From Phreatobacter sp. (GTDB lineage Bacteria > Pseudomonadota > Alphaproteobacteria > Rhizobiales > Phreatobacteraceae): DNA of 64,000 bases. The notes beneath the pieces were generated by a model. That model worked only from the letters and a program-made list of their open reading frames with translations, did no database searches and was not told the origin of the DNA. Positions 1 through 64,000 of this stretch are shown piece after piece. Where the stretch lies: the NCBI RefSeq assembly GCF_027532945.1, contig NZ_JAPZTZ010000006.1:1-64000 (forward strand). The letters run 5' to 3'. Made by a program: the position numbers and the translations under genes. The stretch's first letter is position 1. Every line of letters begins with the position of its first letter.

Positions 1-140
1 TCAATCACCGCCGCCTGATGCGCCCCATCGGCGATATCCCGCCCGCCGAAGCCGAGGAGCGCTACTATGCCATGCTGGACCAGGCAGCCATGGCCGCATA
101 ACTTAACCCAAAAGGCCTCCGGCGAACCGGGGGCGGTTCA
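1..140 (+). mobile_element. Right end of an IS3-family insertion sequence (partial)
   Basis: The window opens inside an IS3-like element. A transposase C-terminus ends at 101. The bases up to 140 read like the terminal inverted repeat of this group, ending GGGGCGGTTCA. The left end lies outside the window, so the matching inverted repeat and any target duplication cannot be checked. The boundary at 140 is inferred from the repeat-like sequence and the CA terminus. The element separates the toxin-like gene at 158 from whatever lay upstream. Confidence 0.6.
3..101 (+). CDS. IS3-family transposase, C-terminal fragment
   Basis: Thirty-two codons are open to a TAA at 99-101, beginning NHRRLMRPIGDIPPAEAEER and ending YYAMLDQAAMAA. 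The N-H-R-R-L and P-P-A-E-x-E pattern is typical of the end of the DDE integrase domain in the OrfB transposase of IS3-family elements. The start and catalytic residues lie to the left of the window. Whether the transposase is intact cannot be seen. Confidence 0.65.
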   Translation, partial: NHRRLMRPIGDIPPAEAEERYYAMLDQAAMAA

Positions 141-157
141 GTCCGGGTCGATTTGCC

Positions 158-421
158 GTGGAGTCTTTTCCAGCTCCTATTGGAAGACGATTTAATCAAG
201 CCGAGCCTGACTTGAACGACCTCTTTGGCAACCGCAACGGTTGCAACACTTGCGGTGTCAGAACGCCCGGTACAGTCTCAGGTCATTGGTATTTCGATCA
301 TCAGCCAAACACAGGTTGGAATCCTTGGGGGCGTCCACAAGATGTCTGGCCCCAGTGCCAGCACTGCAGCAACACCCAGGGTGCCTACGTCCGATGGTTG
401 AGAAACAGAGGTGAGCAATGA
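158..421 (+). CDS. Orphan C-terminal nuclease-toxin-like domain (treble-clef/HNH-like), probably 5'-truncated
   Basis: The 87-residue frame starts with GTG. It has two CxxC pairs (C29/C32 and C67/C70) around a D-H-Q motif at 47-49, plus PGT and WPQC.HCS.QG patterns. This arrangement resembles HNH or treble-clef nuclease domains at the C-termini of polymorphic or Rhs-type toxins; that is my recognition and was not searched. The frame is open upstream to about position 107, past the IS end at 140, so the GTG may not be the native start. A larger toxin was probably cut by the IS. Its stop overlaps the next start (ATGA at 418-421), as expected for toxin-immunity coupling. Base composition is less GC-rich than the GTA genes that follow. 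It could be an inactive remnant. Confidence 0.55.
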   Translation: MESFPAPIGRRFNQAEPDLNDLFGNRNGCNTCGVRTPGTVSGHWYFDHQPNTGWNPWGRPQDVWPQCQHCSNTQGAYVRWLRNRGEQ

Positions 422-792
422 TGCAAACCGCAATCGTTCGCCCAGAGCACTCCATCCTGTTCATCGAAGACCGCTCGGGTGGCGAAGTCCCCATCTTCAT
501 GCCGGAGGATTTCCCAAACCAGGCCTGCGCCACGGAGACCTCGATCTGCTTCATGCTCCTGCCCGAGCCCGACGGGCCGACCGAAGTCGTCATCGGCACC
601 CGCGCGGAGGTCGATCCCGGCCGCGAGCCGAAATTCGTCAGGGAGATCCCCACACCCTCGCGCCTCATCCGCGTCGTCGAGGTCGACGACACCGAGGTCT
701 TCGCTGTTCCCGTGCCGGGCGTAACGACGCGGGTCAGCCTCTGGTTCAGCCACCCGCGTTGGCCCGACAAGGTCATCATCGGCCTCGGATGA
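418..792 (+). CDS. Putative immunity protein 1 (paralogue of the next gene)
   Basis: This 124-residue acidic cytosolic protein has no signal peptide or membrane segment. It starts at ATG 418, overlapping the stop of the toxin-like frame, with GAGG a few bases upstream. It shares SILFIEDR near the N-terminus, a DGPT...VDPGR core and a WP.KVIIGL C-terminus with the protein at 855-1223, so the two are clear paralogues. Position and translational coupling suggest an immunity role. I know no family name and infer the function from context only. Confidence 0.55.
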   Translation: MMQTAIVRPEHSILFIEDRSGGEVPIFMPEDFPNQACATETSICFMLLPEPDGPTEVVIGTRAEVDPGREPKFVREIPTPSRLIRVVEVDDTEVFAVPVPGVTTRVSLWFSHPRWPDKVIIGLG

Positions 793-854
793 CGTCGCGG
801 TCGGCTGTTCGGCATTGATTGGAGGCCGAGCGGTTCGCGAATGAGGGACCCGGA

Positions 855-1223
855 ATGAAGCAAAGCGTCTCCACAAGCCCCATTAACTCGATCCTCTTCA
901 TCGAGGACCGCCCCACCTCGAACATTCCGGTTGTCGATCCGCCGACCGCACCGGCCTGGGCCACGCCCGACTGCATCATCATCAAGGCCTATCCGGAACA
1001 GGATGGCCCGACCGACGTGCTCCTCGGCGACCACACCGACGTGGATCCGGGCCGGCCGCCGGACTTCACCTCGATGCTCAGGACTCCTGGTCGCCGCGTA
1101 TTGGTCAGAGACGCCCTGGATCAGGCGGTCATCACCATGCCATCGGACCGAGACCTGACCCGCATCGCGATCTGGCTAAGCCATCCCGAGTGGCCCGAGA
1201 AGGTCATCATCGGCCTCGACTGA
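855..1223 (+). CDS. Putative immunity protein 2 (tandem paralogue)
   Basis: This 122-residue protein is paralogous to the preceding gene, sharing SILFIEDR, DGPT, VDPGR and SHPEWPEKVIIGL. ATG 855 is preferred over an upstream TTG at 819, because MKQ...NSILFIEDR then aligns with the start of the first paralogue and GAGGGA lies just upstream. Tandem diverged immunity genes are common behind polymorphic toxin ends, where they protect against different toxin variants. That role is inferred. The gene ends 31 bases before the GTA portal gene. Confidence 0.5.
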   Translation: MKQSVSTSPINSILFIEDRPTSNIPVVDPPTAPAWATPDCIIIKAYPEQDGPTDVLLGDHTDVDPGRPPDFTSMLRTPGRRVLVRDALDQAVITMPSDRDLTRIAIWLSHPEWPEKVIIGLD

Positions 1224-1254
1224 CATCCCCACCCCGCCCCTCGCGGAGCCTCCC

Positions 1255-2406
1255 ATGTCCTTCCTCTCCCGTCTCCTCGGCACCCCCGAGGCGAAGCGGT
1301 CGCGCACGGCCGCCCTCGTTGCGCTGTCGCCGCTCGGTCGGCCCGCCTGGTCCGCGCCCGAGCCGAAGCGCTTCCATGGCGAGGCGCTGGCGAAGAACCC
1401 GGTCGCCGCCCGCGCCGTCGCCCGCGTCGCCCGTGCGGCCGCCGAGATCCCCTTCCAGTTCACCCAAAGCGGCTCGGATGCCCCCGCCCATCCGGCGGCG
1501 CTGCTCATCGAGCGGCCGAACGAGACCCAGGACCGCGTGGCCCTCGCCGAAATGCTGGCGACGCATCTGCTCCTCACCGGCAATGCCTATGTCGAGGCGG
1601 TGAGCGTCGAGGGCCGTATCCGCGAACTCCACGTCCTGCGCCCCGACCGGATGCGCCTCGTGCCGGGCGCCGACGGCCGGCCCGCGGCCTACGACTATGA
1701 GCTCGACGGGCGGTCGCTGCGCTTCGTGCAGGAGGGCGCGGTGCCGCCGATCCTCCACCTCACCCTGCCGCATCCCTTCGACGACCATTTCGGCCTCGCC
1801 CCGCTCACCGCGGCGGCGGCCGCCATCGACATCCACAATGCCGCCACCGCCTGGACCAAGGCGCTGCTCGACAATGCCGCCCGGCCCTCCGGGGCCCTCG
1901 TCTATTCCGGCGGCGACGGCACCCTCACCGAGGAGCAGTATGAGCGGCTGAAGGCGGAGCTGGCGGAGGGGTTTTCCGGCGCGCGCAATGCCGGCCGTCC
2001 GCTGCTGCTGGAGGGCGGGCTCGACTGGAAGGCGCTGTCGCTGTCCCCGAAGGACATGGATTTCATCGAGGCCAAGCACGGCGCGGCGCGCGAGATCGCG
2101 CTCGCCTTCGGCGTGCCGCCGCTCGTCCTCGGCATTCCCGGTGATGCAACTTACGCCAATTACCAGGAGGCCAACCGCGCCTTCCACCGCGACACCGCCC
2201 TGCCGCTCGCCCGCCGCATCGTCGGCGCGCTCGTGGGCTGGCTGGTGCCGGAGGGAACGCTTCACGCCACGCCCGACGAGGACGCCATCGGCGCGCTCCA
2301 TGCCGAGCGCGAGAGCCTGTGGCGGCGCATCGGCGCGGCGGGGTTCCTGTCGGACGGCGAGAAGCGCGAGGCGCTGGGCTATCCCAGGCAGAAGCCGGGG
2401 GTGTGA
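1255..2406 (+). CDS. HK97-family phage portal protein (GTA g3)
   Basis: The 383-residue protein matches the HK97-type portal family that forms the dodecameric ring through which DNA enters the capsid. Features include the N-terminal AKNPVAARAVARVARAAAEI segment, the LRPDRM motif and the conserved GVPPLVLGIPGDATYANYQE stretch near residues 285-305. The length is typical of GTA portals. The start at ATG 1255 has GGAG upstream. It opens the GTA cluster here, whereas in RcGTA the large terminase gene would come first. Confidence 0.93.
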   Translation: MSFLSRLLGTPEAKRSRTAALVALSPLGRPAWSAPEPKRFHGEALAKNPVAARAVARVARAAAEIPFQFTQSGSDAPAHPAALLIERPNETQDRVALAEMLATHLLLTGNAYVEAVSVEGRIRELHVLRPDRMRLVPGADGRPAAYDYELDGRSLRFVQEGAVPPILHLTLPHPFDDHFGLAPLTAAAAAIDIHNAATAWTKALLDNAARPSGALVYSGGDGTLTEEQYERLKAELAEGFSGARNAGRPLLLEGGLDWKALSLSPKDMDFIEAKHGAAREIALAFGVPPLVLGIPGDATYANYQEANRAFHRDTALPLARRIVGALVGWLVPEGTLHATPDEDAIGALHAERESLWRRIGAAGFLSDGEKREALGYPRQKPGV

Positions 2407-2453
2407 GGAGCCCATCCTGCCCTTCCTTTCCGCCCCACCCCGAAAGGATCGCC

Positions 2454-2675
2454 ATGCTCCCCCAGGGCGCCGAACCCGTCGTCCGCGCCTTCATCGAGCG
2501 CGCCGACATCGCCGCCCTGGCCCTGTTCATGTGGGCCTCCGTCACCACCGGCCTCCTCGTCTGGACCTTGAGGGAACTCGCCGCCGCCAACCGTCGCTTC
2601 GACGCCTTCGTGCGCGAACTCGCCCGCTTCAACGCCCGTGCCGGCCGGCCGCACGGCTCCCGCGAGGACGAATGA
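2454..2675 (+). CDS. Small membrane protein, GTA g3.5-like
   Basis: This 73-residue protein has one clear hydrophobic segment (ALALFMWASVTTGLLVWTL, about residues 23-41) followed by a charged, basic C-terminal tail. It begins at ATG 2454 with GAAAGGA upstream, 47 bases after the portal gene. Its place between portal and prohead protease and its size match the small orfg3.5 of GTA clusters. The function is unknown. Confidence 0.7.
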   Translation: MLPQGAEPVVRAFIERADIAALALFMWASVTTGLLVWTLRELAAANRRFDAFVRELARFNARAGRPHGSREDE

Positions 2676-2793
2676 CCCCATGTGTCTCAATTGCCGTTGA
2701 CCGCCCCTTCACCCTGCGGACAAGCGCCGCCGCCGCCTTAACGCCTCGCCAAGGACGAAGCCGCCAGCATGGCCGCGCACGGAGCTTGCCGTC

Positions 2794-3324
2794 ATGCTGC
2801 CGAAAGCCTTCCTCCTGTTCATGCTGCCCGTCGCCGGTCTCGCGGTGCTGCGGCCCGACGCCTTCGAGACGCTGCTCGGCGCCTCCGGCCATCGCTCGCA
2901 GCAGGCAGCCGCCGTCACGCCCGCCGCCATACCGGCCGGCGGCAATGGCGGCTATCCCGCCAAGCGCCTCTATGCCGACCGCGACGGCCATGTCCGCGCC
3001 CGCGCTCGCGTCGACGGGCGATCCTTCGACGTTCTGGTCGATACCGGCGCGACCATCGTCGCCCTGACATGGAATACCGGCCTCGACCTCGGCCTCGTCC
3101 GGCCGGGCATGGTGATGGACGCGCCGATGCAGACCGCCAATGGCCGGGTCGTCGGCAAGCGCGTCACCATCCCGCGCCTCGAGGTGGAGGGGATGAGCGT
3201 CGCCTCGGTCGATGCTGTGGTGCTGCCCGCCGGGGCGCTCGCCACCAACCTGCTCGGCATGAGCTACCTGTCGCGGCTGCGCCGCGTCGAATTCGCCCAG
3301 AACACGCTGCTCCTGGAGCAGTGA
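2794..3324 (+). CDS. Retropepsin-like clan AA aspartic protease (TIGR02281-like)
   Basis: The protein has 176 residues with an N-terminal hydrophobic signal or anchor (residues 3-20) and a retropepsin-like domain. The catalytic motif is VLVDTGATIVALT (D83) and a second conserved block is NLLGMSYLSRL. The family is a single-lobe periplasmic aspartic protease that must dimerise. It lies between g3.5 and the prohead protease genes in the same orientation, so it may be co-transcribed with the GTA, but it is not an RcGTA structural gene. A housekeeping periplasmic role is equally possible. Confidence 0.82.
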   Translation: MLPKAFLLFMLPVAGLAVLRPDAFETLLGASGHRSQQAAAVTPAAIPAGGNGGYPAKRLYADRDGHVRARARVDGRSFDVLVDTGATIVALTWNTGLDLGLVRPGMVMDAPMQTANGRVVGKRVTIPRLEVEGMSVASVDAVVLPAGALATNLLGMSYLSRLRRVEFAQNTLLLEQ

Positions 3325-3365
3325 GGCGCCCTCCCGCGGGAGGGCCTATCCCGCGGGACCATCCC

Positions 3366-3563
3366 ATGATCGACCAGGTTCTCCGCCGGCTGCGGCCGGA
3401 ACGCCGACCCATGCCCGACGCCGACCCGATCCGGCGCTTCGTCGAGACCCTCGCCACCCTGGAGGAGAGCCGTCCGCGCCCCGTTCGCGGCGGGGGCGGG
3501 CGCATCAGCGCCCTCGACCCCGGCGGCGCACCGTTCAGCCGGACCCCGCGGAGGCCATCATGA
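3366..3563 (+). CDS. Small hypothetical protein coupled to the prohead protease
   Basis: This is a 65-residue basic, arginine- and proline-rich frame from ATG 3366. Its stop overlaps the prohead protease start (ATGA at 3560-3563). I recognise no domain. The stop-start overlap and the GTA strand are the reasons for calling it; the biased composition means it could be a spurious GC-rich frame. Confidence 0.4.
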   Translation: MIDQVLRRLRPERRPMPDADPIRRFVETLATLEESRPRPVRGGGGRISALDPGGAPFSRTPRRPS

Positions 3564-4027
3564 GCGCCGCGCTCCATCGCTTCGCCGCCCCGCCGGCCCG
3601 GCTCGACCCGGCCACCGGCATCTTCACCGGCTATGCCTCGCTCTTCGGCATTCCCGACGCCCAGAACGACGTGGTGGAGCGCGGCGCCTTTGCCGCCTCG
3701 CTGCTGCGCCGCGGCACGGGCGGAATTCGGATGCTCTGGCAGCACGATCCGGCCGAGCCCATCGGCACCTGGCTGTCGCTGGCGGAGGATCCGGTGGGGC
3801 TTCGCGTCACCGGCCGGCTGGTGACGGCGACGGCGCGGGGGCGGGAGGCGCTCGACCTCCTCGCCGCCGGCGCGGTCGACGGCCTCTCCATCGGCTTCAA
3901 GGCGATCCGTGCCGAGCGCCGCCGCCGTGACGGACCCCGCCGGCTCCTGGAGGTCGATCTCTGGGAGGTCTCGGTCGTGACCTTTCCGGCGCTCGCCGGA
4001 GCGCGGGTGACGCGGGTCGCGGCGTAG
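3560..4027 (+). CDS. HK97-family prohead protease (GTA g4)
   Basis: The 155-residue serine protease trims the capsid protein during head maturation. It has the family pattern: GYASLFG near the N-terminus, catalytic His in WQHDP (H62), catalytic Ser in GLSIGF (S110) and the EVSVVTFPA block near the C-terminus. The length is typical. It lies immediately upstream of its substrate, the major capsid protein, with a hairpin in the 86-base gap. Confidence 0.93.
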   Translation: MSAALHRFAAPPARLDPATGIFTGYASLFGIPDAQNDVVERGAFAASLLRRGTGGIRMLWQHDPAEPIGTWLSLAEDPVGLRVTGRLVTATARGREALDLLAAGAVDGLSIGFKAIRAERRRRDGPRRLLEVDLWEVSVVTFPALAGARVTRVAA

Positions 4028-4055
4028 GCCCGCTCTCGCATCTTCAACCCCCCGA

Positions 4056-4080
4056 GCCCCGCCATCGCGCGGGGCATTTT
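4056..4080 (+). terminator. Terminator-like hairpin between protease and capsid genes
   Basis: GCCCCGC (4056-4062) pairs with GCGGGGC (4069-4075) around a six-base loop, followed by ATTTTG. The T-tract is short, so it is probably a partial terminator or an mRNA-processing hairpin that sets capsid levels apart from upstream genes. Confidence 0.45.
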
Positions 4081-4113
4081 GCGTTTCCACCCCCCTCAAA
4101 CCCCGAGGAATCC

Positions 4114-5370
4114 ATGCCCGAGATCCACACCGACGCCTCGCCCGAGACCAAGACCCTGCTCCCCCACGAGGCGCAGCTGACCCATCACGAGGTCATGCGC
4201 CTGTTCGAGACCTTCAAGGAGGCGAATGACACCCGCCTTGTCGAGATCGAGCGGCGCGCGAGCGATGTCGTCACCGAGGAGAAGCTCGCCCGCCTCGACC
4301 GGGCCCTCGACGAGCGGCTCGCCCGCCTCGACCGCCTGGTGCTGGAGGCCCGCCGCCCGCAGCTCAGCCCCGAGCGTCGGGAGGCGCGGACGGGCGCGAG
4401 CGAGCACAAGGCCGCCTTCGAGGCCTATATCCGCTCCGGCGAGACCGGGGCCTTGCGCGCGCTGGAGACCCGCTCCCTCTCGGTCGGCTCCGGCCCGGAT
4501 GGCGGCTATCTCGCCCCGCCGGAGATCGAGACGACGGTGACGCAGCGCCTCTCCGCGCTGTCGCCGATCCGCGCCATTGCCGGCGTCCGCCAAGTCTCGG
4601 GCGCCACCTACAAGCGCCCCTTCGCCAAGGCGGGCCCCGCCACCGGTTGGGTCGGCGAGACCGCGGCGCGCAGCCAGACCGACGCGCCGCTCCTCGCCGA
4701 GCAGGTCTTCCCGGCCATGGAGCTCTACGCCATGCCGGCGGCGACCCAGACGCTCATCGACGACGCGGCGGTGGATCTCGAGAGCTGGATCGCCGGCGAG
4801 GTCGAGACCGTCTTCGCCGAGCAGGAGGGCGCCGCCTTCGTCCATGGCGACGGGGTCAACAAGCCGACCGGCTTCCTCACCCAGACGCTGGTCGCCAATG
4901 CGGCCTGGGAATGGGGCAAGATCGGCACGGTCGCCAGCGGCGCGGCGGCGGGCTTCCCCGAGGAGGATCCGGCCGATGTGCTCTTCGACCTCGTCTATGC
5001 GCTCAAAGCCGGCTACCGCCAGAACGGCCGCTTCGTCATGAACCGCAAGACGCAAGGCGCGCTGCGCAAGATGAAGGACGGGTCGGGGGCCTATGTCTGG
5101 GCGCCGCCGGCCCAGGCCGGCGGGCAGGCGAGCCTCTTCACCTTCCCCGTCACCGAGGCCGAGGACATGCCGGATATCGCGGCGGGCGCGACGCCCATCG
5201 CCTTCGGCGACTTCCGCCGCGGCTATCTGGTGGTCGACCGGGTCGGCCTGCGCATCCTGCGCGACCCCTATTCCGCCAAGCCCTATGTGCTGTTCTACAC
5301 CACCAAGCGCGTCGGCGGCGGCGTGGCGGATTTCGACGCCATCAAGCTCTTGAAGGTGGCGGCGGGCTGA
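4114..5370 (+). CDS. HK97-family major capsid protein (GTA g5)
   Basis: The 418-residue capsid subunit has a charged, coiled-coil-like N-terminal delta domain (about residues 15-110), removed by the prohead protease in this family. The HK97 fold follows: the GPDGGYLAPPEI motif marks the start of the mature subunit, and FGDFRRGYLVVDRVGL...RDPYS lies near the C-terminus. ATG 4114 is preceded by GAGGAA. It forms the particle shell. Confidence 0.95.
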   Translation: MPEIHTDASPETKTLLPHEAQLTHHEVMRLFETFKEANDTRLVEIERRASDVVTEEKLARLDRALDERLARLDRLVLEARRPQLSPERREARTGASEHKAAFEAYIRSGETGALRALETRSLSVGSGPDGGYLAPPEIETTVTQRLSALSPIRAIAGVRQVSGATYKRPFAKAGPATGWVGETAARSQTDAPLLAEQVFPAMELYAMPAATQTLIDDAAVDLESWIAGEVETVFAEQEGAAFVHGDGVNKPTGFLTQTLVANAAWEWGKIGTVASGAAAGFPEEDPADVLFDLVYALKAGYRQNGRFVMNRKTQGALRKMKDGSGAYVWAPPAQAGGQASLFTFPVTEAEDMPDIAAGATPIAFGDFRRGYLVVDRVGLRILRDPYSAKPYVLFYTTKRVGGGVADFDAIKLLKVAAG

Positions 5371-5444
5371 TCCGGCATCGGCCGGACTGATCGGCTCCGG
5401 CGGACGGGATAGGCTTGTTGCCTGCCCATTCGCCAGAGGTCGCC

Positions 5445-5783
5445 ATGGTGATCGGCACGCGGATTCTGACGCTGCGCACGGAGGCGGGTGAGGTGCCCGT
5501 GCCGGTGACGATCTATGGACCCGAGGCGGGGACGGATGGCGGCTGGCTCTGCCGCTACGAGATTGGCTGGCCGGATGAGCTGAGGGTGAGCGTCGCCGGG
5601 GGTGTCGATGCGCTGCAGGCCGTTCACCTGACGATGCAGAAGATCGCTGTCGATCTCTACACCAGCGATGAACACCGCGAGGGGCGTCTCTCCTGGTCCG
5701 GTCAGGGCGGGGGCTACGGCTTCCCGATGCCGAAGGGCGGCCGCGACCTGCTCGTCGGTTTCGACAAGCAGTTCGACGGCTGA
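5445..5783 (+). CDS. Conserved hypothetical protein
   Basis: This 112-residue soluble protein from ATG 5445 contains WLCRYEIGWPDE and a GGVDALQAVHLTMQKIAVDL helix, and ends GGRDLLVGFDKQFDG. It resembles a small domain of unknown function seen in alphaproteobacteria (possibly DUF6968; not verified). It lies between the capsid gene and the antisense proteases on the GTA strand, but nothing suggests it is structural. Its stop is 4 bases from that of the convergent protease gene. Confidence 0.65.
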   Translation: MVIGTRILTLRTEAGEVPVPVTIYGPEAGTDGGWLCRYEIGWPDELRVSVAGGVDALQAVHLTMQKIAVDLYTSDEHREGRLSWSGQGGGYGFPMPKGGRDLLVGFDKQFDG

Positions 5784-5787
5784 CCCC

Positions 5788-6642
5788 TCAATTCCCGCCG
5801 CGATCCAGCCGCGCCCAGGGCGGCAGGCCCTGGCGCTCCGGCGCACGGGGCGGCGGCAGGGTCGCAACCACCGGATTGGGCGGGGCGACGGCCTCGCCGG
5901 TCGCCATGGCGCCGCGGATCCAGCCGGCAATGCCGACCACCGGCATGGCCACGGTCAGCGAGCCGCAGCCGCGCGTCTCCGGCGGGCCGGAGACGAGGCT
6001 GACGACGCCGACCACGCTGCCGCCCACCATGGCGGGGCCGCCGGAATCGCCCTGGCAGGCCGAGGGGCCGAAGCCGCGGGAGAGCCGCTGCAGGTCGCCG
6101 AGGGCGGTGTAGCCGGAAGGCGAGCGCTGGAGCACGGGCAGCGCCACGCGGCGCAGCTCGCCGGCGCTGCGCATATTGTCGAGCTGCTGCCGGCCGAAGC
6201 CCGCAATGGTGACGCGGCTGCCGGGCGCGGGATCGCGCGTGCCGATCGGCGCCGGGCCGAAGCCGGCGGGGGGAAGGTCGCGTAGCGTCAGCACGGCCAC
6301 GTCGATCGGGGCGGTGCGGCCGCCCTGGGCGGAAACGCCGGGATGGCCGGCCGCCGCCAAGACCGGGGTCAGCGCCACGATGCGGCCCTGGCGGATGAAG
6401 GCGACGACGGCGAGCCTGGCGCCCGCCACGCAATGGGCGGCGGTGAGCACCGTGCGCCGGCCGATCAGCGTGCCGGTGCAGCCATTGGCGTCACCGGTGA
6501 CGATGAGCACGGAGGACCGGGCAAGCGCATCGCCGGGCGGCACTGCCTGCCCGCCAATGATGGCGTTGGCCGGCGTCACGGCCGCAAAGGCCGCGGCCAA
6601 GGCGCCGAGAACGAGAGATCGTGCGGGGGACACGACAGGCAT
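5788..6642 (-). CDS. Trypsin-like serine protease (S1 family), secreted, copy 1
   Basis: The protein has 284 residues with an N-terminal signal peptide (cut probably after ANA, residue 27) leading directly into IIGG, the classic mature N-terminus of S1 proteases. The triad is complete: H70 in LTAAHC, D114 in PIDVAVLTL and S200 in CQGDSGGP. A proline-rich tail follows residue 250. It starts at 6642, overlapping the stop of the upstream protease gene (TGATG), so the two are translationally coupled. The antisense orientation within the GTA cluster implies independent transcription. Confidence 0.88.
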   Translation of the reverse strand: MPVVSPARSLVLGALAAAFAAVTPANAIIGGQAVPPGDALARSSVLIVTGDANGCTGTLIGRRTVLTAAHCVAGARLAVVAFIRQGRIVALTPVLAAAGHPGVSAQGGRTAPIDVAVLTLRDLPPAGFGPAPIGTRDPAPGSRVTIAGFGRQQLDNMRSAGELRRVALPVLQRSPSGYTALGDLQRLSRGFGPSACQGDSGGPAMVGGSVVGVVSLVSGPPETRGCGSLTVAMPVVGIAGWIRGAMATGEAVAPPNPVVATLPPPRAPERQGLPPWARLDRGGN

Positions 6643-7385
6643 CAGGAACCTCCAAGGCCGCGAGCGGCTTCCTCGATCCAGCGACGGTGCGGGGCGACGG
6701 GGACCGTGCCGGTCAGCGCGCCGCAGCGCGCGCTGCCACGCCCCGTCGTCCAGCTGACAATGCCCGATACGACCGGGCGCCCTGCTTCGGATGCATAGAC
6801 CGGACCGCCGGAATCGCCGGTGCAGGCACCGAGCGCCTGGGGGCCCGGCCCGGTGAGCCGCACCTGATAGGTCGAGGGACGGCCGGTGACGGAGAGGGCG
6901 GCCGCCCTCAGCGTGCCGGCGCTGCGCCCGTCGCCTTCCGCTGCCGGGCCGAAACCGACGAGGCGGATGGATGTTCCGGGCGTCGGCAGGCTGCCGCCGG
7001 CGAGCCCCGCGGCGCGGCGGCCATGGCCGATGGGCTGCGCGGTGCGAACCACCGCGAGATCGACGGCGGTGCGGCGGGCCTGCCAGTCCGCCCGCCGGTA
7101 TTGCGGATGAACGCGGCTGCCGACGACCTCGTTGATCAGCGGCTGGCGGCCGGAGCCGAAGACCAGCACGGCGATGCGCCCCGCGCCGTCGACGCAATGG
7201 GCGGCGGTCAGCACCAGCCGCTCGCCGATGACGGCGCCGGTGCAGAAGCCCTGGTTGCCGGTGATCATCACCGTTTCCGCCGACGCCGGATCGCCGGCGC
7301 CGACGGGAGATCCGCCGATCACGGCGAAAGCCGGGGCGGGGGAGAGACAAACGAGCGCCGCGAGCGCCCGGGCGAAAGCCTGCAC
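6642..7385 (-). CDS. Trypsin-like serine protease (S1 family), secreted, copy 2
   Basis: This 247-residue protein has a signal peptide (residues 1-21, ending AFA) and then VIGG. The triad is H63 in LTAAHC, D109 in AVDLAVV and S192 in CTGDSGGP. It is paralogous to the downstream protease and probably the first gene of a two-gene operon. The promoter should lie in the 142-base divergent gap before the g6-like gene at 7528. The target is unknown. Confidence 0.88.
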   Translation of the reverse strand: MQAFARALAALVCLSPAPAFAVIGGSPVGAGDPASAETVMITGNQGFCTGAVIGERLVLTAAHCVDGAGRIAVLVFGSGRQPLINEVVGSRVHPQYRRADWQARRTAVDLAVVRTAQPIGHGRRAAGLAGGSLPTPGTSIRLVGFGPAAEGDGRSAGTLRAAALSVTGRPSTYQVRLTGPGPQALGACTGDSGGPVYASEAGRPVVSGIVSWTTGRGSARCGALTGTVPVAPHRRWIEEAARGLGGS

Positions 7386-7527
7386 GTGAACCTCTGATCC
7401 CGGACAAGAGCGGGCCGAGAAGGCCCGCCGCCGCCCGCCCTGTCAACCCGCGCCCGGTTCCGCCGCCGACACGCCCGCGTGAACCGCCGGGCGGCGTGCC
7501 GCCACTCAAAGCCCATGCGAGGCCACG

Positions 7528-8100
7528 ATGAGCCTGATCCAGACCGCCCCTCCCGCCGGGGAGCCGCTTCCGCTTGCCGACCTCAAGGCCTTCCTGCGCC
7601 TCGACGGCGCCGAGGAGGACGCCCTCGTCCTCTCCACCGCCGCGGCGGCGCGGGCCCATCTCGAGGCGATGACCGGCCGGCTCTTCCTCAGCCAGGGCTG
7701 GCGCATCCGGCGCGATACATTTCCGCCGACCGGCCGGCTGATGTTGCCCATCGGGCCGATCCTGTCGCTCGATGCGGTGACGGTCGCGGGGGAGGGCGGT
7801 CCGGTCGCCGTTCCGGTCGACCGGTTCCTCCTCGATGGCACCGCCGCCCCGCCGCGCCTCGCCTGGCGGCCAGGGAGCCTGCCGCAGCCGGCAACCCCAC
7901 TCGCCGGCATCGCCCTCGACGTCACTGCCGGCTTCGGCACGGCGGAGGACGTGCCGCCCTCGCTCCTGCAGGCGCTGCGCCTGCTCACCGCCCACTGGTT
8001 CGACAACCGCGCGCTCATCGCCGTCGGCCACGAGGTCGCGGTCATCCCGCGCATGGTCGAGGACCTGGTGGCCCCCTTCATCATGAGGAGGATCGCATGA
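7528..8100 (+). CDS. Head-tail connector protein (GTA g6, gp6-like)
   Basis: The 190-residue protein has the N-terminal PLADLKAFLRLDGAEEDA pattern and TGR.FLSQGWR stretch typical of phage gp6/phiE125 gp8-like connectors, which form the ring under the portal. Its stop overlaps the next start (ATGA at 8097-8100). It resumes the GTA series after the antisense protease pair. Confidence 0.88.
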   Translation: MSLIQTAPPAGEPLPLADLKAFLRLDGAEEDALVLSTAAAARAHLEAMTGRLFLSQGWRIRRDTFPPTGRLMLPIGPILSLDAVTVAGEGGPVAVPVDRFLLDGTAAPPRLAWRPGSLPQPATPLAGIALDVTAGFGTAEDVPPSLLQALRLLTAHWFDNRALIAVGHEVAVIPRMVEDLVAPFIMRRIA

Positions 8101-8429
8101 CAACCGGCCTCTATCCCGGCACCCTGCGTCACCGGCTCTATGTCGAGGCACCCTATGAGGTGCCGGACGGCATGGGCGGCGTCACCCGCGCCTTCGAGAC
8201 GGTGGGCCTCGTCTGGGGCCTCATCGCGCCGCTCGGCGGCACCGAGGCCCTCGCCGAGGATCGCCTCGCCCAGCGCCTCACCCACCGCATCGTCATCCGC
8301 CGCTTCGCCGGCCTCACCGCCGCCCACCGCCTGCGCAAGGGCGCGCGGCTCTTCGACATCCGCGCCATCCGCGAGGACGTGCCGGTGCGCTCCTACCTGA
8401 CCCTCTTTGCCGAGGAGGTCACGCCGTGA
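8097..8429 (+). CDS. Phage head closure / head-tail adaptor protein (GTA g7)
   Basis: The 110-residue protein is of the SPP1 gp16-like head-closure type: PGTLRHRLYVEAP at the start, then VPDGMGGVTRAFETV, VWGLIAPLGGTEALAEDR and a THRIVIRR strand. It starts at ATG 8097, coupled to g6, and its TGA overlaps a GTG start of the next gene (8426-8429). Confidence 0.88.
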   Translation: MTTGLYPGTLRHRLYVEAPYEVPDGMGGVTRAFETVGLVWGLIAPLGGTEALAEDRLAQRLTHRIVIRRFAGLTAAHRLRKGARLFDIRAIREDVPVRSYLTLFAEEVTP

Positions 8430-8701
8430 AGCCCCTTGTCACTGTCGCCTATGGCGGCTTGTCCGGCATCGGCCGCCTGCCCCGCTGGACCACGCCCTTC
8501 CTCGTGCGCCTCGCCGACCGCTTCCTCATCGCCGCCGCCAATGAGGGTCCACCGCTGCGCCTTGTTACCCGCGCAGATGGCGGGCTCGCCCTGGTCGATC
8601 CGGCCACGGACGCCTTCGCCCGCGAATATGGCGCGACGGGACGCCCGGCGACGCCGCGCCTCGGGCCGGCCGCCGACCGCATCCGCGGAGGCCTCGCATG
8701 A
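8426..8701 (+). CDS. Small hypothetical protein in the GTA tail operon
   Basis: This 91-residue frame starts with GTG 8426 overlapping the g7-like stop, and its own stop overlaps the ATG of the g8-like gene (8698-8701). The two tight overlaps make it very likely translated. There is no signal peptide and I recognise no domain. It has no counterpart in the minimal RcGTA order that I know of. Confidence 0.55.
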   Translation: MKPLVTVAYGGLSGIGRLPRWTTPFLVRLADRFLIAAANEGPPLRLVTRADGGLALVDPATDAFAREYGATGRPATPRLGPAADRIRGGLA

Positions 8702-9108
8702 CCGCGCCCGCCTCCCTCGCGCTCAGGCGCGCGCTGCATGACGGGCTGCTCGCCCATGCGCCACTTCTGGCGGTTCTGGGCGGGCCGAAGGTCTGGGACG
8801 AACCGCCGCGCACTGCCGCCTTTCCCTATGTGACGCTGGGCGAGGCCCGCACCACCGACTGGTCCACCGGCGACGGCACCGGCCACGAACATGCGATCAC
8901 GCTGCATGTCTGGTCGCGCCAGGGCGGGCAGAGCGAGGCGCATCTGGTCGCCGGCGAGTTGGTTGCTGCGCTTGAGGCGGTGCCGCTCGCGCCGCAAGGC
9001 CAGCGCCTCGTCAACCTGCGCTTCGCCACCGCCGACATCCGCCGCGAGCCCGACGGACGCACCTGGCACGGCGTCGTGCGGTTCAGGGCCGTCACCGAGC
9101 CGGGGTGA
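8698..9108 (+). CDS. DUF3168 tail-completion protein (GTA g8)
   Basis: The 136-residue protein matches the DUF3168 pattern: ALRRALHDGLLAHAPLLAVLGG, then FPYVTLGEA, the H.ITLHVWSR strand and a C-terminal VRFRAVTEP strand. The family acts at the end of the tail tube next to the head. It is coupled to the preceding gene by overlap, and its position before the major tail protein fits GTA g8. Confidence 0.88.
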   Translation: MTAPASLALRRALHDGLLAHAPLLAVLGGPKVWDEPPRTAAFPYVTLGEARTTDWSTGDGTGHEHAITLHVWSRQGGQSEAHLVAGELVAALEAVPLAPQGQRLVNLRFATADIRREPDGRTWHGVVRFRAVTEPG

Positions 9109-9179
9109 GGGGTTCTCGGCCGCTCGTTCCCTGGCCCCCTCCCCCCGTCCGTCCCCCCCATCCACCCCCGGAGAACCCC

Positions 9180-9587
9180 ATGGCCGCCCAGAAAGGCAAG
9201 GACCTGCTCGTCAAGATCGCCGACGGCGCAGGCTTCGTAACCGTCGCGGGCCTGCGCTCGCGCCAGCTGCGCTTCAATGCGGAGACCGTCGACGTCACCC
9301 ATGCCGAGAGCGCTGGTCGCTGGCGCGAGCTGCTCGGCGGCACCGGCGTCAAGCGCGCCTCGGTTTCCGGCTCCGGCCTGTTCCGCGACGAGGCCTCCGA
9401 CGCGCTCATGCGCCAGGTCTTCTTCGACGGCGCGGTGCGCGACTTCCAGATCGTCGTGCCGGATTTCGGCGTGGTCGCAGGTCCCTTCCAGATCACCGCG
9501 CTCGAGTTCGCGGGCAACCACAATGGCGAGGTCACCTACGACATGGCGCTGGAAAGCGCCGGGGCCCTCACCTTCACCGCTGCCTGA
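9180..9587 (+). CDS. Major tail protein (GTA g9, TP901-1 family)
   Basis: The 135-residue tail tube subunit begins MAAQKGKDLLVKI and includes TVAGLRSRQLRFNAETVDVTHAES and GSGLFRDEASDALMRQ, typical of TP901-1-like major tail proteins. ATG 9180 is chosen over an upstream start at 9105 because it has GGAG and gives the family N-terminus. The tail genes follow directly. Confidence 0.9.
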   Translation: MAAQKGKDLLVKIADGAGFVTVAGLRSRQLRFNAETVDVTHAESAGRWRELLGGTGVKRASVSGSGLFRDEASDALMRQVFFDGAVRDFQIVVPDFGVVAGPFQITALEFAGNHNGEVTYDMALESAGALTFTAA

Positions 9588-9597
9588 GGAGGCACCC

Positions 9598-9972
9598 ATG
9601 GCCAATGCCCGTCGCGGCGAGATCGAGGCCGAGCTCGGCGGCACAAGCCGCCGCCTGGTCCTCACCCTCGGGGCCCTTGCCGAACTCGAGGCGCATTTCG
9701 AGGCCTCCGACCTCGTCGACCTTGCCGAGCGCTTTTCCGCCGGCCGCCTGTCGGCGGGAGATCTCGCCGCCATCATCGGCGCCGGGCTGCGCGGTGCGGG
9801 GGAGGCGATCACCGACCGCGAGGTCGGGGCGCTCGCCGTCGAGGGCGGGGCTGCCGGCTATGCGCGCATCGCCACGCAATTGCTCGCGGTGACCTTCGGC
9901 GGCGGCGCGGCGGAGGAGGGGGCCGGGCGCCCTTTCGGCGGAGCCCCGAGCCCTTCCCCTGGGACGAGGTGA
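9598..9972 (+). CDS. GTA g10-like tail assembly chaperone (Phage_TAC_11 type)
   Basis: The 124-residue protein begins MANARRGEIEAELGGTSRRL and has the LGALAELEAHF helix and LSAGDLAAIIGAGLRGAGE motif of the GTA g10 family. This is a tail assembly chaperone that coats the tape measure protein. Its last 25 residues are low-complexity. Its stop overlaps ATG 9972 of the next frame, which lies in the -1 frame (see the finding on frameshifting). Confidence 0.85.
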   Translation: MANARRGEIEAELGGTSRRLVLTLGALAELEAHFEASDLVDLAERFSAGRLSAGDLAAIIGAGLRGAGEAITDREVGALAVEGGAAGYARIATQLLAVTFGGGAAEEGAGRPFGGAPSPSPGTR

Positions 9973-10133
9973 TGCGGCTCGCCTTCGGCGTCCTTGGCTG
10001 GCCGCCGCAGCTGTTCTGGCAGGCGACGCCGCGCGAACTCGCCGCCGCGCTGGAGGGATGTTTCGGCCGCATCGCCGCGCCGCTGGATCGCTCGGGGCTG
10101 GAGCGGCTGATGGCAGCCTTTCCGGATGGGTGA
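9972..10133 (+). CDS. Second tail assembly chaperone domain (GTA g10.1, rcc01693-like); true start uncertain
   Basis: From ATG 9972 the frame gives 53 residues: LGWPPQLFWQATPRELAAAL and GRIAAPLDRSGLERLMAAFP. This is the short tail chaperone family found after g10 in GTA clusters. The family's N-terminal FPWD..M motif is present in frame at 9954-9974, but there is no ATG, GTG or TTG upstream of it within the open stretch I could read. Either translation starts at GTG 9969 or ATG 9972 without the motif, or ribosomes reach it from g10 by a -1 shift. Confidence 0.75.
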   Translation: MRLAFGVLGWPPQLFWQATPRELAAALEGCFGRIAAPLDRSGLERLMAAFPDG

Positions 10134-10167
10134 GCGGCAAACCACGCACGCACACAAGGAGTTTCCC

Positions 10168-10764
10168 ATGACCGCCGTCGACACCCTCTCCGTCGAGATC
10201 ACCGCCGACACGTCCGCCTTCCGCCGCGAGCTCGGCGAGGCCGACAAGCTCGCCCGCGGCTTCGGTGCCTCCATGTCCCGCGCCTTCGCCAATGCGGTGG
10301 TGAAGGGTCAGGACCTCGGCACCGTCGTCCAGTCGCTTGGACAGCAGCTCTCGGCCATGGCGCTGCGCGCGGCGATCCGCCCCATCACCGATGGGCTGTT
10401 CTCCGGCTTCCAGGACCTGATGATGGGCTTTCGCGGCCTCGGGCAGGGCATCACGGCCGAGGCCGGGCCGCTCTCGGGCCTGACGCCCATGGCCCGCGGC
10501 GGTGTCGTCGCGGCGCCAACCTATTTTCCTCTTGCCGGCGGACGGACGGGCCTCATGGGCGAGCGCGGCGCGGAGGCGGTCATGCCGCTTGCCCGCACCG
10601 CCGATGGCCGCCTCGGCGTCGCCGCCGGTGGAGGAGGGGCGGCGGGCCGTCCCGCCGTCGTCGTCAATGTCACGGCCACCGATGCCGGCAGCTTCCGCCG
10701 TTCGGAGGCGGAGGTGACCGCCATGCTGGCCCGCGCGGTGGCGCGCGGCCGCCGCCAGCTTTGA
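10168..10764 (+). CDS. Tail tape measure protein, short GTA type (g11)
   Basis: The 198-residue protein has an excellent ribosome binding site (AAGGAG seven bases before ATG 10168). It carries the C-terminal pattern ARGGVVAAPTYFPLAGGRTG, LMGERGAEAVMPL and DGRLGV seen in GTA g11. Tape measure length sets tail length, and this short size is normal for GTA particles with stubby tails compared with true siphophages. It is the last rightward gene before the antisense DUF465 gene. Confidence 0.88.
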   Translation: MTAVDTLSVEITADTSAFRRELGEADKLARGFGASMSRAFANAVVKGQDLGTVVQSLGQQLSAMALRAAIRPITDGLFSGFQDLMMGFRGLGQGITAEAGPLSGLTPMARGGVVAAPTYFPLAGGRTGLMGERGAEAVMPLARTADGRLGVAAGGGGAAGRPAVVVNVTATDAGSFRRSEAEVTAMLARAVARGRRQL

Positions 10765-10776
10765 CGGCCACCCCGC

Positions 10777-11019
10777 TCACGCCGCCTTGGAGAGCAGCGC
10801 AGCGATCTGGTCGAGCAGGTGGAGCCGCTCCTTCTTCAGCGTCTCGGCGGTCTCGTCGGAGGCCGGCGCGATCTCGGCCTCGATGCGGTGAATCTCGCGG
10901 TTCACCGCGTGATAGCGGTCGGCGAGCCGGGCGAAATGCGCATCCGCCTGCTTCAGGCGCGAGATGGCCGCCACCTTGTCGGGGAATTCGGCGGAAAGTT
11001 CATGCGGCGTATGGCTCAC
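10777..11019 (-). CDS. DUF465 (YdcH-like) family protein
   Basis: This 80-residue protein (from GTG 11019) is almost all helical: SHTPHELSAEFPDKVAAI then DAHFARLADRYHAVNREIHR and a basic C-terminus. This matches the DUF465/YdcH family of small coiled-coil proteins of unknown function. The GTG start is chosen because a perfect AAGGAGG lies 5 bases upstream of it, whereas a longer start at 11052 has no such signal. It is antisense to the GTA genes, ending 12 bases from the tape measure stop. Confidence 0.85.
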   Translation of the reverse strand: MSHTPHELSAEFPDKVAAISRLKQADAHFARLADRYHAVNREIHRIEAEIAPASDETAETLKKERLHLLDQIAALLSKAA

Positions 11020-11100
11020 GAGGGCCTCCTTGGGTGGGATCGCCGCGATCATGGCCCGGCCGTCGATGCCCGGCCTTGTGCGAGATCAAGCGAGGAGCCC

Positions 11101-11727
11101 ATGCCGGCCTTCCACGAGGTGACCTTTCCGCTCGATGTGGCGCTCGGCGCCTCCGGCGGGCCGGAGCGGCGGACTGATGTCGTCCTGCTCGGCTCCGGCC
11201 GCGAGGAGCGCAATGCCCGCTGGGCCCATTCCCGCCGCCGCTGGGATGCCGGCTACGGCGTCCGCAGCCTCGCCTCCCTTCAGGCCGTCGTCGCCTTTTT
11301 CGAAGAACGCCGCGGCCGCCTCCACGGTTTCCGCTTCCGCGACCGGCTCGATCACGCCTCCGCTCCTGCCGGCGTGGCGCCGTCGCCCACCGATCAGCCG
11401 ATCGGCACGGGCGACGGCGAGAGGCTCGTCTTCGCGCTGGCGAAGACCTACGGCCAGGGTGACAGCGCCTATGTGCGGCCGGTGGCCAAGCCTGTCGCCG
11501 GTTCGGTGCGGGTCGCGGTGGCCGGGATCGAGACCACCGCCTTTGCCTGCGATGCGACGACCGGCCTCGTCACCTTCGACATGGCCCCGCCAGCGGGCGC
11601 CGCCCTCACCGCCGGCTTCCTCTTCGACGTGCCGGTGCGCTTCGACACCGACAGGCTAGACGTCAACCTCACCTCCTTCGCTGCCGGCGACATTCCCTCC
11701 ATTCCCCTCATCGAGATCAGGCCCTGA
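11101..11727 (+). CDS. DUF2460 tail protein (GTA g12)
   Basis: The 208-residue protein begins MPAFHEVTFPLDVALGASGG and has RRRWDAGYGVRSLASLQAVV, FFEERRGRLHGFRFRDRLDH and the C-terminal PVRFDTDRLDV...IPLIEIRP block of the DUF2460/TIGR02217 family. This is the distal tail-type protein that starts the baseplate. ATG 11101 has GAGGAG upstream. It restarts rightward transcription after the antisense DUF465 gene. Confidence 0.92.
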   Translation: MPAFHEVTFPLDVALGASGGPERRTDVVLLGSGREERNARWAHSRRRWDAGYGVRSLASLQAVVAFFEERRGRLHGFRFRDRLDHASAPAGVAPSPTDQPIGTGDGERLVFALAKTYGQGDSAYVRPVAKPVAGSVRVAVAGIETTAFACDATTGLVTFDMAPPAGAALTAGFLFDVPVRFDTDRLDVNLTSFAAGDIPSIPLIEIRP

Positions 11728-11730
11728 CCC

Positions 11731-12615
11731 ATGCGCATGCTGCCCCCCGGCCTGCAGGCCCGGCTCGACACCGGCTGCACCACGCTCGCCACGGCCTGGA
11801 TCGTCCGGCGCAGGGACGACGTCGTGCTTGGCTTCACCGACCATGACGCGGATCTGGTGGTGGACGGCGTCACCTGTCGCGCGGCTTCGGGCTTCGACGC
11901 CTCGGCCGCCGCCGAGAAGCTCGGCTTTGCCACCGCCACGGCGGAAATTGCCGGCGCGCTGGTGGATGAGGCGAGCAGCGAGGCGGATCTGCGCGCCGGG
12001 CGCTATGACGGCGCGAGCGTCGAGGTCCATGTGGTGGACTGGCAGGCGCCGGAGCTGTCCCTGCACCTCTCCACCCTGACGCTCGGCGCCGTCACCCGCG
12101 AGGGCCCGGCCTTCCGCGCCGAATTGCGCTCCCGCACCGCCGCGCTCGATGTCGAGCGGGGGAGGCTCTACACCCCGCGCTGCTCGGCCGATCTCGGCGA
12201 TGCCCGCTGCGGTGTCGATCTCACGGCGCCCGACCGCCGCGCTGAGGTCCTCGTGGCCATGGTGGGCGAGGCAAGCCTCGTCGTCTCCGGCCTTGGCCTC
12301 GACAGCGACCGGCTGGCGGGAGGGCGGCTGCTGGTCACCTCCGGCGCGGCGGCCGGCTGGAGCGTCGAGATCGCCGCGGCGAGTGCCGTGACCGGCGGTG
12401 TGCGCCTGTCGCTGTGGCAGGCGCCGCCGGACCCGCCGGCCCCCGGCGATGCCGTGACGGTGACCATCGGCTGCGACAAGAGCTTTTCCACCTGCCGCGA
12501 CCGCTTCGCCAATGCCCTGAATTTCCGCGGCTTCCCCCACATGCCCGGCATCGACCGCATCCTCTCCGTGCCGGTACCGGGCGAGGGCGGCCATGACGGG
12601 GGCGTGGTGGGGTAG
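11731..12615 (+). CDS. DUF2163 baseplate hub-like protein (GTA g13)
   Basis: The 294-residue protein has the TIGR02218/DUF2163 hallmarks: LGFTDHDADLVVDGVTCRA near the N-terminus, the Cys-containing TPRCSADLGDARCGVDL in the middle and CDKSFSTCRDRFANALNFRG with FPHMPG at the end. In RcGTA this family contributes to the baseplate hub, with cysteines for metal binding. It lies between DUF2460 and the NlpC peptidase, as in all GTA clusters. Confidence 0.92.
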   Translation: MRMLPPGLQARLDTGCTTLATAWIVRRRDDVVLGFTDHDADLVVDGVTCRAASGFDASAAAEKLGFATATAEIAGALVDEASSEADLRAGRYDGASVEVHVVDWQAPELSLHLSTLTLGAVTREGPAFRAELRSRTAALDVERGRLYTPRCSADLGDARCGVDLTAPDRRAEVLVAMVGEASLVVSGLGLDSDRLAGGRLLVTSGAAAGWSVEIAAASAVTGGVRLSLWQAPPDPPAPGDAVTVTIGCDKSFSTCRDRFANALNFRGFPHMPGIDRILSVPVPGEGGHDGGVVG

Positions 12616-12655
12616 GCGGGTCGCGGTCTTTGGCCCATCAACCGACGGCACACCC

Positions 12656-13099
12656 ATGCCCACTCGCGCCACCATCATCGCCGCGGCGCGCGGCTGGATC
12701 GGCACGCCCTATCGCCACCAGGCCTCGCTCCGCGGCATCGGCTGCGACTGCCTCGGCCTCGTCCGCGGCGTCTGGCGCGACCTCCTCGGCCCCGAGCCGG
12801 AAACCGTCCCGCCCTACACGCCCGACTGGGCGGAGGCGCAGGGCCGCGAGACCCTCGCCCTCGCCGCTGGCCGGCATCTTCTGGCCATCCCGCTCGCCGA
12901 GGCCGCCCCCGGCGACGTCGTGCTCTTCCGCTGGCGCGCGCATCTGCCGGCCAAGCACTGCGCCATCCTCTCCGGGCCGGCGACGCTGATCCACGCCCAT
13001 GACGGCGCCGCCGTCGCCGAGGTCGCCTTCGCGTCCTGGTGGCGCCGCCGCCTCGCCTTCGCCTTCGCCTTTCCCGACCTTGTGCCGGAGCCCGACTGA
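12656..13099 (+). CDS. NlpC/P60 family tail peptidase (GTA g14)
   Basis: The 147-residue cell-wall peptidase has catalytic Cys in GCDCLGLVRG (C32) and His in KHCAIL (H101), plus WIGTPYRHQAS. It matches the TIGR02219 family that cleaves peptidoglycan peptides during DNA delivery. ATG 12656 gives the usual N-terminus; an upstream ATG at 12593 overlapping the g13-like end is possible. The stop overlaps the next start (TGATG at 13097-13101). Confidence 0.9.
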   Translation: MPTRATIIAAARGWIGTPYRHQASLRGIGCDCLGLVRGVWRDLLGPEPETVPPYTPDWAEAQGRETLALAAGRHLLAIPLAEAAPGDVVLFRWRAHLPAKHCAILSGPATLIHAHDGAAVAEVAFASWWRRRLAFAFAFPDLVPEPD

Positions 13100-16000
13100 T
13101 GGCCTCGCTCGTCCTGTCCTTCGCCGGCGCCGCCATTGGCGAGAGCTTCGGCGCCGCCGGCGCCATGGCTGGCCGCCTCGTCGGTGCGCTGGCCGGGGCC
13201 GTCATCGACCGCGCCCTGTTCGGCGCCCGCCCGCCGGACGGGCCGCGGCTGAAGGATCTCGATGTCCTCTCCTCCACCGAAGGCGCGCCCATCCCGCGCG
13301 TCTATGGCCGGATGCGGGTTGCCGGCCAGGTCATCTGGGCGACGAAGCTGACCGAACATGCCTCCGGCGGCGGCAAGGGCGCGCCGCGCCAGCGCAGCTA
13401 CAGCTACACCGCCGATCTCGCCGTGGGGCTCTGCGAGGGACCTATCGCCGCGATCGGCCGCATCTGGGCCGACGGCAAGGAGCTCGACCAGAAGGGCCTG
13501 ACGATCCGCCTCCATCGCGGCACCGAGGACCAGCCAGCCGATCCGCTCATCGTCGCCAAGGAGGGGGCGGGCGAGGCGCCGGCCTATCGCGGCCTCGCTT
13601 ATGTCGTCTTCGAGCAATTGCCGCTCGACGCCTTCGGCAACCGCATCCCGCAGCTGACCTTCGAGGTGATGCGGCCGGTCGGCCGGCTGGAGGCCATGGT
13701 CCGTTCGCTGGTGGTCATCCCCGGCGCCACCGAGTTCGGCTACGAGCCGGGCATCCATGCCCGCGAGTTCGGCTATGGCCGTTCCGCGCCGGAGACGCGC
13801 CACACGACGCGCGATGGTTCGGATTTTTCCCTCGCCCTGGACGATGCACAGGCGCTCTGCCCGAACCTTCAATCCGTCTCGCTGGTGGTCGCCTGGTTCG
13901 GTGACGACCTGCGCGCCGGAACCTGCACCATCCGCCCAGGCGTTGAGCGCCGCGACAAGGAGGTGGCGGGTGTGGACTGGAGCGTGGCGGGCGAGAGCCG
14001 CGCCAGCGCCCGCCTCGTCAGCGAGGTCGATGGCCGGCCCGCCTATGGCGGTTCGCCCTCGGACGCGACCGTCATCCGCGCCATCCGCGACCTGAAGGCG
14101 CGCGGGCTGAAGGTGACGCTGATCCCCTTCGTCATGATGGACGTGCCGGCCGGCAACGCCCTGCCTGATCCCTGGACCGGAGCGGCGTCCCAGCCGCCCC
14201 ATCCCTGGCGCGGCCGCATCACTGTGACGCCGGCGCCGGGCCGGCCCAGTTCGCCGGATGGCGGGGCGGCTGCGGCCAGCGAGATCGCCGCCTTCCTCGG
14301 TTCAGCCTCAGCGAGCCATTTCAGTATCGCGGGCGAGGCCGTCGCCTATGCCGGTTCATCCGAATGGCGCTACCGCCGTTTCGTCCTGCACCTCGCGGCC
14401 CTCGCCAAGGCGGCGGGAGGCGTCGACGCCTTCGCCATCGGCTCGGAAATGGTCGGCCTGACGCGGGTCAGGGGCGCGAGCGGCCATCCCTTCGTCGCCG
14501 GGCTGGTGGACCTTGCAGGCGAGGTGAAGAGCCTCATCCCCGAGGCGACCCTCACCTATGCCGCCGACTGGACCGAATATGGCGGCCAGGCCCGCGGCGC
14601 CGATCTCGACTTCCCCTTGGATCCCCTCTGGGCGAGCGAGGCCATCGGCGCGGTCGGCATCGACTGGTATGCCCCGCTCGACGACCGCCGCGACGACACA
14701 CCCGGCTCGCCCTACGACCGCGCAGCGCTGGCGGCGGGCTTTGCCTCCGGCGAGGGCTTCGACTGGTTCTACGCCACGGAGGCGGACCGCAGCGCCGGCC
14801 TGCGCACGCCGATCACCGACGGGCTCGGCAGGCCCTGGGTCCATCGCCAGAAGGATCTTGTCTCCTGGTGGTCGAACCAGCACCGGCCGCGCATCGGCGG
14901 CGTCGAGGGCACTCCGACCGCCTGGGTGCCGCGCTCCAAGCCGATCTGGTTGACCGAACTCGGCGTGCCGGCCGTCGATCGCGGCGCTAACCGCCCCTCG
15001 GTCTTCCCCGATCCGAAATCCAGCGAGAGCGGGTTGCCGCCCTTTTCCAATGGCGACCGCGACGACCTCATCCAGCGCCGCGCGCTCGAAGCCGTGCTCG
15101 GCCGGCTCGATCCCGCCTTTGGCGCGGATGATCAGGCGAACCCGGCCTCGCCGCTCTATGGCGGCCGGATGGTCGATCCGGCGCGGATCGCGCTCTGGGC
15201 CTGGGACGCCCGGCCCTGGCCGGCCTTTCCGCGCGCTGGCGACGTGTGGGCCGACGGCGCGAACTGGGAGACGGGCCACTGGCTCACCGGCCGGCTCGGG
15301 GCGGCACCGGTCGGCGACCTGATCGCTGCCGTTCTCGGCGATGACGACATCGCCGTCAGAGAGCTGACGCCGGTCGAGGGCGTGCTCGACGGGTTCTCCA
15401 TCGACCGCCCCATGACGTCGCGGGATGCGGTCGAGGGCCTTGCCCGTGCCTTCGGCGTCGAGATCCGCGACTCGGCCGGCGGGCTCGTCCTCGACGGCCG
15501 GCCCGCGCCGCCGGTGGCGGTGCTGACCTCCGCCGACCTCGTGGAGGACGGCGACACGCCGCCTCTCTCGCTCTCCCGCGGCGAGACCGATGACCTGCCG
15601 GCCGAACTCTCCATCGCCTTCGCCGAGACGGCGGCGGACTTCCGCGCCTCGGCTGTCACCAGCCGCCGCCTTGCCGGCGGCGGGCGTCGCGTTGCCGGCC
15701 TGTCGCTCTCGGCGGCGGGGGAGGGCGGCGAAATGACCATGCGCGCCGAAGCCCTGCTGCACCGGCTCTGGGCGGCGCGGGACCGCGCCAGCTTCGCCCT
15801 GCCGCCCTCGCGCCTCGCGCTGGAGCCGGGCGACGTCGTCTCCCTCGTGGCCGGCGGCTCGACCGCGCCGCTGCGGCTCGCGACGCTCGAAGGCGGGCTG
15901 ATGCGCCGCGCCGAGGCCATCGGTCATGCCGCGCCGGTCCGCGCCCGGCGTCCGCCGCCTCTGGACCGCAGCTATGCTGTTGCCAAGGCGGAAGGCCCGC

Positions 16001-16929
16001 CCGCTGTTGCCGTCCTCGCCCTGCCACCGCTCGCCGAGACCGGCGATCCGCCGCTGCTGCACGTGGCCGTCGCCGCCGATCCCTGGCGCGGGCCCTATAC
16101 GATCTGGCGGGGCGGTGAGGGCCTCGGCCACGAGGCCGTGGCGACCCTGTCGCGGCCCTCGCTGATGGGCCGCACCATCACGGCGCTTGGCGCCGGCCGT
16201 CGCTGGATCTGGAACCGCGAAGCCAGGGTCACGGTCGAGCTCGTCACCGGGGCGTTGGCCGGCCAGCCCGAGAAGGCGGTGCTCGGCGGCGCCAATGCCC
16301 TCGCGCTCCACCATCCCGGCGAAGGCTGGGAGGTTCTGCAGTTCCGCGATGCAGAGCTGGTGGCCGAGCGCACCTTTCGCCTGGGGACCTTGCTGCGCGG
16401 CCAGCGCGGCACCGAGCATCTCGCCGGTGCGGTCGCGGCGGGGGCCGAGGCCGTGCTTCTGTCGGGCCCGCTCGCGCCGCTCGTCACCGAACTCGACCTG
16501 GTTGGCCGCGCCTTCCGCTACCGCGTCGGCTCCTCGACCCTTCTCGCCGCCGATCCGGCGGTGGCGGAGGTCGCCGCGACCGCCGACCTCACCGCGCTCC
16601 GGTCCTTCGCGCCGGTCCAGCCGCGCGTCCGCAGAACGGCGGAGGGCATTGCGGTGAGCTGGATCCGCCGCACCCGTCTCGGCGGCGACGGCTGGGACCT
16701 CGCCGAGATCGGCCTCGGCGAGGCGAGCGAGCGCTACCGCCTCGTCATCCGCGATGCGGCCGGCACCGCGCGCCGCACGGTCGAGACCACCGAACCGGCC
16801 TTTCTCTATGCCAGCGCCGCCGAACTCGCCGATTTCGGCTCAGCCCTCACCGCCCTCCGCCTCTCCATCGTCCAGCTCTCCGCCGTCGCCGGCGAGGGCC
16901 GGCCGCTGGAGGCGGTGCTGCCGCTCTGA
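13099..16929 (+). CDS. GTA TIM-barrel-like tail/host-specificity protein (g15)
   Basis: At 1276 residues this is the largest GTA gene. The N-terminus (SLVLSFAGAAIGESFG) is glycine- and alanine-rich. A GTA TIM-barrel-like domain spans roughly residues 420-730, with ADWTEYGGQARGADLDFPLD, IDWYAPLDDRRDDTPGSPYD and PIWLTELGVPAVDRG. A phage-tail-3-type beta domain follows at about 790-950. The C-terminal third carries a LRGQRGTEHLAG motif. The protein forms the tail tip that contacts recipient cells. The start at ATG 13099 overlaps the g14-like stop. Confidence 0.93.
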   Translation: MASLVLSFAGAAIGESFGAAGAMAGRLVGALAGAVIDRALFGARPPDGPRLKDLDVLSSTEGAPIPRVYGRMRVAGQVIWATKLTEHASGGGKGAPRQRSYSYTADLAVGLCEGPIAAIGRIWADGKELDQKGLTIRLHRGTEDQPADPLIVAKEGAGEAPAYRGLAYVVFEQLPLDAFGNRIPQLTFEVMRPVGRLEAMVRSLVVIPGATEFGYEPGIHAREFGYGRSAPETRHTTRDGSDFSLALDDAQALCPNLQSVSLVVAWFGDDLRAGTCTIRPGVERRDKEVAGVDWSVAGESRASARLVSEVDGRPAYGGSPSDATVIRAIRDLKARGLKVTLIPFVMMDVPAGNALPDPWTGAASQPPHPWRGRITVTPAPGRPSSPDGGAAAASEIAAFLGSASASHFSIAGEAVAYAGSSEWRYRRFVLHLAALAKAAGGVDAFAIGSEMVGLTRVRGASGHPFVAGLVDLAGEVKSLIPEATLTYAADWTEYGGQARGADLDFPLDPLWASEAIGAVGIDWYAPLDDRRDDTPGSPYDRAALAAGFASGEGFDWFYATEADRSAGLRTPITDGLGRPWVHRQKDLVSWWSNQHRPRIGGVEGTPTAWVPRSKPIWLTELGVPAVDRGANRPSVFPDPKSSESGLPPFSNGDRDDLIQRRALEAVLGRLDPAFGADDQANPASPLYGGRMVDPARIALWAWDARPWPAFPRAGDVWADGANWETGHWLTGRLGAAPVGDLIAAVLGDDDIAVRELTPVEGVLDGFSIDRPMTSRDAVEGLARAFGVEIRDSAGGLVLDGRPAPPVAVLTSADLVEDGDTPPLSLSRGETDDLPAELSIAFAETAADFRASAVTSRRLAGGGRRVAGLSLSAAGEGGEMTMRAEALLHRLWAARDRASFALPPSRLALEPGDVVSLVAGGSTAPLRLATLEGGLMRRAEAIGHAAPVRARRPPPLDRSYAVAKAEGPPAVAVLALPPLAETGDPPLLHVAVAADPWRGPYTIWRGGEGLGHEAVATLSRPSLMGRTITALGAGRRWIWNREARVTVELVTGALAGQPEKAVLGGANALALHHPGEGWEVLQFRDAELVAERTFRLGTLLRGQRGTEHLAGAVAAGAEAVLLSGPLAPLVTELDLVGRAFRYRVGSSTLLAADPAVAEVAATADLTALRSFAPVQPRVRRTAEGIAVSWIRRTRLGGDGWDLAEIGLGEASERYRLVIRDAAGTARRTVETTEPAFLYASAAELADFGSALTALRLSIVQLSAVAGEGRPLEAVLPL

Positions 16930-16955
16930 CCTGTCCACCTCACGGGAGACCTGCC

Positions 16956-17192
16956 ATGTCTGATCTCGACATCGATCGTTCGAGCTTTCGCCTCGCGCCG
17001 ATCCTCGCCAGCCGCACCGTCTGGTCGAGCCTCGTCGGCATGGGCTGTTTTGTCGGCTCCATTGCCGGCGTCCAGACCGAGCTGATCGACCAGGGCGCGC
17101 TCGCCGAGGCCCTGCTCCAGGCGGCGACCGCCCTCGGTTTCGTCAGCTCCATCGTCTTCCGCGTCGTTGCGACGCGGAAGCTGGCGCCCTGA
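16956..17192 (+). CDS. Small two-segment membrane protein, holin-like
   Basis: The 78-residue protein has two hydrophobic segments (about residues 20-39 and 52-71) and a basic C-terminal end (RVVATRKLAP). It starts at ATG 16956 after GGGAGA, 26 bases behind the tail-tip gene. The SRTVWSSLVG entry into the first segment resembles small phage membrane proteins with a holin-like layout. It could serve particle release or be an unrelated membrane peptide; the assignment rests on topology and position. Confidence 0.5.
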   Translation: MSDLDIDRSSFRLAPILASRTVWSSLVGMGCFVGSIAGVQTELIDQGALAEALLQAATALGFVSSIVFRVVATRKLAP

Positions 17193-17277
17193 TCGCGGCA
17201 TCGATGAACGGCCATTCATCCGGGGTTCAGACCGGCGGGCTAGGGTCGCGGCTCACCCTCGCCCTGGTCCGTTCCCG

Positions 17278-17583
17278 ATGACGCTGGTCCGTCGCACCGC
17301 TCTCGCCGTCGCCGCGCTTGCCCTCTGGGCGGCGCCGGCGCTCGCCGACGAGGCGTGCCTGTCGCCGGCCGAAAGGCGCGCGGCGGTGTCGGGCGGGCAG
17401 GCCATCCCCCTCGCGCAGGCCCAGCGGGCGCTCCGCCCCGAGCATCGCGGCGAGGTGCTCCAGGCGCGCCTCTGCCGCGCCGATGCCGGGCTGGTCTACC
17501 TGCTGACAGTCATGCAGCGCCATGGCAAGGTCGTCCGCGTGCGCATCGATGCGAAGAGCGGCCAGATCGTCCAGGTCCGCTGA
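17278..17583 (+). CDS. Secreted PepSY-domain protein, FeuN-like position
   Basis: This 101-residue protein has a signal peptide (residues 1-23, cut after ALA). A PepSY-type domain follows: QAIPLAQAQRALRPEHRGEV, a middle LVYLLTVMQRHGKVVRVRID strand and a final SGQIVQVR. PepSY proteins are often periplasmic inhibitors or sensors. It lies directly upstream of an OmpR-type regulator and a kinase that precede cycHJKL-type genes. In rhizobia the feuPQ system sits there and a small periplasmic protein restrains the kinase, so such a role is likely but inferred. Confidence 0.7.
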   Translation: MTLVRRTALAVAALALWAAPALADEACLSPAERRAAVSGGQAIPLAQAQRALRPEHRGEVLQARLCRADAGLVYLLTVMQRHGKVVRVRIDAKSGQIVQVR

Positions 17584-17616
17584 CGCCGCGCCCGAGCCTT
17601 TCAGGAGATTTCAGCC

Positions 17617-18294
17617 TTGCGCCTGCTCGTCGTCGAGGACGATCCCGACCTCAACCGCCAGATCACCACCGCCCTGACCGACGCCGGCTATGTCGTCGAC
17701 CGCGCCTTCGACGGCGAAGAGGGCTATTATCTCGGCGACAGCGAACCCTATGACGCCATCGTCCTCGATATCGGCCTGCCGAAGATGGACGGCATCTCCG
17801 TGCTCGAGCAGTGGCGGCGTTCGGGGCGCACCATGCCGGTGCTGATTCTCACGGCCCGCGACCGCTGGTCCGACAAGGTCCAGGGCTTCGACGCCGGCGC
17901 CGACGATTATGTGCCGAAACCCTTCCATATGGAGGAGGTGCTGGCCCGCCTGCGCGCCCTGCTGCGCCGCGCCGCAGGCCAGGCGACCAACGAGTTCACC
18001 TGCGGCCCCGTCCGCCTCGACGCCCGTGCCGGCCGCGTCACCGTCGACGGCAACCCGGTGAAGCTGACCTCGCACGAATACCGGCTGCTCGCCTATCTGA
18101 TGCACCAGCAGGGCAAGGTGGTCTCCCGCACCGAACTGGTCGAGCACATCTACGATCAGGATTTCGATCGGGATTCCAACACGATCGAGGTCTTCATCGG
18201 GCGCCTGCGCAAGAAGCTCGGCGTCGACGTGATCCAGACCGTTCGCGGCCTCGGCTACATCCTCCAGCCGCCGCCTGCTGCCGCGGGCGGCTGA
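17617..18294 (+). CDS. feuP: OmpR/PhoB-family response regulator, FeuP-like
   Basis: This 225-residue regulator has a receiver domain with acidic pair E7/D8, phospho-acceptor D51 in VLDIGLPKMDG and the K of VPKPF, and a C-terminal winged helix (SHEYRLLAYLMHQQGKVVSR, VIQTVRGLGYIL). It starts at TTG 17617, preceded by AGGAGA. The kinase gene follows with one intervening base. The symbol rests on synteny with the feuPQ-cycHJKL arrangement of rhizobia and is not certain; PhoP-like is an alternative. Confidence 0.8.
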   Translation: MRLLVVEDDPDLNRQITTALTDAGYVVDRAFDGEEGYYLGDSEPYDAIVLDIGLPKMDGISVLEQWRRSGRTMPVLILTARDRWSDKVQGFDAGADDYVPKPFHMEEVLARLRALLRRAAGQATNEFTCGPVRLDARAGRVTVDGNPVKLTSHEYRLLAYLMHQQGKVVSRTELVEHIYDQDFDRDSNTIEVFIGRLRKKLGVDVIQTVRGLGYILQPPPAAAGG

Positions 18295-18295
18295 G

Positions 18296-19684
18296 ATGGC
18301 GACAGCGCCCCGCGCGCCGTCGCTGGCGCGGCGCCTTATCCTTCTGGCCCTCGCCTTCGCGCTCGTGCTGCTGACGCTGACCGGCTTCGTCCTTGCCACC
18401 GTCAACCGCGCCTCGGTCGAGCGCGGCTTCGACCGCCGCCTCGGCGTCTATGTGAAGCTGCTCATCGCCGACCTCGCCGGCGCTGTGGACGATACGCAGA
18501 TCGTCGTCGGCGCCAATCTCGGCGAGCCGCTGTTCGAGCTGCCGCAATCCGGCTGGTACTGGCAGATCATCCGCACCGATGCCGGCCGCAACGAGGTGCG
18601 CGCCTCGCGTTCGCTCTTCGACGGCCGCCTGCCGCCCCTTGGCCCCGAGGCGGTGGCGGATGGGCCGACCCGGTCGCGCGAGGGCTATCTCGACGGGCCG
18701 AACAATGTTCGCCTGCGCGCCGTCGAACGCACCATCGAGCTCGGCGAGGACGGCGATTTCACCGTGCTGGTGGCCGGTCCCTCCGAGGACATTGCCGTCG
18801 CGGTGCGCGAATTCACCCTGACGCTGGTCGGCACACTGCTGCTGCTGGCGGTGGGCATGGCGGGCGCCGCCCTCCTCCAGGTGCGCGTCGGCCTGCAACC
18901 GCTGCAGACGCTTGTGGGCGGCCTCACCGCGATCCGCAAGGGCGAGCAGGACCATCTCGCCGGCGCCTTCCCGGTCGAGATCGCGCCGCTCGCCCGCGAG
19001 GTCAACGCGCTGATCGACAGCAACCGCGAGATCGTCGAGCGCTCGCGCACCCATGTCGGCAATCTCGCCCATGCGCTGAAGACGCCGCTCTCGGTCATCC
19101 AGAACGAGGCGACGGGGCGCACCGATCCGCTCGCCGCCAAGGTGGTCGAACAAGCGCAGATCATGCGCGACCAGGTGAACCACCATCTCGACCGCGCCCG
19201 CGCCGCCGCCCGCGCCCGCGTCGCCACCACCCTCGTCCCGGTCGAGGAGGTGGTGGGGGGCCTTGCCCGCACCATGCAGAAGATCCACCGGGATCGCGAC
19301 CTCGCGGTGGACGCCGAGATCCCTGCCGGCGTGACGTTTCGCGGCGAGCGCAACGATCTCGAGGAAATGGTCGGCAACCTCGTCGACAATGCCTGCAAAT
19401 GGGCCGCGTCCCGCGTCGTGGTGACCGCCGCCCGCGAGGAAAGCCCGACCGAGGCCGACCGCGCCTACTTCACCATCATCGTCGATGATGACGGGCCGGG
19501 CCTGACGCCTGAGCAGCGCGCCACCGTCGGCCAACGCGGCAAACGGCTCGACGAGACCAAGCCCGGCTCCGGCCTTGGCCTCTCCATCGTCTCCGAGCTC
19601 GCAGGCCTCTATGGCGGCGGCCTCACCCTCGACGCCGCGCCGACCGGGGGCCTCCGGGCTCTGCTGCGCTTGCCGGCGGTGTGA
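18296..19684 (+). CDS. feuQ: Membrane sensor histidine kinase, FeuQ-like
   Basis: The 462-residue kinase has transmembrane segments at about residues 14-35 and 178-198, flanking a periplasmic sensor region. HAMP and HisKA follow, with H259 in GNLAHALKTPLS, then an N-box NLVDNACKWA and G-boxes DDDGPGL and GSGLGLSI. The architecture resembles the PhoQ/FeuQ group. It is one base behind its regulator and downstream of the PepSY protein, which could act on the periplasmic domain. The symbol is given on synteny only. Confidence 0.8.
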   Translation: MATAPRAPSLARRLILLALAFALVLLTLTGFVLATVNRASVERGFDRRLGVYVKLLIADLAGAVDDTQIVVGANLGEPLFELPQSGWYWQIIRTDAGRNEVRASRSLFDGRLPPLGPEAVADGPTRSREGYLDGPNNVRLRAVERTIELGEDGDFTVLVAGPSEDIAVAVREFTLTLVGTLLLLAVGMAGAALLQVRVGLQPLQTLVGGLTAIRKGEQDHLAGAFPVEIAPLAREVNALIDSNREIVERSRTHVGNLAHALKTPLSVIQNEATGRTDPLAAKVVEQAQIMRDQVNHHLDRARAAARARVATTLVPVEEVVGGLARTMQKIHRDRDLAVDAEIPAGVTFRGERNDLEEMVGNLVDNACKWAASRVVVTAAREESPTEADRAYFTIIVDDDGPGLTPEQRATVGQRGKRLDETKPGSGLGLSIVSELAGLYGGGLTLDAAPTGGLRALLRLPAV

Positions 19685-19773
19685 GGGTGCGCCCCCAATT
19701 CGCCTAAATCCGCTGGAGAGTAGCGACCGCCTTTCCGGCGGCCTTCGCCGCCATTCAGCAACGGACACTCTCC

Positions 19774-20220
19774 ATGAAGCTTCGCCTCGTCGCCGCCACC
19801 GTCCTGATCGGCCTCACGGTCGCCGGATGCGAGACCCGCGAGCAGGGCGGCACCGCCGTCGGCGCCGTGGCCGGCGCCCTCATCGGGTCGCAGTTCGGCG
19901 GTGGCCCGGGTGAGCGGCTGGCCGCCGGTCTTGCCGGCGCCGCCATCGGTGGCCTTATCGGCAATGCCATCGGCCGCGACCTCGACGCCCAGGACCGCCA
20001 GCGCGCCTACGAGGCCGAGCGCGTCGTCTGGGTCGAGGGCCGCCGCTCCGAATGGCGCTCGGAAAAGGCCTATGGCTATGTCGAGCCCGGCCGGGCCTAC
20101 TATCGCGGCGCCAATTACTGCCGCGAGTATACCCACACAATCTACATTGGCGGCCGCCCCCAGACGGCGGTTGGCACCGCCTGCCGCAATCCGGACGGCA
20201 GCTGGACGCCGGTGGGCTGA
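19774..20220 (+). CDS. Lipoprotein with glycine-zipper domain, 17 kDa surface antigen-like
   Basis: The 148-residue protein has a lipoprotein signal (lipobox LTVAGC, lipidated Cys at residue 19). A glycine-zipper segment follows (GGTAVGAVAGALIGSQFGGG, GLAGAAIGGLIGNAIGRDLD), and then a C-terminal region (YCREYTHTIYIGG, CRNPDGSWTPVG) like the rickettsial 17 kDa surface antigen family. It is probably anchored in the outer membrane. It stands alone between the kinase and the unknown 480-residue protein. Confidence 0.82.
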   Translation: MKLRLVAATVLIGLTVAGCETREQGGTAVGAVAGALIGSQFGGGPGERLAAGLAGAAIGGLIGNAIGRDLDAQDRQRAYEAERVVWVEGRRSEWRSEKAYGYVEPGRAYYRGANYCREYTHTIYIGGRPQTAVGTACRNPDGSWTPVG

Positions 20221-20286
20221 GGTCCGCGGCAGGCCGTCGCAGCGGGTCCGCCGGGTCGCCGGCGGGCTTGCGGTCGCCACCACTTT

Positions 20287-20304
20287 TTAACGCCCCGGCG
20301 TTAA
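20287..20304. promoter_or_regulatory. Inverted repeat upstream of the 480-residue protein gene
   Basis: TTAACGCC and GGCGTTAA form perfect 8-bp arms around a CC centre, 13 bases before the start codon at 20317. It looks like a dimeric-regulator operator overlapping the promoter or leader. The TTAA boxes are ten bases apart, not the seven of a CtrA site. No T-tract follows, so it is not a terminator. Confidence 0.4.
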
Positions 20305-20316
20305 CGTGGTGGCCCC

Positions 20317-21759
20317 ATGACTGACGCCGCCGCGGTCAAAGCCACAGCCGACAGTTCAGCCGCTCCGTCCGCGATGGAGCGCTTGCGGTCCTATTTGTCC
20401 GCGCTTCCCGACGCCGCCAAGCAACTGCTCTCCGCCGAGATCGCCCGCGCCCGCTCCCGCGGCGAGGACGTGCCCGGCGGCGATCTCATTCTTGCCGCCC
20501 TCGGCACCGCAGCACCTGCCGCCCAGCCCGCCGCGCCTGGCGAGCGGCCCGACGCCACGCCGCGATTCCTGTTCCGGTCGCTCGAGCCCTTCCTCATCGA
20601 CGAGCGGCTGGAGACCAAGGCCCGCGGCCGCATCATGCGCGGCTCGCTGCAGGCCATCTGGACCTATTTCAAGCGCGACCTGCAGCCCGACGCCATGGCC
20701 GAGCTGGAGCGCATCTCCCGCGCCGCCGAGGATGGCGGTGACGAGGCGCCCGTCGCCTCAGCCATCGCCCAGGTCCTGCCGACGCTTGCCGCCTCCGCCC
20801 AGGCCGCTCTCGACCAGGCTGCGCGCAGTGAGCAGGACAGGAAACGCCTCACCGTCCGCCTCGGTGACGATCGGGTGAAGGAGGATCTCATCGACATCCT
20901 CGCCATCCTGGCGGAGCAGCAGATCATTGCCGGCTCGGTGTCCAGGGCGCCGAACGGCATCAAGAACCTCGCCGAGGAGGGCCTCGCCAACGCCCGGGCC
21001 ATGCTGGAGCCGATCGCCACCCATCGGCCACAGGCGCTGCCCTACTGCCTCGCCCTGCTGCAGAACCGTCTGGTGCACCGGGCCCAGCTCGCAAGGCTCG
21101 CGGTGCTCGTTGCCGAGAGCGACGACCCCGTGAAGATCGCGGCGACGCCCTACAAGGCGGCGGTCGACCTCGTCATCGCCGATATCGAACGGGCGACGCA
21201 GCGCGTCTCGCGGGCCCTGAAGGAGGGCAATGGCGAGCGGGCCCAGGCAGGCATCAAGGAATTCCACGATTCGATCCGCTCGCTGCGCACCGACATGAGC
21301 CTTGTCGGGGAGGGCGTCTGGCAGAAGCGGCTCGGCATGCTGCGCGCCGACCTGTCCGGCCTGCTCTCGGCGCAGATCGAGAATCTGCCCGGCGAGGTCC
21401 GCCGTGTGCTGCGTCCGCGCCAGAAGTCCGACCATCCGATGGCGCCGCTCAGCGAGGAGACGGTGCAGGAGATCGAGGGGCGGCTCGACCTGCTCATCTG
21501 CTGCCGCAACCATGCTTCCGAGATCGCGCTGAACGAGATCACCTCGCGCGTTTTCTCCGAGATCCAGGGCTATCTCGATCCGACCCTGACCCAGTTGATG
21601 GACAGCATCCGCGCCGCCCCCGACACCGATCGGGAGCTGAAGATCAGCCAGATCGAGGCTGCGGTGCGCTTCTCGGCGCGCATTTTCGGCCAGAGCTATG
21701 CCCAGCTCCTGCAGAAGGCCGCTGACGTCGCCATCGCCTCGGGCAAGGCGGCCCGCTGA
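20317..21759 (+). CDS. Conserved hypothetical protein, alpha-helical
   Basis: This 480-residue protein has no signal peptide or membrane segment. It has an alanine-rich N-terminal linker (about residues 60-78) and then a long, mostly helical body with repeated heptad-like stretches (for example 160-210 and 290-330). I recognise no catalytic motif or family. It lies between the lipoprotein and ccmI on the same strand, with an inverted repeat before it and a 158-base gap after. A cytosolic scaffolding role is possible but nothing in the sequence proves it. Confidence 0.7.
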   Translation: MTDAAAVKATADSSAAPSAMERLRSYLSALPDAAKQLLSAEIARARSRGEDVPGGDLILAALGTAAPAAQPAAPGERPDATPRFLFRSLEPFLIDERLETKARGRIMRGSLQAIWTYFKRDLQPDAMAELERISRAAEDGGDEAPVASAIAQVLPTLAASAQAALDQAARSEQDRKRLTVRLGDDRVKEDLIDILAILAEQQIIAGSVSRAPNGIKNLAEEGLANARAMLEPIATHRPQALPYCLALLQNRLVHRAQLARLAVLVAESDDPVKIAATPYKAAVDLVIADIERATQRVSRALKEGNGERAQAGIKEFHDSIRSLRTDMSLVGEGVWQKRLGMLRADLSGLLSAQIENLPGEVRRVLRPRQKSDHPMAPLSEETVQEIEGRLDLLICCRNHASEIALNEITSRVFSEIQGYLDPTLTQLMDSIRAAPDTDRELKISQIEAAVRFSARIFGQSYAQLLQKAADVAIASGKAAR

Positions 21760-21917
21760 GCCCCCGCGCACCCTTGCGCCACATCAAATCCCGCTGAGCG
21801 CGACAACCCGGACGTTGTAGCCGGATGGGGTGCTGGTCTAATTGGGATCATTCCAAGTAGGGTGGCGTCACGGTTTGGCCCCCCGCTGAACCCATAAACG
21901 GGACGTCGTCGCAGTCC

Positions 21918-23021
21918 ATGGACGGTTCTATCGGCATCTGGCTCGCGATCGCGGCCATGACCTGCGCCGCGGTCTTCGCCGTTCTCATTCCCCTGTCGCG
22001 CCGGACGGACACCGCCGCCGATGCCCGCGACGTCGAGGTCTATAAGGACCAGCTCGCCGAGGTCGACCGCGATGCCGCCGCCGGCCTCATCGGGCCGGCC
22101 GAGGCTGAAGCCGCGCGCATCGAGGTCTCCCGCCGTCTCATCGCCGCCGCCGAACGGGCTGGCGCCTCTGGTGCTGCCGGCGAGGGCATGTCGCGCCGCC
22201 GGCGCATCGCCGCCATCGCCGCCATCGTTGTCGTGCCGGCCATCGCGGCACTCGCCTATGGCCTGCGCGGCCAGCCCGGCTATCCCGGCCAGCCGCTCGC
22301 CGAGCGCCAGCGCGCCGCCCCGCAGCAAAGCGACGTCGCCACGCTCATCGGCCGCATCGAGGCCCATCTCGCGACCAATCCCGAGGATGGCCGCGGCTGG
22401 GAGGTCGTCGCCCCGGTCTATCTGCGCATGGGGCGCCTGCCCGATGCGGTGCGCGCCTATTCCAATGCCATGCGGCTGCTTGGGGTCACCGCCGACCGTC
22501 AGGCCGATCTCGCGGAGGCGCAGACCATCGCCGCCGGCGGCGTCGTCAGTGCCGAGGCCAAGGCCGGCTTCGAGCGGGCGCTCGCCCTCGGCCCCGGCCA
22601 TCCCAAGGCCGGCTATTTCCTGGGGCTGGCCTCCGAGCAGGACGGCAAGCCCGAGGAGGCGAAGGCTCGGTGGACGCGGATGATCGGCGAGGCGCCGGCC
22701 GATGCGCCCTGGCTCGGCCTGCTGCGCTCCGAGATCGCCCGGCTCGGCGGCACTGCGCCGGCTGCCGCGGCCCCCGCACCTCAGGCAACGCCGGGACCGG
22801 CCCAGATCCGCGCCATGGTCGACGGCCTCGCCCAACGCCTTGCCGCCGATGGCTCGGATTTCGACTCTTGGCTCCGGCTGGTTCGCTCCTATGTGGTTCT
22901 CGGAGAGGGCGACAAGGCCCGCGAGGCCGCGGCCAGCGCCCGCCGGCTTTTCGCCGCCGAGGCCGAGAAGATCGCCCGCCTCGACAGTCTGGTGAATGAA
23001 CTGGGGATCGGTGGATCATGA
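21918..23021 (+). CDS. ccmI: Cytochrome c maturation protein CcmI (CycH)
   Basis: The 367-residue protein has two transmembrane segments (about residues 5-27 and 92-113) joined by a cytoplasmic loop with the family motif [19 protein letters not shown] periplasmic TPR region follows that binds apocytochrome c C-termini and delivers them to the CcmF-CcmH ligation complex. It is the first gene of a ccmI-ccmE-ccmF-ccmH operon with overlapping frames; its stop overlaps the ccmE start (ATGA, 23018-23021). Confidence 0.93.
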
Positions 23022-23530
23022 CGACGATCGGCACGCCCGCGCCCGCCTCCCGCGGCATGACGCGCAAGCAGCGGCGGCTGACCCTCATCGGCCTCGCCCT
23101 TGGTGTGCTCGGCCTCGCCGCCGGCCTGGTGCTCTATTCGCTGTCGGGCTCGATCACCCTGTTCCAGTCGCCGACGGACGTCGTCGAGAAGAACCTCCAG
23201 CCGGGAACGCGCATGCGGCTCGGCGGTCTCGTCGAGGGCGGCTCGGTCCGCCGCGGCGAGAACATGGAGGTCGCCTTCGCCATCACCGATGGGCGCACCA
23301 CCATCCCCGTCGCCTATCGCGGCATCCTTCCCGACCTGTTCCGCGAGGGGCAGGGTGTCGTCACCGAGGGCGTGCTGGGGCCCGACCGCTCCTTCCGCGC
23401 CGACAGCGTGCTCGCCCGGCACGATGAGAACTACATGCCGAAGGAAGTGGCCGACAGCCTGAAACGGCAGGGCCACTGGAAGCCGGGCGATCCGGCCCCC
23501 AACCCCAACGCCCCCGCGAGGCAGCGCTGA
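23018..23530 (+). CDS. ccmE: Haem chaperone CcmE (CycJ)
   Basis: The 170-residue protein has an N-terminal membrane anchor (about residues 21-42) and a periplasmic OB-fold. The haem-binding histidine, H135 in [10 protein letters not shown] with Y139, is present. It carries haem from CcmABCD to CcmF. It is coupled to ccmI by ATGA, and its stop shares a base with the ccmF start (TGATG). Confidence 0.95.
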
Positions 23531-25515
23531 TGTCCCCCGAGATCGGTCACTATGCCCTCGTCCTGGGCCTCGCCCTCGCCCTCTTCCAGTCGGTCGTGCC
23601 CATCTGGGGCAGCCGCAAGGGCGACGCGACGCTCATGGCCACGGCCCCCTCCGTCGCGCTCGGCCAGTTCGTCTTCGTGACGCTGGCTTTCGCCGTCCTC
23701 ACCCACGCCTATCTCGTCTCGGATTTCTCGGTCGAGAACGTCTATCTCAACAGCCACTCGAGCAAGCCGCTCATCTACAAGATCTCCGGCGTCTGGGGGA
23801 ACCATGAGGGCTCGATGCTCCTCTGGGTGGTGATTCTCACCCTGTTCTCCGCCCTCGTCGCGCTGTTCGGCCGCAACCTGCCGCTGTCTCTGAAGGCCAA
23901 TGTGCTGGCTGTGCAGGGCTGGATCACGGTGGCCTTCCTCGTCTTCATCCTGAAGACCTCCAACCCCTTCGCCCGCCTCGCGCCCGCCCCCTTCGAGGGC
24001 CGCGACCTCAACCCGCTCCTTCAGGATGTCGGCCTCGCGATCCACCCGCCGCTGCTCTACCTCGGCTATGTCGGCTTCTCGATGTCCTTCGCCTTCGCCG
24101 TGGCGGCGCTCATCGACGGCAAGATCGACGCCGCCTGGGCGCGCTGGGTCAGGCCCTGGACGCTGGTCGCCTGGATCTTCCTCACCGCTGGCATCTCCAT
24201 GGGCTCCTACTGGGCCTATTACGAGCTCGGCTGGGGCGGCTGGTGGTTCTGGGACCCGGTCGAGAACGCGTCCCTCATGCCCTGGCTCGCCGGCACGGCG
24301 CTGCTCCACTCCGCCATCGTCATGGAGAAGCGCGAGGCGCTGAAGGTCTGGACGGTGCTGCTCGCCATCCTCACCTTCTCGCTCTCCCTGCTCGGCACCT
24401 TCCTCGTACGATCCGGCGTGCTGACCTCGGTCCACGCCTTCGCGGTGGATCCCGAGCGCGGCGTCTTCATCCTCGCCATCCTCGTCGCCTTCATCGGCGG
24501 CTCGCTGGCGCTCTATGCCTGGCGCGCGCCGCTGCTCAAGCAGGGCGGCCTCTTCGCCCCGGTCTCGCGCGAGGGGGCCCTGGTCTTCAACAACCTCTTC
24601 CTCACCGCCTCATGTGCCGCCGTCTTCGTCGGCACGCTCTATCCGCTGGCGCTGGAGACGCTCACCGGGGCCAAGATCTCGGTCGGCCCGCCCTTCTTCA
24701 ACTGGACCTTCGGGCCGCTGATGGTGCCGCTGGTCATCGCCATGACCTTCGGGCCGCTGGTCGCCTGGAAGCGCGGTGACCTGCTCGCCGTCGCCCAGCG
24801 CCTCACCGTCGCGCTCGTCGTCGGCATCGCCGCCATCGCCGTGACCTATGCGGTCACCACCGGCGGCCCGGTTCTGGCGCCGCTCTTCGTCGGCCTTGCC
24901 GCCTTCATCATCGTCGGCGCCATGGTCGATATTGCCGAGCGCACCCAGCTGTTCCGCGCCCCGGCTTCCGTCAGCTTCGCCCGTGCCCGCGGCCTGCCGC
25001 GCGCCGCCTGGGGTACGGCGGTTGCCCATGCCGGCGTCGGCGTCATGCTGCTCGGCATCGTCGGCGAGACCGCCTACAAGCAGGAAACCATCGTGCAGAT
25101 GCGCCCGGGCGACAGCGTCCAGGTCGCCGGCTACGACCTGACCCTTCAGGCGCTGGTGCCGGTCCAGGGGCCGAACTACCGCGACCTCGTCGCCCGCCTC
25201 CAGGTGCGCGAGGGCGGCGTGCCGGTCGGCATGATGGAGCCGGCGAAGCGCCTCTACACCGCCCGCAACATGCCGACGACGGAAGCCGCGCTGAAGACGC
25301 GCGGCGTCTCCCAGCTCTATGTCTCGCCGGGTGACGCCACCGCCGACGGCTCCATCGCCATGCGCTTCTTCTACAAGCCGATGGTGCTGCTCATCTGGAT
25401 CGGCACGCTGGTGATGATGCTCGGCGGCCTCCTGTCACTCTCCGACCGGCGCCTGCGCGTCGGCGCGCCGAAGCCCTCGGCCCGCCGTGCCGCGGCCGTG
25501 CAGGCGGCGGAGTGA
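23530..25515 (+). CDS. ccmF: Cytochrome c haem lyase subunit CcmF (CycK)
   Basis: This 661-residue polytopic membrane protein has the tryptophan-rich haem-handling motif [18 protein letters not shown] and conserved histidines in [19 protein letters not shown] and near NSHSSKP. It ligates haem to apocytochrome c together with CcmH and CcmI. It overlaps ccmE by one base and the ccmH frame by four. Confidence 0.96.
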
Positions 25516-25994
25516 GGCCGATGCGCCGCATCGCCCCGCTCGCCGCGCTGATGATGGCGCTGACCCTTGCGGCGCCCGCCCGGGCCGTGCTGCCGGGCGA
25601 GCGTCTCGCCGATCCGGCGCTGGAGCAGCGGGCGCGCACTCTCAGCCAGGACCTGCGCTGCCTCGTCTGCCAGAACCAGTCGATCGACGACAGCGACGCC
25701 CCACTCGCCCGCGACCTCCGCGTCCTCGTGCGCGAGCGGCTGAAGGCCGGCGACAGCGACAGCCAGGTGATGGACTTCCTCGTCGCCCGCTACGGCGAGT
25801 TCGTGCTGCTGCGGCCGCGCTTCGCCTGGCACACCCTGGTGCTCTGGGGCGCGCCGATCCTGTTCCTGGCCGGCGGCGGGATCTATCTCCTCCTCGCCGT
25901 GCGCCGACGCCGGGTGACGCCGGCCTCTGCGGTGGCGCCGCTCTCCGAGGAGGAGAAGGCACGGCTCGCCGCGGCACTGAAGGCCGAGGGCTGA
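25512..25994 (+). CDS. ccmH: Cytochrome c maturation thiol protein CcmH (CycL)
   Basis: The 160-residue protein has a signal peptide (ending ARA), the active-site [11 protein letters not shown] motif (C50, C53) that reduces apocytochrome CxxCH cysteines, and a C-terminal membrane anchor (about residues 106-127). GTG 25512 overlaps the ccmF stop; ATG 25521 is an alternative start and both leave a full signal peptide. It closes the ccm operon. Confidence 0.95.
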
Positions 25995-26105
25995 CCTTAC
26001 GAAGATGTAATGCGCCCGACAGGGTCGCGTAATCTCGCCTCCTCCATGGTGACGCCATACACGGACGCAACCCCGTGTCCCGGCTTCCCCCATGGAGACT
26101 GTCGC

Positions 26106-27647
26106 ATGACCTCCCCCACCACCACGACCCGCGGCGCCCGCATCCGCGCCGCCCTGCTCGGCACCGTTGCCATCGCCGCCGTCGGCGCCGGCATCGTCGC
26201 CTGGCAGCCGGTCCGCGCGCCCTTCGTCGCCAGCGCCACCGCCCAGGGCGTCCAGACCGCGCCGATGTCCTTCGCCGATGTCGTCGAGCGGGTGAAGCCC
26301 GCCGTCGTCTCCGTCCGCGTCACCCAGGCCGCCCCGCAGGCGATGAACTATCGCGAGCTGCCGGGCATGGGCGAGGACGAGAACGGCGACATGGAGCGCT
26401 TCATGCGCCGCTTCGGCGAGCAGTTCCGCAACGACCCGCGCTTCGGCGGTCCCCGCGGCGGCCAGGGCCCGCAGCGCGGCGGCCCGCGCGCCATGTCGCA
26501 GGGCTCGGGCTTCTTCATCTCGGCTGACGGCTTCATCGTCACCAACAACCACGTCGTGCGCGGCGCCACCGAGGCCGACGTTGTCCTCGATGACGGCCGC
26601 ACCGTGAAGGCCCGCGTCGTCGGCACCGACGAGCGCACCGACCTCGCCCTGCTGAAAGCCGAGGGCCGCGACTTCCCCTTCGTGCCCTTCGCCCGCACCG
26701 CTCCGCGCATCGGCGACTGGGTGCTCGCCGTCGGCAATCCCTTCGGCCTCGGCGGCACGGTGACCGCCGGCATCGTCTCGGCCCGCGGCCGCGACATCGG
26801 CTCGGGTCCCTATGACGACTTCATCCAGATCGACGCAGCGGTGAACCGCGGCAATTCCGGTGGCCCGACCTTCAACGTCAATGGCGAGGTCATCGGCGTG
26901 AACACCGCGATCTTCTCGCCCTCGGGCGGCAATGTCGGCATCGCCTTCGCTATCCCCTCGGAGACGACGCAGACTGTCGTCGCGGCGCTGCGCGATGGCG
27001 GATCGGTCCAGCGCGGCTGGATCGGCGTGCAGATCCAGGGCCTCACCCCTGACATCGCCGAGAGCCTGCGCCTCGCCAAGCCGGAGGGCGCGCTCGTCGC
27101 CGGCATCCAGCCGGGCAGCCCGGCCGCTGCCAGCGACCTCAAGCCCTCCGACGTCATCATCGCGGTCGATGGCCAGCCGGTGAAGGACGCCCGCGAACTC
27201 ACCCGCCGCATCGGCGCGGCCCGCCCCGGCACCACGGTACGCCTCGGCGTCATCCGTGACGGCGCCGAGCGCAACGTGGCGCTCACCCTCGGCCGCCTGC
27301 CGGGCGAGGGCCAGATGGCCGCCCTGCAGGACGGCCGTCGCGACCGCCGCTCCGACGCGACGCCCGACACGGCGCCGATCGGCCCGCGCCTCGGCCTCTC
27401 GGTCGAGCCCGCCGGCCGTGGCCAGGGCCTGGTCGTGACCGAGGTCGAGCCCGGCGGCCCCGCCGCCCAGCGCGGCATCCGCCCCGGCGACGTCATTCTC
27501 GACGTTGCCGGCCGCTCGGTCGCCTCGCTGCGCGATGTGCGGGAAGCGCTGGGTGCTGCCCGCGCCGATGGACGCCGGTCCGCGCTGATCCGCCTGCGCT
27601 CCGGCGAGGGTCAGCGCTTCGTCGCCATCCCGCTCGATCCGGGCTGA
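26106..27647 (+). CDS. degP: Periplasmic serine endoprotease DegP/Do-like
   Basis: This 513-residue HtrA-family protease-chaperone has an N-terminal hydrophobic signal (residues 14-33). The trypsin-like domain carries H149 in VTNNHVV, D179 in DERTDLAL and S251 in RGNSGGP, and two PDZ domains follow (about 285-370 and 410-505). Glycine- and arginine-rich loop residues 108-130 fall in the LA-loop region. ATG 26106 has GGAGA upstream and is chosen over an in-frame start at 26010. It follows ccmH and is closed by a strong terminator, as in rhizobial cyc-degP loci. Confidence 0.93.
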   Translation: MTSPTTTTRGARIRAALLGTVAIAAVGAGIVAWQPVRAPFVASATAQGVQTAPMSFADVVERVKPAVVSVRVTQAAPQAMNYRELPGMGEDENGDMERFMRRFGEQFRNDPRFGGPRGGQGPQRGGPRAMSQGSGFFISADGFIVTNNHVVRGATEADVVLDDGRTVKARVVGTDERTDLALLKAEGRDFPFVPFARTAPRIGDWVLAVGNPFGLGGTVTAGIVSARGRDIGSGPYDDFIQIDAAVNRGNSGGPTFNVNGEVIGVNTAIFSPSGGNVGIAFAIPSETTQTVVAALRDGGSVQRGWIGVQIQGLTPDIAESLRLAKPEGALVAGIQPGSPAAASDLKPSDVIIAVDGQPVKDARELTRRIGAARPGTTVRLGVIRDGAERNVALTLGRLPGEGQMAALQDGRRDRRSDATPDTAPIGPRLGLSVEPAGRGQGLVVTEVEPGGPAAQRGIRPGDVILDVAGRSVASLRDVREALGAARADGRRSALIRLRSGEGQRFVAIPLDPG

Positions 27648-27699
27648 GAAAAATCCGTGCCGGCGTCGAACCTTTTCGGCGCCGGCCGCCACTCACGAG

Positions 27700-27742
27700 G
27701 GATCCCGGTGGCAACCCCAGTCGCCCCCCGCTGCCGGGATCC
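27700..27742 (+). other. Hairpin in the degP downstream region
   Basis: GGATCCCGG (27700-27708) can pair with CCGGGATCC (27734-27742) around a 25-base loop. It has no T-tract and lies just before the terminator at 27751. It could protect the degP mRNA 3' end or be part of a short RNA; no more can be said. Confidence 0.35.
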
Positions 27743-27750
27743 TCTCGCGC

Positions 27751-27787
27751 GGGGCGGTCGGTCACCATGCCGGCCGCCCCGTTTTTT
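27751..27787 (+). terminator. Strong intrinsic terminator after degP
   Basis: GGGGCGGTCGG (27751-27761) pairs with CCGGCCGCCCC (27770-27780) over 11 positions with one G-U pair and an eight-base loop, followed by six T residues (27782-27787). It separates degP from the two-component genes. Confidence 0.85.
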
Positions 27788-27840
27788 GCGTTCCGCGCGC
27801 CGTATCGCCGTCTCGCAAAGCGCCCGAGGGGCCGTGTAAC

Positions 27841-28524
27841 ATGCAGACCATGCGCATCCTGATCATCGAGGACGACCGCGAGGCCGCGTCCTATCTCACC
27901 AAAGCCTTCCGCGAGGCCGGCCATGTCGCCGACCACGCCGCCGATGGCGAGGATGGCCTCGCCATGGCCATGGATGGCCCCTACGACGTGCTGATCGTCG
28001 ACCGCATGCTGCCGAAGAAGGACGGACTGTCGGTCATCGGCGACCTGCGTTCCGCCGGCCGCGACACGCCGGTGCTCATTCTCTCCGCGCTCGGCCAGGT
28101 CGACGACCGGGTGAAGGGCCTGCGCGCCGGCGGCGACGATTACCTGCCGAAGCCCTATTCCTTCTCCGAACTGCTCGCCCGCGTCGAGGTGCTCTCCCGC
28201 CGCCGCTCCTCCGGGAGCGCGCCGGAGACAGTCTACAAGGTCGCCGACCTCGAACTCGACCGCCTGTCGCACCGCGTCAGTCGCGGCGGCGAGGACATCA
28301 TCCTCCAGCCGCGCGAGTTCCGCCTGCTCGAATATCTGATGAAGAATGCCGGGCAGGTGGTGACCCGCACCATGCTGCTCGAACACGTCTGGGACTACCA
28401 TTTCGACCCGCAGACCAACGTCATCGACGTCCATGTCTCGCGCCTGCGCTCGAAGATCGACAAGGGCTTCGAGCGGCCGCTGATCCACACCATCCGCGGC
28501 GCCGGATACACGGTGCGCGCGTGA
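27841..28524 (+). CDS. OmpR-family response regulator
   Basis: This 227-residue regulator has a receiver domain with acidic pocket E10/D11/D12, phospho-acceptor D54 in LIVDRMLPKKDG and K in LPKPYSF, and a winged-helix output domain (QPREFRLLEYLMKNAGQVV, IDVHVSRLRSKID, TIRGAGYTVRA). ATG 27841 or ATG 27850 could start it. The stop overlaps the GTG start of the kinase. It follows the degP terminator, so it probably has its own promoter in the 27788-27840 gap. Confidence 0.9.
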   Translation: MQTMRILIIEDDREAASYLTKAFREAGHVADHAADGEDGLAMAMDGPYDVLIVDRMLPKKDGLSVIGDLRSAGRDTPVLILSALGQVDDRVKGLRAGGDDYLPKPYSFSELLARVEVLSRRRSSGSAPETVYKVADLELDRLSHRVSRGGEDIILQPREFRLLEYLMKNAGQVVTRTMLLEHVWDYHFDPQTNVIDVHVSRLRSKIDKGFERPLIHTIRGAGYTVRA

Positions 28525-29949
28525 CGGTGGCCGCCCCTCCGCGGCCAGCCGGACCCATCCGGCGGCGCCTGTCCGGCATGCGGTCGCTGCTGTCGACGAC
28601 CGCCTTCAAGATCATCGCCGCCTATCTGTTCATCTTCGTGCTCTTCGCCGGCTTCGTCATCGGCTGGCTGGGCTTTGCCACCCAGCGCCAGCTCACCGAC
28701 CAGCTCACCGAGACGATCACGGCGGAAGTGCGGGGCCTTGCGGAGCAGTTCGCGGTCGGCGGCATCCGCCGCCTCGTCGAGGTGGTGGACGAGCGCGGCA
28801 ACCGACCCGGCGCCTCGCTCTACCTCGTCGCGACCTTCTCCGGCGTGCCGATCGCCGGCAATATCGGCGAGCTGCCCTCCGGCACGCTTGGTCGGCCCGG
28901 CTGGATCGAGACGGACTATCGCCGCGCCGGCGAGAGCGCCACCGACCGCCCGCACCGCGCCATCGCCCAGGTCTTCGGCCTTCCCGGCAATTTCCGCCTC
29001 CTCGTCGGCCGCGACCTGGAGGACCGTGACCGGATGCGCGACATCTTCGGCCGCGGCTTCCGCCTGTCGCTTCTCGTCGCGCTCGTCCTCGGCCTGCTCG
29101 GCGCCTATTTCGTCACCCGCCGCGTGCTCAAGCGCGTCGATGCCATGACCGACATGTCCCGCCGCATCATGGACGGCGACCTCACGGGTCGCCTGCCGAC
29201 CGGTGGCTCGCGCGACGAACTCGACCGCCTCGCCGGCTCGGTGAACGACATGCTCGGCCGCATCGAGGCGCTGATGGCCGGCATGAAGGAGGTCTCGGAC
29301 AACATCGCCCACGACCTCAAGACGCCGCTCACCCGCCTGCGCAACAAGGCGGAGGAGGCGCTGCGCGGCGAGGCCTCGGACGAGGCCTATCGCGCCGCGC
29401 TCACCGGCATCATCGAGGAATCGGACGGGCTCATCCGCACCTTCAACGCCCTCCTGATGATCGCCCGCGCCGAGGCCGGCAACCAGCGCGACGGCATGGC
29501 CCCCGTCGACCTCGGCGAGATCGCCCGCGGCGTCGGCGAACTCTACGAGCCGGTGGCCGATGAGGCTGGCGTGACCCTCACCGTCGCCGCCGGGCCCATG
29601 CCGGTCACCGGCAGCCGCGAACTGCTGGGCCAAGTCATCGCCAACCTCGTCGACAATGCCTTGAAATATGGCCGCGTCGAGGGCCAGGCGGGCGAGGTCA
29701 CGGTCACTGTCGCGGCCGACGGGCCCGACGCCGTCCTCACCGTCGCCGATCGCGGCCCCGGCATTGCCGATGCCGACCGCGGCCGTGTGCTCGACCGCTT
29801 CGTGCGGCTGGAAACGAGCCGGTCGCGGCCCGGATCGGGCCTCGGCCTCTCCCTCGCCGCCGCTGTGGCGCGCCTCCATGGCGGTTCCATCGCCCTCGAT
29901 GACAATCGGCCGGGTTTGAAGGTCACGCTGCGTCTGCCAAGGTCGGCTG

Positions 29950-32925
<2,976 letters not shown>

Positions 32926-32937
32926 GGGAGGAGCTCC

Positions 32938-35244
<2,307 letters not shown>

Positions 35245-35393
35245 CGCCGGTGTCCCCCGTCGAATCCTGGATAATCCGGTCCGGAGTCCGAGCCCCAGCC
35301 CCCCCGAATCGCGGTCATAAGAATCGATTTGGACGACTCCTGTCTAGAGTCGCCGAATCGCGAAATCGGAAATTTTTGGTTAACGCCTTAGGA

Positions 35394-38036
35394 CTATTTG
35401 CCGGGCTCGCTGAGCATCCGGTCGACGATGTCGCGCACGTCGGGCGACAGGCTCGCACCCCCCGCCACACGCTCCAGCGCGGCCCTCGCGAGAGACCGCC
35501 GGCCGGCCTCCAGTGCCCGCCAGCTGCGGAAGGCCTGGAGCAGGCGCGCCGCCACCTGCGGATTGCGCGGATCGGTGTCGATCACCACCCGCGCCAGGAA
35601 GGCATAGCCCGCCCCGTCCGGCCGGTTGAACTGCGTGGCATTGCCCGCGGCGAAGCCGCCGACGAGGGCCCTGAGGCGGTTCGGATTGCCCATGGCGAAG
35701 GCGGGATCGGCCAGCAGCGCCTCGACGCGGGCGAGCGTGGCCTCCTCGGGGATCGCCGCCTGGAGGGCCAGCCACTTGTCGAGGATGAGCGCGTCCGCGC
35801 GGTAGCGCTCGCGGAAGGCGGCGAGCGCCGCCTCGCGCCGCGCGCCCGGGTGCTGGGCCAGCACGGCGAGTGCGGCGAAGCGATCGGTCATGTTGTCGGC
35901 GCCGGCGAAGCGCGCCTCCACCACGGCGAGGCGGGCATCCTCGCCGGTGGCCGCCCAGAGATCGAGCGCGACATTGACCAGCGCCCGGCGGCCGGCGGAG
36001 GTCGCATCGGGGCTGTAGGGGCCGGGTGTGGCGAAGCGCTCCCGCAAGGCGGCGAGCCGGTCGCCGAGGGCCGTGGACACGTGCAGCTTCAGCGCCTTGC
36101 GCGCGGCGAAGACGGCGGCGGGATCGACCTCGGCCCCCATCTCGCGGGCAATGTCGGCTTCCGAGGGCAGGGTGAGCGCCTGGGCGGCGAAGGCGGGATC
36201 CGCCGCCGCGCCGTCGATGACATTGGCGAGGGCCGCGGCGATGGCATCCGCCCCGGCCGCACGGGTGTTGCCGCGGCTTGCGGCGACGAGATGGTCCGTC
36301 GCCAGCGACTGGATCGCCTGCCAGCGGTTATAGGCATCGCCATCATGCCGGGCGAGGAAGGCGAGGTCCTCGGCCGTGAGGTCGGTCTTCAGGGCCACCG
36401 GCGCGGAGAAGCCGCGATTGATGGAGAGCACGGGCCGCGTCGGGTGGCCGGAGAAGGTGACCGTCTTCTGCGGCTCGTCGAGCGTGAGGACGGCGGCGAC
36501 CTGCCGCCCGTCCTCATCGAGCAGCGGCCGGTCGCGGCCGTCCTCGCCGACGAGGCCGAAGGCGAGCGGGATCACCATGGAATGCTTGTCGGTCTGGCCG
36601 GGGGTTGGCCGGTGGCGCTGGACCAGCGTCACGGTGAAGGTGCCGGCGACGGCGTCGTGGCGGGTCGCGACGCTGACCTCCGGGGTGCCGGACTGGCGAT
36701 ACCAGAGGAAGAAGGCGGTGAGGTCGCGACCGCTCGCCTCGGCGAAACAGGCGATGAAATCCTCGACCGTCGCGGCATCCCCGTCGTGGCGGGAAAGGTA
36801 GAGATCCATGCCGGCGCGGAAGGCCGTCTCGCCGATGAGCACTTTCAGGGCACGGATCACCTCGGCGCCCTTCTCATAGACGGTCGCCGTGTAGAAATTG
36901 TTGATCTCGTGGTAGATTTCCGGGCGGACAGGATGGGCGAGGGGGCCCGCGTCCTCGGCGAACTGATGGCTCTTGAGCAGCCGTACGTCGGCGATGCGCT
37001 TCACCGCCCGCGAGCGCATGTCGGAGGAGAATTCCTGGTCGCGGAAGACCGTGAGGCCCTCCTTCAGGCAAAGCTGGAACCAGTCGCGGCAGGTGATCCG
37101 GTTGCCGGTCCAGTTGTGGAAATATTCGTGGGCGATGATCGCCTCGATGGCCGCATAGTCCTGGTCGGTGGCGGTGTCGGGCAGGGCCAGCACATATTTG
37201 TCGTTGAAGATGTTGAGGCCCTTGTTCTCCATCGCGCCCATGTTGAAGTCGGACACGGCAACGATGTTGAAGACGTCGAGGTCGTATTCGCAGCCGAAGG
37301 CCTCTTCGTCCCAGCGCATGGAGCGCTTCAACGCGTCCATGGCATAGGCGCAGCGGTCCTCCTTGCCATGCTCGACATAGATGCCGAGTGCGACTTCGCG
37401 CCCCGAGCGCGCGGTGAAGCTGTCGGTGACCACCGCAAGGTCGCCGCCAACGAGGGCGAAGAGATAGCTCGGCTTCGGGTGCGGGTCGTGCCAGACGGCA
37501 TAGTGCCGGCCATCGGGAAGGTCGCCCGCCTCGACGAGGTTGCCGTTGCCGAGGAGGACGGGTGCGGTCTTCTTCTCGGCCTCGATCCGCGTCGTGTAGA
37601 CGGCGAGCACATCAGGCCGGTCGGGAAAGTAAGTGATGCGGCGGAAGCCCTCGGCCTCGCACTGGGTGCACCAGGTACCCGACGAGCGGTAGAGCCCCAT
37701 GAGCTGGGTGTTGGCCTGCGGGTCGACCACGGTCTCGACCGTAAGCTGGAACGGGGTCTGCGGCGGGCGGTGGATGGTCAGGCGCTCGGGCGTCGCAGCA
37801 TAGGCATCCGCCGCCAGCGCTACGCCGTCGATGGCGATGACCTCAAGCGTCAGGCCGTCCCCGTCGAAGGTGAGCGGCGCGCCGGCGCGTCCCTCAGGGT
37901 GGGGTGCGACATCACTGGTCGCGCGGATGCGCGTCGCGGTCGGGTGCAGCACCACGTCGAGATGCACCTGCGTCACCACATGGTCGGGCACCCGGTAGTC
38001 CGAGAGTTTCACGGGTGTCGCCTGGTCGCTGCGCAT
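35394..38036 (-). CDS. pepN: Aminopeptidase N (M1 metallopeptidase)
   Basis: The 880-residue cytosolic zinc exopeptidase has the M1 signature GAMENKGLNIFND, followed by the zinc motif HEYFHNWTGNRI (H303, E304, H307) and the third ligand E326. The size and the C-terminal helical domain are those of the E. coli PepN type. The start ATG at 38036 (MRSDQATPVKLSDYRVPD) is chosen over an upstream in-frame start because it gives the family N-terminus. It runs divergently from the alpha/beta hydrolase gene at 38185. Confidence 0.95.
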   Translation of the reverse strand: MRSDQATPVKLSDYRVPDHVVTQVHLDVVLHPTATRIRATSDVAPHPEGRAGAPLTFDGDGLTLEVIAIDGVALAADAYAATPERLTIHRPPQTPFQLTVETVVDPQANTQLMGLYRSSGTWCTQCEAEGFRRITYFPDRPDVLAVYTTRIEAEKKTAPVLLGNGNLVEAGDLPDGRHYAVWHDPHPKPSYLFALVGGDLAVVTDSFTARSGREVALGIYVEHGKEDRCAYAMDALKRSMRWDEEAFGCEYDLDVFNIVAVSDFNMGAMENKGLNIFNDKYVLALPDTATDQDYAAIEAIIAHEYFHNWTGNRITCRDWFQLCLKEGLTVFRDQEFSSDMRSRAVKRIADVRLLKSHQFAEDAGPLAHPVRPEIYHEINNFYTATVYEKGAEVIRALKVLIGETAFRAGMDLYLSRHDGDAATVEDFIACFAEASGRDLTAFFLWYRQSGTPEVSVATRHDAVAGTFTVTLVQRHRPTPGQTDKHSMVIPLAFGLVGEDGRDRPLLDEDGRQVAAVLTLDEPQKTVTFSGHPTRPVLSINRGFSAPVALKTDLTAEDLAFLARHDGDAYNRWQAIQSLATDHLVAASRGNTRAAGADAIAAALANVIDGAAADPAFAAQALTLPSEADIAREMGAEVDPAAVFAARKALKLHVSTALGDRLAALRERFATPGPYSPDATSAGRRALVNVALDLWAATGEDARLAVVEARFAGADNMTDRFAALAVLAQHPGARREAALAAFRERYRADALILDKWLALQAAIPEEATLARVEALLADPAFAMGNPNRLRALVGGFAAGNATQFNRPDGAGYAFLARVVIDTDPRNPQVAARLLQAFRSWRALEAGRRSLARAALERVAGGASLSPDVRDIVDRMLSEPGK

Positions 38037-38184
38037 GTGCCGAATCCTGCCGATGGCCCCGGCGCGGGGCGGCGCGACCCTAGTCCATGACGGCGCCCGG
38101 CGGAATGGCGGACCGGCGGCAGCGGCGCTGGCATCGTCGGACCTCCTAGGGCAGCATGCGCGCCGCCGATCGGAAAGACCCGCC

Positions 38185-39006
38185 ATGCCTCTCGACCTCG
38201 ACGCCCAGTACAACAACCGCGCCATGGTGCCGGACCATCCCGCCATCATGGCTGGCTGGGCGCGCGATGCGGCGGCCTATCGCGCCGCGCGGCCGGATGC
38301 GGCGCTCGATCAGGCCTATGGCACCGGCGAGCGCCACCGCTACGATCTCTTTCCCGCGCCTGCGCCGCGTGAGGGGGCGCCGATCCTGCTCTTCATCCAC
38401 GGCGGCTACTGGCAGGCCCTCGACAAGACCTCGTTCAGCCACATGGCGGCGGGCGCCAATGCCCATGGCCTCGACGTGGCGGTGATGAGCTACGACCTCT
38501 GCCCGCAGGTGAAGCTCGCCAAGATCGTCGATGACGTCATCGCCTGTATCCGGGTGCTGCACGAGCGCAGCGGCCGGCGCGTGCAGCCCTTCGGCCATTC
38601 CGCCGGCGGGCATCTCGCCGCCTGCATGGCCGCCGCGAACTGGCGAGCGATCGGCGAGTTCTCCGACCTCATCGCCGCGGCCATGCCCATTTCCGGGCTG
38701 TTCCATCTTGCCCCCCTGGTGCCGACCTTCGTCAACAAGGCCATGGGCATGGATGCGGGTGAGGCGGCGTCGCTCTCGCCGCTCGTCTGGTCGCCGCCAT
38801 CGGGCCTCAGGGTGACGGTGGTGGTGGGGGGTGACGAATCCGCCGAATATCACCGCCAGACGCGCGCGCTCTGCGACTGCTGGGGCGCGCTCGGCGTCGC
38901 GGCAAAGGAGATCGTCGTTCCCGGCGCCAACCATTTCACCGTCATCGCCCCCTTCGCCGATCCGGCCTCGGCGCTGACGGCGGAGCTGGTGGCGCTCGCC
39001 GGTTGA
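38185..39006 (+). CDS. Alpha/beta hydrolase, esterase/kynurenine-formamidase-like
   Basis: The 273-residue hydrolase has the oxyanion motif FIHGGYW (residues 70-76), nucleophile S139 in FGHSAGGH and a catalytic His in GANHFTVI near the C-terminus. The HGGYW motif and the N-terminal DAQYNNRA.VPDHP pattern are typical of the alpha/beta hydrolase subgroup that includes kynurenine formamidases. No tryptophan pathway genes are nearby, so the substrate is open. It starts 148 bases from the divergent pepN start. Confidence 0.85.
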   Translation: MPLDLDAQYNNRAMVPDHPAIMAGWARDAAAYRAARPDAALDQAYGTGERHRYDLFPAPAPREGAPILLFIHGGYWQALDKTSFSHMAAGANAHGLDVAVMSYDLCPQVKLAKIVDDVIACIRVLHERSGRRVQPFGHSAGGHLAACMAAANWRAIGEFSDLIAAAMPISGLFHLAPLVPTFVNKAMGMDAGEAASLSPLVWSPPSGLRVTVVVGGDESAEYHRQTRALCDCWGALGVAAKEIVVPGANHFTVIAPFADPASALTAELVALAG

Positions 39007-39073
39007 TCGACCGCAACGCGGCGCAGGGCCGGGCGTGGGAGAATTTCATTCGTTCCACCGCCCGGAGTCCCCC

Positions 39074-39436
39074 ATGCGCCGCAGCCTCGTCACCGCCCTG
39101 ACCCTTGCCGTCGGCCTCGCCCTCGGTGTGTCGGCCGCCGCCGCCCAGAGCCGGCAGGTGCTGATCCAGCGGGGCGAGGCGCTCGTGCGGCAGAACTGCT
39201 CGCTCTGCCACGCGGTTGGTCGCGAGGGCGCGAGCCCCTATCCCAACGCGCCGCTCTTCCGCGAATTGTCGAAGCGCTATCCGGTGGACGTGCTGGAGGA
39301 GGCGCTCGCCGAGGGCTTCACCTCAGGCCATCCGGCCATGCCGGAATTCACCTTTTCGGCCGAGCGCGCCGCAGCCATCGTCGCCTATCTGTCGTCCATC
39401 CAGGTAGATCCCAACGCTCGCCCGCAGCGGCGGTGA
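39074..39436 (+). CDS. Periplasmic c-type cytochrome (class I)
   Basis: The 120-residue protein has a signal peptide (residues 1-24, ending AAA) and a single haem site NCSLCH (C42, C45, H46), with a likely axial Met in HPAMPEF (M89). ATG 39074 gives the proper signal peptide. It is a small soluble electron carrier that would be matured by the Ccm system encoded upstream. A palindromic repeat element follows the gene. Confidence 0.9.
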   Translation: MRRSLVTALTLAVGLALGVSAAAAQSRQVLIQRGEALVRQNCSLCHAVGREGASPYPNAPLFRELSKRYPVDVLEEALAEGFTSGHPAMPEFTFSAERAAAIVAYLSSIQVDPNARPQRR

Positions 39437-39454
39437 GGGCAGAGCTGTGCCCCC

Positions 39455-39573
39455 ACCTCTCCCCGGCGGGGAGAGGTCGGCCGAAGGCCGGGAGAGGGGG
39501 CTCTTGGTCCTTGCGAAAGCTCCCCCTCTCCCGCCTCGCTGCGCTCGTCGACCTCTCCCCGCCGGGGAGAGGT
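39455..39573. repeat. Intergenic palindromic repeat element
   Basis: Two 23-bp units, ACCTCTCCCCGGCGGGGAGAGGT type (39455-39477 and 39551-39573), are each near-perfect palindromes and are reverse complements of each other. Between them lie a GGGAGAGGGGG stretch and a CCCCCTCTCCC stretch that can also pair, giving one long stem of about 119 bp. Such mosaic palindromes are common between genes of Hyphomicrobiales. It may stabilise transcripts or terminate the cytochrome mRNA. Confidence 0.7.
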
Positions 39574-39639
39574 GCGGGCTGCGCCCTTCATGCCCCCCGT
39601 GGAGCCGCTGCGGTCCTGCGTGAAGCCCTGTCGGTCCCC

Positions 39640-39673
39640 AAAAGCAGAAGGCCCGGCGCGGTGGCCGGGCCTT
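39640..39673 (-). terminator. Intrinsic terminator of the glutaryl-CoA dehydrogenase gene
   Basis: Read on the minus strand, AAGGCCCGGC (complement of 39664-39673) pairs with GCCGGGCCTT (complement of 39648-39657), followed a few bases later by TTTT (39643-39640). It lies 25 bases after the stop codon at 39698. Confidence 0.7.
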
Positions 39674-39697
39674 CCCAATCCGTCCGTCGAACGGCGA

Positions 39698-40915
<1,218 letters not shown>

Positions 40916-40985
40916 GGCAATGATCCTCGAAAGAATGATGCCGATGTCTTAGGGCAGGAACCCTGCATCGCCAAGCGGTGGATGG

Positions 40986-42215
40986 TCATAGGCCTCCTGC
41001 CGTCGCGGCGGGGGCGGGCAGGGCGACGAGCCGTGCCAGCGGCGAGGCGAGGCAGGCGAGGGCTGAAGCCGCGAAGGCGATGGCCACGAGGCCGAGCGCC
41101 GCATCGAGCCCGAAGGCCTGCGCCGTGGCACCGCCGGCCAGCGCACCAAGCGGCCTGACGCCGTAGATCGCCACCTGGATCGTCGCGGTGACGCGTCCCA
41201 TCAGCTCGGGCGGCGTGACGATCTGCCGGACGGTAAGCTGCATGACCAGCCAGAGGATCGGGCCGAAGCCGATCAGCGCGAAGGCAAGGCCCGCAAGGCC
41301 GATGCCGCCGAAGGTCGGAGCTACGAGGATGGCGATCGCCGCCAGCGCCGAGACGCAGGGGCCGAAGACCAACAGCACCCGCGGCTGCAGCTTCGCGAGC
41401 AGGGCCGGGGCGGCGAGCGCGCCGGCAATCATGCCGAGGCCGGCAAAACCCTGGGCGAGGCCGGCGCCGGCCGCATCGGTGCCGAGCCGCGAAAGGGCGA
41501 AGGGCACGAAGACCGCGAGCAGGGCGATGAAGGCGAAGTTCCAGAACACGGCGCAGAGCGCGATGGCCCGCAGCAGCGGCTGCCGGATGACGAAGCGGGT
41601 GCCCTCGGCAATGGCGGTGAGCACCGGCGGGCGCGCCGCGGGCGGCGCGTCGGCGGGGCGCAGGCCCGTGCCGAGCACCAGCGCGCCAAGGGCCAGCACC
41701 GCGGCGAGCGGATAGGCGGCGGCAGGCGAGAGCCACGTCGCAAGCAGGCCGACCAGAACCGGGGCCGCGGCGGTCGCCAGCGCCCGTGCAAGCTCGATCC
41801 GCGCATTGGCGACCGGCAGGCCCGCCGCCGGGACCATGCGCGGGACGAGGCCGACCTGCACCAGCACGAAGGTCACGGTGCCCGCCGAGGCGACGAAGAC
41901 CGCCGCCGCCAGAAGCCATGGCAAGGCCAGTTCCGCCGCCGCGATGGCCGCCGCCATGCCGGCGAGGCCGAGCGCCAGGGCGATACGGATGACGCGCTTT
42001 GCCGGCAGGCGGTCCACCACCACGCCGGCGGGAAGCGAGACGATGAGCCAGGCCGCCGTCTGGGCGGCGACAAGCAGGCCGACCAGCGCCGGACCAGCGC
42101 CGAGCAGCAGCACGGCGGTGACGGGGAGAGCGGCCAGCGCAATCTGGTCGGCGGCCTGGACCAGGGCGGCCGTGGCGAAGAGGCGGGGGAAGGCCGAGGG
42201 CGGGCGAGGGGTCAT
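40986..42215 (-). CDS. Major facilitator superfamily transporter
   Basis: This 409-residue polytopic membrane protein has about twelve hydrophobic segments and the MFS loop motif VVDRLPAKRVIRIALALG after the second segment. The pattern resembles the MFS_3-type (enterobactin exporter EntS-like) exporters. The substrate is unknown. It lies between gcdH and the dipeptide ABC operon on the same strand, with gaps on both sides, so it is probably its own unit. Confidence 0.88.
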   Translation of the reverse strand: MTPRPPSAFPRLFATAALVQAADQIALAALPVTAVLLLGAGPALVGLLVAAQTAAWLIVSLPAGVVVDRLPAKRVIRIALALGLAGMAAAIAAAELALPWLLAAAVFVASAGTVTFVLVQVGLVPRMVPAAGLPVANARIELARALATAAAPVLVGLLATWLSPAAAYPLAAVLALGALVLGTGLRPADAPPAARPPVLTAIAEGTRFVIRQPLLRAIALCAVFWNFAFIALLAVFVPFALSRLGTDAAGAGLAQGFAGLGMIAGALAAPALLAKLQPRVLLVFGPCVSALAAIAILVAPTFGGIGLAGLAFALIGFGPILWLVMQLTVRQIVTPPELMGRVTATIQVAIYGVRPLGALAGGATAQAFGLDAALGLVAIAFAASALACLASPLARLVALPAPAATAGGL

Positions 42216-42297
42216 GGCGGGGCTCCTGTCCCGCAGACCCTGTCAGCGCGGAAGCCGCGCCGACACCCGATCCCTGCACCCGTTTTCTGCGCGGCCC

Positions 42298-43914
42298 TCA
42301 GGCGACGCGCGCGAACTGGAAGTTCCGTCCCGGCGCCGCCTCGAACAGCGAGCGCGTATAGGCGTGCTGCGGATTGGCGAAGACCTCGGCCGTGCGCCCG
42401 TGCTCCACCACCACGCCGTTCTGCATCACCGCGATCCGGTCGCAGATCTGCGCAGCGACGCGCAGGTCGTGGGTGATGAACAGCACGGCGAGGTCGAACT
42501 TCTTCCGGACGTCGTCGAGGAGGTCGAGCACCTGCGCCTGCACCGACACGTCGAGGGCGGAGACTGCCTCGTCGGCGATGAGGATCTCCGGCTCCATGGC
42601 AAGCGCCCGGGCGATGCAGATGCGCTGGCGCTGGCCGCCCGAGAACTGGTGCGGATAGCGGTCGAGCGCATCCGGCGACAGGCCGACGAGCTTCATCAGG
42701 TCGCGCGCCTTGGCGACGGCATCGGCCTCGGACATGCCGAAATTCATCGGCCCCTCGATGATCGAGGCTCCGACCGACCGGCGCGGGTTCAGCGAGCGAT
42801 AGGGGTCCTGGAAGACGATCTGGCAGTGCTTGCGATGGGGCCGGAGCTGCCGCTCCGGCAGCTTGGCAATGTCCATATTGCCCACGACGATGCCGCCCGA
42901 GGTCGGCTCGATGAGCCTGGCGATGCAGCGGGCCACCGTCGACTTGCCCGAGCCGCTCTCGCCGACGATGCCCAGCGTCTCGCCGCGACGGACGCGGATC
43001 TCGACATCGGCAGCGGCGCGCACCTCGCGCTTCTTCTGGAAGAAGCCGCCGCCGCCATAGACCTTGCAGAGCTTCACCGTCTCCAGGGCGACCTCGCCGG
43101 TGCGATCCTCGCGCTGCGGCGGGGTGAGCGTCGGCACGGCGTTGATGAGCATCTTGGTGTAGGGGTGCTGCGGGTTGGTCAGCACCTCCGTCGCCGTGCC
43201 GGTCTCGACCACGTGGCCCTTCTGCATGACGACGACGCGGTGGGCGATCTCGGCCACCACGCCGAAATCGTGGGTGATGAACAGCACGCCGGTGCCGCGG
43301 CGCTCCTGCATCTCGGCAACGAGCTTGAGGATCTGCGCCTGGGTCGTCACGTCGAGTGCGGTCGTCGGCTCGTCGGCGATGAGCAGGGCCGGGTCGAGCA
43401 CCAGCGCCTGGGCGATCATGATGCGCTGGCGCTGGCCGCCGGAGAGCTGGTGCGGATAGGCGTCGTACATCTTGATGGGATCCGGCAGGCGCACCGATTC
43501 CATGACCGCGATCACCTTCTCCTTCCGCTCGGTGGCGGGAAGGTCGGTGTGGATGCGCAGCACCTCGTCGATCTGTTCGCCGCAGGTGACGACCGGGTTC
43601 AGCGCCGTCATCGGCTCCTGGAAGATCATCGACATGCGCGTGCCGCGCAGGTCGCGCAGCCGGTTGGCGCTCGCCTTCAGAACGTTCTCGCCCTCCAGCA
43701 GGATCTCGCCGCCGGCAACCGTGAGCTGGCCCTTCGGCAGGAGCCCCATCACCGCATGGGAGGACACCGACTTGCCGGAGCCGGACTCGCCGACGACGCA
43801 GACGATCTCGCCGGGATTGACGGTGAGCGAGACGTTCTCGACTGCGAACTTGCGGTCAGCGCCCTTGGGCAGCTGGACCGTGAGATTGCGGATCTCGAGG
43901 ATGGGGCCGGTCAT
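42298..43914 (-). CDS. Fused dipeptide-type ABC transporter ATP-binding protein (DppD-DppF-like)
   Basis: The 538-residue protein carries two complete ABC domains. Each has a Walker A GESGSGKS (residues 42-49 and near 320), a signature SGGQRQRI and a Walker B ending in ADEP or ADEA. The oligopeptide-family C-terminal extensions (ending PHPYT- or PQHAYTRSL-like stretches) follow each. It supplies both ATPases of the peptide importer in one chain. The start overlaps the DppC-like stop by four bases. Confidence 0.92.
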
Positions 43915-44839
43915 CCGCGCTTCTCCATTTTCGGATCGAGCGTGTCGCGCAGCCCGTCGCCGAGCATGTTCACGGCGAGCACCGTGAGGGCGAGGAAGAT
44001 GCCCGGATAGAGGATGTTGTGGGGGAAGATGCGGAAGAGCTGGCGGCCCTCCGCCATGATGTTCCCCCAGGTCGGCACATCCGGCGGGATGCCGATGCCG
44101 AGGAAGGACAGGATGGCTTCCACCAGGATCGCCGAGGCGCAGATGAAGGTGCCCTGGACGATCAGCGGGGCCACCGTGTTCGGCAGGATGTGGCGGATGA
44201 TGAGCTTCAGGGTCGGCGTGCCGGCCGTGACGGCGGCCTCCACGTAGGGCTCCTCGCGCACCGACAGCACGACGGATCGGACGAGGCGCACGACGCGCGG
44301 CACCTCCGGCACGACGATGGCGATGATGACGGAGGCCAGTCCCGCCCGCGACAGCGATACCACTGCGATGGCGAGCAGGATGGCGGGGATCGCCATGAGC
44401 CCGTCCATGATCCGCATGATGATGCTGTCGAGCCAGCGGAAATAGCCGGCCGCCATGCCGATCACCAGGCCGATGCTGACCGAGAGGATGGCGACGGAAA
44501 TGCCGATGAAGATGGAGACGCGGGCGCCGTAGACGACGCGGGAGAAGACGTCACGGCCGAGCGTGTCCGTGCCCATGTAATGGGTGACCGTAGCGCGCGT
44601 GCCGTCGTCCATCCGCATGGTGCTGGTTGCCATCGGCACGCGGTTGCGGGCGCCGGGATTGATGGCGGTCGGGTCGGAGGTGGCGATGAGCGGCGCGATG
44701 AGGCCGATGCAGACCATCACCAGCACGATGGCGACGCCGACCACGACATTGGGGCTGCGCAGCAGCTTGCGCCAGACCGTCGGCTTGGCGGGCAGCGGGA
44801 CCGCGGTTTCCGCCACGGGCGAGGAAGAGGCTGGGGCGG

Positions 44840-44843
<4 letters not shown>
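43911..44843 (-). CDS. ABC transporter permease, DppC-like
   Basis: The 310-residue inner-membrane permease has an N-terminal segment at about 33-55 and the BPD_transp_1 domain with the EAA-type loop ([26 protein letters not shown]). The family [19 protein letters not shown] motif comes before it. It pairs with the upstream DppB-like permease. Four-base overlaps on both sides indicate one operon. Confidence 0.93.
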
Positions 44844-45781
<938 letters not shown>

Positions 45782-45847
45782 GATGGAAAAGGCCTGTGGC
45801 AATGAGGAGACGGCGGCCGGACTGCCCGGCCGCCGGTCGTCACATGC

Positions 45848-47452
45848 TCACGCGCCGCGGCCCTTTTCGATGTTCCAGAACACCGGGGCGGGCGCTTCCA
45901 GCCAGCCCGAGATGTTCGACCGGTGGGCGCCCGGCTGGTACCACTGACCCAGATGGATATGGGTCGGGGCCTCGGCGACGCGGCGCTGCACCGCCTCGGC
46001 GATCTGCTTCTGCTCGGCTTCCGAGCCGGCGCGGGCAAAGCGGGCGCGCAGGGCCTCGATCTCCGGATCGTTCGGCCAGCCGAAGGCGGCACGGTCGCCC
46101 GAGGCGTTGAAGAAGCCGGCCATGACCGGGTTGAGGATGTCGGCGGCAACCCACGAGGTGAGCATGGCCGACCAGCCGCCCTGCGTCGGCGGATCGCGCT
46201 TCACGCGGCGGGCGACGACCGTCTGCCAGTCCATGGACTGCATGTCGACGACGAAGCCGGCGCGCTCGAAGAGCTGCTTGGCGACCGGGGCGAGGTTGGT
46301 GAGCACCTGCAGGTCGGTCGAGTGCAGCAGCACCACCGGCTCGCGGGCATAGCCGGCCTCCTGGAGGAGCTGGCGCGCCTTGGCGAAGTTGCTCTCGAGC
46401 TTGTCCTCCATGCCGGCCAGCGTCTCAAGCGGCGAGCCGCAGACGAACATGGCCTTGCAGACCTTGTAGTACTCGGGATCGCCGATCGTTGCCTTCAGGA
46501 AGTCCTCCTGGTTGAGCGCGTAGAGCGCCGCCTGGCGGATCTTCGGATTGTTGAACGGCGCCGTCGTGTGATTGAAGCGCAGCGTGTACTGGTTGCCGAG
46601 CACGTTCCAGTTGTGCAGCTTGACGTTGCGGTCGGCCTTCAGCAGCGGCAGCAGGTCATGGCTCGGCGCTTCGATCAGGTCGATTTCGCCGGCCTGCAGC
46701 GCGTTGATCGCCTGCTGCTGGTCGGTGATGACGCGCCACTCGACGCGGTCCACCTTGGCGACCTTGCCGCCGGCAAGGCCGGACGCCGGCTCGGAGCGCG
46801 GACGATAGCCCTGGAACTTGGCGTAGACGGCCCGGTCGCCCGGCCTCCACTCGTCACGCACGAACATGAAGGGACCGGAGCCGACGAACTCGGTGATCTG
46901 CGTCTGCGGATCGGTCTCGGCGACGCGCTTCGGCATCATGAAGGGCACGTTCGAGGACGGCTTGCCGAGGGCGAAGATGAGGAGGCCCGTCGCCTCTTTC
47001 AGCTTGATCTCGAAGGTCTTGGGGTCCTTCGCGTCCATCGAGGCGATGAAGCCCATCACCGTCTGGCCGAGTGGGTCGCGGGCGGCCCAGCGACGGATGG
47101 AGGGGATGATGTCGGCGGTGGTGACGGGCTGGTTGTCGTGCCACATCAGGCCGTCGCGCAGCGTGAACGTGTAGGTGAGCTTGTCGTCGCTCACCGTATA
47201 GCGGTCCACCATCTGCGGCTGGACCTGACCCTTCGAATCGAGCGCGAAGAGCGTGTCGTAGATCATGTAGCCGTGGTTGCGGACGATGTAGGCGGTCGTC
47301 CAGATCGGATCGATGATGCGCAGGTCGGAATGCATGACCACGCGCAGCACATTGGCGGCACCCTGCGCCGAGGCGCCCGAGGCCCCTGCCAGCGCGCCGG
47401 CTGCCGCGGCACCTGCCACGACGGTGCGGCGGGACATCTTGACGGATTTCAT
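45848..47452 (-). CDS. ABC transporter substrate-binding protein, family 5 (dipeptide/oligopeptide type)
   Basis: The 534-residue periplasmic binding protein has a twin-arginine-like signal ([17 protein letters not shown], cut after ASA). Family-5 features are LRVVMHSDLRIIDPIW, YMIYDTLFALDSKGQVQPQM and FTLRDGLMWHDNQPVTTADI. ATG 47452 is preceded by GGGGAGAG. It is first in the operon binding protein-DppB-DppC-DppDF. The ligand is unknown; an amidase gene upstream hints at peptides or amides. Confidence 0.92.
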   Translation of the reverse strand: MKSVKMSRRTVVAGAAAAGALAGASGASAQGAANVLRVVMHSDLRIIDPIWTTAYIVRNHGYMIYDTLFALDSKGQVQPQMVDRYTVSDDKLTYTFTLRDGLMWHDNQPVTTADIIPSIRRWAARDPLGQTVMGFIASMDAKDPKTFEIKLKEATGLLIFALGKPSSNVPFMMPKRVAETDPQTQITEFVGSGPFMFVRDEWRPGDRAVYAKFQGYRPRSEPASGLAGGKVAKVDRVEWRVITDQQQAINALQAGEIDLIEAPSHDLLPLLKADRNVKLHNWNVLGNQYTLRFNHTTAPFNNPKIRQAALYALNQEDFLKATIGDPEYYKVCKAMFVCGSPLETLAGMEDKLESNFAKARQLLQEAGYAREPVVLLHSTDLQVLTNLAPVAKQLFERAGFVVDMQSMDWQTVVARRVKRDPPTQGGWSAMLTSWVAADILNPVMAGFFNASGDRAAFGWPNDPEIEALRARFARAGSEAEQKQIAEAVQRRVAEAPTHIHLGQWYQPGAHRSNISGWLEAPAPVFWNIEKGRGA

Positions 47453-47600
47453 GATCACTCTCCCCTGGAACGACACGGCTGGACCTTGTGCAAGCCGATC
47501 CCTGACCGCACGGAGACCGGATGAGACGATGGTTGGTGAGAGGGTGTCAATCCCGTTGCGCAGGCAACAGTCGCGCAAAAACCGTGCAGACGTCTGATGT

Positions 47601-49040
47601 CTAGGCGGGCCGGTGCGGCATCGGGACGCGCGCCGGCGGGCGCTCGGATTCGAAGGCGCGCATGGCCTTGAGAACCGTCGCCTCCTGCCGCTTCCAGCCG
47701 ACGATCTGCAGGCCGATCGGCAACCCTTCCCCGTCGAGGCCGCAGGGCACCGTCCCGGCCGGCTGCTGCGTAACGTTGAACGGCGGCGTGTAGGGGCACC
47801 AGTCTGTCCACAGCGGCCCCCATGCGGACTGGCCGGCGAAGCCCGGCGGCGGCAGGTCGGCGCCGAGCGGAATGGCTCCCGTGGGCATGGTCGGCGTGAT
47901 CATCAGGTCGTAGCGCTCGAAGAAGCCGGCCATGGCGATGACCGCCTTCGTCCGGCGATAGAGCAGGGCGTCGATGAGGGCGGAGGCGGGGAACCGCGCG
48001 CCGGTCTCGGCGCAGGCGACGAGGCCGGGATCCATCTCGCGGCGCTGCTCCGGCGTGAAGGCCGAGAGGGCGAGCGCCGCGCCGGCGTTCCAGATGTCCC
48101 AGGCGATGGGGGCCGGGTCCTCCAGCGGCGGATCGACCTCCTCGACGATGGCCCCCATGGCGGCGAAGGTGGCGGCAGCCGCGGCGACCGCCCGCTCCAC
48201 CTGGGGGTCGAGCTTTGTCACGAAGCCGAGCCGCGGCGAATAGGCGATCCGGAGGCCGCGGACGCCGTCATTGATGCCGACGCCGTAATCCGGCGCCGGG
48301 GTGTTCCACGCCATCGGGTCGCGCTTGTCCGGGCCCGAGAGGATGGTCAGCAGGGCTGCGACCTCCCTGACGTCGCGGGCGATGGGGCCGAGATGGGCGA
48401 GTTCGCCCATGACCGAGATCGGATAGGCCGGCACCCGTCCATAGGTTGCCTTGATGCCGGAGACGCCGCAGAAGGCGGCGGGGATGCGGATGGAGCCGAG
48501 CCCGTCCGAGCCGAGATGGAACCGGCCGATGCCGAGCGCTGCCGCCACGGCGCCGCCCGAAGTCGAGCCGCCGGCCGTGCGATCAAGGTTCCAGGGGTTG
48601 CGGGTATGGCCGGTGAGCGGCGAGGTCGACAGGCCGATCCAGCCGAATTCCGGCATGGTCGTGGTGCCGAGAATGACAAGGCCCGCCTCCTTGCAGCGCG
48701 CGGTGACCGGCGCGTCGAAGGTGACGGGGGCGGGGGGTGCGACCTTCGAGCCCTTCATCGACGGCCAGCCGGCGACCGCCATATTGTCCTTGATCGTCAC
48801 GCCAACGCCGTCAAAGGGGCCAAGCGGCTCGCCCTTCGCCCAGCGCGCCTCCGATTCGCGCGCCCATCCGAGCGTCCGCTCGCGGTCGATCAGCGCGAAG
48901 GCATTGACGGTTGACTGGCTCGCCTCGGCCCGGTCCAGCGCGTCTTTCGCCGCCTCCACCGGCGACAGGCGCCGTTTCCTGAAAGCGTCCCCGAGCGCGA
49001 AGGCGTCGAGATCGGAGATGGCAGTGGCGTGGACGGTCAT
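47601..49040 (-). CDS. Amidase (amidase signature family)
   Basis: The 479-residue hydrolase has the Ser-cis-Ser-Lys triad spaced as in the family: K84 in VTIKDN, S159 in AGGSTSGG and nucleophile S183 in GLGSIRIPAAFCGVSG. It resembles GatA-like amidases, but no gatB or gatC is nearby, so a catabolic amide or carbamate hydrolase is more likely. It lies 149 bases upstream of the ABC binding protein on the same strand and may act on the imported substrate. Confidence 0.9.
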   Translation of the reverse strand: MTVHATAISDLDAFALGDAFRKRRLSPVEAAKDALDRAEASQSTVNAFALIDRERTLGWARESEARWAKGEPLGPFDGVGVTIKDNMAVAGWPSMKGSKVAPPAPVTFDAPVTARCKEAGLVILGTTTMPEFGWIGLSTSPLTGHTRNPWNLDRTAGGSTSGGAVAAALGIGRFHLGSDGLGSIRIPAAFCGVSGIKATYGRVPAYPISVMGELAHLGPIARDVREVAALLTILSGPDKRDPMAWNTPAPDYGVGINDGVRGLRIAYSPRLGFVTKLDPQVERAVAAAAATFAAMGAIVEEVDPPLEDPAPIAWDIWNAGAALALSAFTPEQRREMDPGLVACAETGARFPASALIDALLYRRTKAVIAMAGFFERYDLMITPTMPTGAIPLGADLPPPGFAGQSAWGPLWTDWCPYTPPFNVTQQPAGTVPCGLDGEGLPIGLQIVGWKRQEATVLKAMRAFESERPPARVPMPHRPA

Positions 49041-49118
49041 GGGAACTCCTGACCGGAGGCTGGCACGGTGTACTACCCCACGGTCAAGGGGGGCGTTCGC
49101 TTGAGCCCCATGCGTCCG

Positions 49119-49478
49119 TCAGACGTGACGGCGCCGGCGCCGTCCCTTGCGCGCCGCCTTGATGGCGGCGATCCGCTCCACGTCCTCAAGCTGGAGGTGG
49201 ACGCCGCGTTCGAGGATTTCCAGCGTGTATTCCTCATAGGTGAGGCCCAGCCGGTCGGCCTTCTCCATCCGGAACCGCATCACATCCGGCGAGACCTTTT
49301 TCCAGGCCTCTGCATGGGCGCGTTTCCAGTAGAGGAAGCGCTGGATGTCGCCCTTGCCCCAGGGTGGCGTGTGCTTCTCGTCCTCCAGCGGCGGTCCGCC
49401 ATTGTGGCGAGGGGAGGGGGCGCGAAGCGGGGCCGCCGCCGTCGATGGTCTGCTCCGCCGCTGCCGTTTCAGCCACAT
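49119..49478 (-). CDS. Conserved hypothetical protein with HNGGPPLEDE motif
   Basis: This 119-residue protein has a basic N-terminal stretch, then HNGGPPLEDEK.TPPWGKGDI, a WKRAHAEAW helix and a KADRLGLTYEEYTLEILERG helix, and a very basic C-terminus (KAARKGRRRRRHV). I recognise the pattern as a recurrent small Hyphomicrobiales protein of unknown function. The basic tail suggests nucleic-acid contact. ATG 49478 is chosen because GAGAGA lies just upstream and longer starts run into the divergent gene's leader. Confidence 0.65.
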   Translation of the reverse strand: MWLKRQRRSRPSTAAAPLRAPSPRHNGGPPLEDEKHTPPWGKGDIQRFLYWKRAHAEAWKKVSPDVMRFRMEKADRLGLTYEEYTLEILERGVHLQLEDVERIAAIKAARKGRRRRRHV

Positions 49479-49485
49479 GCCATTC

Positions 49486-49499
49486 TCTCTCAAGAGAGA
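49486..49499. promoter_or_regulatory. Palindrome over the leader of the HNGGPP gene
   Basis: TCTCTC-AA-GAGAGA is an inverted repeat with 6-bp arms, directly over the ribosome binding site of the leftward gene and inside the 111-base AT-richer divergent gap (49479-49589). It may be an operator or a translational hairpin. Confidence 0.3.
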
Positions 49500-49589
49500 T
49501 GATAAATCCATCATAATGGAATATTTGGCAAGGCCATGCTTGACCGGCAGCGCGTGGCGCGATCCAACCGGGAGATGGGAGGCGTCTGC

Positions 49590-50375
49590 ATGGCCAACGA
49601 CAACTGGGCGAGCCTTGCCCGCATCGGCATGTTCATCGTCGGCCGCGAGGTTGTGCCCGAGGCGGAGTGGTGGGCCATGGCGCCGCCGGGCGTGTCGATC
49701 CACGCCGCCCGCGTCACGGCCGGCACGCCATGGGCACCCTGGACCGCCGGCCGGTCAGGCGTGACGCTGTGCGACGATCTCCTCCGCGGCTGCCGGGATT
49801 TCGCCGCCATCGGCGTCGACGTCGCGGTGCTCGGCCATTCCTCCAGCAGCATCGTCGGCGGGGCGGGCTGGGACGAGGCGGCGATCGCAGCGCTCGGTGC
49901 GGCGCTGGGCAGCGCGGTGCGGCCGACGACCAATGGCGCCGATGTTCGCGCGGCGCTCGCCCATCTCGGCGTGAGCCGGCCCTTCCTGGTCATGCCCGCC
50001 TGGATGTCCGATGGCGTGCTCGCGGCCGCGGCGCGCTACCTTGAGGCCCATGGCACCCCGGCATCCGCCGTCTGGCGCTATCGGCCGCCCGCGCCCTGGG
50101 ATGCGTTGCCACCCGACGGGCTCTATCCCGCGGGGATGGCGACGGCGCAGGAGACCGAGCGTCTGATGACTCAGGTGCTCGACCATTGTCCCGCCTCCGC
50201 CGACGGCGTTCTCCTCGCCGGCACCGGATTTCGTTGTGTCGGGATTATCGACGCGCTGGAGAAGCGCCTCGCAAGGCCGGTGGTGACGGCCAACCAGGCG
50301 AGCCTCTGGAACGCCCTGCGCCTTGCCGGTGTCACGGCGCGGCGCGAGGGCTACGGGACCTTGCTCGCGGGGTGA
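49590..50375 (+). CDS. Asp/Glu racemase superfamily protein (arylmalonate decarboxylase/maleate isomerase-like)
   Basis: The 261-residue protein has the superfamily layout: IGMFIVGREVVPEAEWWAMAP at the start, an ADxAV-type GVDVAVLGHSSSSIVGG loop, and GTGFRCVGIIDALEKRLARP near the C-terminus. The second catalytic cysteine is present (C216), but the first, normally in a C-T/S-S loop, is replaced by serines (S84-S87). One-cysteine members such as arylmalonate decarboxylase are decarboxylases rather than racemases. ATG 49590 has GGGAGG upstream. The neighbours give no clear pathway. Confidence 0.78.
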   Translation: MANDNWASLARIGMFIVGREVVPEAEWWAMAPPGVSIHAARVTAGTPWAPWTAGRSGVTLCDDLLRGCRDFAAIGVDVAVLGHSSSSIVGGAGWDEAAIAALGAALGSAVRPTTNGADVRAALAHLGVSRPFLVMPAWMSDGVLAAAARYLEAHGTPASAVWRYRPPAPWDALPPDGLYPAGMATAQETERLMTQVLDHCPASADGVLLAGTGFRCVGIIDALEKRLARPVVTANQASLWNALRLAGVTARREGYGTLLAG

Positions 50376-50470
50376 GGCCTTCACGTGCCGCCCTCTGCAC
50401 GGCCTGCCGGGATGATCGCTCGCGCCACCCCGCGCGTAGATCCACCGCACGATATGGGAAGGGTATGCGC

Positions 50471-51406
50471 ATGACAGGACGATGGGCGGTGATCGGGGCA
50501 GGCATAGCGGGTCTTGCGGCCGCGCGGCGCCTCGTCGGCGCAGGGTGTGACGTCAGCGTCTTCGACAAGAGCCGCGGCGTTGGCGGCCGCATGGCGACGC
50601 GCCGCGCCGAGGGCCTGCAATTCGACCACGGCGCGCAGTTCTTCACCGCCCGCGGTGACGGCTTCGTCCGCGAGGTCGAGGCCCTGGTCGCCGATGGCGG
50701 TGCCGCCGCCTGGGGCGAGGTCGGCTATGTCGGCACGCCCGGCATGAGCGCCGTCGGCCGGGCCTTCTCCCGCGGGCTGTCCCTCGTGCCGAGCCGGACC
50801 GTCACGCGTCTCGACCGTGCCGCCGACGGCTGGCGCCTCGCCACCGCCGAGGGCGACGGGACGATGACCGAGGCCTTCGACGGCGTCGTCGTCGCCGTGC
50901 CGGCGCCGCAGGCCAAGCCGCTCCTCGCCTCCGCCGGCATCGACTGGTCGGGCATCAGCCGCGCCCGCTACGCCCCGTGCTGGGCGATGATGCTGGCCTT
51001 CGCCGGCATCGAGAACCCGATCGGCCTGTCGCTGAAGCCGACCGACGAGGCCATCGGCTGGATCGCCACCGATTCCTCCAAGCCCGGCAGGGCCGGCGGC
51101 GCCACGACCTATGTGGTCCATGCGACGCCCGCCTGGTCGCGCCAGCATCTCGAGCGAACCCCGGAGGAGGCGGCAGCCATGCTGCTCGCCCGCTTCCAGG
51201 TGCTGACCGGCCTGCAGGCGGCGCCGAGCTATCTCGCCGCCCATCGCTGGCGCTTTGCGCTGGTCGAGCAGACGGCCGGCGCGCCCTTCCTCTATGACGA
51301 GGCCCGTGCCATCGGCGCCTGCGGCGACTGGTGCCTCGGCGCGCGGGTGGAAGCCGCCTTCGACAGCGGCGACGGCCTTGGCGCCGCCATCGCCGGCCGG
51401 GCCTGA
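50471..51406 (+). CDS. FAD-dependent amine oxidoreductase, renalase-like
   Basis: The 311-residue protein has an N-terminal Rossmann FAD motif ([16 protein letters not shown]), then FDKSRGVGGRMATRR and FDHGAQFF, which mark the renalase-like/NAD(P)-binding Rossmann group of amine oxidases. A C-terminal CGDWCLGARVEAAFDSGDGLG block supplies the second FAD contact. The substrate is unknown. ATG 50471 is chosen for its distance to GGAAGGG; ATG 50465 is possible. Confidence 0.82.
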   Translation: MTGRWAVIGAGIAGLAAARRLVGAGCDVSVFDKSRGVGGRMATRRAEGLQFDHGAQFFTARGDGFVREVEALVADGGAAAWGEVGYVGTPGMSAVGRAFSRGLSLVPSRTVTRLDRAADGWRLATAEGDGTMTEAFDGVVVAVPAPQAKPLLASAGIDWSGISRARYAPCWAMMLAFAGIENPIGLSLKPTDEAIGWIATDSSKPGRAGGATTYVVHATPAWSRQHLERTPEEAAAMLLARFQVLTGLQAAPSYLAAHRWRFALVEQTAGAPFLYDEARAIGACGDWCLGARVEAAFDSGDGLGAAIAGRA

Positions 51407-51504
51407 CCGGCGCGGGCAAGGCAGGGCGGCTCTGCCATCCCTGCACTTTTCCTCTCGTCGCCGCCGGGCATGATGCGGGTCCTCCGATTGCCAGGACCAA
51501 CATC

Positions 51505-52701
51505 ATGATTCAGCACGACGCCCAAGCCGCCCTCGACCGACTGATGCGCTTCCTCTCCATCGAGGGCGTGACCGGCGAGGAGAAGGCCATTGCCGAGGAC
51601 GTGGCGAAGGCGCTTCAGGAAGCCGGGGTGCCCGCCGAGGCGATCGCCTATGACGACGCCAACACCCGCATTCCCGTGCCGACCCAGACCGGCAACCTGA
51701 TCGTCAAGATCCCCGGCCGCGGCGCCCTCGGCAATGCCGAGCCGATCATGTTCATGACCCATCTGGACACGGTGCCGCTCTGCGCCGGCGCCAAGCCCCG
51801 CATCACCGGCGACAAGATCGTGTCCGGTGGCGACACCGCGCTCGGTGGCGACAATCGCACCGGCTGTGCCGTGCTCGTGTCGCTGGCGGCCGAACTCGCC
51901 AAGCAGAGCCTCGACCACCCGCCGCTGGTGCTCGTCTTCTGCGTGCGCGAGGAGAGCGGCCTGTGGGGCGCCCGCTACATCGATCTCGACATGCTCGGGC
52001 CCGTCTCCATGGGCTTCAACTATGACGGCTCGCGGCCGGCGGATGTCGTCACCGGCGCGGTCGGCGGCGATGGCTGGTCGGTCGAGATCTTCGGCCGCGC
52101 CTCCCATGCCGGCGTTGCCCCCGAGCGCGGCATCTCCTCCAGCATGGTCGCTGCCATGGCGCTGGCCGATGCGCAGGCCAATGGCTGGTTCGGCAAGGTG
52201 GTGAAGGGCGACAAGGCCGGCACCAGCAATGTCGGCACCATCGCCGGCAAGGATGGCCGCGGCGCGGGCGATGCCACCAATGTCGTCACCGACTATTGCT
52301 ACGTGGAGGGCGAGAGCCGCAGCCACGACATGGCCTTCGTCGATGCCATCACCGATGCCTTCGAGGCCGCCTTCGTGAAGGCCGGCAAGACGCTCGCCTC
52401 CAGCGAGGGCAAGACGGCGCGTGTCGTCTTCTCCCGCCAGCGCAAGTACCACTCCTTCTCCCTCGATCGGGAGTCGGCGGTGGTCCGCCGCGGCATCAAG
52501 GGCGTGGAGGCCATTGGCCTTGCGCCGAACCCGCGCCTCGTCAATGGCGGCCTCGATGCCAACTATCTCTGCCTGCACGGCATTCCGACCGTCACCTTTG
52601 GCGCCGGCCAGAACGAGGCGCATACGGTGGACGAGTGGGTGGATATTCCGGCCTTCCAGAATGCCTGCCGCCTCGCCATCGCGCTCGCCACGGCGCGCTG
52701 A
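51505..52701 (+). CDS. M20-family zinc metallopeptidase, peptidase T-like
   Basis: The 398-residue protein has the M20 metal set: H86 and D88 in MTHLDTVP, bridging D116 in GGDNRTG, and E149/E150 in CVREESGLWG. A dimerisation domain follows with SHAG, and a final ligand His lies in NEAHTVDEWV. Both domains look intact. The order resembles peptidase T/tripeptidase-like members. A hairpin follows and a DapA-family gene lies 84 bases downstream on the same strand. Confidence 0.88.
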   Translation: MIQHDAQAALDRLMRFLSIEGVTGEEKAIAEDVAKALQEAGVPAEAIAYDDANTRIPVPTQTGNLIVKIPGRGALGNAEPIMFMTHLDTVPLCAGAKPRITGDKIVSGGDTALGGDNRTGCAVLVSLAAELAKQSLDHPPLVLVFCVREESGLWGARYIDLDMLGPVSMGFNYDGSRPADVVTGAVGGDGWSVEIFGRASHAGVAPERGISSSMVAAMALADAQANGWFGKVVKGDKAGTSNVGTIAGKDGRGAGDATNVVTDYCYVEGESRSHDMAFVDAITDAFEAAFVKAGKTLASSEGKTARVVFSRQRKYHSFSLDRESAVVRRGIKGVEAIGLAPNPRLVNGGLDANYLCLHGIPTVTFGAGQNEAHTVDEWVDIPAFQNACRLAIALATAR

Positions 52702-52715
52702 GCCGCAACGATCCC

Positions 52716-52739
52716 GCGCCGCCGGTTCGCCGGCGGCGC
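52716..52739 (+). other. UUCG-tetraloop hairpin between peptidase and aldolase genes
   Basis: GCGCCGCCGG (52716-52725) and CCGGCGGCGC (52730-52739) form a perfect 10-bp stem closed by TTCG. No T-run follows, so it is more likely an mRNA stabiliser or attenuator than an intrinsic terminator. Confidence 0.55.
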
Positions 52740-52785
52740 ACCCATCCGAGTTCGCCACCAGAGCGGACCACCCCGAGGAAATCCC

Positions 52786-53709
52786 ATGGCCTTCCAGCGC
52801 CCCTATCGCGGCGTCTTTCCCGTCGCGCCCACCATCTTCCACGACGACGGCACGCTCGACCTCGATGGTCAGCGCCGCTGCATCGACTTCATGATCGATG
52901 CGGGGTCCGAGGGCCTGTGCATCCTCGCCAATTTCTCCGAGCAATTCGTGCTGACGGATGCCGAGCGCGAGACGGTGATGGAGGCGGTGCTCGCCCATGT
53001 CGCGGGCCGCGTGCCGGTGATCGTCACCACCACCCATTTCGCCAGCCATATCTGCGCCGAGCGCTCGCGCCGGGCGCAGGATCTCGGCGCCGCCATGGTG
53101 ATGATCATGCCGCCCTATCACGGTGCGACCTTCCGGGTGGCCGAGCCCGCGATCGAGGCCTTCTTCCAGCGCGTGTCGGACGCGATCTCCATCCCCATCA
53201 TGATCCAGGATGCGCCGGTGGCCGGCACGCCGCTATCGCCGGCCTTCCTCGCGAAGATGGCGCGGGAGATCGACAACGTCGCCTATTTCAAGATCGAGGT
53301 GGCGCAAGCCGCCGCGAAGCTGCGGACGCTGCTGGAGCTCGGCGGCGAGGCCATCGAGGGACCCTGGGACGGCGAGGAGGCGATCACGCTGATGGCCGAT
53401 CTCGATGCGGGCGCAACCGGCGCCATGACCGGTGGCGGCTATCCCGACGGGATCCGCGCCATCATGGATCCGTTCCGCGCCGGCGACCGCGCCACGGCGA
53501 AGCGGGCCTATGAGCGCTGGCTGACGCTGATCAACCACGAGAACCGCCAGTGCGGGCTCTCGGCGGCGAAGATCCTGATGCAGGCGGGCGGCGTGATCCG
53601 CTCCGCGGCGGTCCGCCATCCCCTGTCACTGCCGCATCTGGCTGCCCAGGCCGAGCTGATCGAACTCGCACGCGAGCGCGATGCGGTCGTGCTCCGCTGG
53701 GGGCGGTGA
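52786..53709 (+). CDS. Dihydrodipicolinate synthase (DapA)-family aldolase/lyase, atypical
   Basis: The 307-residue (beta/alpha)8 protein has the Schiff-base lysine K169 in VAYFKIE and the family PP(Y/H)-type loop MIMPPYHGATFRV. Two hallmarks of true DapA are missing. The GTTGE substrate loop reads ANFSEQF here, and the catalytic-Tyr motif (LYN.P) reads IQDAPVAG. It is therefore probably a sugar-acid or keto-acid lyase rather than the lysine-pathway enzyme. ATG 52786 has GAGGAAA upstream. A bidirectional terminator follows. Confidence 0.85.
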   Translation: MAFQRPYRGVFPVAPTIFHDDGTLDLDGQRRCIDFMIDAGSEGLCILANFSEQFVLTDAERETVMEAVLAHVAGRVPVIVTTTHFASHICAERSRRAQDLGAAMVMIMPPYHGATFRVAEPAIEAFFQRVSDAISIPIMIQDAPVAGTPLSPAFLAKMAREIDNVAYFKIEVAQAAAKLRTLLELGGEAIEGPWDGEEAITLMADLDAGATGAMTGGGYPDGIRAIMDPFRAGDRATAKRAYERWLTLINHENRQCGLSAAKILMQAGGVIRSAAVRHPLSLPHLAAQAELIELARERDAVVLRWGR

Positions 53710-53745
53710 GGGTAGGGGCGCTCGCCCCCCCCCCCGTGAACGCGC

Positions 53746-53779
53746 AAAAGCCCCGCCGGTTTTGCCGTGCGGGGCTTTT
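53746..53779. terminator. Bidirectional intrinsic terminator
   Basis: AAAAGCCCCGC (53746-53756) and GCGGGGCTTTT (53769-53779) are perfect inverted repeats with a 12-base loop and T-runs in both directions. It serves the aldolase gene on the plus strand and the original tRNA-fMet gene on the minus strand. Confidence 0.85.
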
Positions 53780-53785
53780 GAGTGT

Positions 53786-53834
53786 TGGTTGCGGGGGCCA
53801 GATTTGAACTGACGACCTTCAGGTTATGAGCCTG
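53786..53834 (-). other. Attachment-site remnant: 3' part of an initiator tRNA-fMet (CAT) gene
   Basis: Read on the minus strand this gives CAGG-CTCATAA-CCTG (anticodon arm, CAT), AGGTC, a T-arm (GTCAG TTCAAAT CTGGC) and CCCCCGCAACCA, the acceptor end typical of initiator tRNA. The fifth anticodon-stem pair and the whole 5' half are missing: beyond 53834 the sequence changes to unrelated T-rich DNA. It is therefore a 49-bp 3' fragment left by site-specific integration, not a working tRNA. Confidence 0.82.
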
Positions 53835-54064
53835 TTTTTTGCGGCTCCGTGGAATTCCATCCTGCAACCTGACTATCGATTTTTTCCGTTTTATATCAAT
53901 AATATGTGGTGCAGGCTGTAACATCATGTTCCGCCCCGATCCTCGACATTCTGCTACCCATATGCTACCCGGAATGACGCTCGGAATGCTGCCGTACGGC
54001 CCACCCAAATGGCCAAGTCCGGCACGCATCCGCACCCCGCCGCCGTCATTCAGGACCCGTCGCC
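53835..54064. other. Non-coding stretch between att site and integrase
   Basis: Together with the terminator and att fragment this makes a gap of 355 bases between the aldolase and the integrase. It is T/A-richer than the chromosome to the left (for example TTTTTTCCGTTTTATATCAATAATATG near 53879-53905), which probably contains the integrase promoter or integrase arm sites. I see no convincing gene or RNA. Confidence 0.5.
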
Positions 54065-55288
54065 ATGCCTCAGAACTTCACCGATCTGATGCTGCGCAAG
54101 CTCACATCCGAAGGCCAGGCCCGCGTTGAAATCTGGGATGCCCGTATCCCCGGCTTTGGTCTGCGGGTCTCAAGCGCAGGCACCAAGACCTTCGTGCTCG
54201 TATACCGCCATCGGGGACGCCCGCGCCGCCTGACCTTGGGGCGCTATCCGATCCTCTCGCTCGCAGACGCCCGCACCAAGGCCACGCAGGCGCTGCTCGC
54301 CGTCAACGAGGGTGTCGATCCGGGCTTGGTCGAACAGGCGGAGGACGATCTGGCCTATCAGTTCGACGCCGTCGTGACCGCATTCGTGAAGGCGCATTGC
54401 GCCGTACACAACAAGGCAAGCACCGCGAAGGAAACCGAGCGTTTGCTCCGCAAGCACTTCGTGAGCGCCTGGAAGAAGCGCGACGTGCGGGATATCCGCC
54501 CCCCGCACATCAACGACATCCTCGACGCCCTCGTGGAGGCCGGAAAGCCAAGCGAGGCCAATCACGCTCTCGGGGTCATCAAGACCCTGTTCGGTTGGTG
54601 CGTCGACCGCGACATGATCGCGGTCAGCCCCGCCACAAAAATCAAGAAGCCCGCTAAGCACGGCTCACGATCCCGCGCGCTCTCGGAAGGTGAGCTTCAG
54701 CGCCTCTGGCCTGTGCTGGAAGACGAGGGGTACCCCTTCGGCACTATGACCAAGCTGTTGCTCCTAACCGGGCAGCGGCGGGGCGAGGTGACGCAAATGA
54801 AATGGTCGCAGCTCGATCTTGCCGCCAAGACCTGGCTCATTCCGGCCGAACTCTCAAAGAATGGGCGCGAGCATCTGGTGCCGCTCTCGGACCACGCCAT
54901 GGCCATCATCACCTCCATCCCGAAGGACCAGAACGACCTTGTGTTCCCCGCGCGCGGCAACGGCGAGAACGTCGTCTCGGGCTTCACAAGGGCCAAGAAC
55001 CGGCTCGATCGCCTATCGGGCATCAAGGACTGGACGCTCCATGACCTGCGCCGCACGGCGGCGACCCATCTCGCCAAACTCGGCACACCGCCCCACATCA
55101 TCGAGCGTGTGCTGAACCACGTCTCGGGCAGCTTTGCGGGGGTGGCCGGGGTCTATAACCGCCATCCGTATTTCGAGGAAATGCGTTCGGCCTTGCAGGC
55201 CTGGGGCGAGCAAGTGGCCGCCATGCCGGCGCACGAAAGCAGTGCCTCGCAACGCGCATCCGAACGCCAGCCGCAACCCAATGCTTGA
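54065..55288 (+). CDS. Tyrosine-type site-specific recombinase (integrase)
   Basis: The 407-residue integrase has an N-terminal arm-binding DUF4102-like domain (WDARIPGFGLRVSSAGTKTF, LTLGRYPILSLADAR), a SAM-like core-binding domain (about 100-195) and the catalytic domain. Catalytic residues are R238 in TGQRRGEV, K265, H326 and R329 in LHDLRRT, H352 in NHVSGS and nucleophile Y364 in GVYNRH; all appear intact. It lies 230 bases from the tRNA-fMet fragment, consistent with integration there. Its stop codon overlaps the -35 box of the higBA promoter. Confidence 0.94.
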   Translation: MPQNFTDLMLRKLTSEGQARVEIWDARIPGFGLRVSSAGTKTFVLVYRHRGRPRRLTLGRYPILSLADARTKATQALLAVNEGVDPGLVEQAEDDLAYQFDAVVTAFVKAHCAVHNKASTAKETERLLRKHFVSAWKKRDVRDIRPPHINDILDALVEAGKPSEANHALGVIKTLFGWCVDRDMIAVSPATKIKKPAKHGSRSRALSEGELQRLWPVLEDEGYPFGTMTKLLLLTGQRRGEVTQMKWSQLDLAAKTWLIPAELSKNGREHLVPLSDHAMAIITSIPKDQNDLVFPARGNGENVVSGFTRAKNRLDRLSGIKDWTLHDLRRTAATHLAKLGTPPHIIERVLNHVSGSFAGVAGVYNRHPYFEEMRSALQAWGEQVAAMPAHESSASQRASERQPQPNA

Positions 55289-55313
55289 CAAATGTCAATT
55301 GACATTTTACATT
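55285..55313 (+). promoter_or_regulatory. Promoter of the higBA operon
   Basis: The -35 box TTGACA (55285-55290) matches the consensus and overlaps the integrase stop codon. A 17-base spacer leads to TACATT (55308-55313, four of six matches to TATAAT). The start codon of higB is at 55325, so the leader is very short. Confidence 0.65.
55291..55306. promoter_or_regulatory. Palindromic operator within the higBA promoter
   Basis: AATGTCAATTGACATT is a perfect 16-bp palindrome filling the spacer between the -35 and -10 boxes. Its placement fits autorepression by the HigA helix-turn-helix antitoxin, alone or with HigB. Confidence 0.65.
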
Positions 55314-55324
55314 GAGAGTTGAAT

Positions 55325-55603
55325 ATGATCGATAGCTTTGCGCATAAAGGCCTGAAACGGTTTTATGAAAGTCAGGACGAGCGCAAGCTTCCGCCAGACA
55401 TGGTTGAGCGGATCGCCATTCTTCTGGCAGCGCTCGACGAGGCGAAGGTCATCGAGGATTTGGATCGCCCGAGCTTCCGGCTACATAAGCTGAAGGGTGA
55501 TCTGGCAGGATACTGGTCGATCACAGTACGCGCGAATTGGCGCATCGTGTTCAGGTTCGAAGACGGCAATGCGTCGAACGTGGACTTTTTGGACTATCAC
55601 TAG
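55325..55603 (+). CDS. higB: HigB-type toxin (RelE/ParE superfamily)
   Basis: The 92-residue protein has the RelE/HigB fold pattern: FAHKGLKRFYE near the N-terminus, FRLHKLKGDLAGYWSITVRA, and NWRIVFRFEDGNASNVDFLDYH at the end. HigB toxins are ribosome-dependent mRNA endonucleases. ATG 55325 is preferred over TTG 55319 because it gives the family N-terminus (MIDSFAHKGL). The toxin precedes the antitoxin, as is usual for higBA, with 13 bases between them. Confidence 0.9.
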   Translation: MIDSFAHKGLKRFYESQDERKLPPDMVERIAILLAALDEAKVIEDLDRPSFRLHKLKGDLAGYWSITVRANWRIVFRFEDGNASNVDFLDYH

Positions 55604-55616
55604 GAAGGAGGACGCC

Positions 55617-55907
55617 ATGCCGATGAAAAACCCGCCGCACCCCGGCCTTGGCCTGCGCGACGATCTCGTCGAGCTAGGATGGTCCGTGGCCGAGGCTGCC
55701 GTAGCCCTGGGGATCACGCGCCAGCAACTCTACAACGTCATCAACGGCAAGAGCGCCATCACGCCCGATATGGCCATTCGCCTTGAGAAGGGGATTGGCA
55801 GCACTGCCGATGCCTGGCTCCGGATGCAGGCCGCGTTCGATCTGGCCCAGGCACGCCTCCGCACGGCGTCGCTGAACGTCAAGAAGCTCGCACCAAAAGT
55901 GGCCTGA
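55617..55907 (+). CDS. higA: HigA-type antitoxin (XRE helix-turn-helix)
   Basis: This 96-residue protein has the HigA N-terminus (HPGLGLRDDLVELGWSVAEA), the HTH with VALGITRQQLYNVINGKSAI and the family block RLEKGIGSTADAWLRMQAAFDL. AGGAAGGAGG directly upstream of ATG 55617 is a very strong ribosome binding site, which would keep antitoxin in excess over toxin. It probably binds the palindrome at 55291. It ends 38 bases before hsdR. Confidence 0.92.
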   Translation: MPMKNPPHPGLGLRDDLVELGWSVAEAAVALGITRQQLYNVINGKSAITPDMAIRLEKGIGSTADAWLRMQAAFDLAQARLRTASLNVKKLAPKVA

Positions 55908-55945
55908 GGGGCGAGGGGAAACGAAGTGGGGAAGACGATACCGCC

Positions 55946-58900
55946 ATGAAGGGGCACGGGGGCAACTTCCATTTTCTGGAGGTTTATGATGCGCAGCTCG
56001 TAAGGCTTGGCGCGCTTGCGGAGCGTTACTTCGCAGACGACCCGAATACCTGCCTCATCAAGTTGCGCCAGTTCGCCGAGTTGCTCGCCCAGCAGCTCGC
56101 AGCCCGCATGGGACTCTTCGGAACACCGGATGAACCGTTCGCAGACCTCTTACAACGATTGAAAGCCGAGCGCGCGATGCCGCGCGAAGCCGGTGACATT
56201 TTCCATCAGTTGCGCATCGCGGGAAACCAGGCCGCGCATGCCAACCGCGAGGATCATGCGGGAGCGCTGACCGCACTGAAACTTGCTCGCCAGCTCGCCA
56301 TCTGGTTCCACAAAACCATCGGCCACGAACCAGGGTTTAAGCCGGGACCATTCATCCCGCCGACGTCGCCACAAGATGCCTCGTCCGAGCTGAGCGCCGA
56401 GATCGCACGACTCAAATCCGCGCTCGAAGAGAGCCAATCAGCCGCCGACCGCGCTCGCGCCGATGCCGAGCGACATGCCCGCGAGAAGGAAACCGCTGAG
56501 GATCAAGCGCGTCGCGAAGCTGAAGAACGAGCCTTATGGGAGCAGCTTGCGAACGAAGCCGAGAGCCACAAGCTCGCATTAGCCCAGGAACTGGCAACGC
56601 TTCAGAAGGCCTCAGAAGAAGCACTGCCAAAATCGCTCGCGGTTCTCTACGAACAGGCCGAAACAGCGGCGCGCGCCATTGATCTCGATGAATTGGCGAC
56701 ACGCGCCTTGATCGATCAGCAACTGCGCCAACGCGGCTGGATCGTCGACAGCCGGGCAATGACCTATGCGAAGGGCGCTCGCCCCGTGAAGGGCCAGAAT
56801 ACGGCCATCGCCGAATGGCCAACGGCGACAGGCCCCGCCGATTACGCTCTATTCACCGGCACGACGCCTATAGGCGTGGTCGAGGCCAAGCGTCAGCGCA
56901 AAAATGTCTCAGCGGCCCTAACCCAATCCGAGCGCTATTCGAAGGGCATCAAACTTGGTGCGGAGGGGCAGTTCGCCGCCGCCCCATGGGGCGAGTTCAA
57001 GGTACCGTTCCTCTTCGCGACGAACGGCCGACCCTACCTCAAGCAAATCGAAACCGAGAGCGGCATCTGGTTCCGCGACGCCCGCAAATCGACAAATCAT
57101 GCTCGCGCTCTCGCCGACTGGTTCACTCCCGAGGGTCTGAAGGCCGAACTGGATATTGATCGTGCCAAGGCCGATGAAGCCCTGAAGAGCGAACCGTTCA
57201 ATTTCGGGTTCAGCCTGCGGCCCTACCAGAAAGACGCTATCCAGGCGATTGAGACAAAGCTGGCTGAAGGCAGGCGAGAGATGCTGGCCGCGATGGCCAC
57301 CGGCACCGGCAAGACCAAGCTCGCCATCGCGCTCCTCTACCGCGTTCTTGCCGCGAACCGATTCCGGCGTGTGTGCTTCATCGTCGACCGGAGTGCGCTC
57401 GGGAACCAGACCAAGGACGAATTCACGACAACGAAAGTGGTCGGCGTTCGCGCCTTCGCCGACATCTTCGGCTTGAAAGGCCTAGAGGACATCAACCCCG
57501 ACCTCGACACACGCGTCCACATCTGCACCATCCAGGGCCTGGTCAAGCGCGTGCTCTATGCGAGCGACCCCGCTGACGTACCGCCTATCGATCAGTATGA
57601 CCTGATGCTGGTCGACGAATGCCACCGCGGCTATCTGCTCGACCGCGAGCTGTCTGACGCCGAACTCGGCTTCCGCAACCAGGACGACTACGTCTCGAAA
57701 TATCGTCGCGTCCTGGAGCACTTCGATGCGGTGAAGGTGGGCCTCACCGCAACACCGGCCTTGCATACGGCTCAGATATTCGGCGACCCGATTTACACCT
57801 ACTCTTATCGTGAAGCCGTCATCGACGGTTATCTCATCGACCACGAGCCTCCGTTCCGGATACGGACGCAACTCTCGGACAAAGGCATCATCTTCAAAAA
57901 GGACGACAACCTCGACCTATTCGACGCTGCAACCGGAACCGTCCACTCGACGCGTGCGCCCGACGAAATCGCGTTCGAAGTGGAGGAGTTCAACAAGAAG
58001 GTCATCACGGTGCCCTTCAATGCGGTTGTCTGCGAGGAATTGGTCAATCACATCGACCCGGGCCTTCCTGGCAAGACGCTGATCTTCGCGGCGACCGATG
58101 CGCATGCCGACATCGTGGTCGAACAACTCAAGAAGGCTTACGTTGCAGCCGGCATTCCAATCGAAGACGGGGCTATTAAGAAGCTGACCGGCAGCGTCGA
58201 CAAGGTACAGACCCATATCCGGTCATTCCGCAACGACGCGAACCCGAAGATCGCCGTAACCGTCGACCTGCTCACGACCGGCATCGACGTGCCTTCGATC
58301 ACCAACTTGGTGTTCCTGCGTCGCGTAAACAGCCGCATCCTCTACGAGCAGATGCTAGGCCGCGCCACGCGCCTATGCCCCGACATCGGCAAGGAGACCT
58401 TTCGCATCTTCGACGCGGTCGACCTCTATGCGAACCTGCAAGCCGTGACCGCCATGAAGCCTGTGGTGGTCAATCCGCAAATCTCCCTGACACAGCTCAT
58501 GGAGGAACTCGCGAAAGCCGAGGACGATGCGCACCGCGAATTCATCCGTGACCAGTTAATCGTGAAGCTACGCCGCCGATTGAGAAAGCTCCCTGATACG
58601 GCACGTGCACAATTCGAAGCCGAAGCCGGCGAAGCGCCTGAAGCTACCCTCACGCGCATCCAGCAATCTGACCTTGGCGACCTCGTCGGATGGGTACGCT
58701 CCAAACCTCGCCTTGGTCCCATCCTCGATTGGAACCCGGACGGCCCTGGCGTCCTGATCCCGATCTCAGAGCACGATGATCAACTCAAAGGCGTGAGCCG
58801 TGGCTACGGCGATGCTGCGAAGCCTGAAGACTTCCTAGACAACTTCACGACCTTCGTGCGGACCAACCTCAACAAGATCGCAGCGCTCACCGTCGTGGTG

Positions 58901-59326
58901 CAGCGCCCGCGCGACCTTACACGCCAACAGCTCCGGGAACTGAAGCTCGAACTCGACCGGCAGCAATACAGCGAGACCAATCTCCGGCAGGCCTGGAAGC
59001 AGACCAAGAACGAGGACATCGCCGCAAGCATCATTGGCTTCGTAAGGCAGGCTGCTCTCAAGGAGCCGTTGATGCCCTACGAACAACGCGTCGAGCGCGC
59101 TCTCGCCACGATCCTGAAAAGCCGTGCCTGGACCGATCCGCAACGCCAGTGGTTGCAGCGCATCGGCGAGCAGCTGAAGAAGGAGCTTGTGGTCGACCGG
59201 CAGGCACTCGACGACACCCCATTCGCAGAACATGGCGGCTTCAACCGCCTCAACAAACAATTCAACGGTGAGCTGGAAACCATCCTCTCCCAACTCAGTG
59301 AGGAACTATGGCAAGCAGCGAGCTGA
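55946..59326 (+). CDS. hsdR: Type I restriction enzyme R subunit (HsdR)
   Basis: The 1126-residue motor-nuclease has an N-terminal DUF4145-like helical domain (about 15-115), a coiled-coil (150-235), and a PD-(D/E)xK nuclease with VVEAKRQ (E313, K315). A superfamily 2 translocase follows, with Walker A MATGTGKT (K456) and DECHRG (D557), then a C-terminal EcoEI-type helical region. It cuts unmodified DNA after ATP-driven translocation, in complex with HsdM and HsdS. It overlaps hsdM by 19 bases. Confidence 0.95.
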   Translation: MKGHGGNFHFLEVYDAQLVRLGALAERYFADDPNTCLIKLRQFAELLAQQLAARMGLFGTPDEPFADLLQRLKAERAMPREAGDIFHQLRIAGNQAAHANREDHAGALTALKLARQLAIWFHKTIGHEPGFKPGPFIPPTSPQDASSELSAEIARLKSALEESQSAADRARADAERHAREKETAEDQARREAEERALWEQLANEAESHKLALAQELATLQKASEEALPKSLAVLYEQAETAARAIDLDELATRALIDQQLRQRGWIVDSRAMTYAKGARPVKGQNTAIAEWPTATGPADYALFTGTTPIGVVEAKRQRKNVSAALTQSERYSKGIKLGAEGQFAAAPWGEFKVPFLFATNGRPYLKQIETESGIWFRDARKSTNHARALADWFTPEGLKAELDIDRAKADEALKSEPFNFGFSLRPYQKDAIQAIETKLAEGRREMLAAMATGTGKTKLAIALLYRVLAANRFRRVCFIVDRSALGNQTKDEFTTTKVVGVRAFADIFGLKGLEDINPDLDTRVHICTIQGLVKRVLYASDPADVPPIDQYDLMLVDECHRGYLLDRELSDAELGFRNQDDYVSKYRRVLEHFDAVKVGLTATPALHTAQIFGDPIYTYSYREAVIDGYLIDHEPPFRIRTQLSDKGIIFKKDDNLDLFDAATGTVHSTRAPDEIAFEVEEFNKKVITVPFNAVVCEELVNHIDPGLPGKTLIFAATDAHADIVVEQLKKAYVAAGIPIEDGAIKKLTGSVDKVQTHIRSFRNDANPKIAVTVDLLTTGIDVPSITNLVFLRRVNSRILYEQMLGRATRLCPDIGKETFRIFDAVDLYANLQAVTAMKPVVVNPQISLTQLMEELAKAEDDAHREFIRDQLIVKLRRRLRKLPDTARAQFEAEAGEAPEATLTRIQQSDLGDLVGWVRSKPRLGPILDWNPDGPGVLIPISEHDDQLKGVSRGYGDAAKPEDFLDNFTTFVRTNLNKIAALTVVVQRPRDLTRQQLRELKLELDRQQYSETNLRQAWKQTKNEDIAASIIGFVRQAALKEPLMPYEQRVERALATILKSRAWTDPQRQWLQRIGEQLKKELVVDRQALDDTPFAEHGGFNRLNKQFNGELETILSQLSEELWQAAS

Positions 59327-60810
59327 CAAGAACGAACGTAACGACAGGCGATATCGTCGCTAAACTCTGGAGCCTCTGCCACGTCCTTCGCGACGATGGC
59401 ATCACGTACAACGAGTACGTGACCGAGCTGACATATCTGCTCTTCCTCAAGATGTTAGCGGAAACCGGACACGAGGAACGGCTGCCTAAGGGCTACCGTT
59501 GGGCCGAGCTTACCCGCCGCACGGGCATGGATCAGCTCACATATTACCGCCAGCTCATGCTCGACCTCGGCAATCCCGCGCACGTGAAGGACCCAACCGT
59601 CCTTGCCATTTTCGCCGACGCTCAAACCAAGCTTCGTAAGCCCACGAACCTCAAATCCCTCACGACCGACATCGAACAACTCGACTGGTTCTCGGCACGC
59701 GAGGAGGGGCTTGGCAATCTCTACGAAGGCCTCTTGGAGAAAAACGCCGCTGAAAAGAAATCAGGTGCCGGGCAGTACTTCACGCCGCGCCCCCTGATCG
59801 ACAGCATCGTCCGGCTTATGAAGCCGCAGGCGGGCGAGGTCATTCAGGACCCCGCTGCCGGTACCGGTGGCTTCATCGTAGCCGCCGACCGCTACATCAA
59901 AGACGCGACCGACGACCTTTTCAAGCTGCCAAAAGACAAGGCCGCATTCCAACGCCGCAATGCCTATACGGGCTCTGAGCTGGTGCCGGACACACACCGC
60001 CTCCTTCTCATGAACCTGATGCTCCACGGCATCGAATGTCCTTTTGAAAGCGGCGACTCGCTCTCGCCCACCGGGGAAGGGTTGGGCAAGGCCGACCTCA
60101 TCCTGACCAACCCACCCTTTGGCACCAAGAAGGGCGGCGGGCGGCCGACGCGGGCTGATTTCTCGATCACCGCCGAGACGTCGAACAAACAGCTCGCCTT
60201 TGTCGAGCATATCGTGCGCGCCTTGAAGCCCGGAGGACGCGCGGCCGTCGTGCTGCCCGACAACGTGCTGTTCGAAGACAACACAGGCCGCCGACTGCGC
60301 ACATGGGTCATGAACCTCTGTGATCTGCACACCATCCTGCGGCTTCCAACAGGCATTTTCTACGCCCAGGGCGTGAAGACCAACGTGCTGTTCTTGACGC
60401 GCAGCAAGACTGACACCGGCAACACAAAAGCCGTCTGGGTCTACGACTTGCGCGCCAACATGCCAGCATTCGGCAAAACCCGACCGTTGAAGCTGGAAGA
60501 TTTCGCAGCGTTCGAGAAGGCGTTTGGGGATGATCCGCACGGCAAATCCAAGCGCACGGACGAGGGTGAGGAGGGGCGTTTTCGGTGCTTCAAGAGACAA
60601 CAGATCGAAGAACGCAACGACAATCTCGACATCGCGTGGCTTCGCGACACGGAGGCTGAGGCCGAGGAAGGCCTCACCGAACCCGAGGACATCGCCGCAG
60701 CCATCATCGGGCATCTGAAAGCTGCGCTCGGCGAGATAGAGGAGCTGAGCGACGAATTAGAGGGCGGGGAAGAAGCTCTGACCGCGCTCACCAAGGAGGC
60801 CGCAGAATGA
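59308..60810 (+). CDS. hsdM: Type I restriction-modification methyltransferase subunit (HsdM)
   Basis: The 500-residue N6-adenine methyltransferase has an N-terminal HsdM_N domain (LWSLCHVLRDDGITYNEYVT), SAM motif I DPAAGTGGF (D181) and catalytic motif IV NPPF (N268-F271). A helical C-terminus follows. ATG 59308 lies inside hsdR with GAGGA upstream. It shares ATGA with hsdS. The order R-M-S in one operon is typical of part of the type I families. Confidence 0.96.
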   Translation: MASSELTRTNVTTGDIVAKLWSLCHVLRDDGITYNEYVTELTYLLFLKMLAETGHEERLPKGYRWAELTRRTGMDQLTYYRQLMLDLGNPAHVKDPTVLAIFADAQTKLRKPTNLKSLTTDIEQLDWFSAREEGLGNLYEGLLEKNAAEKKSGAGQYFTPRPLIDSIVRLMKPQAGEVIQDPAAGTGGFIVAADRYIKDATDDLFKLPKDKAAFQRRNAYTGSELVPDTHRLLLMNLMLHGIECPFESGDSLSPTGEGLGKADLILTNPPFGTKKGGGRPTRADFSITAETSNKQLAFVEHIVRALKPGGRAAVVLPDNVLFEDNTGRRLRTWVMNLCDLHTILRLPTGIFYAQGVKTNVLFLTRSKTDTGNTKAVWVYDLRANMPAFGKTRPLKLEDFAAFEKAFGDDPHGKSKRTDEGEEGRFRCFKRQQIEERNDNLDIAWLRDTEAEAEEGLTEPEDIAAAIIGHLKAALGEIEELSDELEGGEEALTALTKEAAE

Positions 60811-62150
60811 CCGAGCTTCCGACCGCGTGGGTCCAAACTACACTTGGCCAACTAGGTGGTTGGTCAAGCGGCGGAACGCCATCGAGAAAGAACCCAAGCT
60901 ATTTTGGCGGCAACATTCCATGGGTAAAAACAGGTGATCTAAATGATACGGTACTCACCGCAACGCCTGAATTCATAACGGAAGCAGGCCTGCACAATAG
61001 CGCCGCAAAGCTCTTCCCGCCCGGCACTCTTCTTGTCGCAATGTACGGTGCCACAATTGGCAAGACGGCAGTCCTCGGAATTCCTGCCGCTACCAATCAA
61101 GCGTGTGCTGCTTTGCTGCCCGGAGAGATAACTAGTGATCTAATTCCCTACGTCTGGAAGTTCCTCATCGGCAATATCAACGAACTGAAGCAAGCGGGAC
61201 AAGGTGGAGCGCAGCTGAATATCAGCCAAGAAATACTGAAAGCTTTGCCGATTCCGCTAGCTCCACTTCCGGAGCAGCGCCGCATCGTCGCAAAACTCGA
61301 CAGCCTCCGCTCCCGCTCGTCCCGCGCCCGCCAGGAACTCGACCACATCCCCAAGCTGATCGAGCGCTACAAGCAGGCCATCCTCGCCAAAGCGTTTTCT
61401 GGACAGCTAATCGGCCTCATTCCCGAAGACACGGCGCACCCACATGAAGCCTGCTGGAATCTACCGAAATCCTGGCGATGGGTTCGCTTCGACGAAGCAG
61501 CTGAAATTGCTTCGAACCTCGTTCCAACATCTGAAGTGCAACAACTGCCGCACATCGCTCCAGACAACATCGGTGCGGGGACCGGCAAACTGCTTGCTTT
61601 CTTCACAGTAGCTGAAGATGGCGTTAAGAGCCCTAAACATCGGTTCTACCCAGGCCAAGTCCTATACTCAAAAATTCGTCCGTACTTGCGCAAAGCCGTC
61701 TTAATCGACTTTGAGGGCGTTTGTAGCGCGGACATGTATCCGCTCAACGCGAAACCGAATGTCGTTCCTCGCTATCTATATTACTGGGCATTTAGTCAGC
61801 AGCTTGCTAGCTTTGTTGTTGACCATGAAGGGCGAACGGTCCTCCCAAAGGTAAACCAGGTTGGCCTGAACCAGACTCCATTTCCGCTCGCTCCCGAGCC
61901 GGATCAGCAAGCGATCGTGAAGTTGTTAGACCGTGCCTTCGCGTGGCTCGACAGAATCACCGCCGAGCACGCTTACACTGAGCATCTACTGCCTAAGCTC
62001 GACCAAGCCATCCTCGCCAAGGCCTTTCGAGGCGAACTCGTTCCCCAAGACCCGAACGACGAGCCAGCATCGGATCTACTGAAGCGGATCAAAGCCGAGC
62101 GAAACACTCAAGCTGGAGCACGTCGCCGTGGCCGTAATCCGCAAAATTGA
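60807..62150 (+). CDS. hsdS: Type I restriction-modification specificity subunit (HsdS)
   Basis: The 447-residue protein contains two target-recognition domains (about residues 1-150 and 205-370), each followed by a conserved helical spacer. The first spacer has PLPEQRRIVAKLDSLRSRSS and IERYKQAILAKAFSGQL, the second PDQQAIVKLLDRAF and LDQAILAKAFRGEL. The two TRDs read the two halves of a bipartite target. Both domains look complete. The target cannot be deduced from sequence alone. Its last 23 bases overlap the next gene. Confidence 0.95.
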   Translation: MTELPTAWVQTTLGQLGGWSSGGTPSRKNPSYFGGNIPWVKTGDLNDTVLTATPEFITEAGLHNSAAKLFPPGTLLVAMYGATIGKTAVLGIPAATNQACAALLPGEITSDLIPYVWKFLIGNINELKQAGQGGAQLNISQEILKALPIPLAPLPEQRRIVAKLDSLRSRSSRARQELDHIPKLIERYKQAILAKAFSGQLIGLIPEDTAHPHEACWNLPKSWRWVRFDEAAEIASNLVPTSEVQQLPHIAPDNIGAGTGKLLAFFTVAEDGVKSPKHRFYPGQVLYSKIRPYLRKAVLIDFEGVCSADMYPLNAKPNVVPRYLYYWAFSQQLASFVVDHEGRTVLPKVNQVGLNQTPFPLAPEPDQQAIVKLLDRAFAWLDRITAEHAYTEHLLPKLDQAILAKAFRGELVPQDPNDEPASDLLKRIKAERNTQAGARRRGRNPQN

Positions 62151-63837
62151 AATCCGTCATTTTCGAGGAATCGCTTCTCTTGACTGGTGCCCAAGTGTAG
62201 GAATCAATTGTCTCATCGGACCAGGCGATAGCTGCAAAACGACGATCCTCGATGCGATCGACTTATGCTTAAGCGCTCGACGCAATCTGACTTTGAATGA
62301 CTCTGACTTTCACAATCTCAACGTCGCCACGCCCATCACTATCTCGATCACGGTCGGAGCGCTCGGAGACAATCTTAAGAACCTCGAATCCTACGGCCTC
62401 TACCTGAGGGGCTTCGACCCAAAAACTGGTGATTTGCATGACGAGCCCGATACTGGCCTTGAGACGGTCCTAACCTTGCGGCTCACAGTCGCGGCCGATC
62501 TGGAGCCTTCTTGGACCCTTGTATCCGATCGCGCCGAGCAGCAAGGTCAGTCACGGGGGCTCGGCTGGACCGATCGTGCAAGCATGAGCCCGACACGCCT
62601 TGGTGCGTACGCTGACCAAAATCTGAGCTGGGGCCGCGCGTCTATCTTAAACAAAATCTCCGACGAAACCATTGCCGCGTCGACAGCTCTCGCTGACCTC
62701 GCTCGAAACGCTCGCAATGCCTTCGGGCAACAGGCCGAAGCTGGCTTGCCAAAAGCGTTAGCCACAGTACAGACGACCGCGATTGAATTGGGCGTGCCCG
62801 TCGGCGGTGCCGTCAAAGCCATGCTTGACGCTCAGTCCGTATCATTCTCCGGGGGGACGATCTCACTGCATGGTGAAGATGGCGTCCCGCTCAAAAGCCT
62901 CGGCCTTGGGTCGAAACGCTTGCTCATTGCTGGCCTTCAGCGTGCCGCCGCCGCAACCACCCCCATTGTCTTAGTCGACGAGATCGAACACGGGCTTGAG
63001 CCACATCGTGTGATCCGTCTCATTGACGCTCTCGGTGCGAAGGAGGCCAAGCCTCCATTGCAGACGTTCCTTACTTCACACTCTCCAGTCGCTGTACGCG
63101 AGCTATCTGCCAACCAGCTCTACGTCGTACGCTCGAATGGTACCAGCCATCTCGTTCACCGGGCCTCCGATAGCGGGGATGTCCAAGGCACGATCCGATT
63201 ATCCCCAGACGCTCTGCTAGCCCGCTCAGTTCTTGTCTGCGAAGGAGCAACTGAAATCGGCCTCATAAGAGGCATAGACCAGTTTCGCGCTACAACTGGC
63301 GCAGCCTCGCTCACAGCGTGCGGCGCAGCTATTGTTGACGGAGGTGGCGAGAACGTCTTCAAACGCGCCCGCGCCTTCCAACTGCTCGGCTACCGGACTG
63401 CTGTGCTCCACGACAGCGATAAGATTCCGACCCCCGACGTGAAAGCCGCCTTCGAAGCGGATGGCAGCCCAACATTTGCATGGCAGGAAAACTGCTCGAC
63501 TGAGGAAGAGTTGTTCTTGTCGCTTTCGGATAGCGCGGCCTTGGCGTTGCTTGAGAACGCTGTTCTGCGCCGCAGCGATAAGACCATCGACGACCAAATC
63601 AGGTCAGCGTGCGCCGCAAAACACTCTCTCGCATCATTCCGCGCCAACCTGACAACTGAAGCGAGAGCAATACTTGGCTTAGCATCGAAGGCTAAGCACT
63701 CAGGCTGGTACAAATCTATCAGCGACATGGAAGTTGTTGCTCGCGATATCGTAGCTCCGGACATGCAGAATTGCGCGGCACCGCTCAAGACAACGATTGC
63801 CGGAGTGTTCAAGTGGATCACCGATGGCAGCCGATGA
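62128..63837 (+). CDS. OLD-family ATPase with TOPRIM nuclease domain (GajA-like)
   Basis: The 569-residue protein begins with an ABC-type AAA domain: IEIRHFRGI, Walker A LIGPGDSCKTTILDAIDL (K37) and a C-terminal ATPase half with VLVDEIEHGLEP and TSHSPVAVREL. A TOPRIM domain follows with CEGATEIGLIRGID (E372), an IVDGGGEN block and HDSDK (D429, D431). This is the architecture of OLD nucleases and of GajA in Gabija phage defence. It starts at GTG 62128 inside hsdS and overlaps the helicase gene by 14 bases, so it is coupled to both. Confidence 0.85.
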   Translation: MAVIRKIEIRHFRGIASLDWCPSVGINCLIGPGDSCKTTILDAIDLCLSARRNLTLNDSDFHNLNVATPITISITVGALGDNLKNLESYGLYLRGFDPKTGDLHDEPDTGLETVLTLRLTVAADLEPSWTLVSDRAEQQGQSRGLGWTDRASMSPTRLGAYADQNLSWGRASILNKISDETIAASTALADLARNARNAFGQQAEAGLPKALATVQTTAIELGVPVGGAVKAMLDAQSVSFSGGTISLHGEDGVPLKSLGLGSKRLLIAGLQRAAAATTPIVLVDEIEHGLEPHRVIRLIDALGAKEAKPPLQTFLTSHSPVAVRELSANQLYVVRSNGTSHLVHRASDSGDVQGTIRLSPDALLARSVLVCEGATEIGLIRGIDQFRATTGAASLTACGAAIVDGGGENVFKRARAFQLLGYRTAVLHDSDKIPTPDVKAAFEADGSPTFAWQENCSTEEELFLSLSDSAALALLENAVLRRSDKTIDDQIRSACAAKHSLASFRANLTTEARAILGLASKAKHSGWYKSISDMEVVARDIVAPDMQNCAAPLKTTIAGVFKWITDGSR

Positions 63838-64000
63838 CATCGATCTGCTTAACATCCAAAGAGGCCTCGTTATCGCGCCTGCTGGCTGCGGCAAGACTCA
63901 ACTGATAGTCAACGCCTTGACGCGACATAGAGGTTCTAAACCGGTTCTTGTGCTGACGCACACGAATGCTGGCGTCGCCGCCCTGCGCATCCGTCTAGAA
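63824..64000 (+). CDS. UvrD-like superfamily 1 helicase, N-terminal part (GajB-like), runs off the window
   Basis: Fifty-nine codons are present from ATG 63824 to the window end. They show the Q-motif region and Walker A LVIAPAGCGKTQLIVNAL (residues 15-32), then motif Ia VLVLTHTNAGVAALRIRLE, both typical of UvrD/PcrA/Rep helicases. Placed directly behind an OLD ATPase-nuclease, it fits the second gene of a class 2 OLD/Gabija pair. The remaining motifs lie outside the window. Confidence 0.8.
   Translation, partial: MAADDIDLLNIQRGLVIAPAGCGKTQLIVNALTRHRGSKPVLVLTHTNAGVAALRIRLE

Follow-up and report, generated by a model that had tools for sequence, protein, structure and literature searches.

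Second systems housed in type I restriction–modification (R-M) operons are already known, with PrrC, DarTG2 and TgvAB as described cases and further ones reported from Pseudomonas islands (PMC12629846). Here we describe an operon of this kind in the window, the whole 64,000-nucleotide stretch of Phreatobacter sp. DNA that was analysed, in which a Gabija pair, gajA and gajB, follows the last hsd gene. TgvAB is likewise a nuclease system added to a type I operon, that of V. cholerae, where it reportedly works in a complementary manner and protects even with a nuclease-dead HsdR; it is, however, of the GmrSD type and lies between hsd genes, whereas the window has Gabija behind them (PMC11411939). 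DarTG2 of enteropathogenic E. coli, situated between hsdS and hsdR, resembles the present case as a full second system within one type I operon and, presumptively for the window, under shared control, but it is a toxin–antitoxin system with the repressor RptR rather than a nuclease–helicase pair (PMC12255303, as far as the available text goes). PrrC of the ecoprrI locus similarly accompanies type I genes as an accessory effector, being described as a tRNA nuclease that guards the R-M enzyme (PMC12707154); guarding by the Gabija of the window, in contrast, would be hypothetical. In the literature searched, no paper was found that describes Gabija behind the hsdS of a type I operon; the embedded-defence preprint of Payne and colleagues may list such cases.

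The features on which the comparison rests are the following.

53786..53834, minus strand: 3' fragment of a tRNA-Met-like gene with a CAT anticodon, recognised by eye
54065..55288, plus strand: tyrosine integrase of the island (Pfam Phage_integrase 2.6e-25, Arm-DNA-bind_3)
55319..55603, plus strand: HigB-like toxin (Pfam HigB-like_toxin 1.1e-23)
55617..55907, plus strand: HigA-like antitoxin with HTH_3 domain (Pfam HTH_3 1.2e-10)
55946..59326, plus strand: hsdR, 1126 aa, with DUF4145, HSDR_N, helicase and EcoEI_R_C (PADLOC REase_I 1.1e-247)
59308..60810, plus strand: hsdM, 500 aa (Pfam N6_Mtase 7.3e-69; PADLOC MTase_I 6e-207)
60807..62150, plus strand: hsdS, 447 aa, two specificity stretches (Pfam Methylase_S), C-terminal tail as in relatives
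62128..63837, plus strand: gajA, OLD-family ATPase and TOPRIM nuclease, 569 aa, GTG start within hsdS (Pfam AAA_21 and OLD-like_TOPRIM; PADLOC GajA PDLC04168 8.1e-229, residues 1-565)
63824..64000, continuing to 65245 in window numbering (L002:3825-5246), plus strand: gajB, UvrD-like helicase, 473 aa (Pfam UvrD-helicase 1.1e-15; PADLOC GajB PDLC04173 5.5e-183, residues 5-470)

All five genes from hsdR to gajB are co-directional and each overlaps the next, by 19 bases (hsdR–hsdM), 4 bases (hsdM–hsdS), 23 bases (hsdS–gajA) and 14 bases (gajA–gajB), so that the gene order and overlaps of a preliminary description are confirmed from the sequence in every instance. The same description had proposed extending the sequence rightward to complete the helicase gene; from its ATG at 63824 the gajB frame indeed runs intact past the window, ending at 65245 with 473 codons for amino acids. 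The contig continues for 1835 bases beyond the window and stops at 65835 within the start of another ORF, which we take to be an IS3-type transposase, and because of this resemblance the contig break probably marks a repeat. The GTG start of gajA is preceded, 9 bases to the 5' side and inside hsdS, by GGAG, and it is consistent with the relatives, residue 1 being the alignment start in most of 80 of them, where gajA begins with ATG in 56, GTG in 16, TTG in 4 and another codon in 4. The overlap between gajA and gajB is a family trait: 80/80 relatives have an in-frame ATG or GTG between -17 and -4 relative to the gajA stop, as against 201/1600 control windows, a count made independently of an earlier choice of gajB starts that favoured positions near -10. 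One sigma-70-like promoter match occurs in 55200-64000, upstream of higB, which is fewer than the 2.3 expected by chance, and neither a promoter nor a terminator was found on the plus strand between hsdS and gajA, both scans yielding matches at or below chance.

Two other accounts of the junction were considered and rejected. Truncation of hsdS by an insertion does not fit its tail, which is like most of the nine hsdS tails of relatives compared. Joint import of hsdS with gajAB might be read from their shared low third-position GC (hsdS 0.57, gajA 0.61 and gajB 0.58, versus 0.73 for hsdR and 0.75 for hsdM), but the value for hsdS is uninformative because it is lower than that of hsdM in 13/13 relatives checked. 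At the larger scale, GC is about 0.70 over the first 53 kb and then falls to 0.55-0.60 in the operon, a drop from which we infer an acquired island. The tRNA-Met-like fragment is the probable left attachment site of this island; ARAGORN found no whole tRNA within the window, and a 37-base stretch of the fragment, searched for across the assembly with up to 3 mismatches allowed, has no further copy.

Full-length PADLOC matches together with retained TOPRIM and helicase motifs make the OLD and UvrD genes full-length gajA and gajB, and thus Gabija by family, as the preliminary description had it in naming them a class 2 OLD/Gabija pair. The genes are adjacent, GajA combining an ABC-type ATPase with a TOPRIM domain whose acidic site is complete and GajB being a UvrD-like helicase. 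The acidic residues E372, E376, D429 and D431 of GajA are invariant across 81 sequences, the catalytic residues given for BcGajA in the available part of its report (E379, D432, D434 and G409; PMC10781630) being matched to the window protein by motif only; in GajB, the Walker A motif APAGCGKT and the VDEYQD box are invariant in 29 sequences. By phmmer, GajA had no match among solved GajA chains at E 0.1 or less, and GajB matched solved GajB chains weakly (E 0.025-0.026). P-loop position 36 of GajA is a cysteine, where 78 of the 81 sequences have G, 2 have S and only the window protein has C; reading it as a sign of decay was not adopted, and no conclusion is drawn from it because two more distant relatives have cysteine and threonine there. 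The pair therefore resembles known Gabija in its two-gene order, full-length matches, acidic residues and helicase motifs, and departs from it in its sequence distance from the solved chains, its junction with hsdS and C36. No gajA match at 1e-20 was found among 50,697 phage records.

The restriction half is a complete type I system in one operon, Pfam and PADLOC matches identifying HsdR, HsdM and an HsdS with two specificity stretches, and its earlier naming as a type I module was right. HsdM is about 77% identical to HsdM of Zymomonas plasmids, that of ZM4 included, whose plasmid-borne type I system HsdRMSp of Zymomonas mobilis is reported, in the part of the source available, to restrict DNA (PMC8432527). 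A plasmid of Zymomonas ATCC 10988 shares the hsdR-hsdM-hsdS order but has, behind hsdS, a winged-helix piece and a restriction endonuclease piece (the latter Mrr_cat by Pfam) and no Gabija. Closer in taxonomy is L197, from the same order as the window, with an HsdM 78% identical, the same 19- and 4-base overlaps (which recur in a second relative, L148) and an Mrr gene that starts 3 bases past the end of hsdS, the position taken by Gabija in the window.

The position behind hsdS was treated as a slot, defined as the next same-strand ORF of at least 90 aa within 100 bases of hsdS and surveyed in 29 relatives with hsdM before hsdS. The slot holds a Septu-like/restrict_AAA_1 ATPase in 6 (L105, L106, L119, L154, L155, L159), Mrr in 4 (L114, L115, L151, L197), McrBC in 2 (L156, L157), GmrSD in 1 (L150) and an unrecognised or unscanned ORF in 5 (L116, L147, L148, L152, L200; the unscanned ones being of 90 aa in L148 and 101 aa in L200), is empty in 11, and contains Gabija in none of the 29. 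A recognised defence nuclease or ATPase thus fills the slot in 13/29, five of which overlap hsdS by 4 or 1 bases (L106, L119, L150, L155, L159). Two of the 13 are broken: L115 is split, partly on the evidence of its annotation, with a winged-helix piece 3 bases and an Mrr_cat piece 403 bases after hsdS, and L154, its frame broken, was assigned to the Septu-like group on account of its AAA domains and likeness to L105. L120 was counted as empty and has an annotated 88-aa ORF 50 bases after hsdS; the hsdS of L117 is split in annotation; and Mrr further downstream in L152 and L153 was left out of the count. Of the 29 loci, 25 were drawn from plasmid records (8 of 64), class genomes (3 of 11, picked for the hsdM-before-hsdS order) and phylum genomes (14 of 14), and 4 from closer relatives, with the class loci L107-L113 (six of other gene order, one lacking an HsdS match) and L099 (short contig) dropped; the ORF caller was a simple one and the loci are partly non-independent. 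Because there is no background rate for other operons, enrichment at the slot is a lead and not a measured fact. The survey suggests, from gene content, a modular tail that in the window would hold Gabija, as opposed to a fixed new system.

We further find Gabija next to type I genes in two other loci. L023, an Accumulibacter MAG, reads hsdM-hsdS-gajA-gajB-RhuM/Fic-hsdR, so that a second system lies between hsd genes there, which is not the case in the window; its hsdS overlaps gajA by 1 base (TGATG), the 23-base overlap being seen only in the window. Its HsdS is recognised at 1.8e-5 (Pfam) and 4.4e-100 (PADLOC), its HsdM is 24% identical to that of the window, and its HsdR has a HindI-type C-terminus versus the EcoEI type in the window. 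L047 reads hsdM-hsdS-hsdR, then 77 bases, then gajA-gajB. In a FastTree GajA tree, taken without regard to branch support, the window groups with L013, L016 and L021, L023 with L011 and L015, and L047 with L052; no hsd match was found near gajA in these six neighbours, some of which lie on short contigs. Given the different branches and the neighbours' lack of an hsd match, the simplest reading is that Gabija joined type I genes separately in the window, L023 and L047. L022, which has gajAB 2.2 kb upstream of hsdRMS and an HsdM 56% identical, was tried as a further join and taken as a mere neighbour, since its GajA tree neighbours L027 and L032 have no such operon downstream. L024, another tree neighbour of L022, lies on a contig ending about 2.8 kb after gajB, and in L027 a different HsdM lies beyond the opposite end of gajAB, at a distance of over 6 kb.

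We propose, with a probability of roughly 60%, that Gabija was swapped into the slot of a type I operon and serves as a second, independently working line on the same transcript. In this scheme, an integrase-borne defence island, with its tRNA-Met fragment, integrase and HigBA, would carry the hsdR-hsdM-hsdS-gajA-gajB train; the type I system would methylate the host and cut unmethylated incoming DNA; and Gabija would have been exchanged in behind hsdS, where relatives have Mrr, GmrSD, McrBC or Septu-like modules or nothing. Expression of gajAB from the hsd transcript probably proceeds via translational re-initiation at the overlap; in EcoKI, hsdM and hsdS are described as translationally coupled at a 1-base overlap (PMC3510504, from the part available). 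Gabija may then act, by a biochemistry of its own, as a nuclease line against phages that restriction fails to stop, with a corresponding division of labour between the two systems. Such a second-line role is plausible because a second nuclease or ATPase system fills the slot in 13 of the 29 relatives. Published work bears on how it might work: according to the argument of one preprint, Gabija attacks linear DNA that RecBCD has left alone and keeps it from circularising (PMC12407980), and the anti-restriction protein Ocr is stated to trigger PARIS, Gabija and Zorya II (review PMC10286901; also PMC12255303). Either the attack on linear DNA or the Ocr trigger would make Gabija useful against phages that beat restriction. 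By analogy, the protection that TgvAB, the nearest experimentally tested precedent in the literature consulted, affords with a nuclease-dead HsdR leads us to favour independent lines over a joint machine.

The preliminary description had gone further, reading the overlaps as a fixed coupling of hsdS and Gabija into a single defence unit, and here its module names stand and its joint unit does not. Among the GajA relatives (the best 80 of 178, 47-57% identical), gajB directly follows gajA in 80/80, whereas the ORF upstream of gajA is HsdS-type in 1 of 79 (L023) and HsdR in 1 of 79 (L047), 79 being those with an upstream ORF (L058 had none) as called by a simple longest-ORF script, some of whose calls are not real genes. 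The remaining upstream ORFs belong to various families (DUF3800 in 9, P-type ATPase in 6, HTH_31 in 5, AbiEii in 2, JetD, Mrr and others), with 25 of 66 ORF families listed and the single Methylase_S deduced from its absence among families with at least two members and from a further check. At 1e-20, the flanks of 9/80 loci contain an HsdM-like match, which lies in the gajA gene train in only 2 of these, with one additional match at 1e-5 in L076. In 198 related genomes (199 including its own), GajA is found at 1e-60 in 7 and an hsdM DNA match (E 1e-80 or better) in 6, and both halves together in 0 at those thresholds, at which, each half being searched apart, remoter copies could be missed. 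The adjacency check across genomes thus finds OLD/UvrD pairs rarely next to hsdS, and the check for either module alone finds both cases in genomes of the same taxonomic order: R-M without gajA in L146, L148 (its contig ending 1.2 kb after hsdS), L149, L197 and L198, while in L165, L201, L202 and L203 Gabija stands with no gene labelled hsd. No hsd label stands upstream of gajA in 15 further class or phylum loci or in 6 closer-relative loci, labelled by tblastn and mostly without a Pfam scan, and in none of the 8 plasmid loci read, of 298 records, is an hsd gene annotated within the flanking 4 kb. These three sets overlap in part with one another and with the 80 (L202 and L026 look alike, as do L203 and L071) and are not summed. 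Since tblastn overlooked the HsdS of L023, which Pfam and PADLOC alone recognised, labelling by tblastn could have passed over further remote HsdS.

The same scarcity of hsd genes beside gajA, in upstream ORFs, flanks and plasmids alike, is what chance clustering would produce, with Gabija behind hsdS as it might be behind any defence-island gene and the overlap functionally meaningless. Against it stand the 13 recognised modules behind hsdS, with their five short overlaps, and the fact that a tight join at the hsdS end arose twice, in the window and L023, with unlike hsd genes; we therefore consider chance clustering rather unlikely, and prefer the exchange of Gabija into the slot as an independent second line.

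That GajAB guards the R-M enzyme or takes over its products, being triggered by anti-restriction proteins that block HsdM or HsdS or acting on HsdR-made linear ends that RecBCD/AddAB has not taken, would accord with the statement on Ocr (PMC10286901; PMC12255303), the argued attack on linear DNA (PMC12407980) and the precedent of PrrC as a guard in a type I locus (PMC12707154), all drawn from partly available sources. The pairing of Gabija with type I R-M is nevertheless not conserved, as the upstream and genome counts attest, the linear-DNA model does not include a step of R-M and puts its emphasis on phage ends at injection, and the P. aeruginosa gajA-gajB operon is described there as part of an island, no hsd link being mentioned in the text consulted (PMC12407980), so that we judge a guard or hand-over role quite improbable. 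Equally slim, in our estimate, is the chance that type I operons in general recruit modules to the place behind hsdS, where translational coupling would match a second nuclease to restriction, and that Gabija works in series, HsdR-cut or anti-restriction-protected phage DNA being its preferred target and one operon closing the other's escape route.

The counts carry a more general lesson, namely that even a conspicuous overlap of genes is no proof of a conserved machine: the overlap of gajA with gajB is a trait of the family, and that of hsdS with gajA is local. Exchangeable second-line nucleases may be worth seeking at the 3' end of type I operons, and the window, L023 and L047, which combine Gabija with unlike type I systems, are natural constructs for tests of cooperation between restriction and Gabija.

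At the left end of the window's defence island, a tRNA-like remnant adjoins an integrase, and a toxin-antitoxin pair stands immediately 5' of hsdR, with the following window coordinates:

53786-53834, tRNA-Met-like 3' fragment, adjoining the integrase
54065-55288, integrase
55319-55907, HigBA toxin-antitoxin pair

No whole tRNA was found in the window, and a search of the assembly allowing up to three mismatches returned no second copy of the tRNA-Met-like fragment. Scanning 55200-64000 for sigma-70-like promoters gave a sole match, which precedes higB (1 found versus 2.3 expected by chance). Beyond the window, the contig's end cuts an ORF (contig 65762-65835; L002:5763-5836) that we take to resemble the start of an IS3-type transposase, and the end itself, at 65835, probably marks a repeat where the assembly broke off.

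Within the window's GajA, a cysteine at residue 36 (62233-62235) replaces the Walker A glycine that precedes the lysine; this position is glycine in 78 of the 81 aligned sequences, serine in two and cysteine only here.

At the locus of the GajA relative L015 (7908-9542), a single ORF, overlapping gajA by 1 base, fuses a PlsY-like N-terminus with the C-terminal domain of a helicase; this ORF may be a scar left by recombination or an artefact of assembly. On a Bradyrhizobium plasmid (L178:4001-8173), an IS630 element separates gajA from gajB, and by this annotation the pair is interrupted in nature.

Other modules also lie behind type I operons: hsdS is followed by an AAA_5 gene paired with one of the McrBC family, 49 bases on at L156 and 39 bases on at L157, and a candidate pair of similar appearance lies 502 bases past hsdS at L158. 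In an Accumulibacter metagenome-assembled genome (L023:7142-18020), gajAB and a RhuM/Fic-domain gene lie between hsdS and hsdR, with hsdS and gajA overlapping by 1 base; here Gabija is truly embedded in a type I operon.
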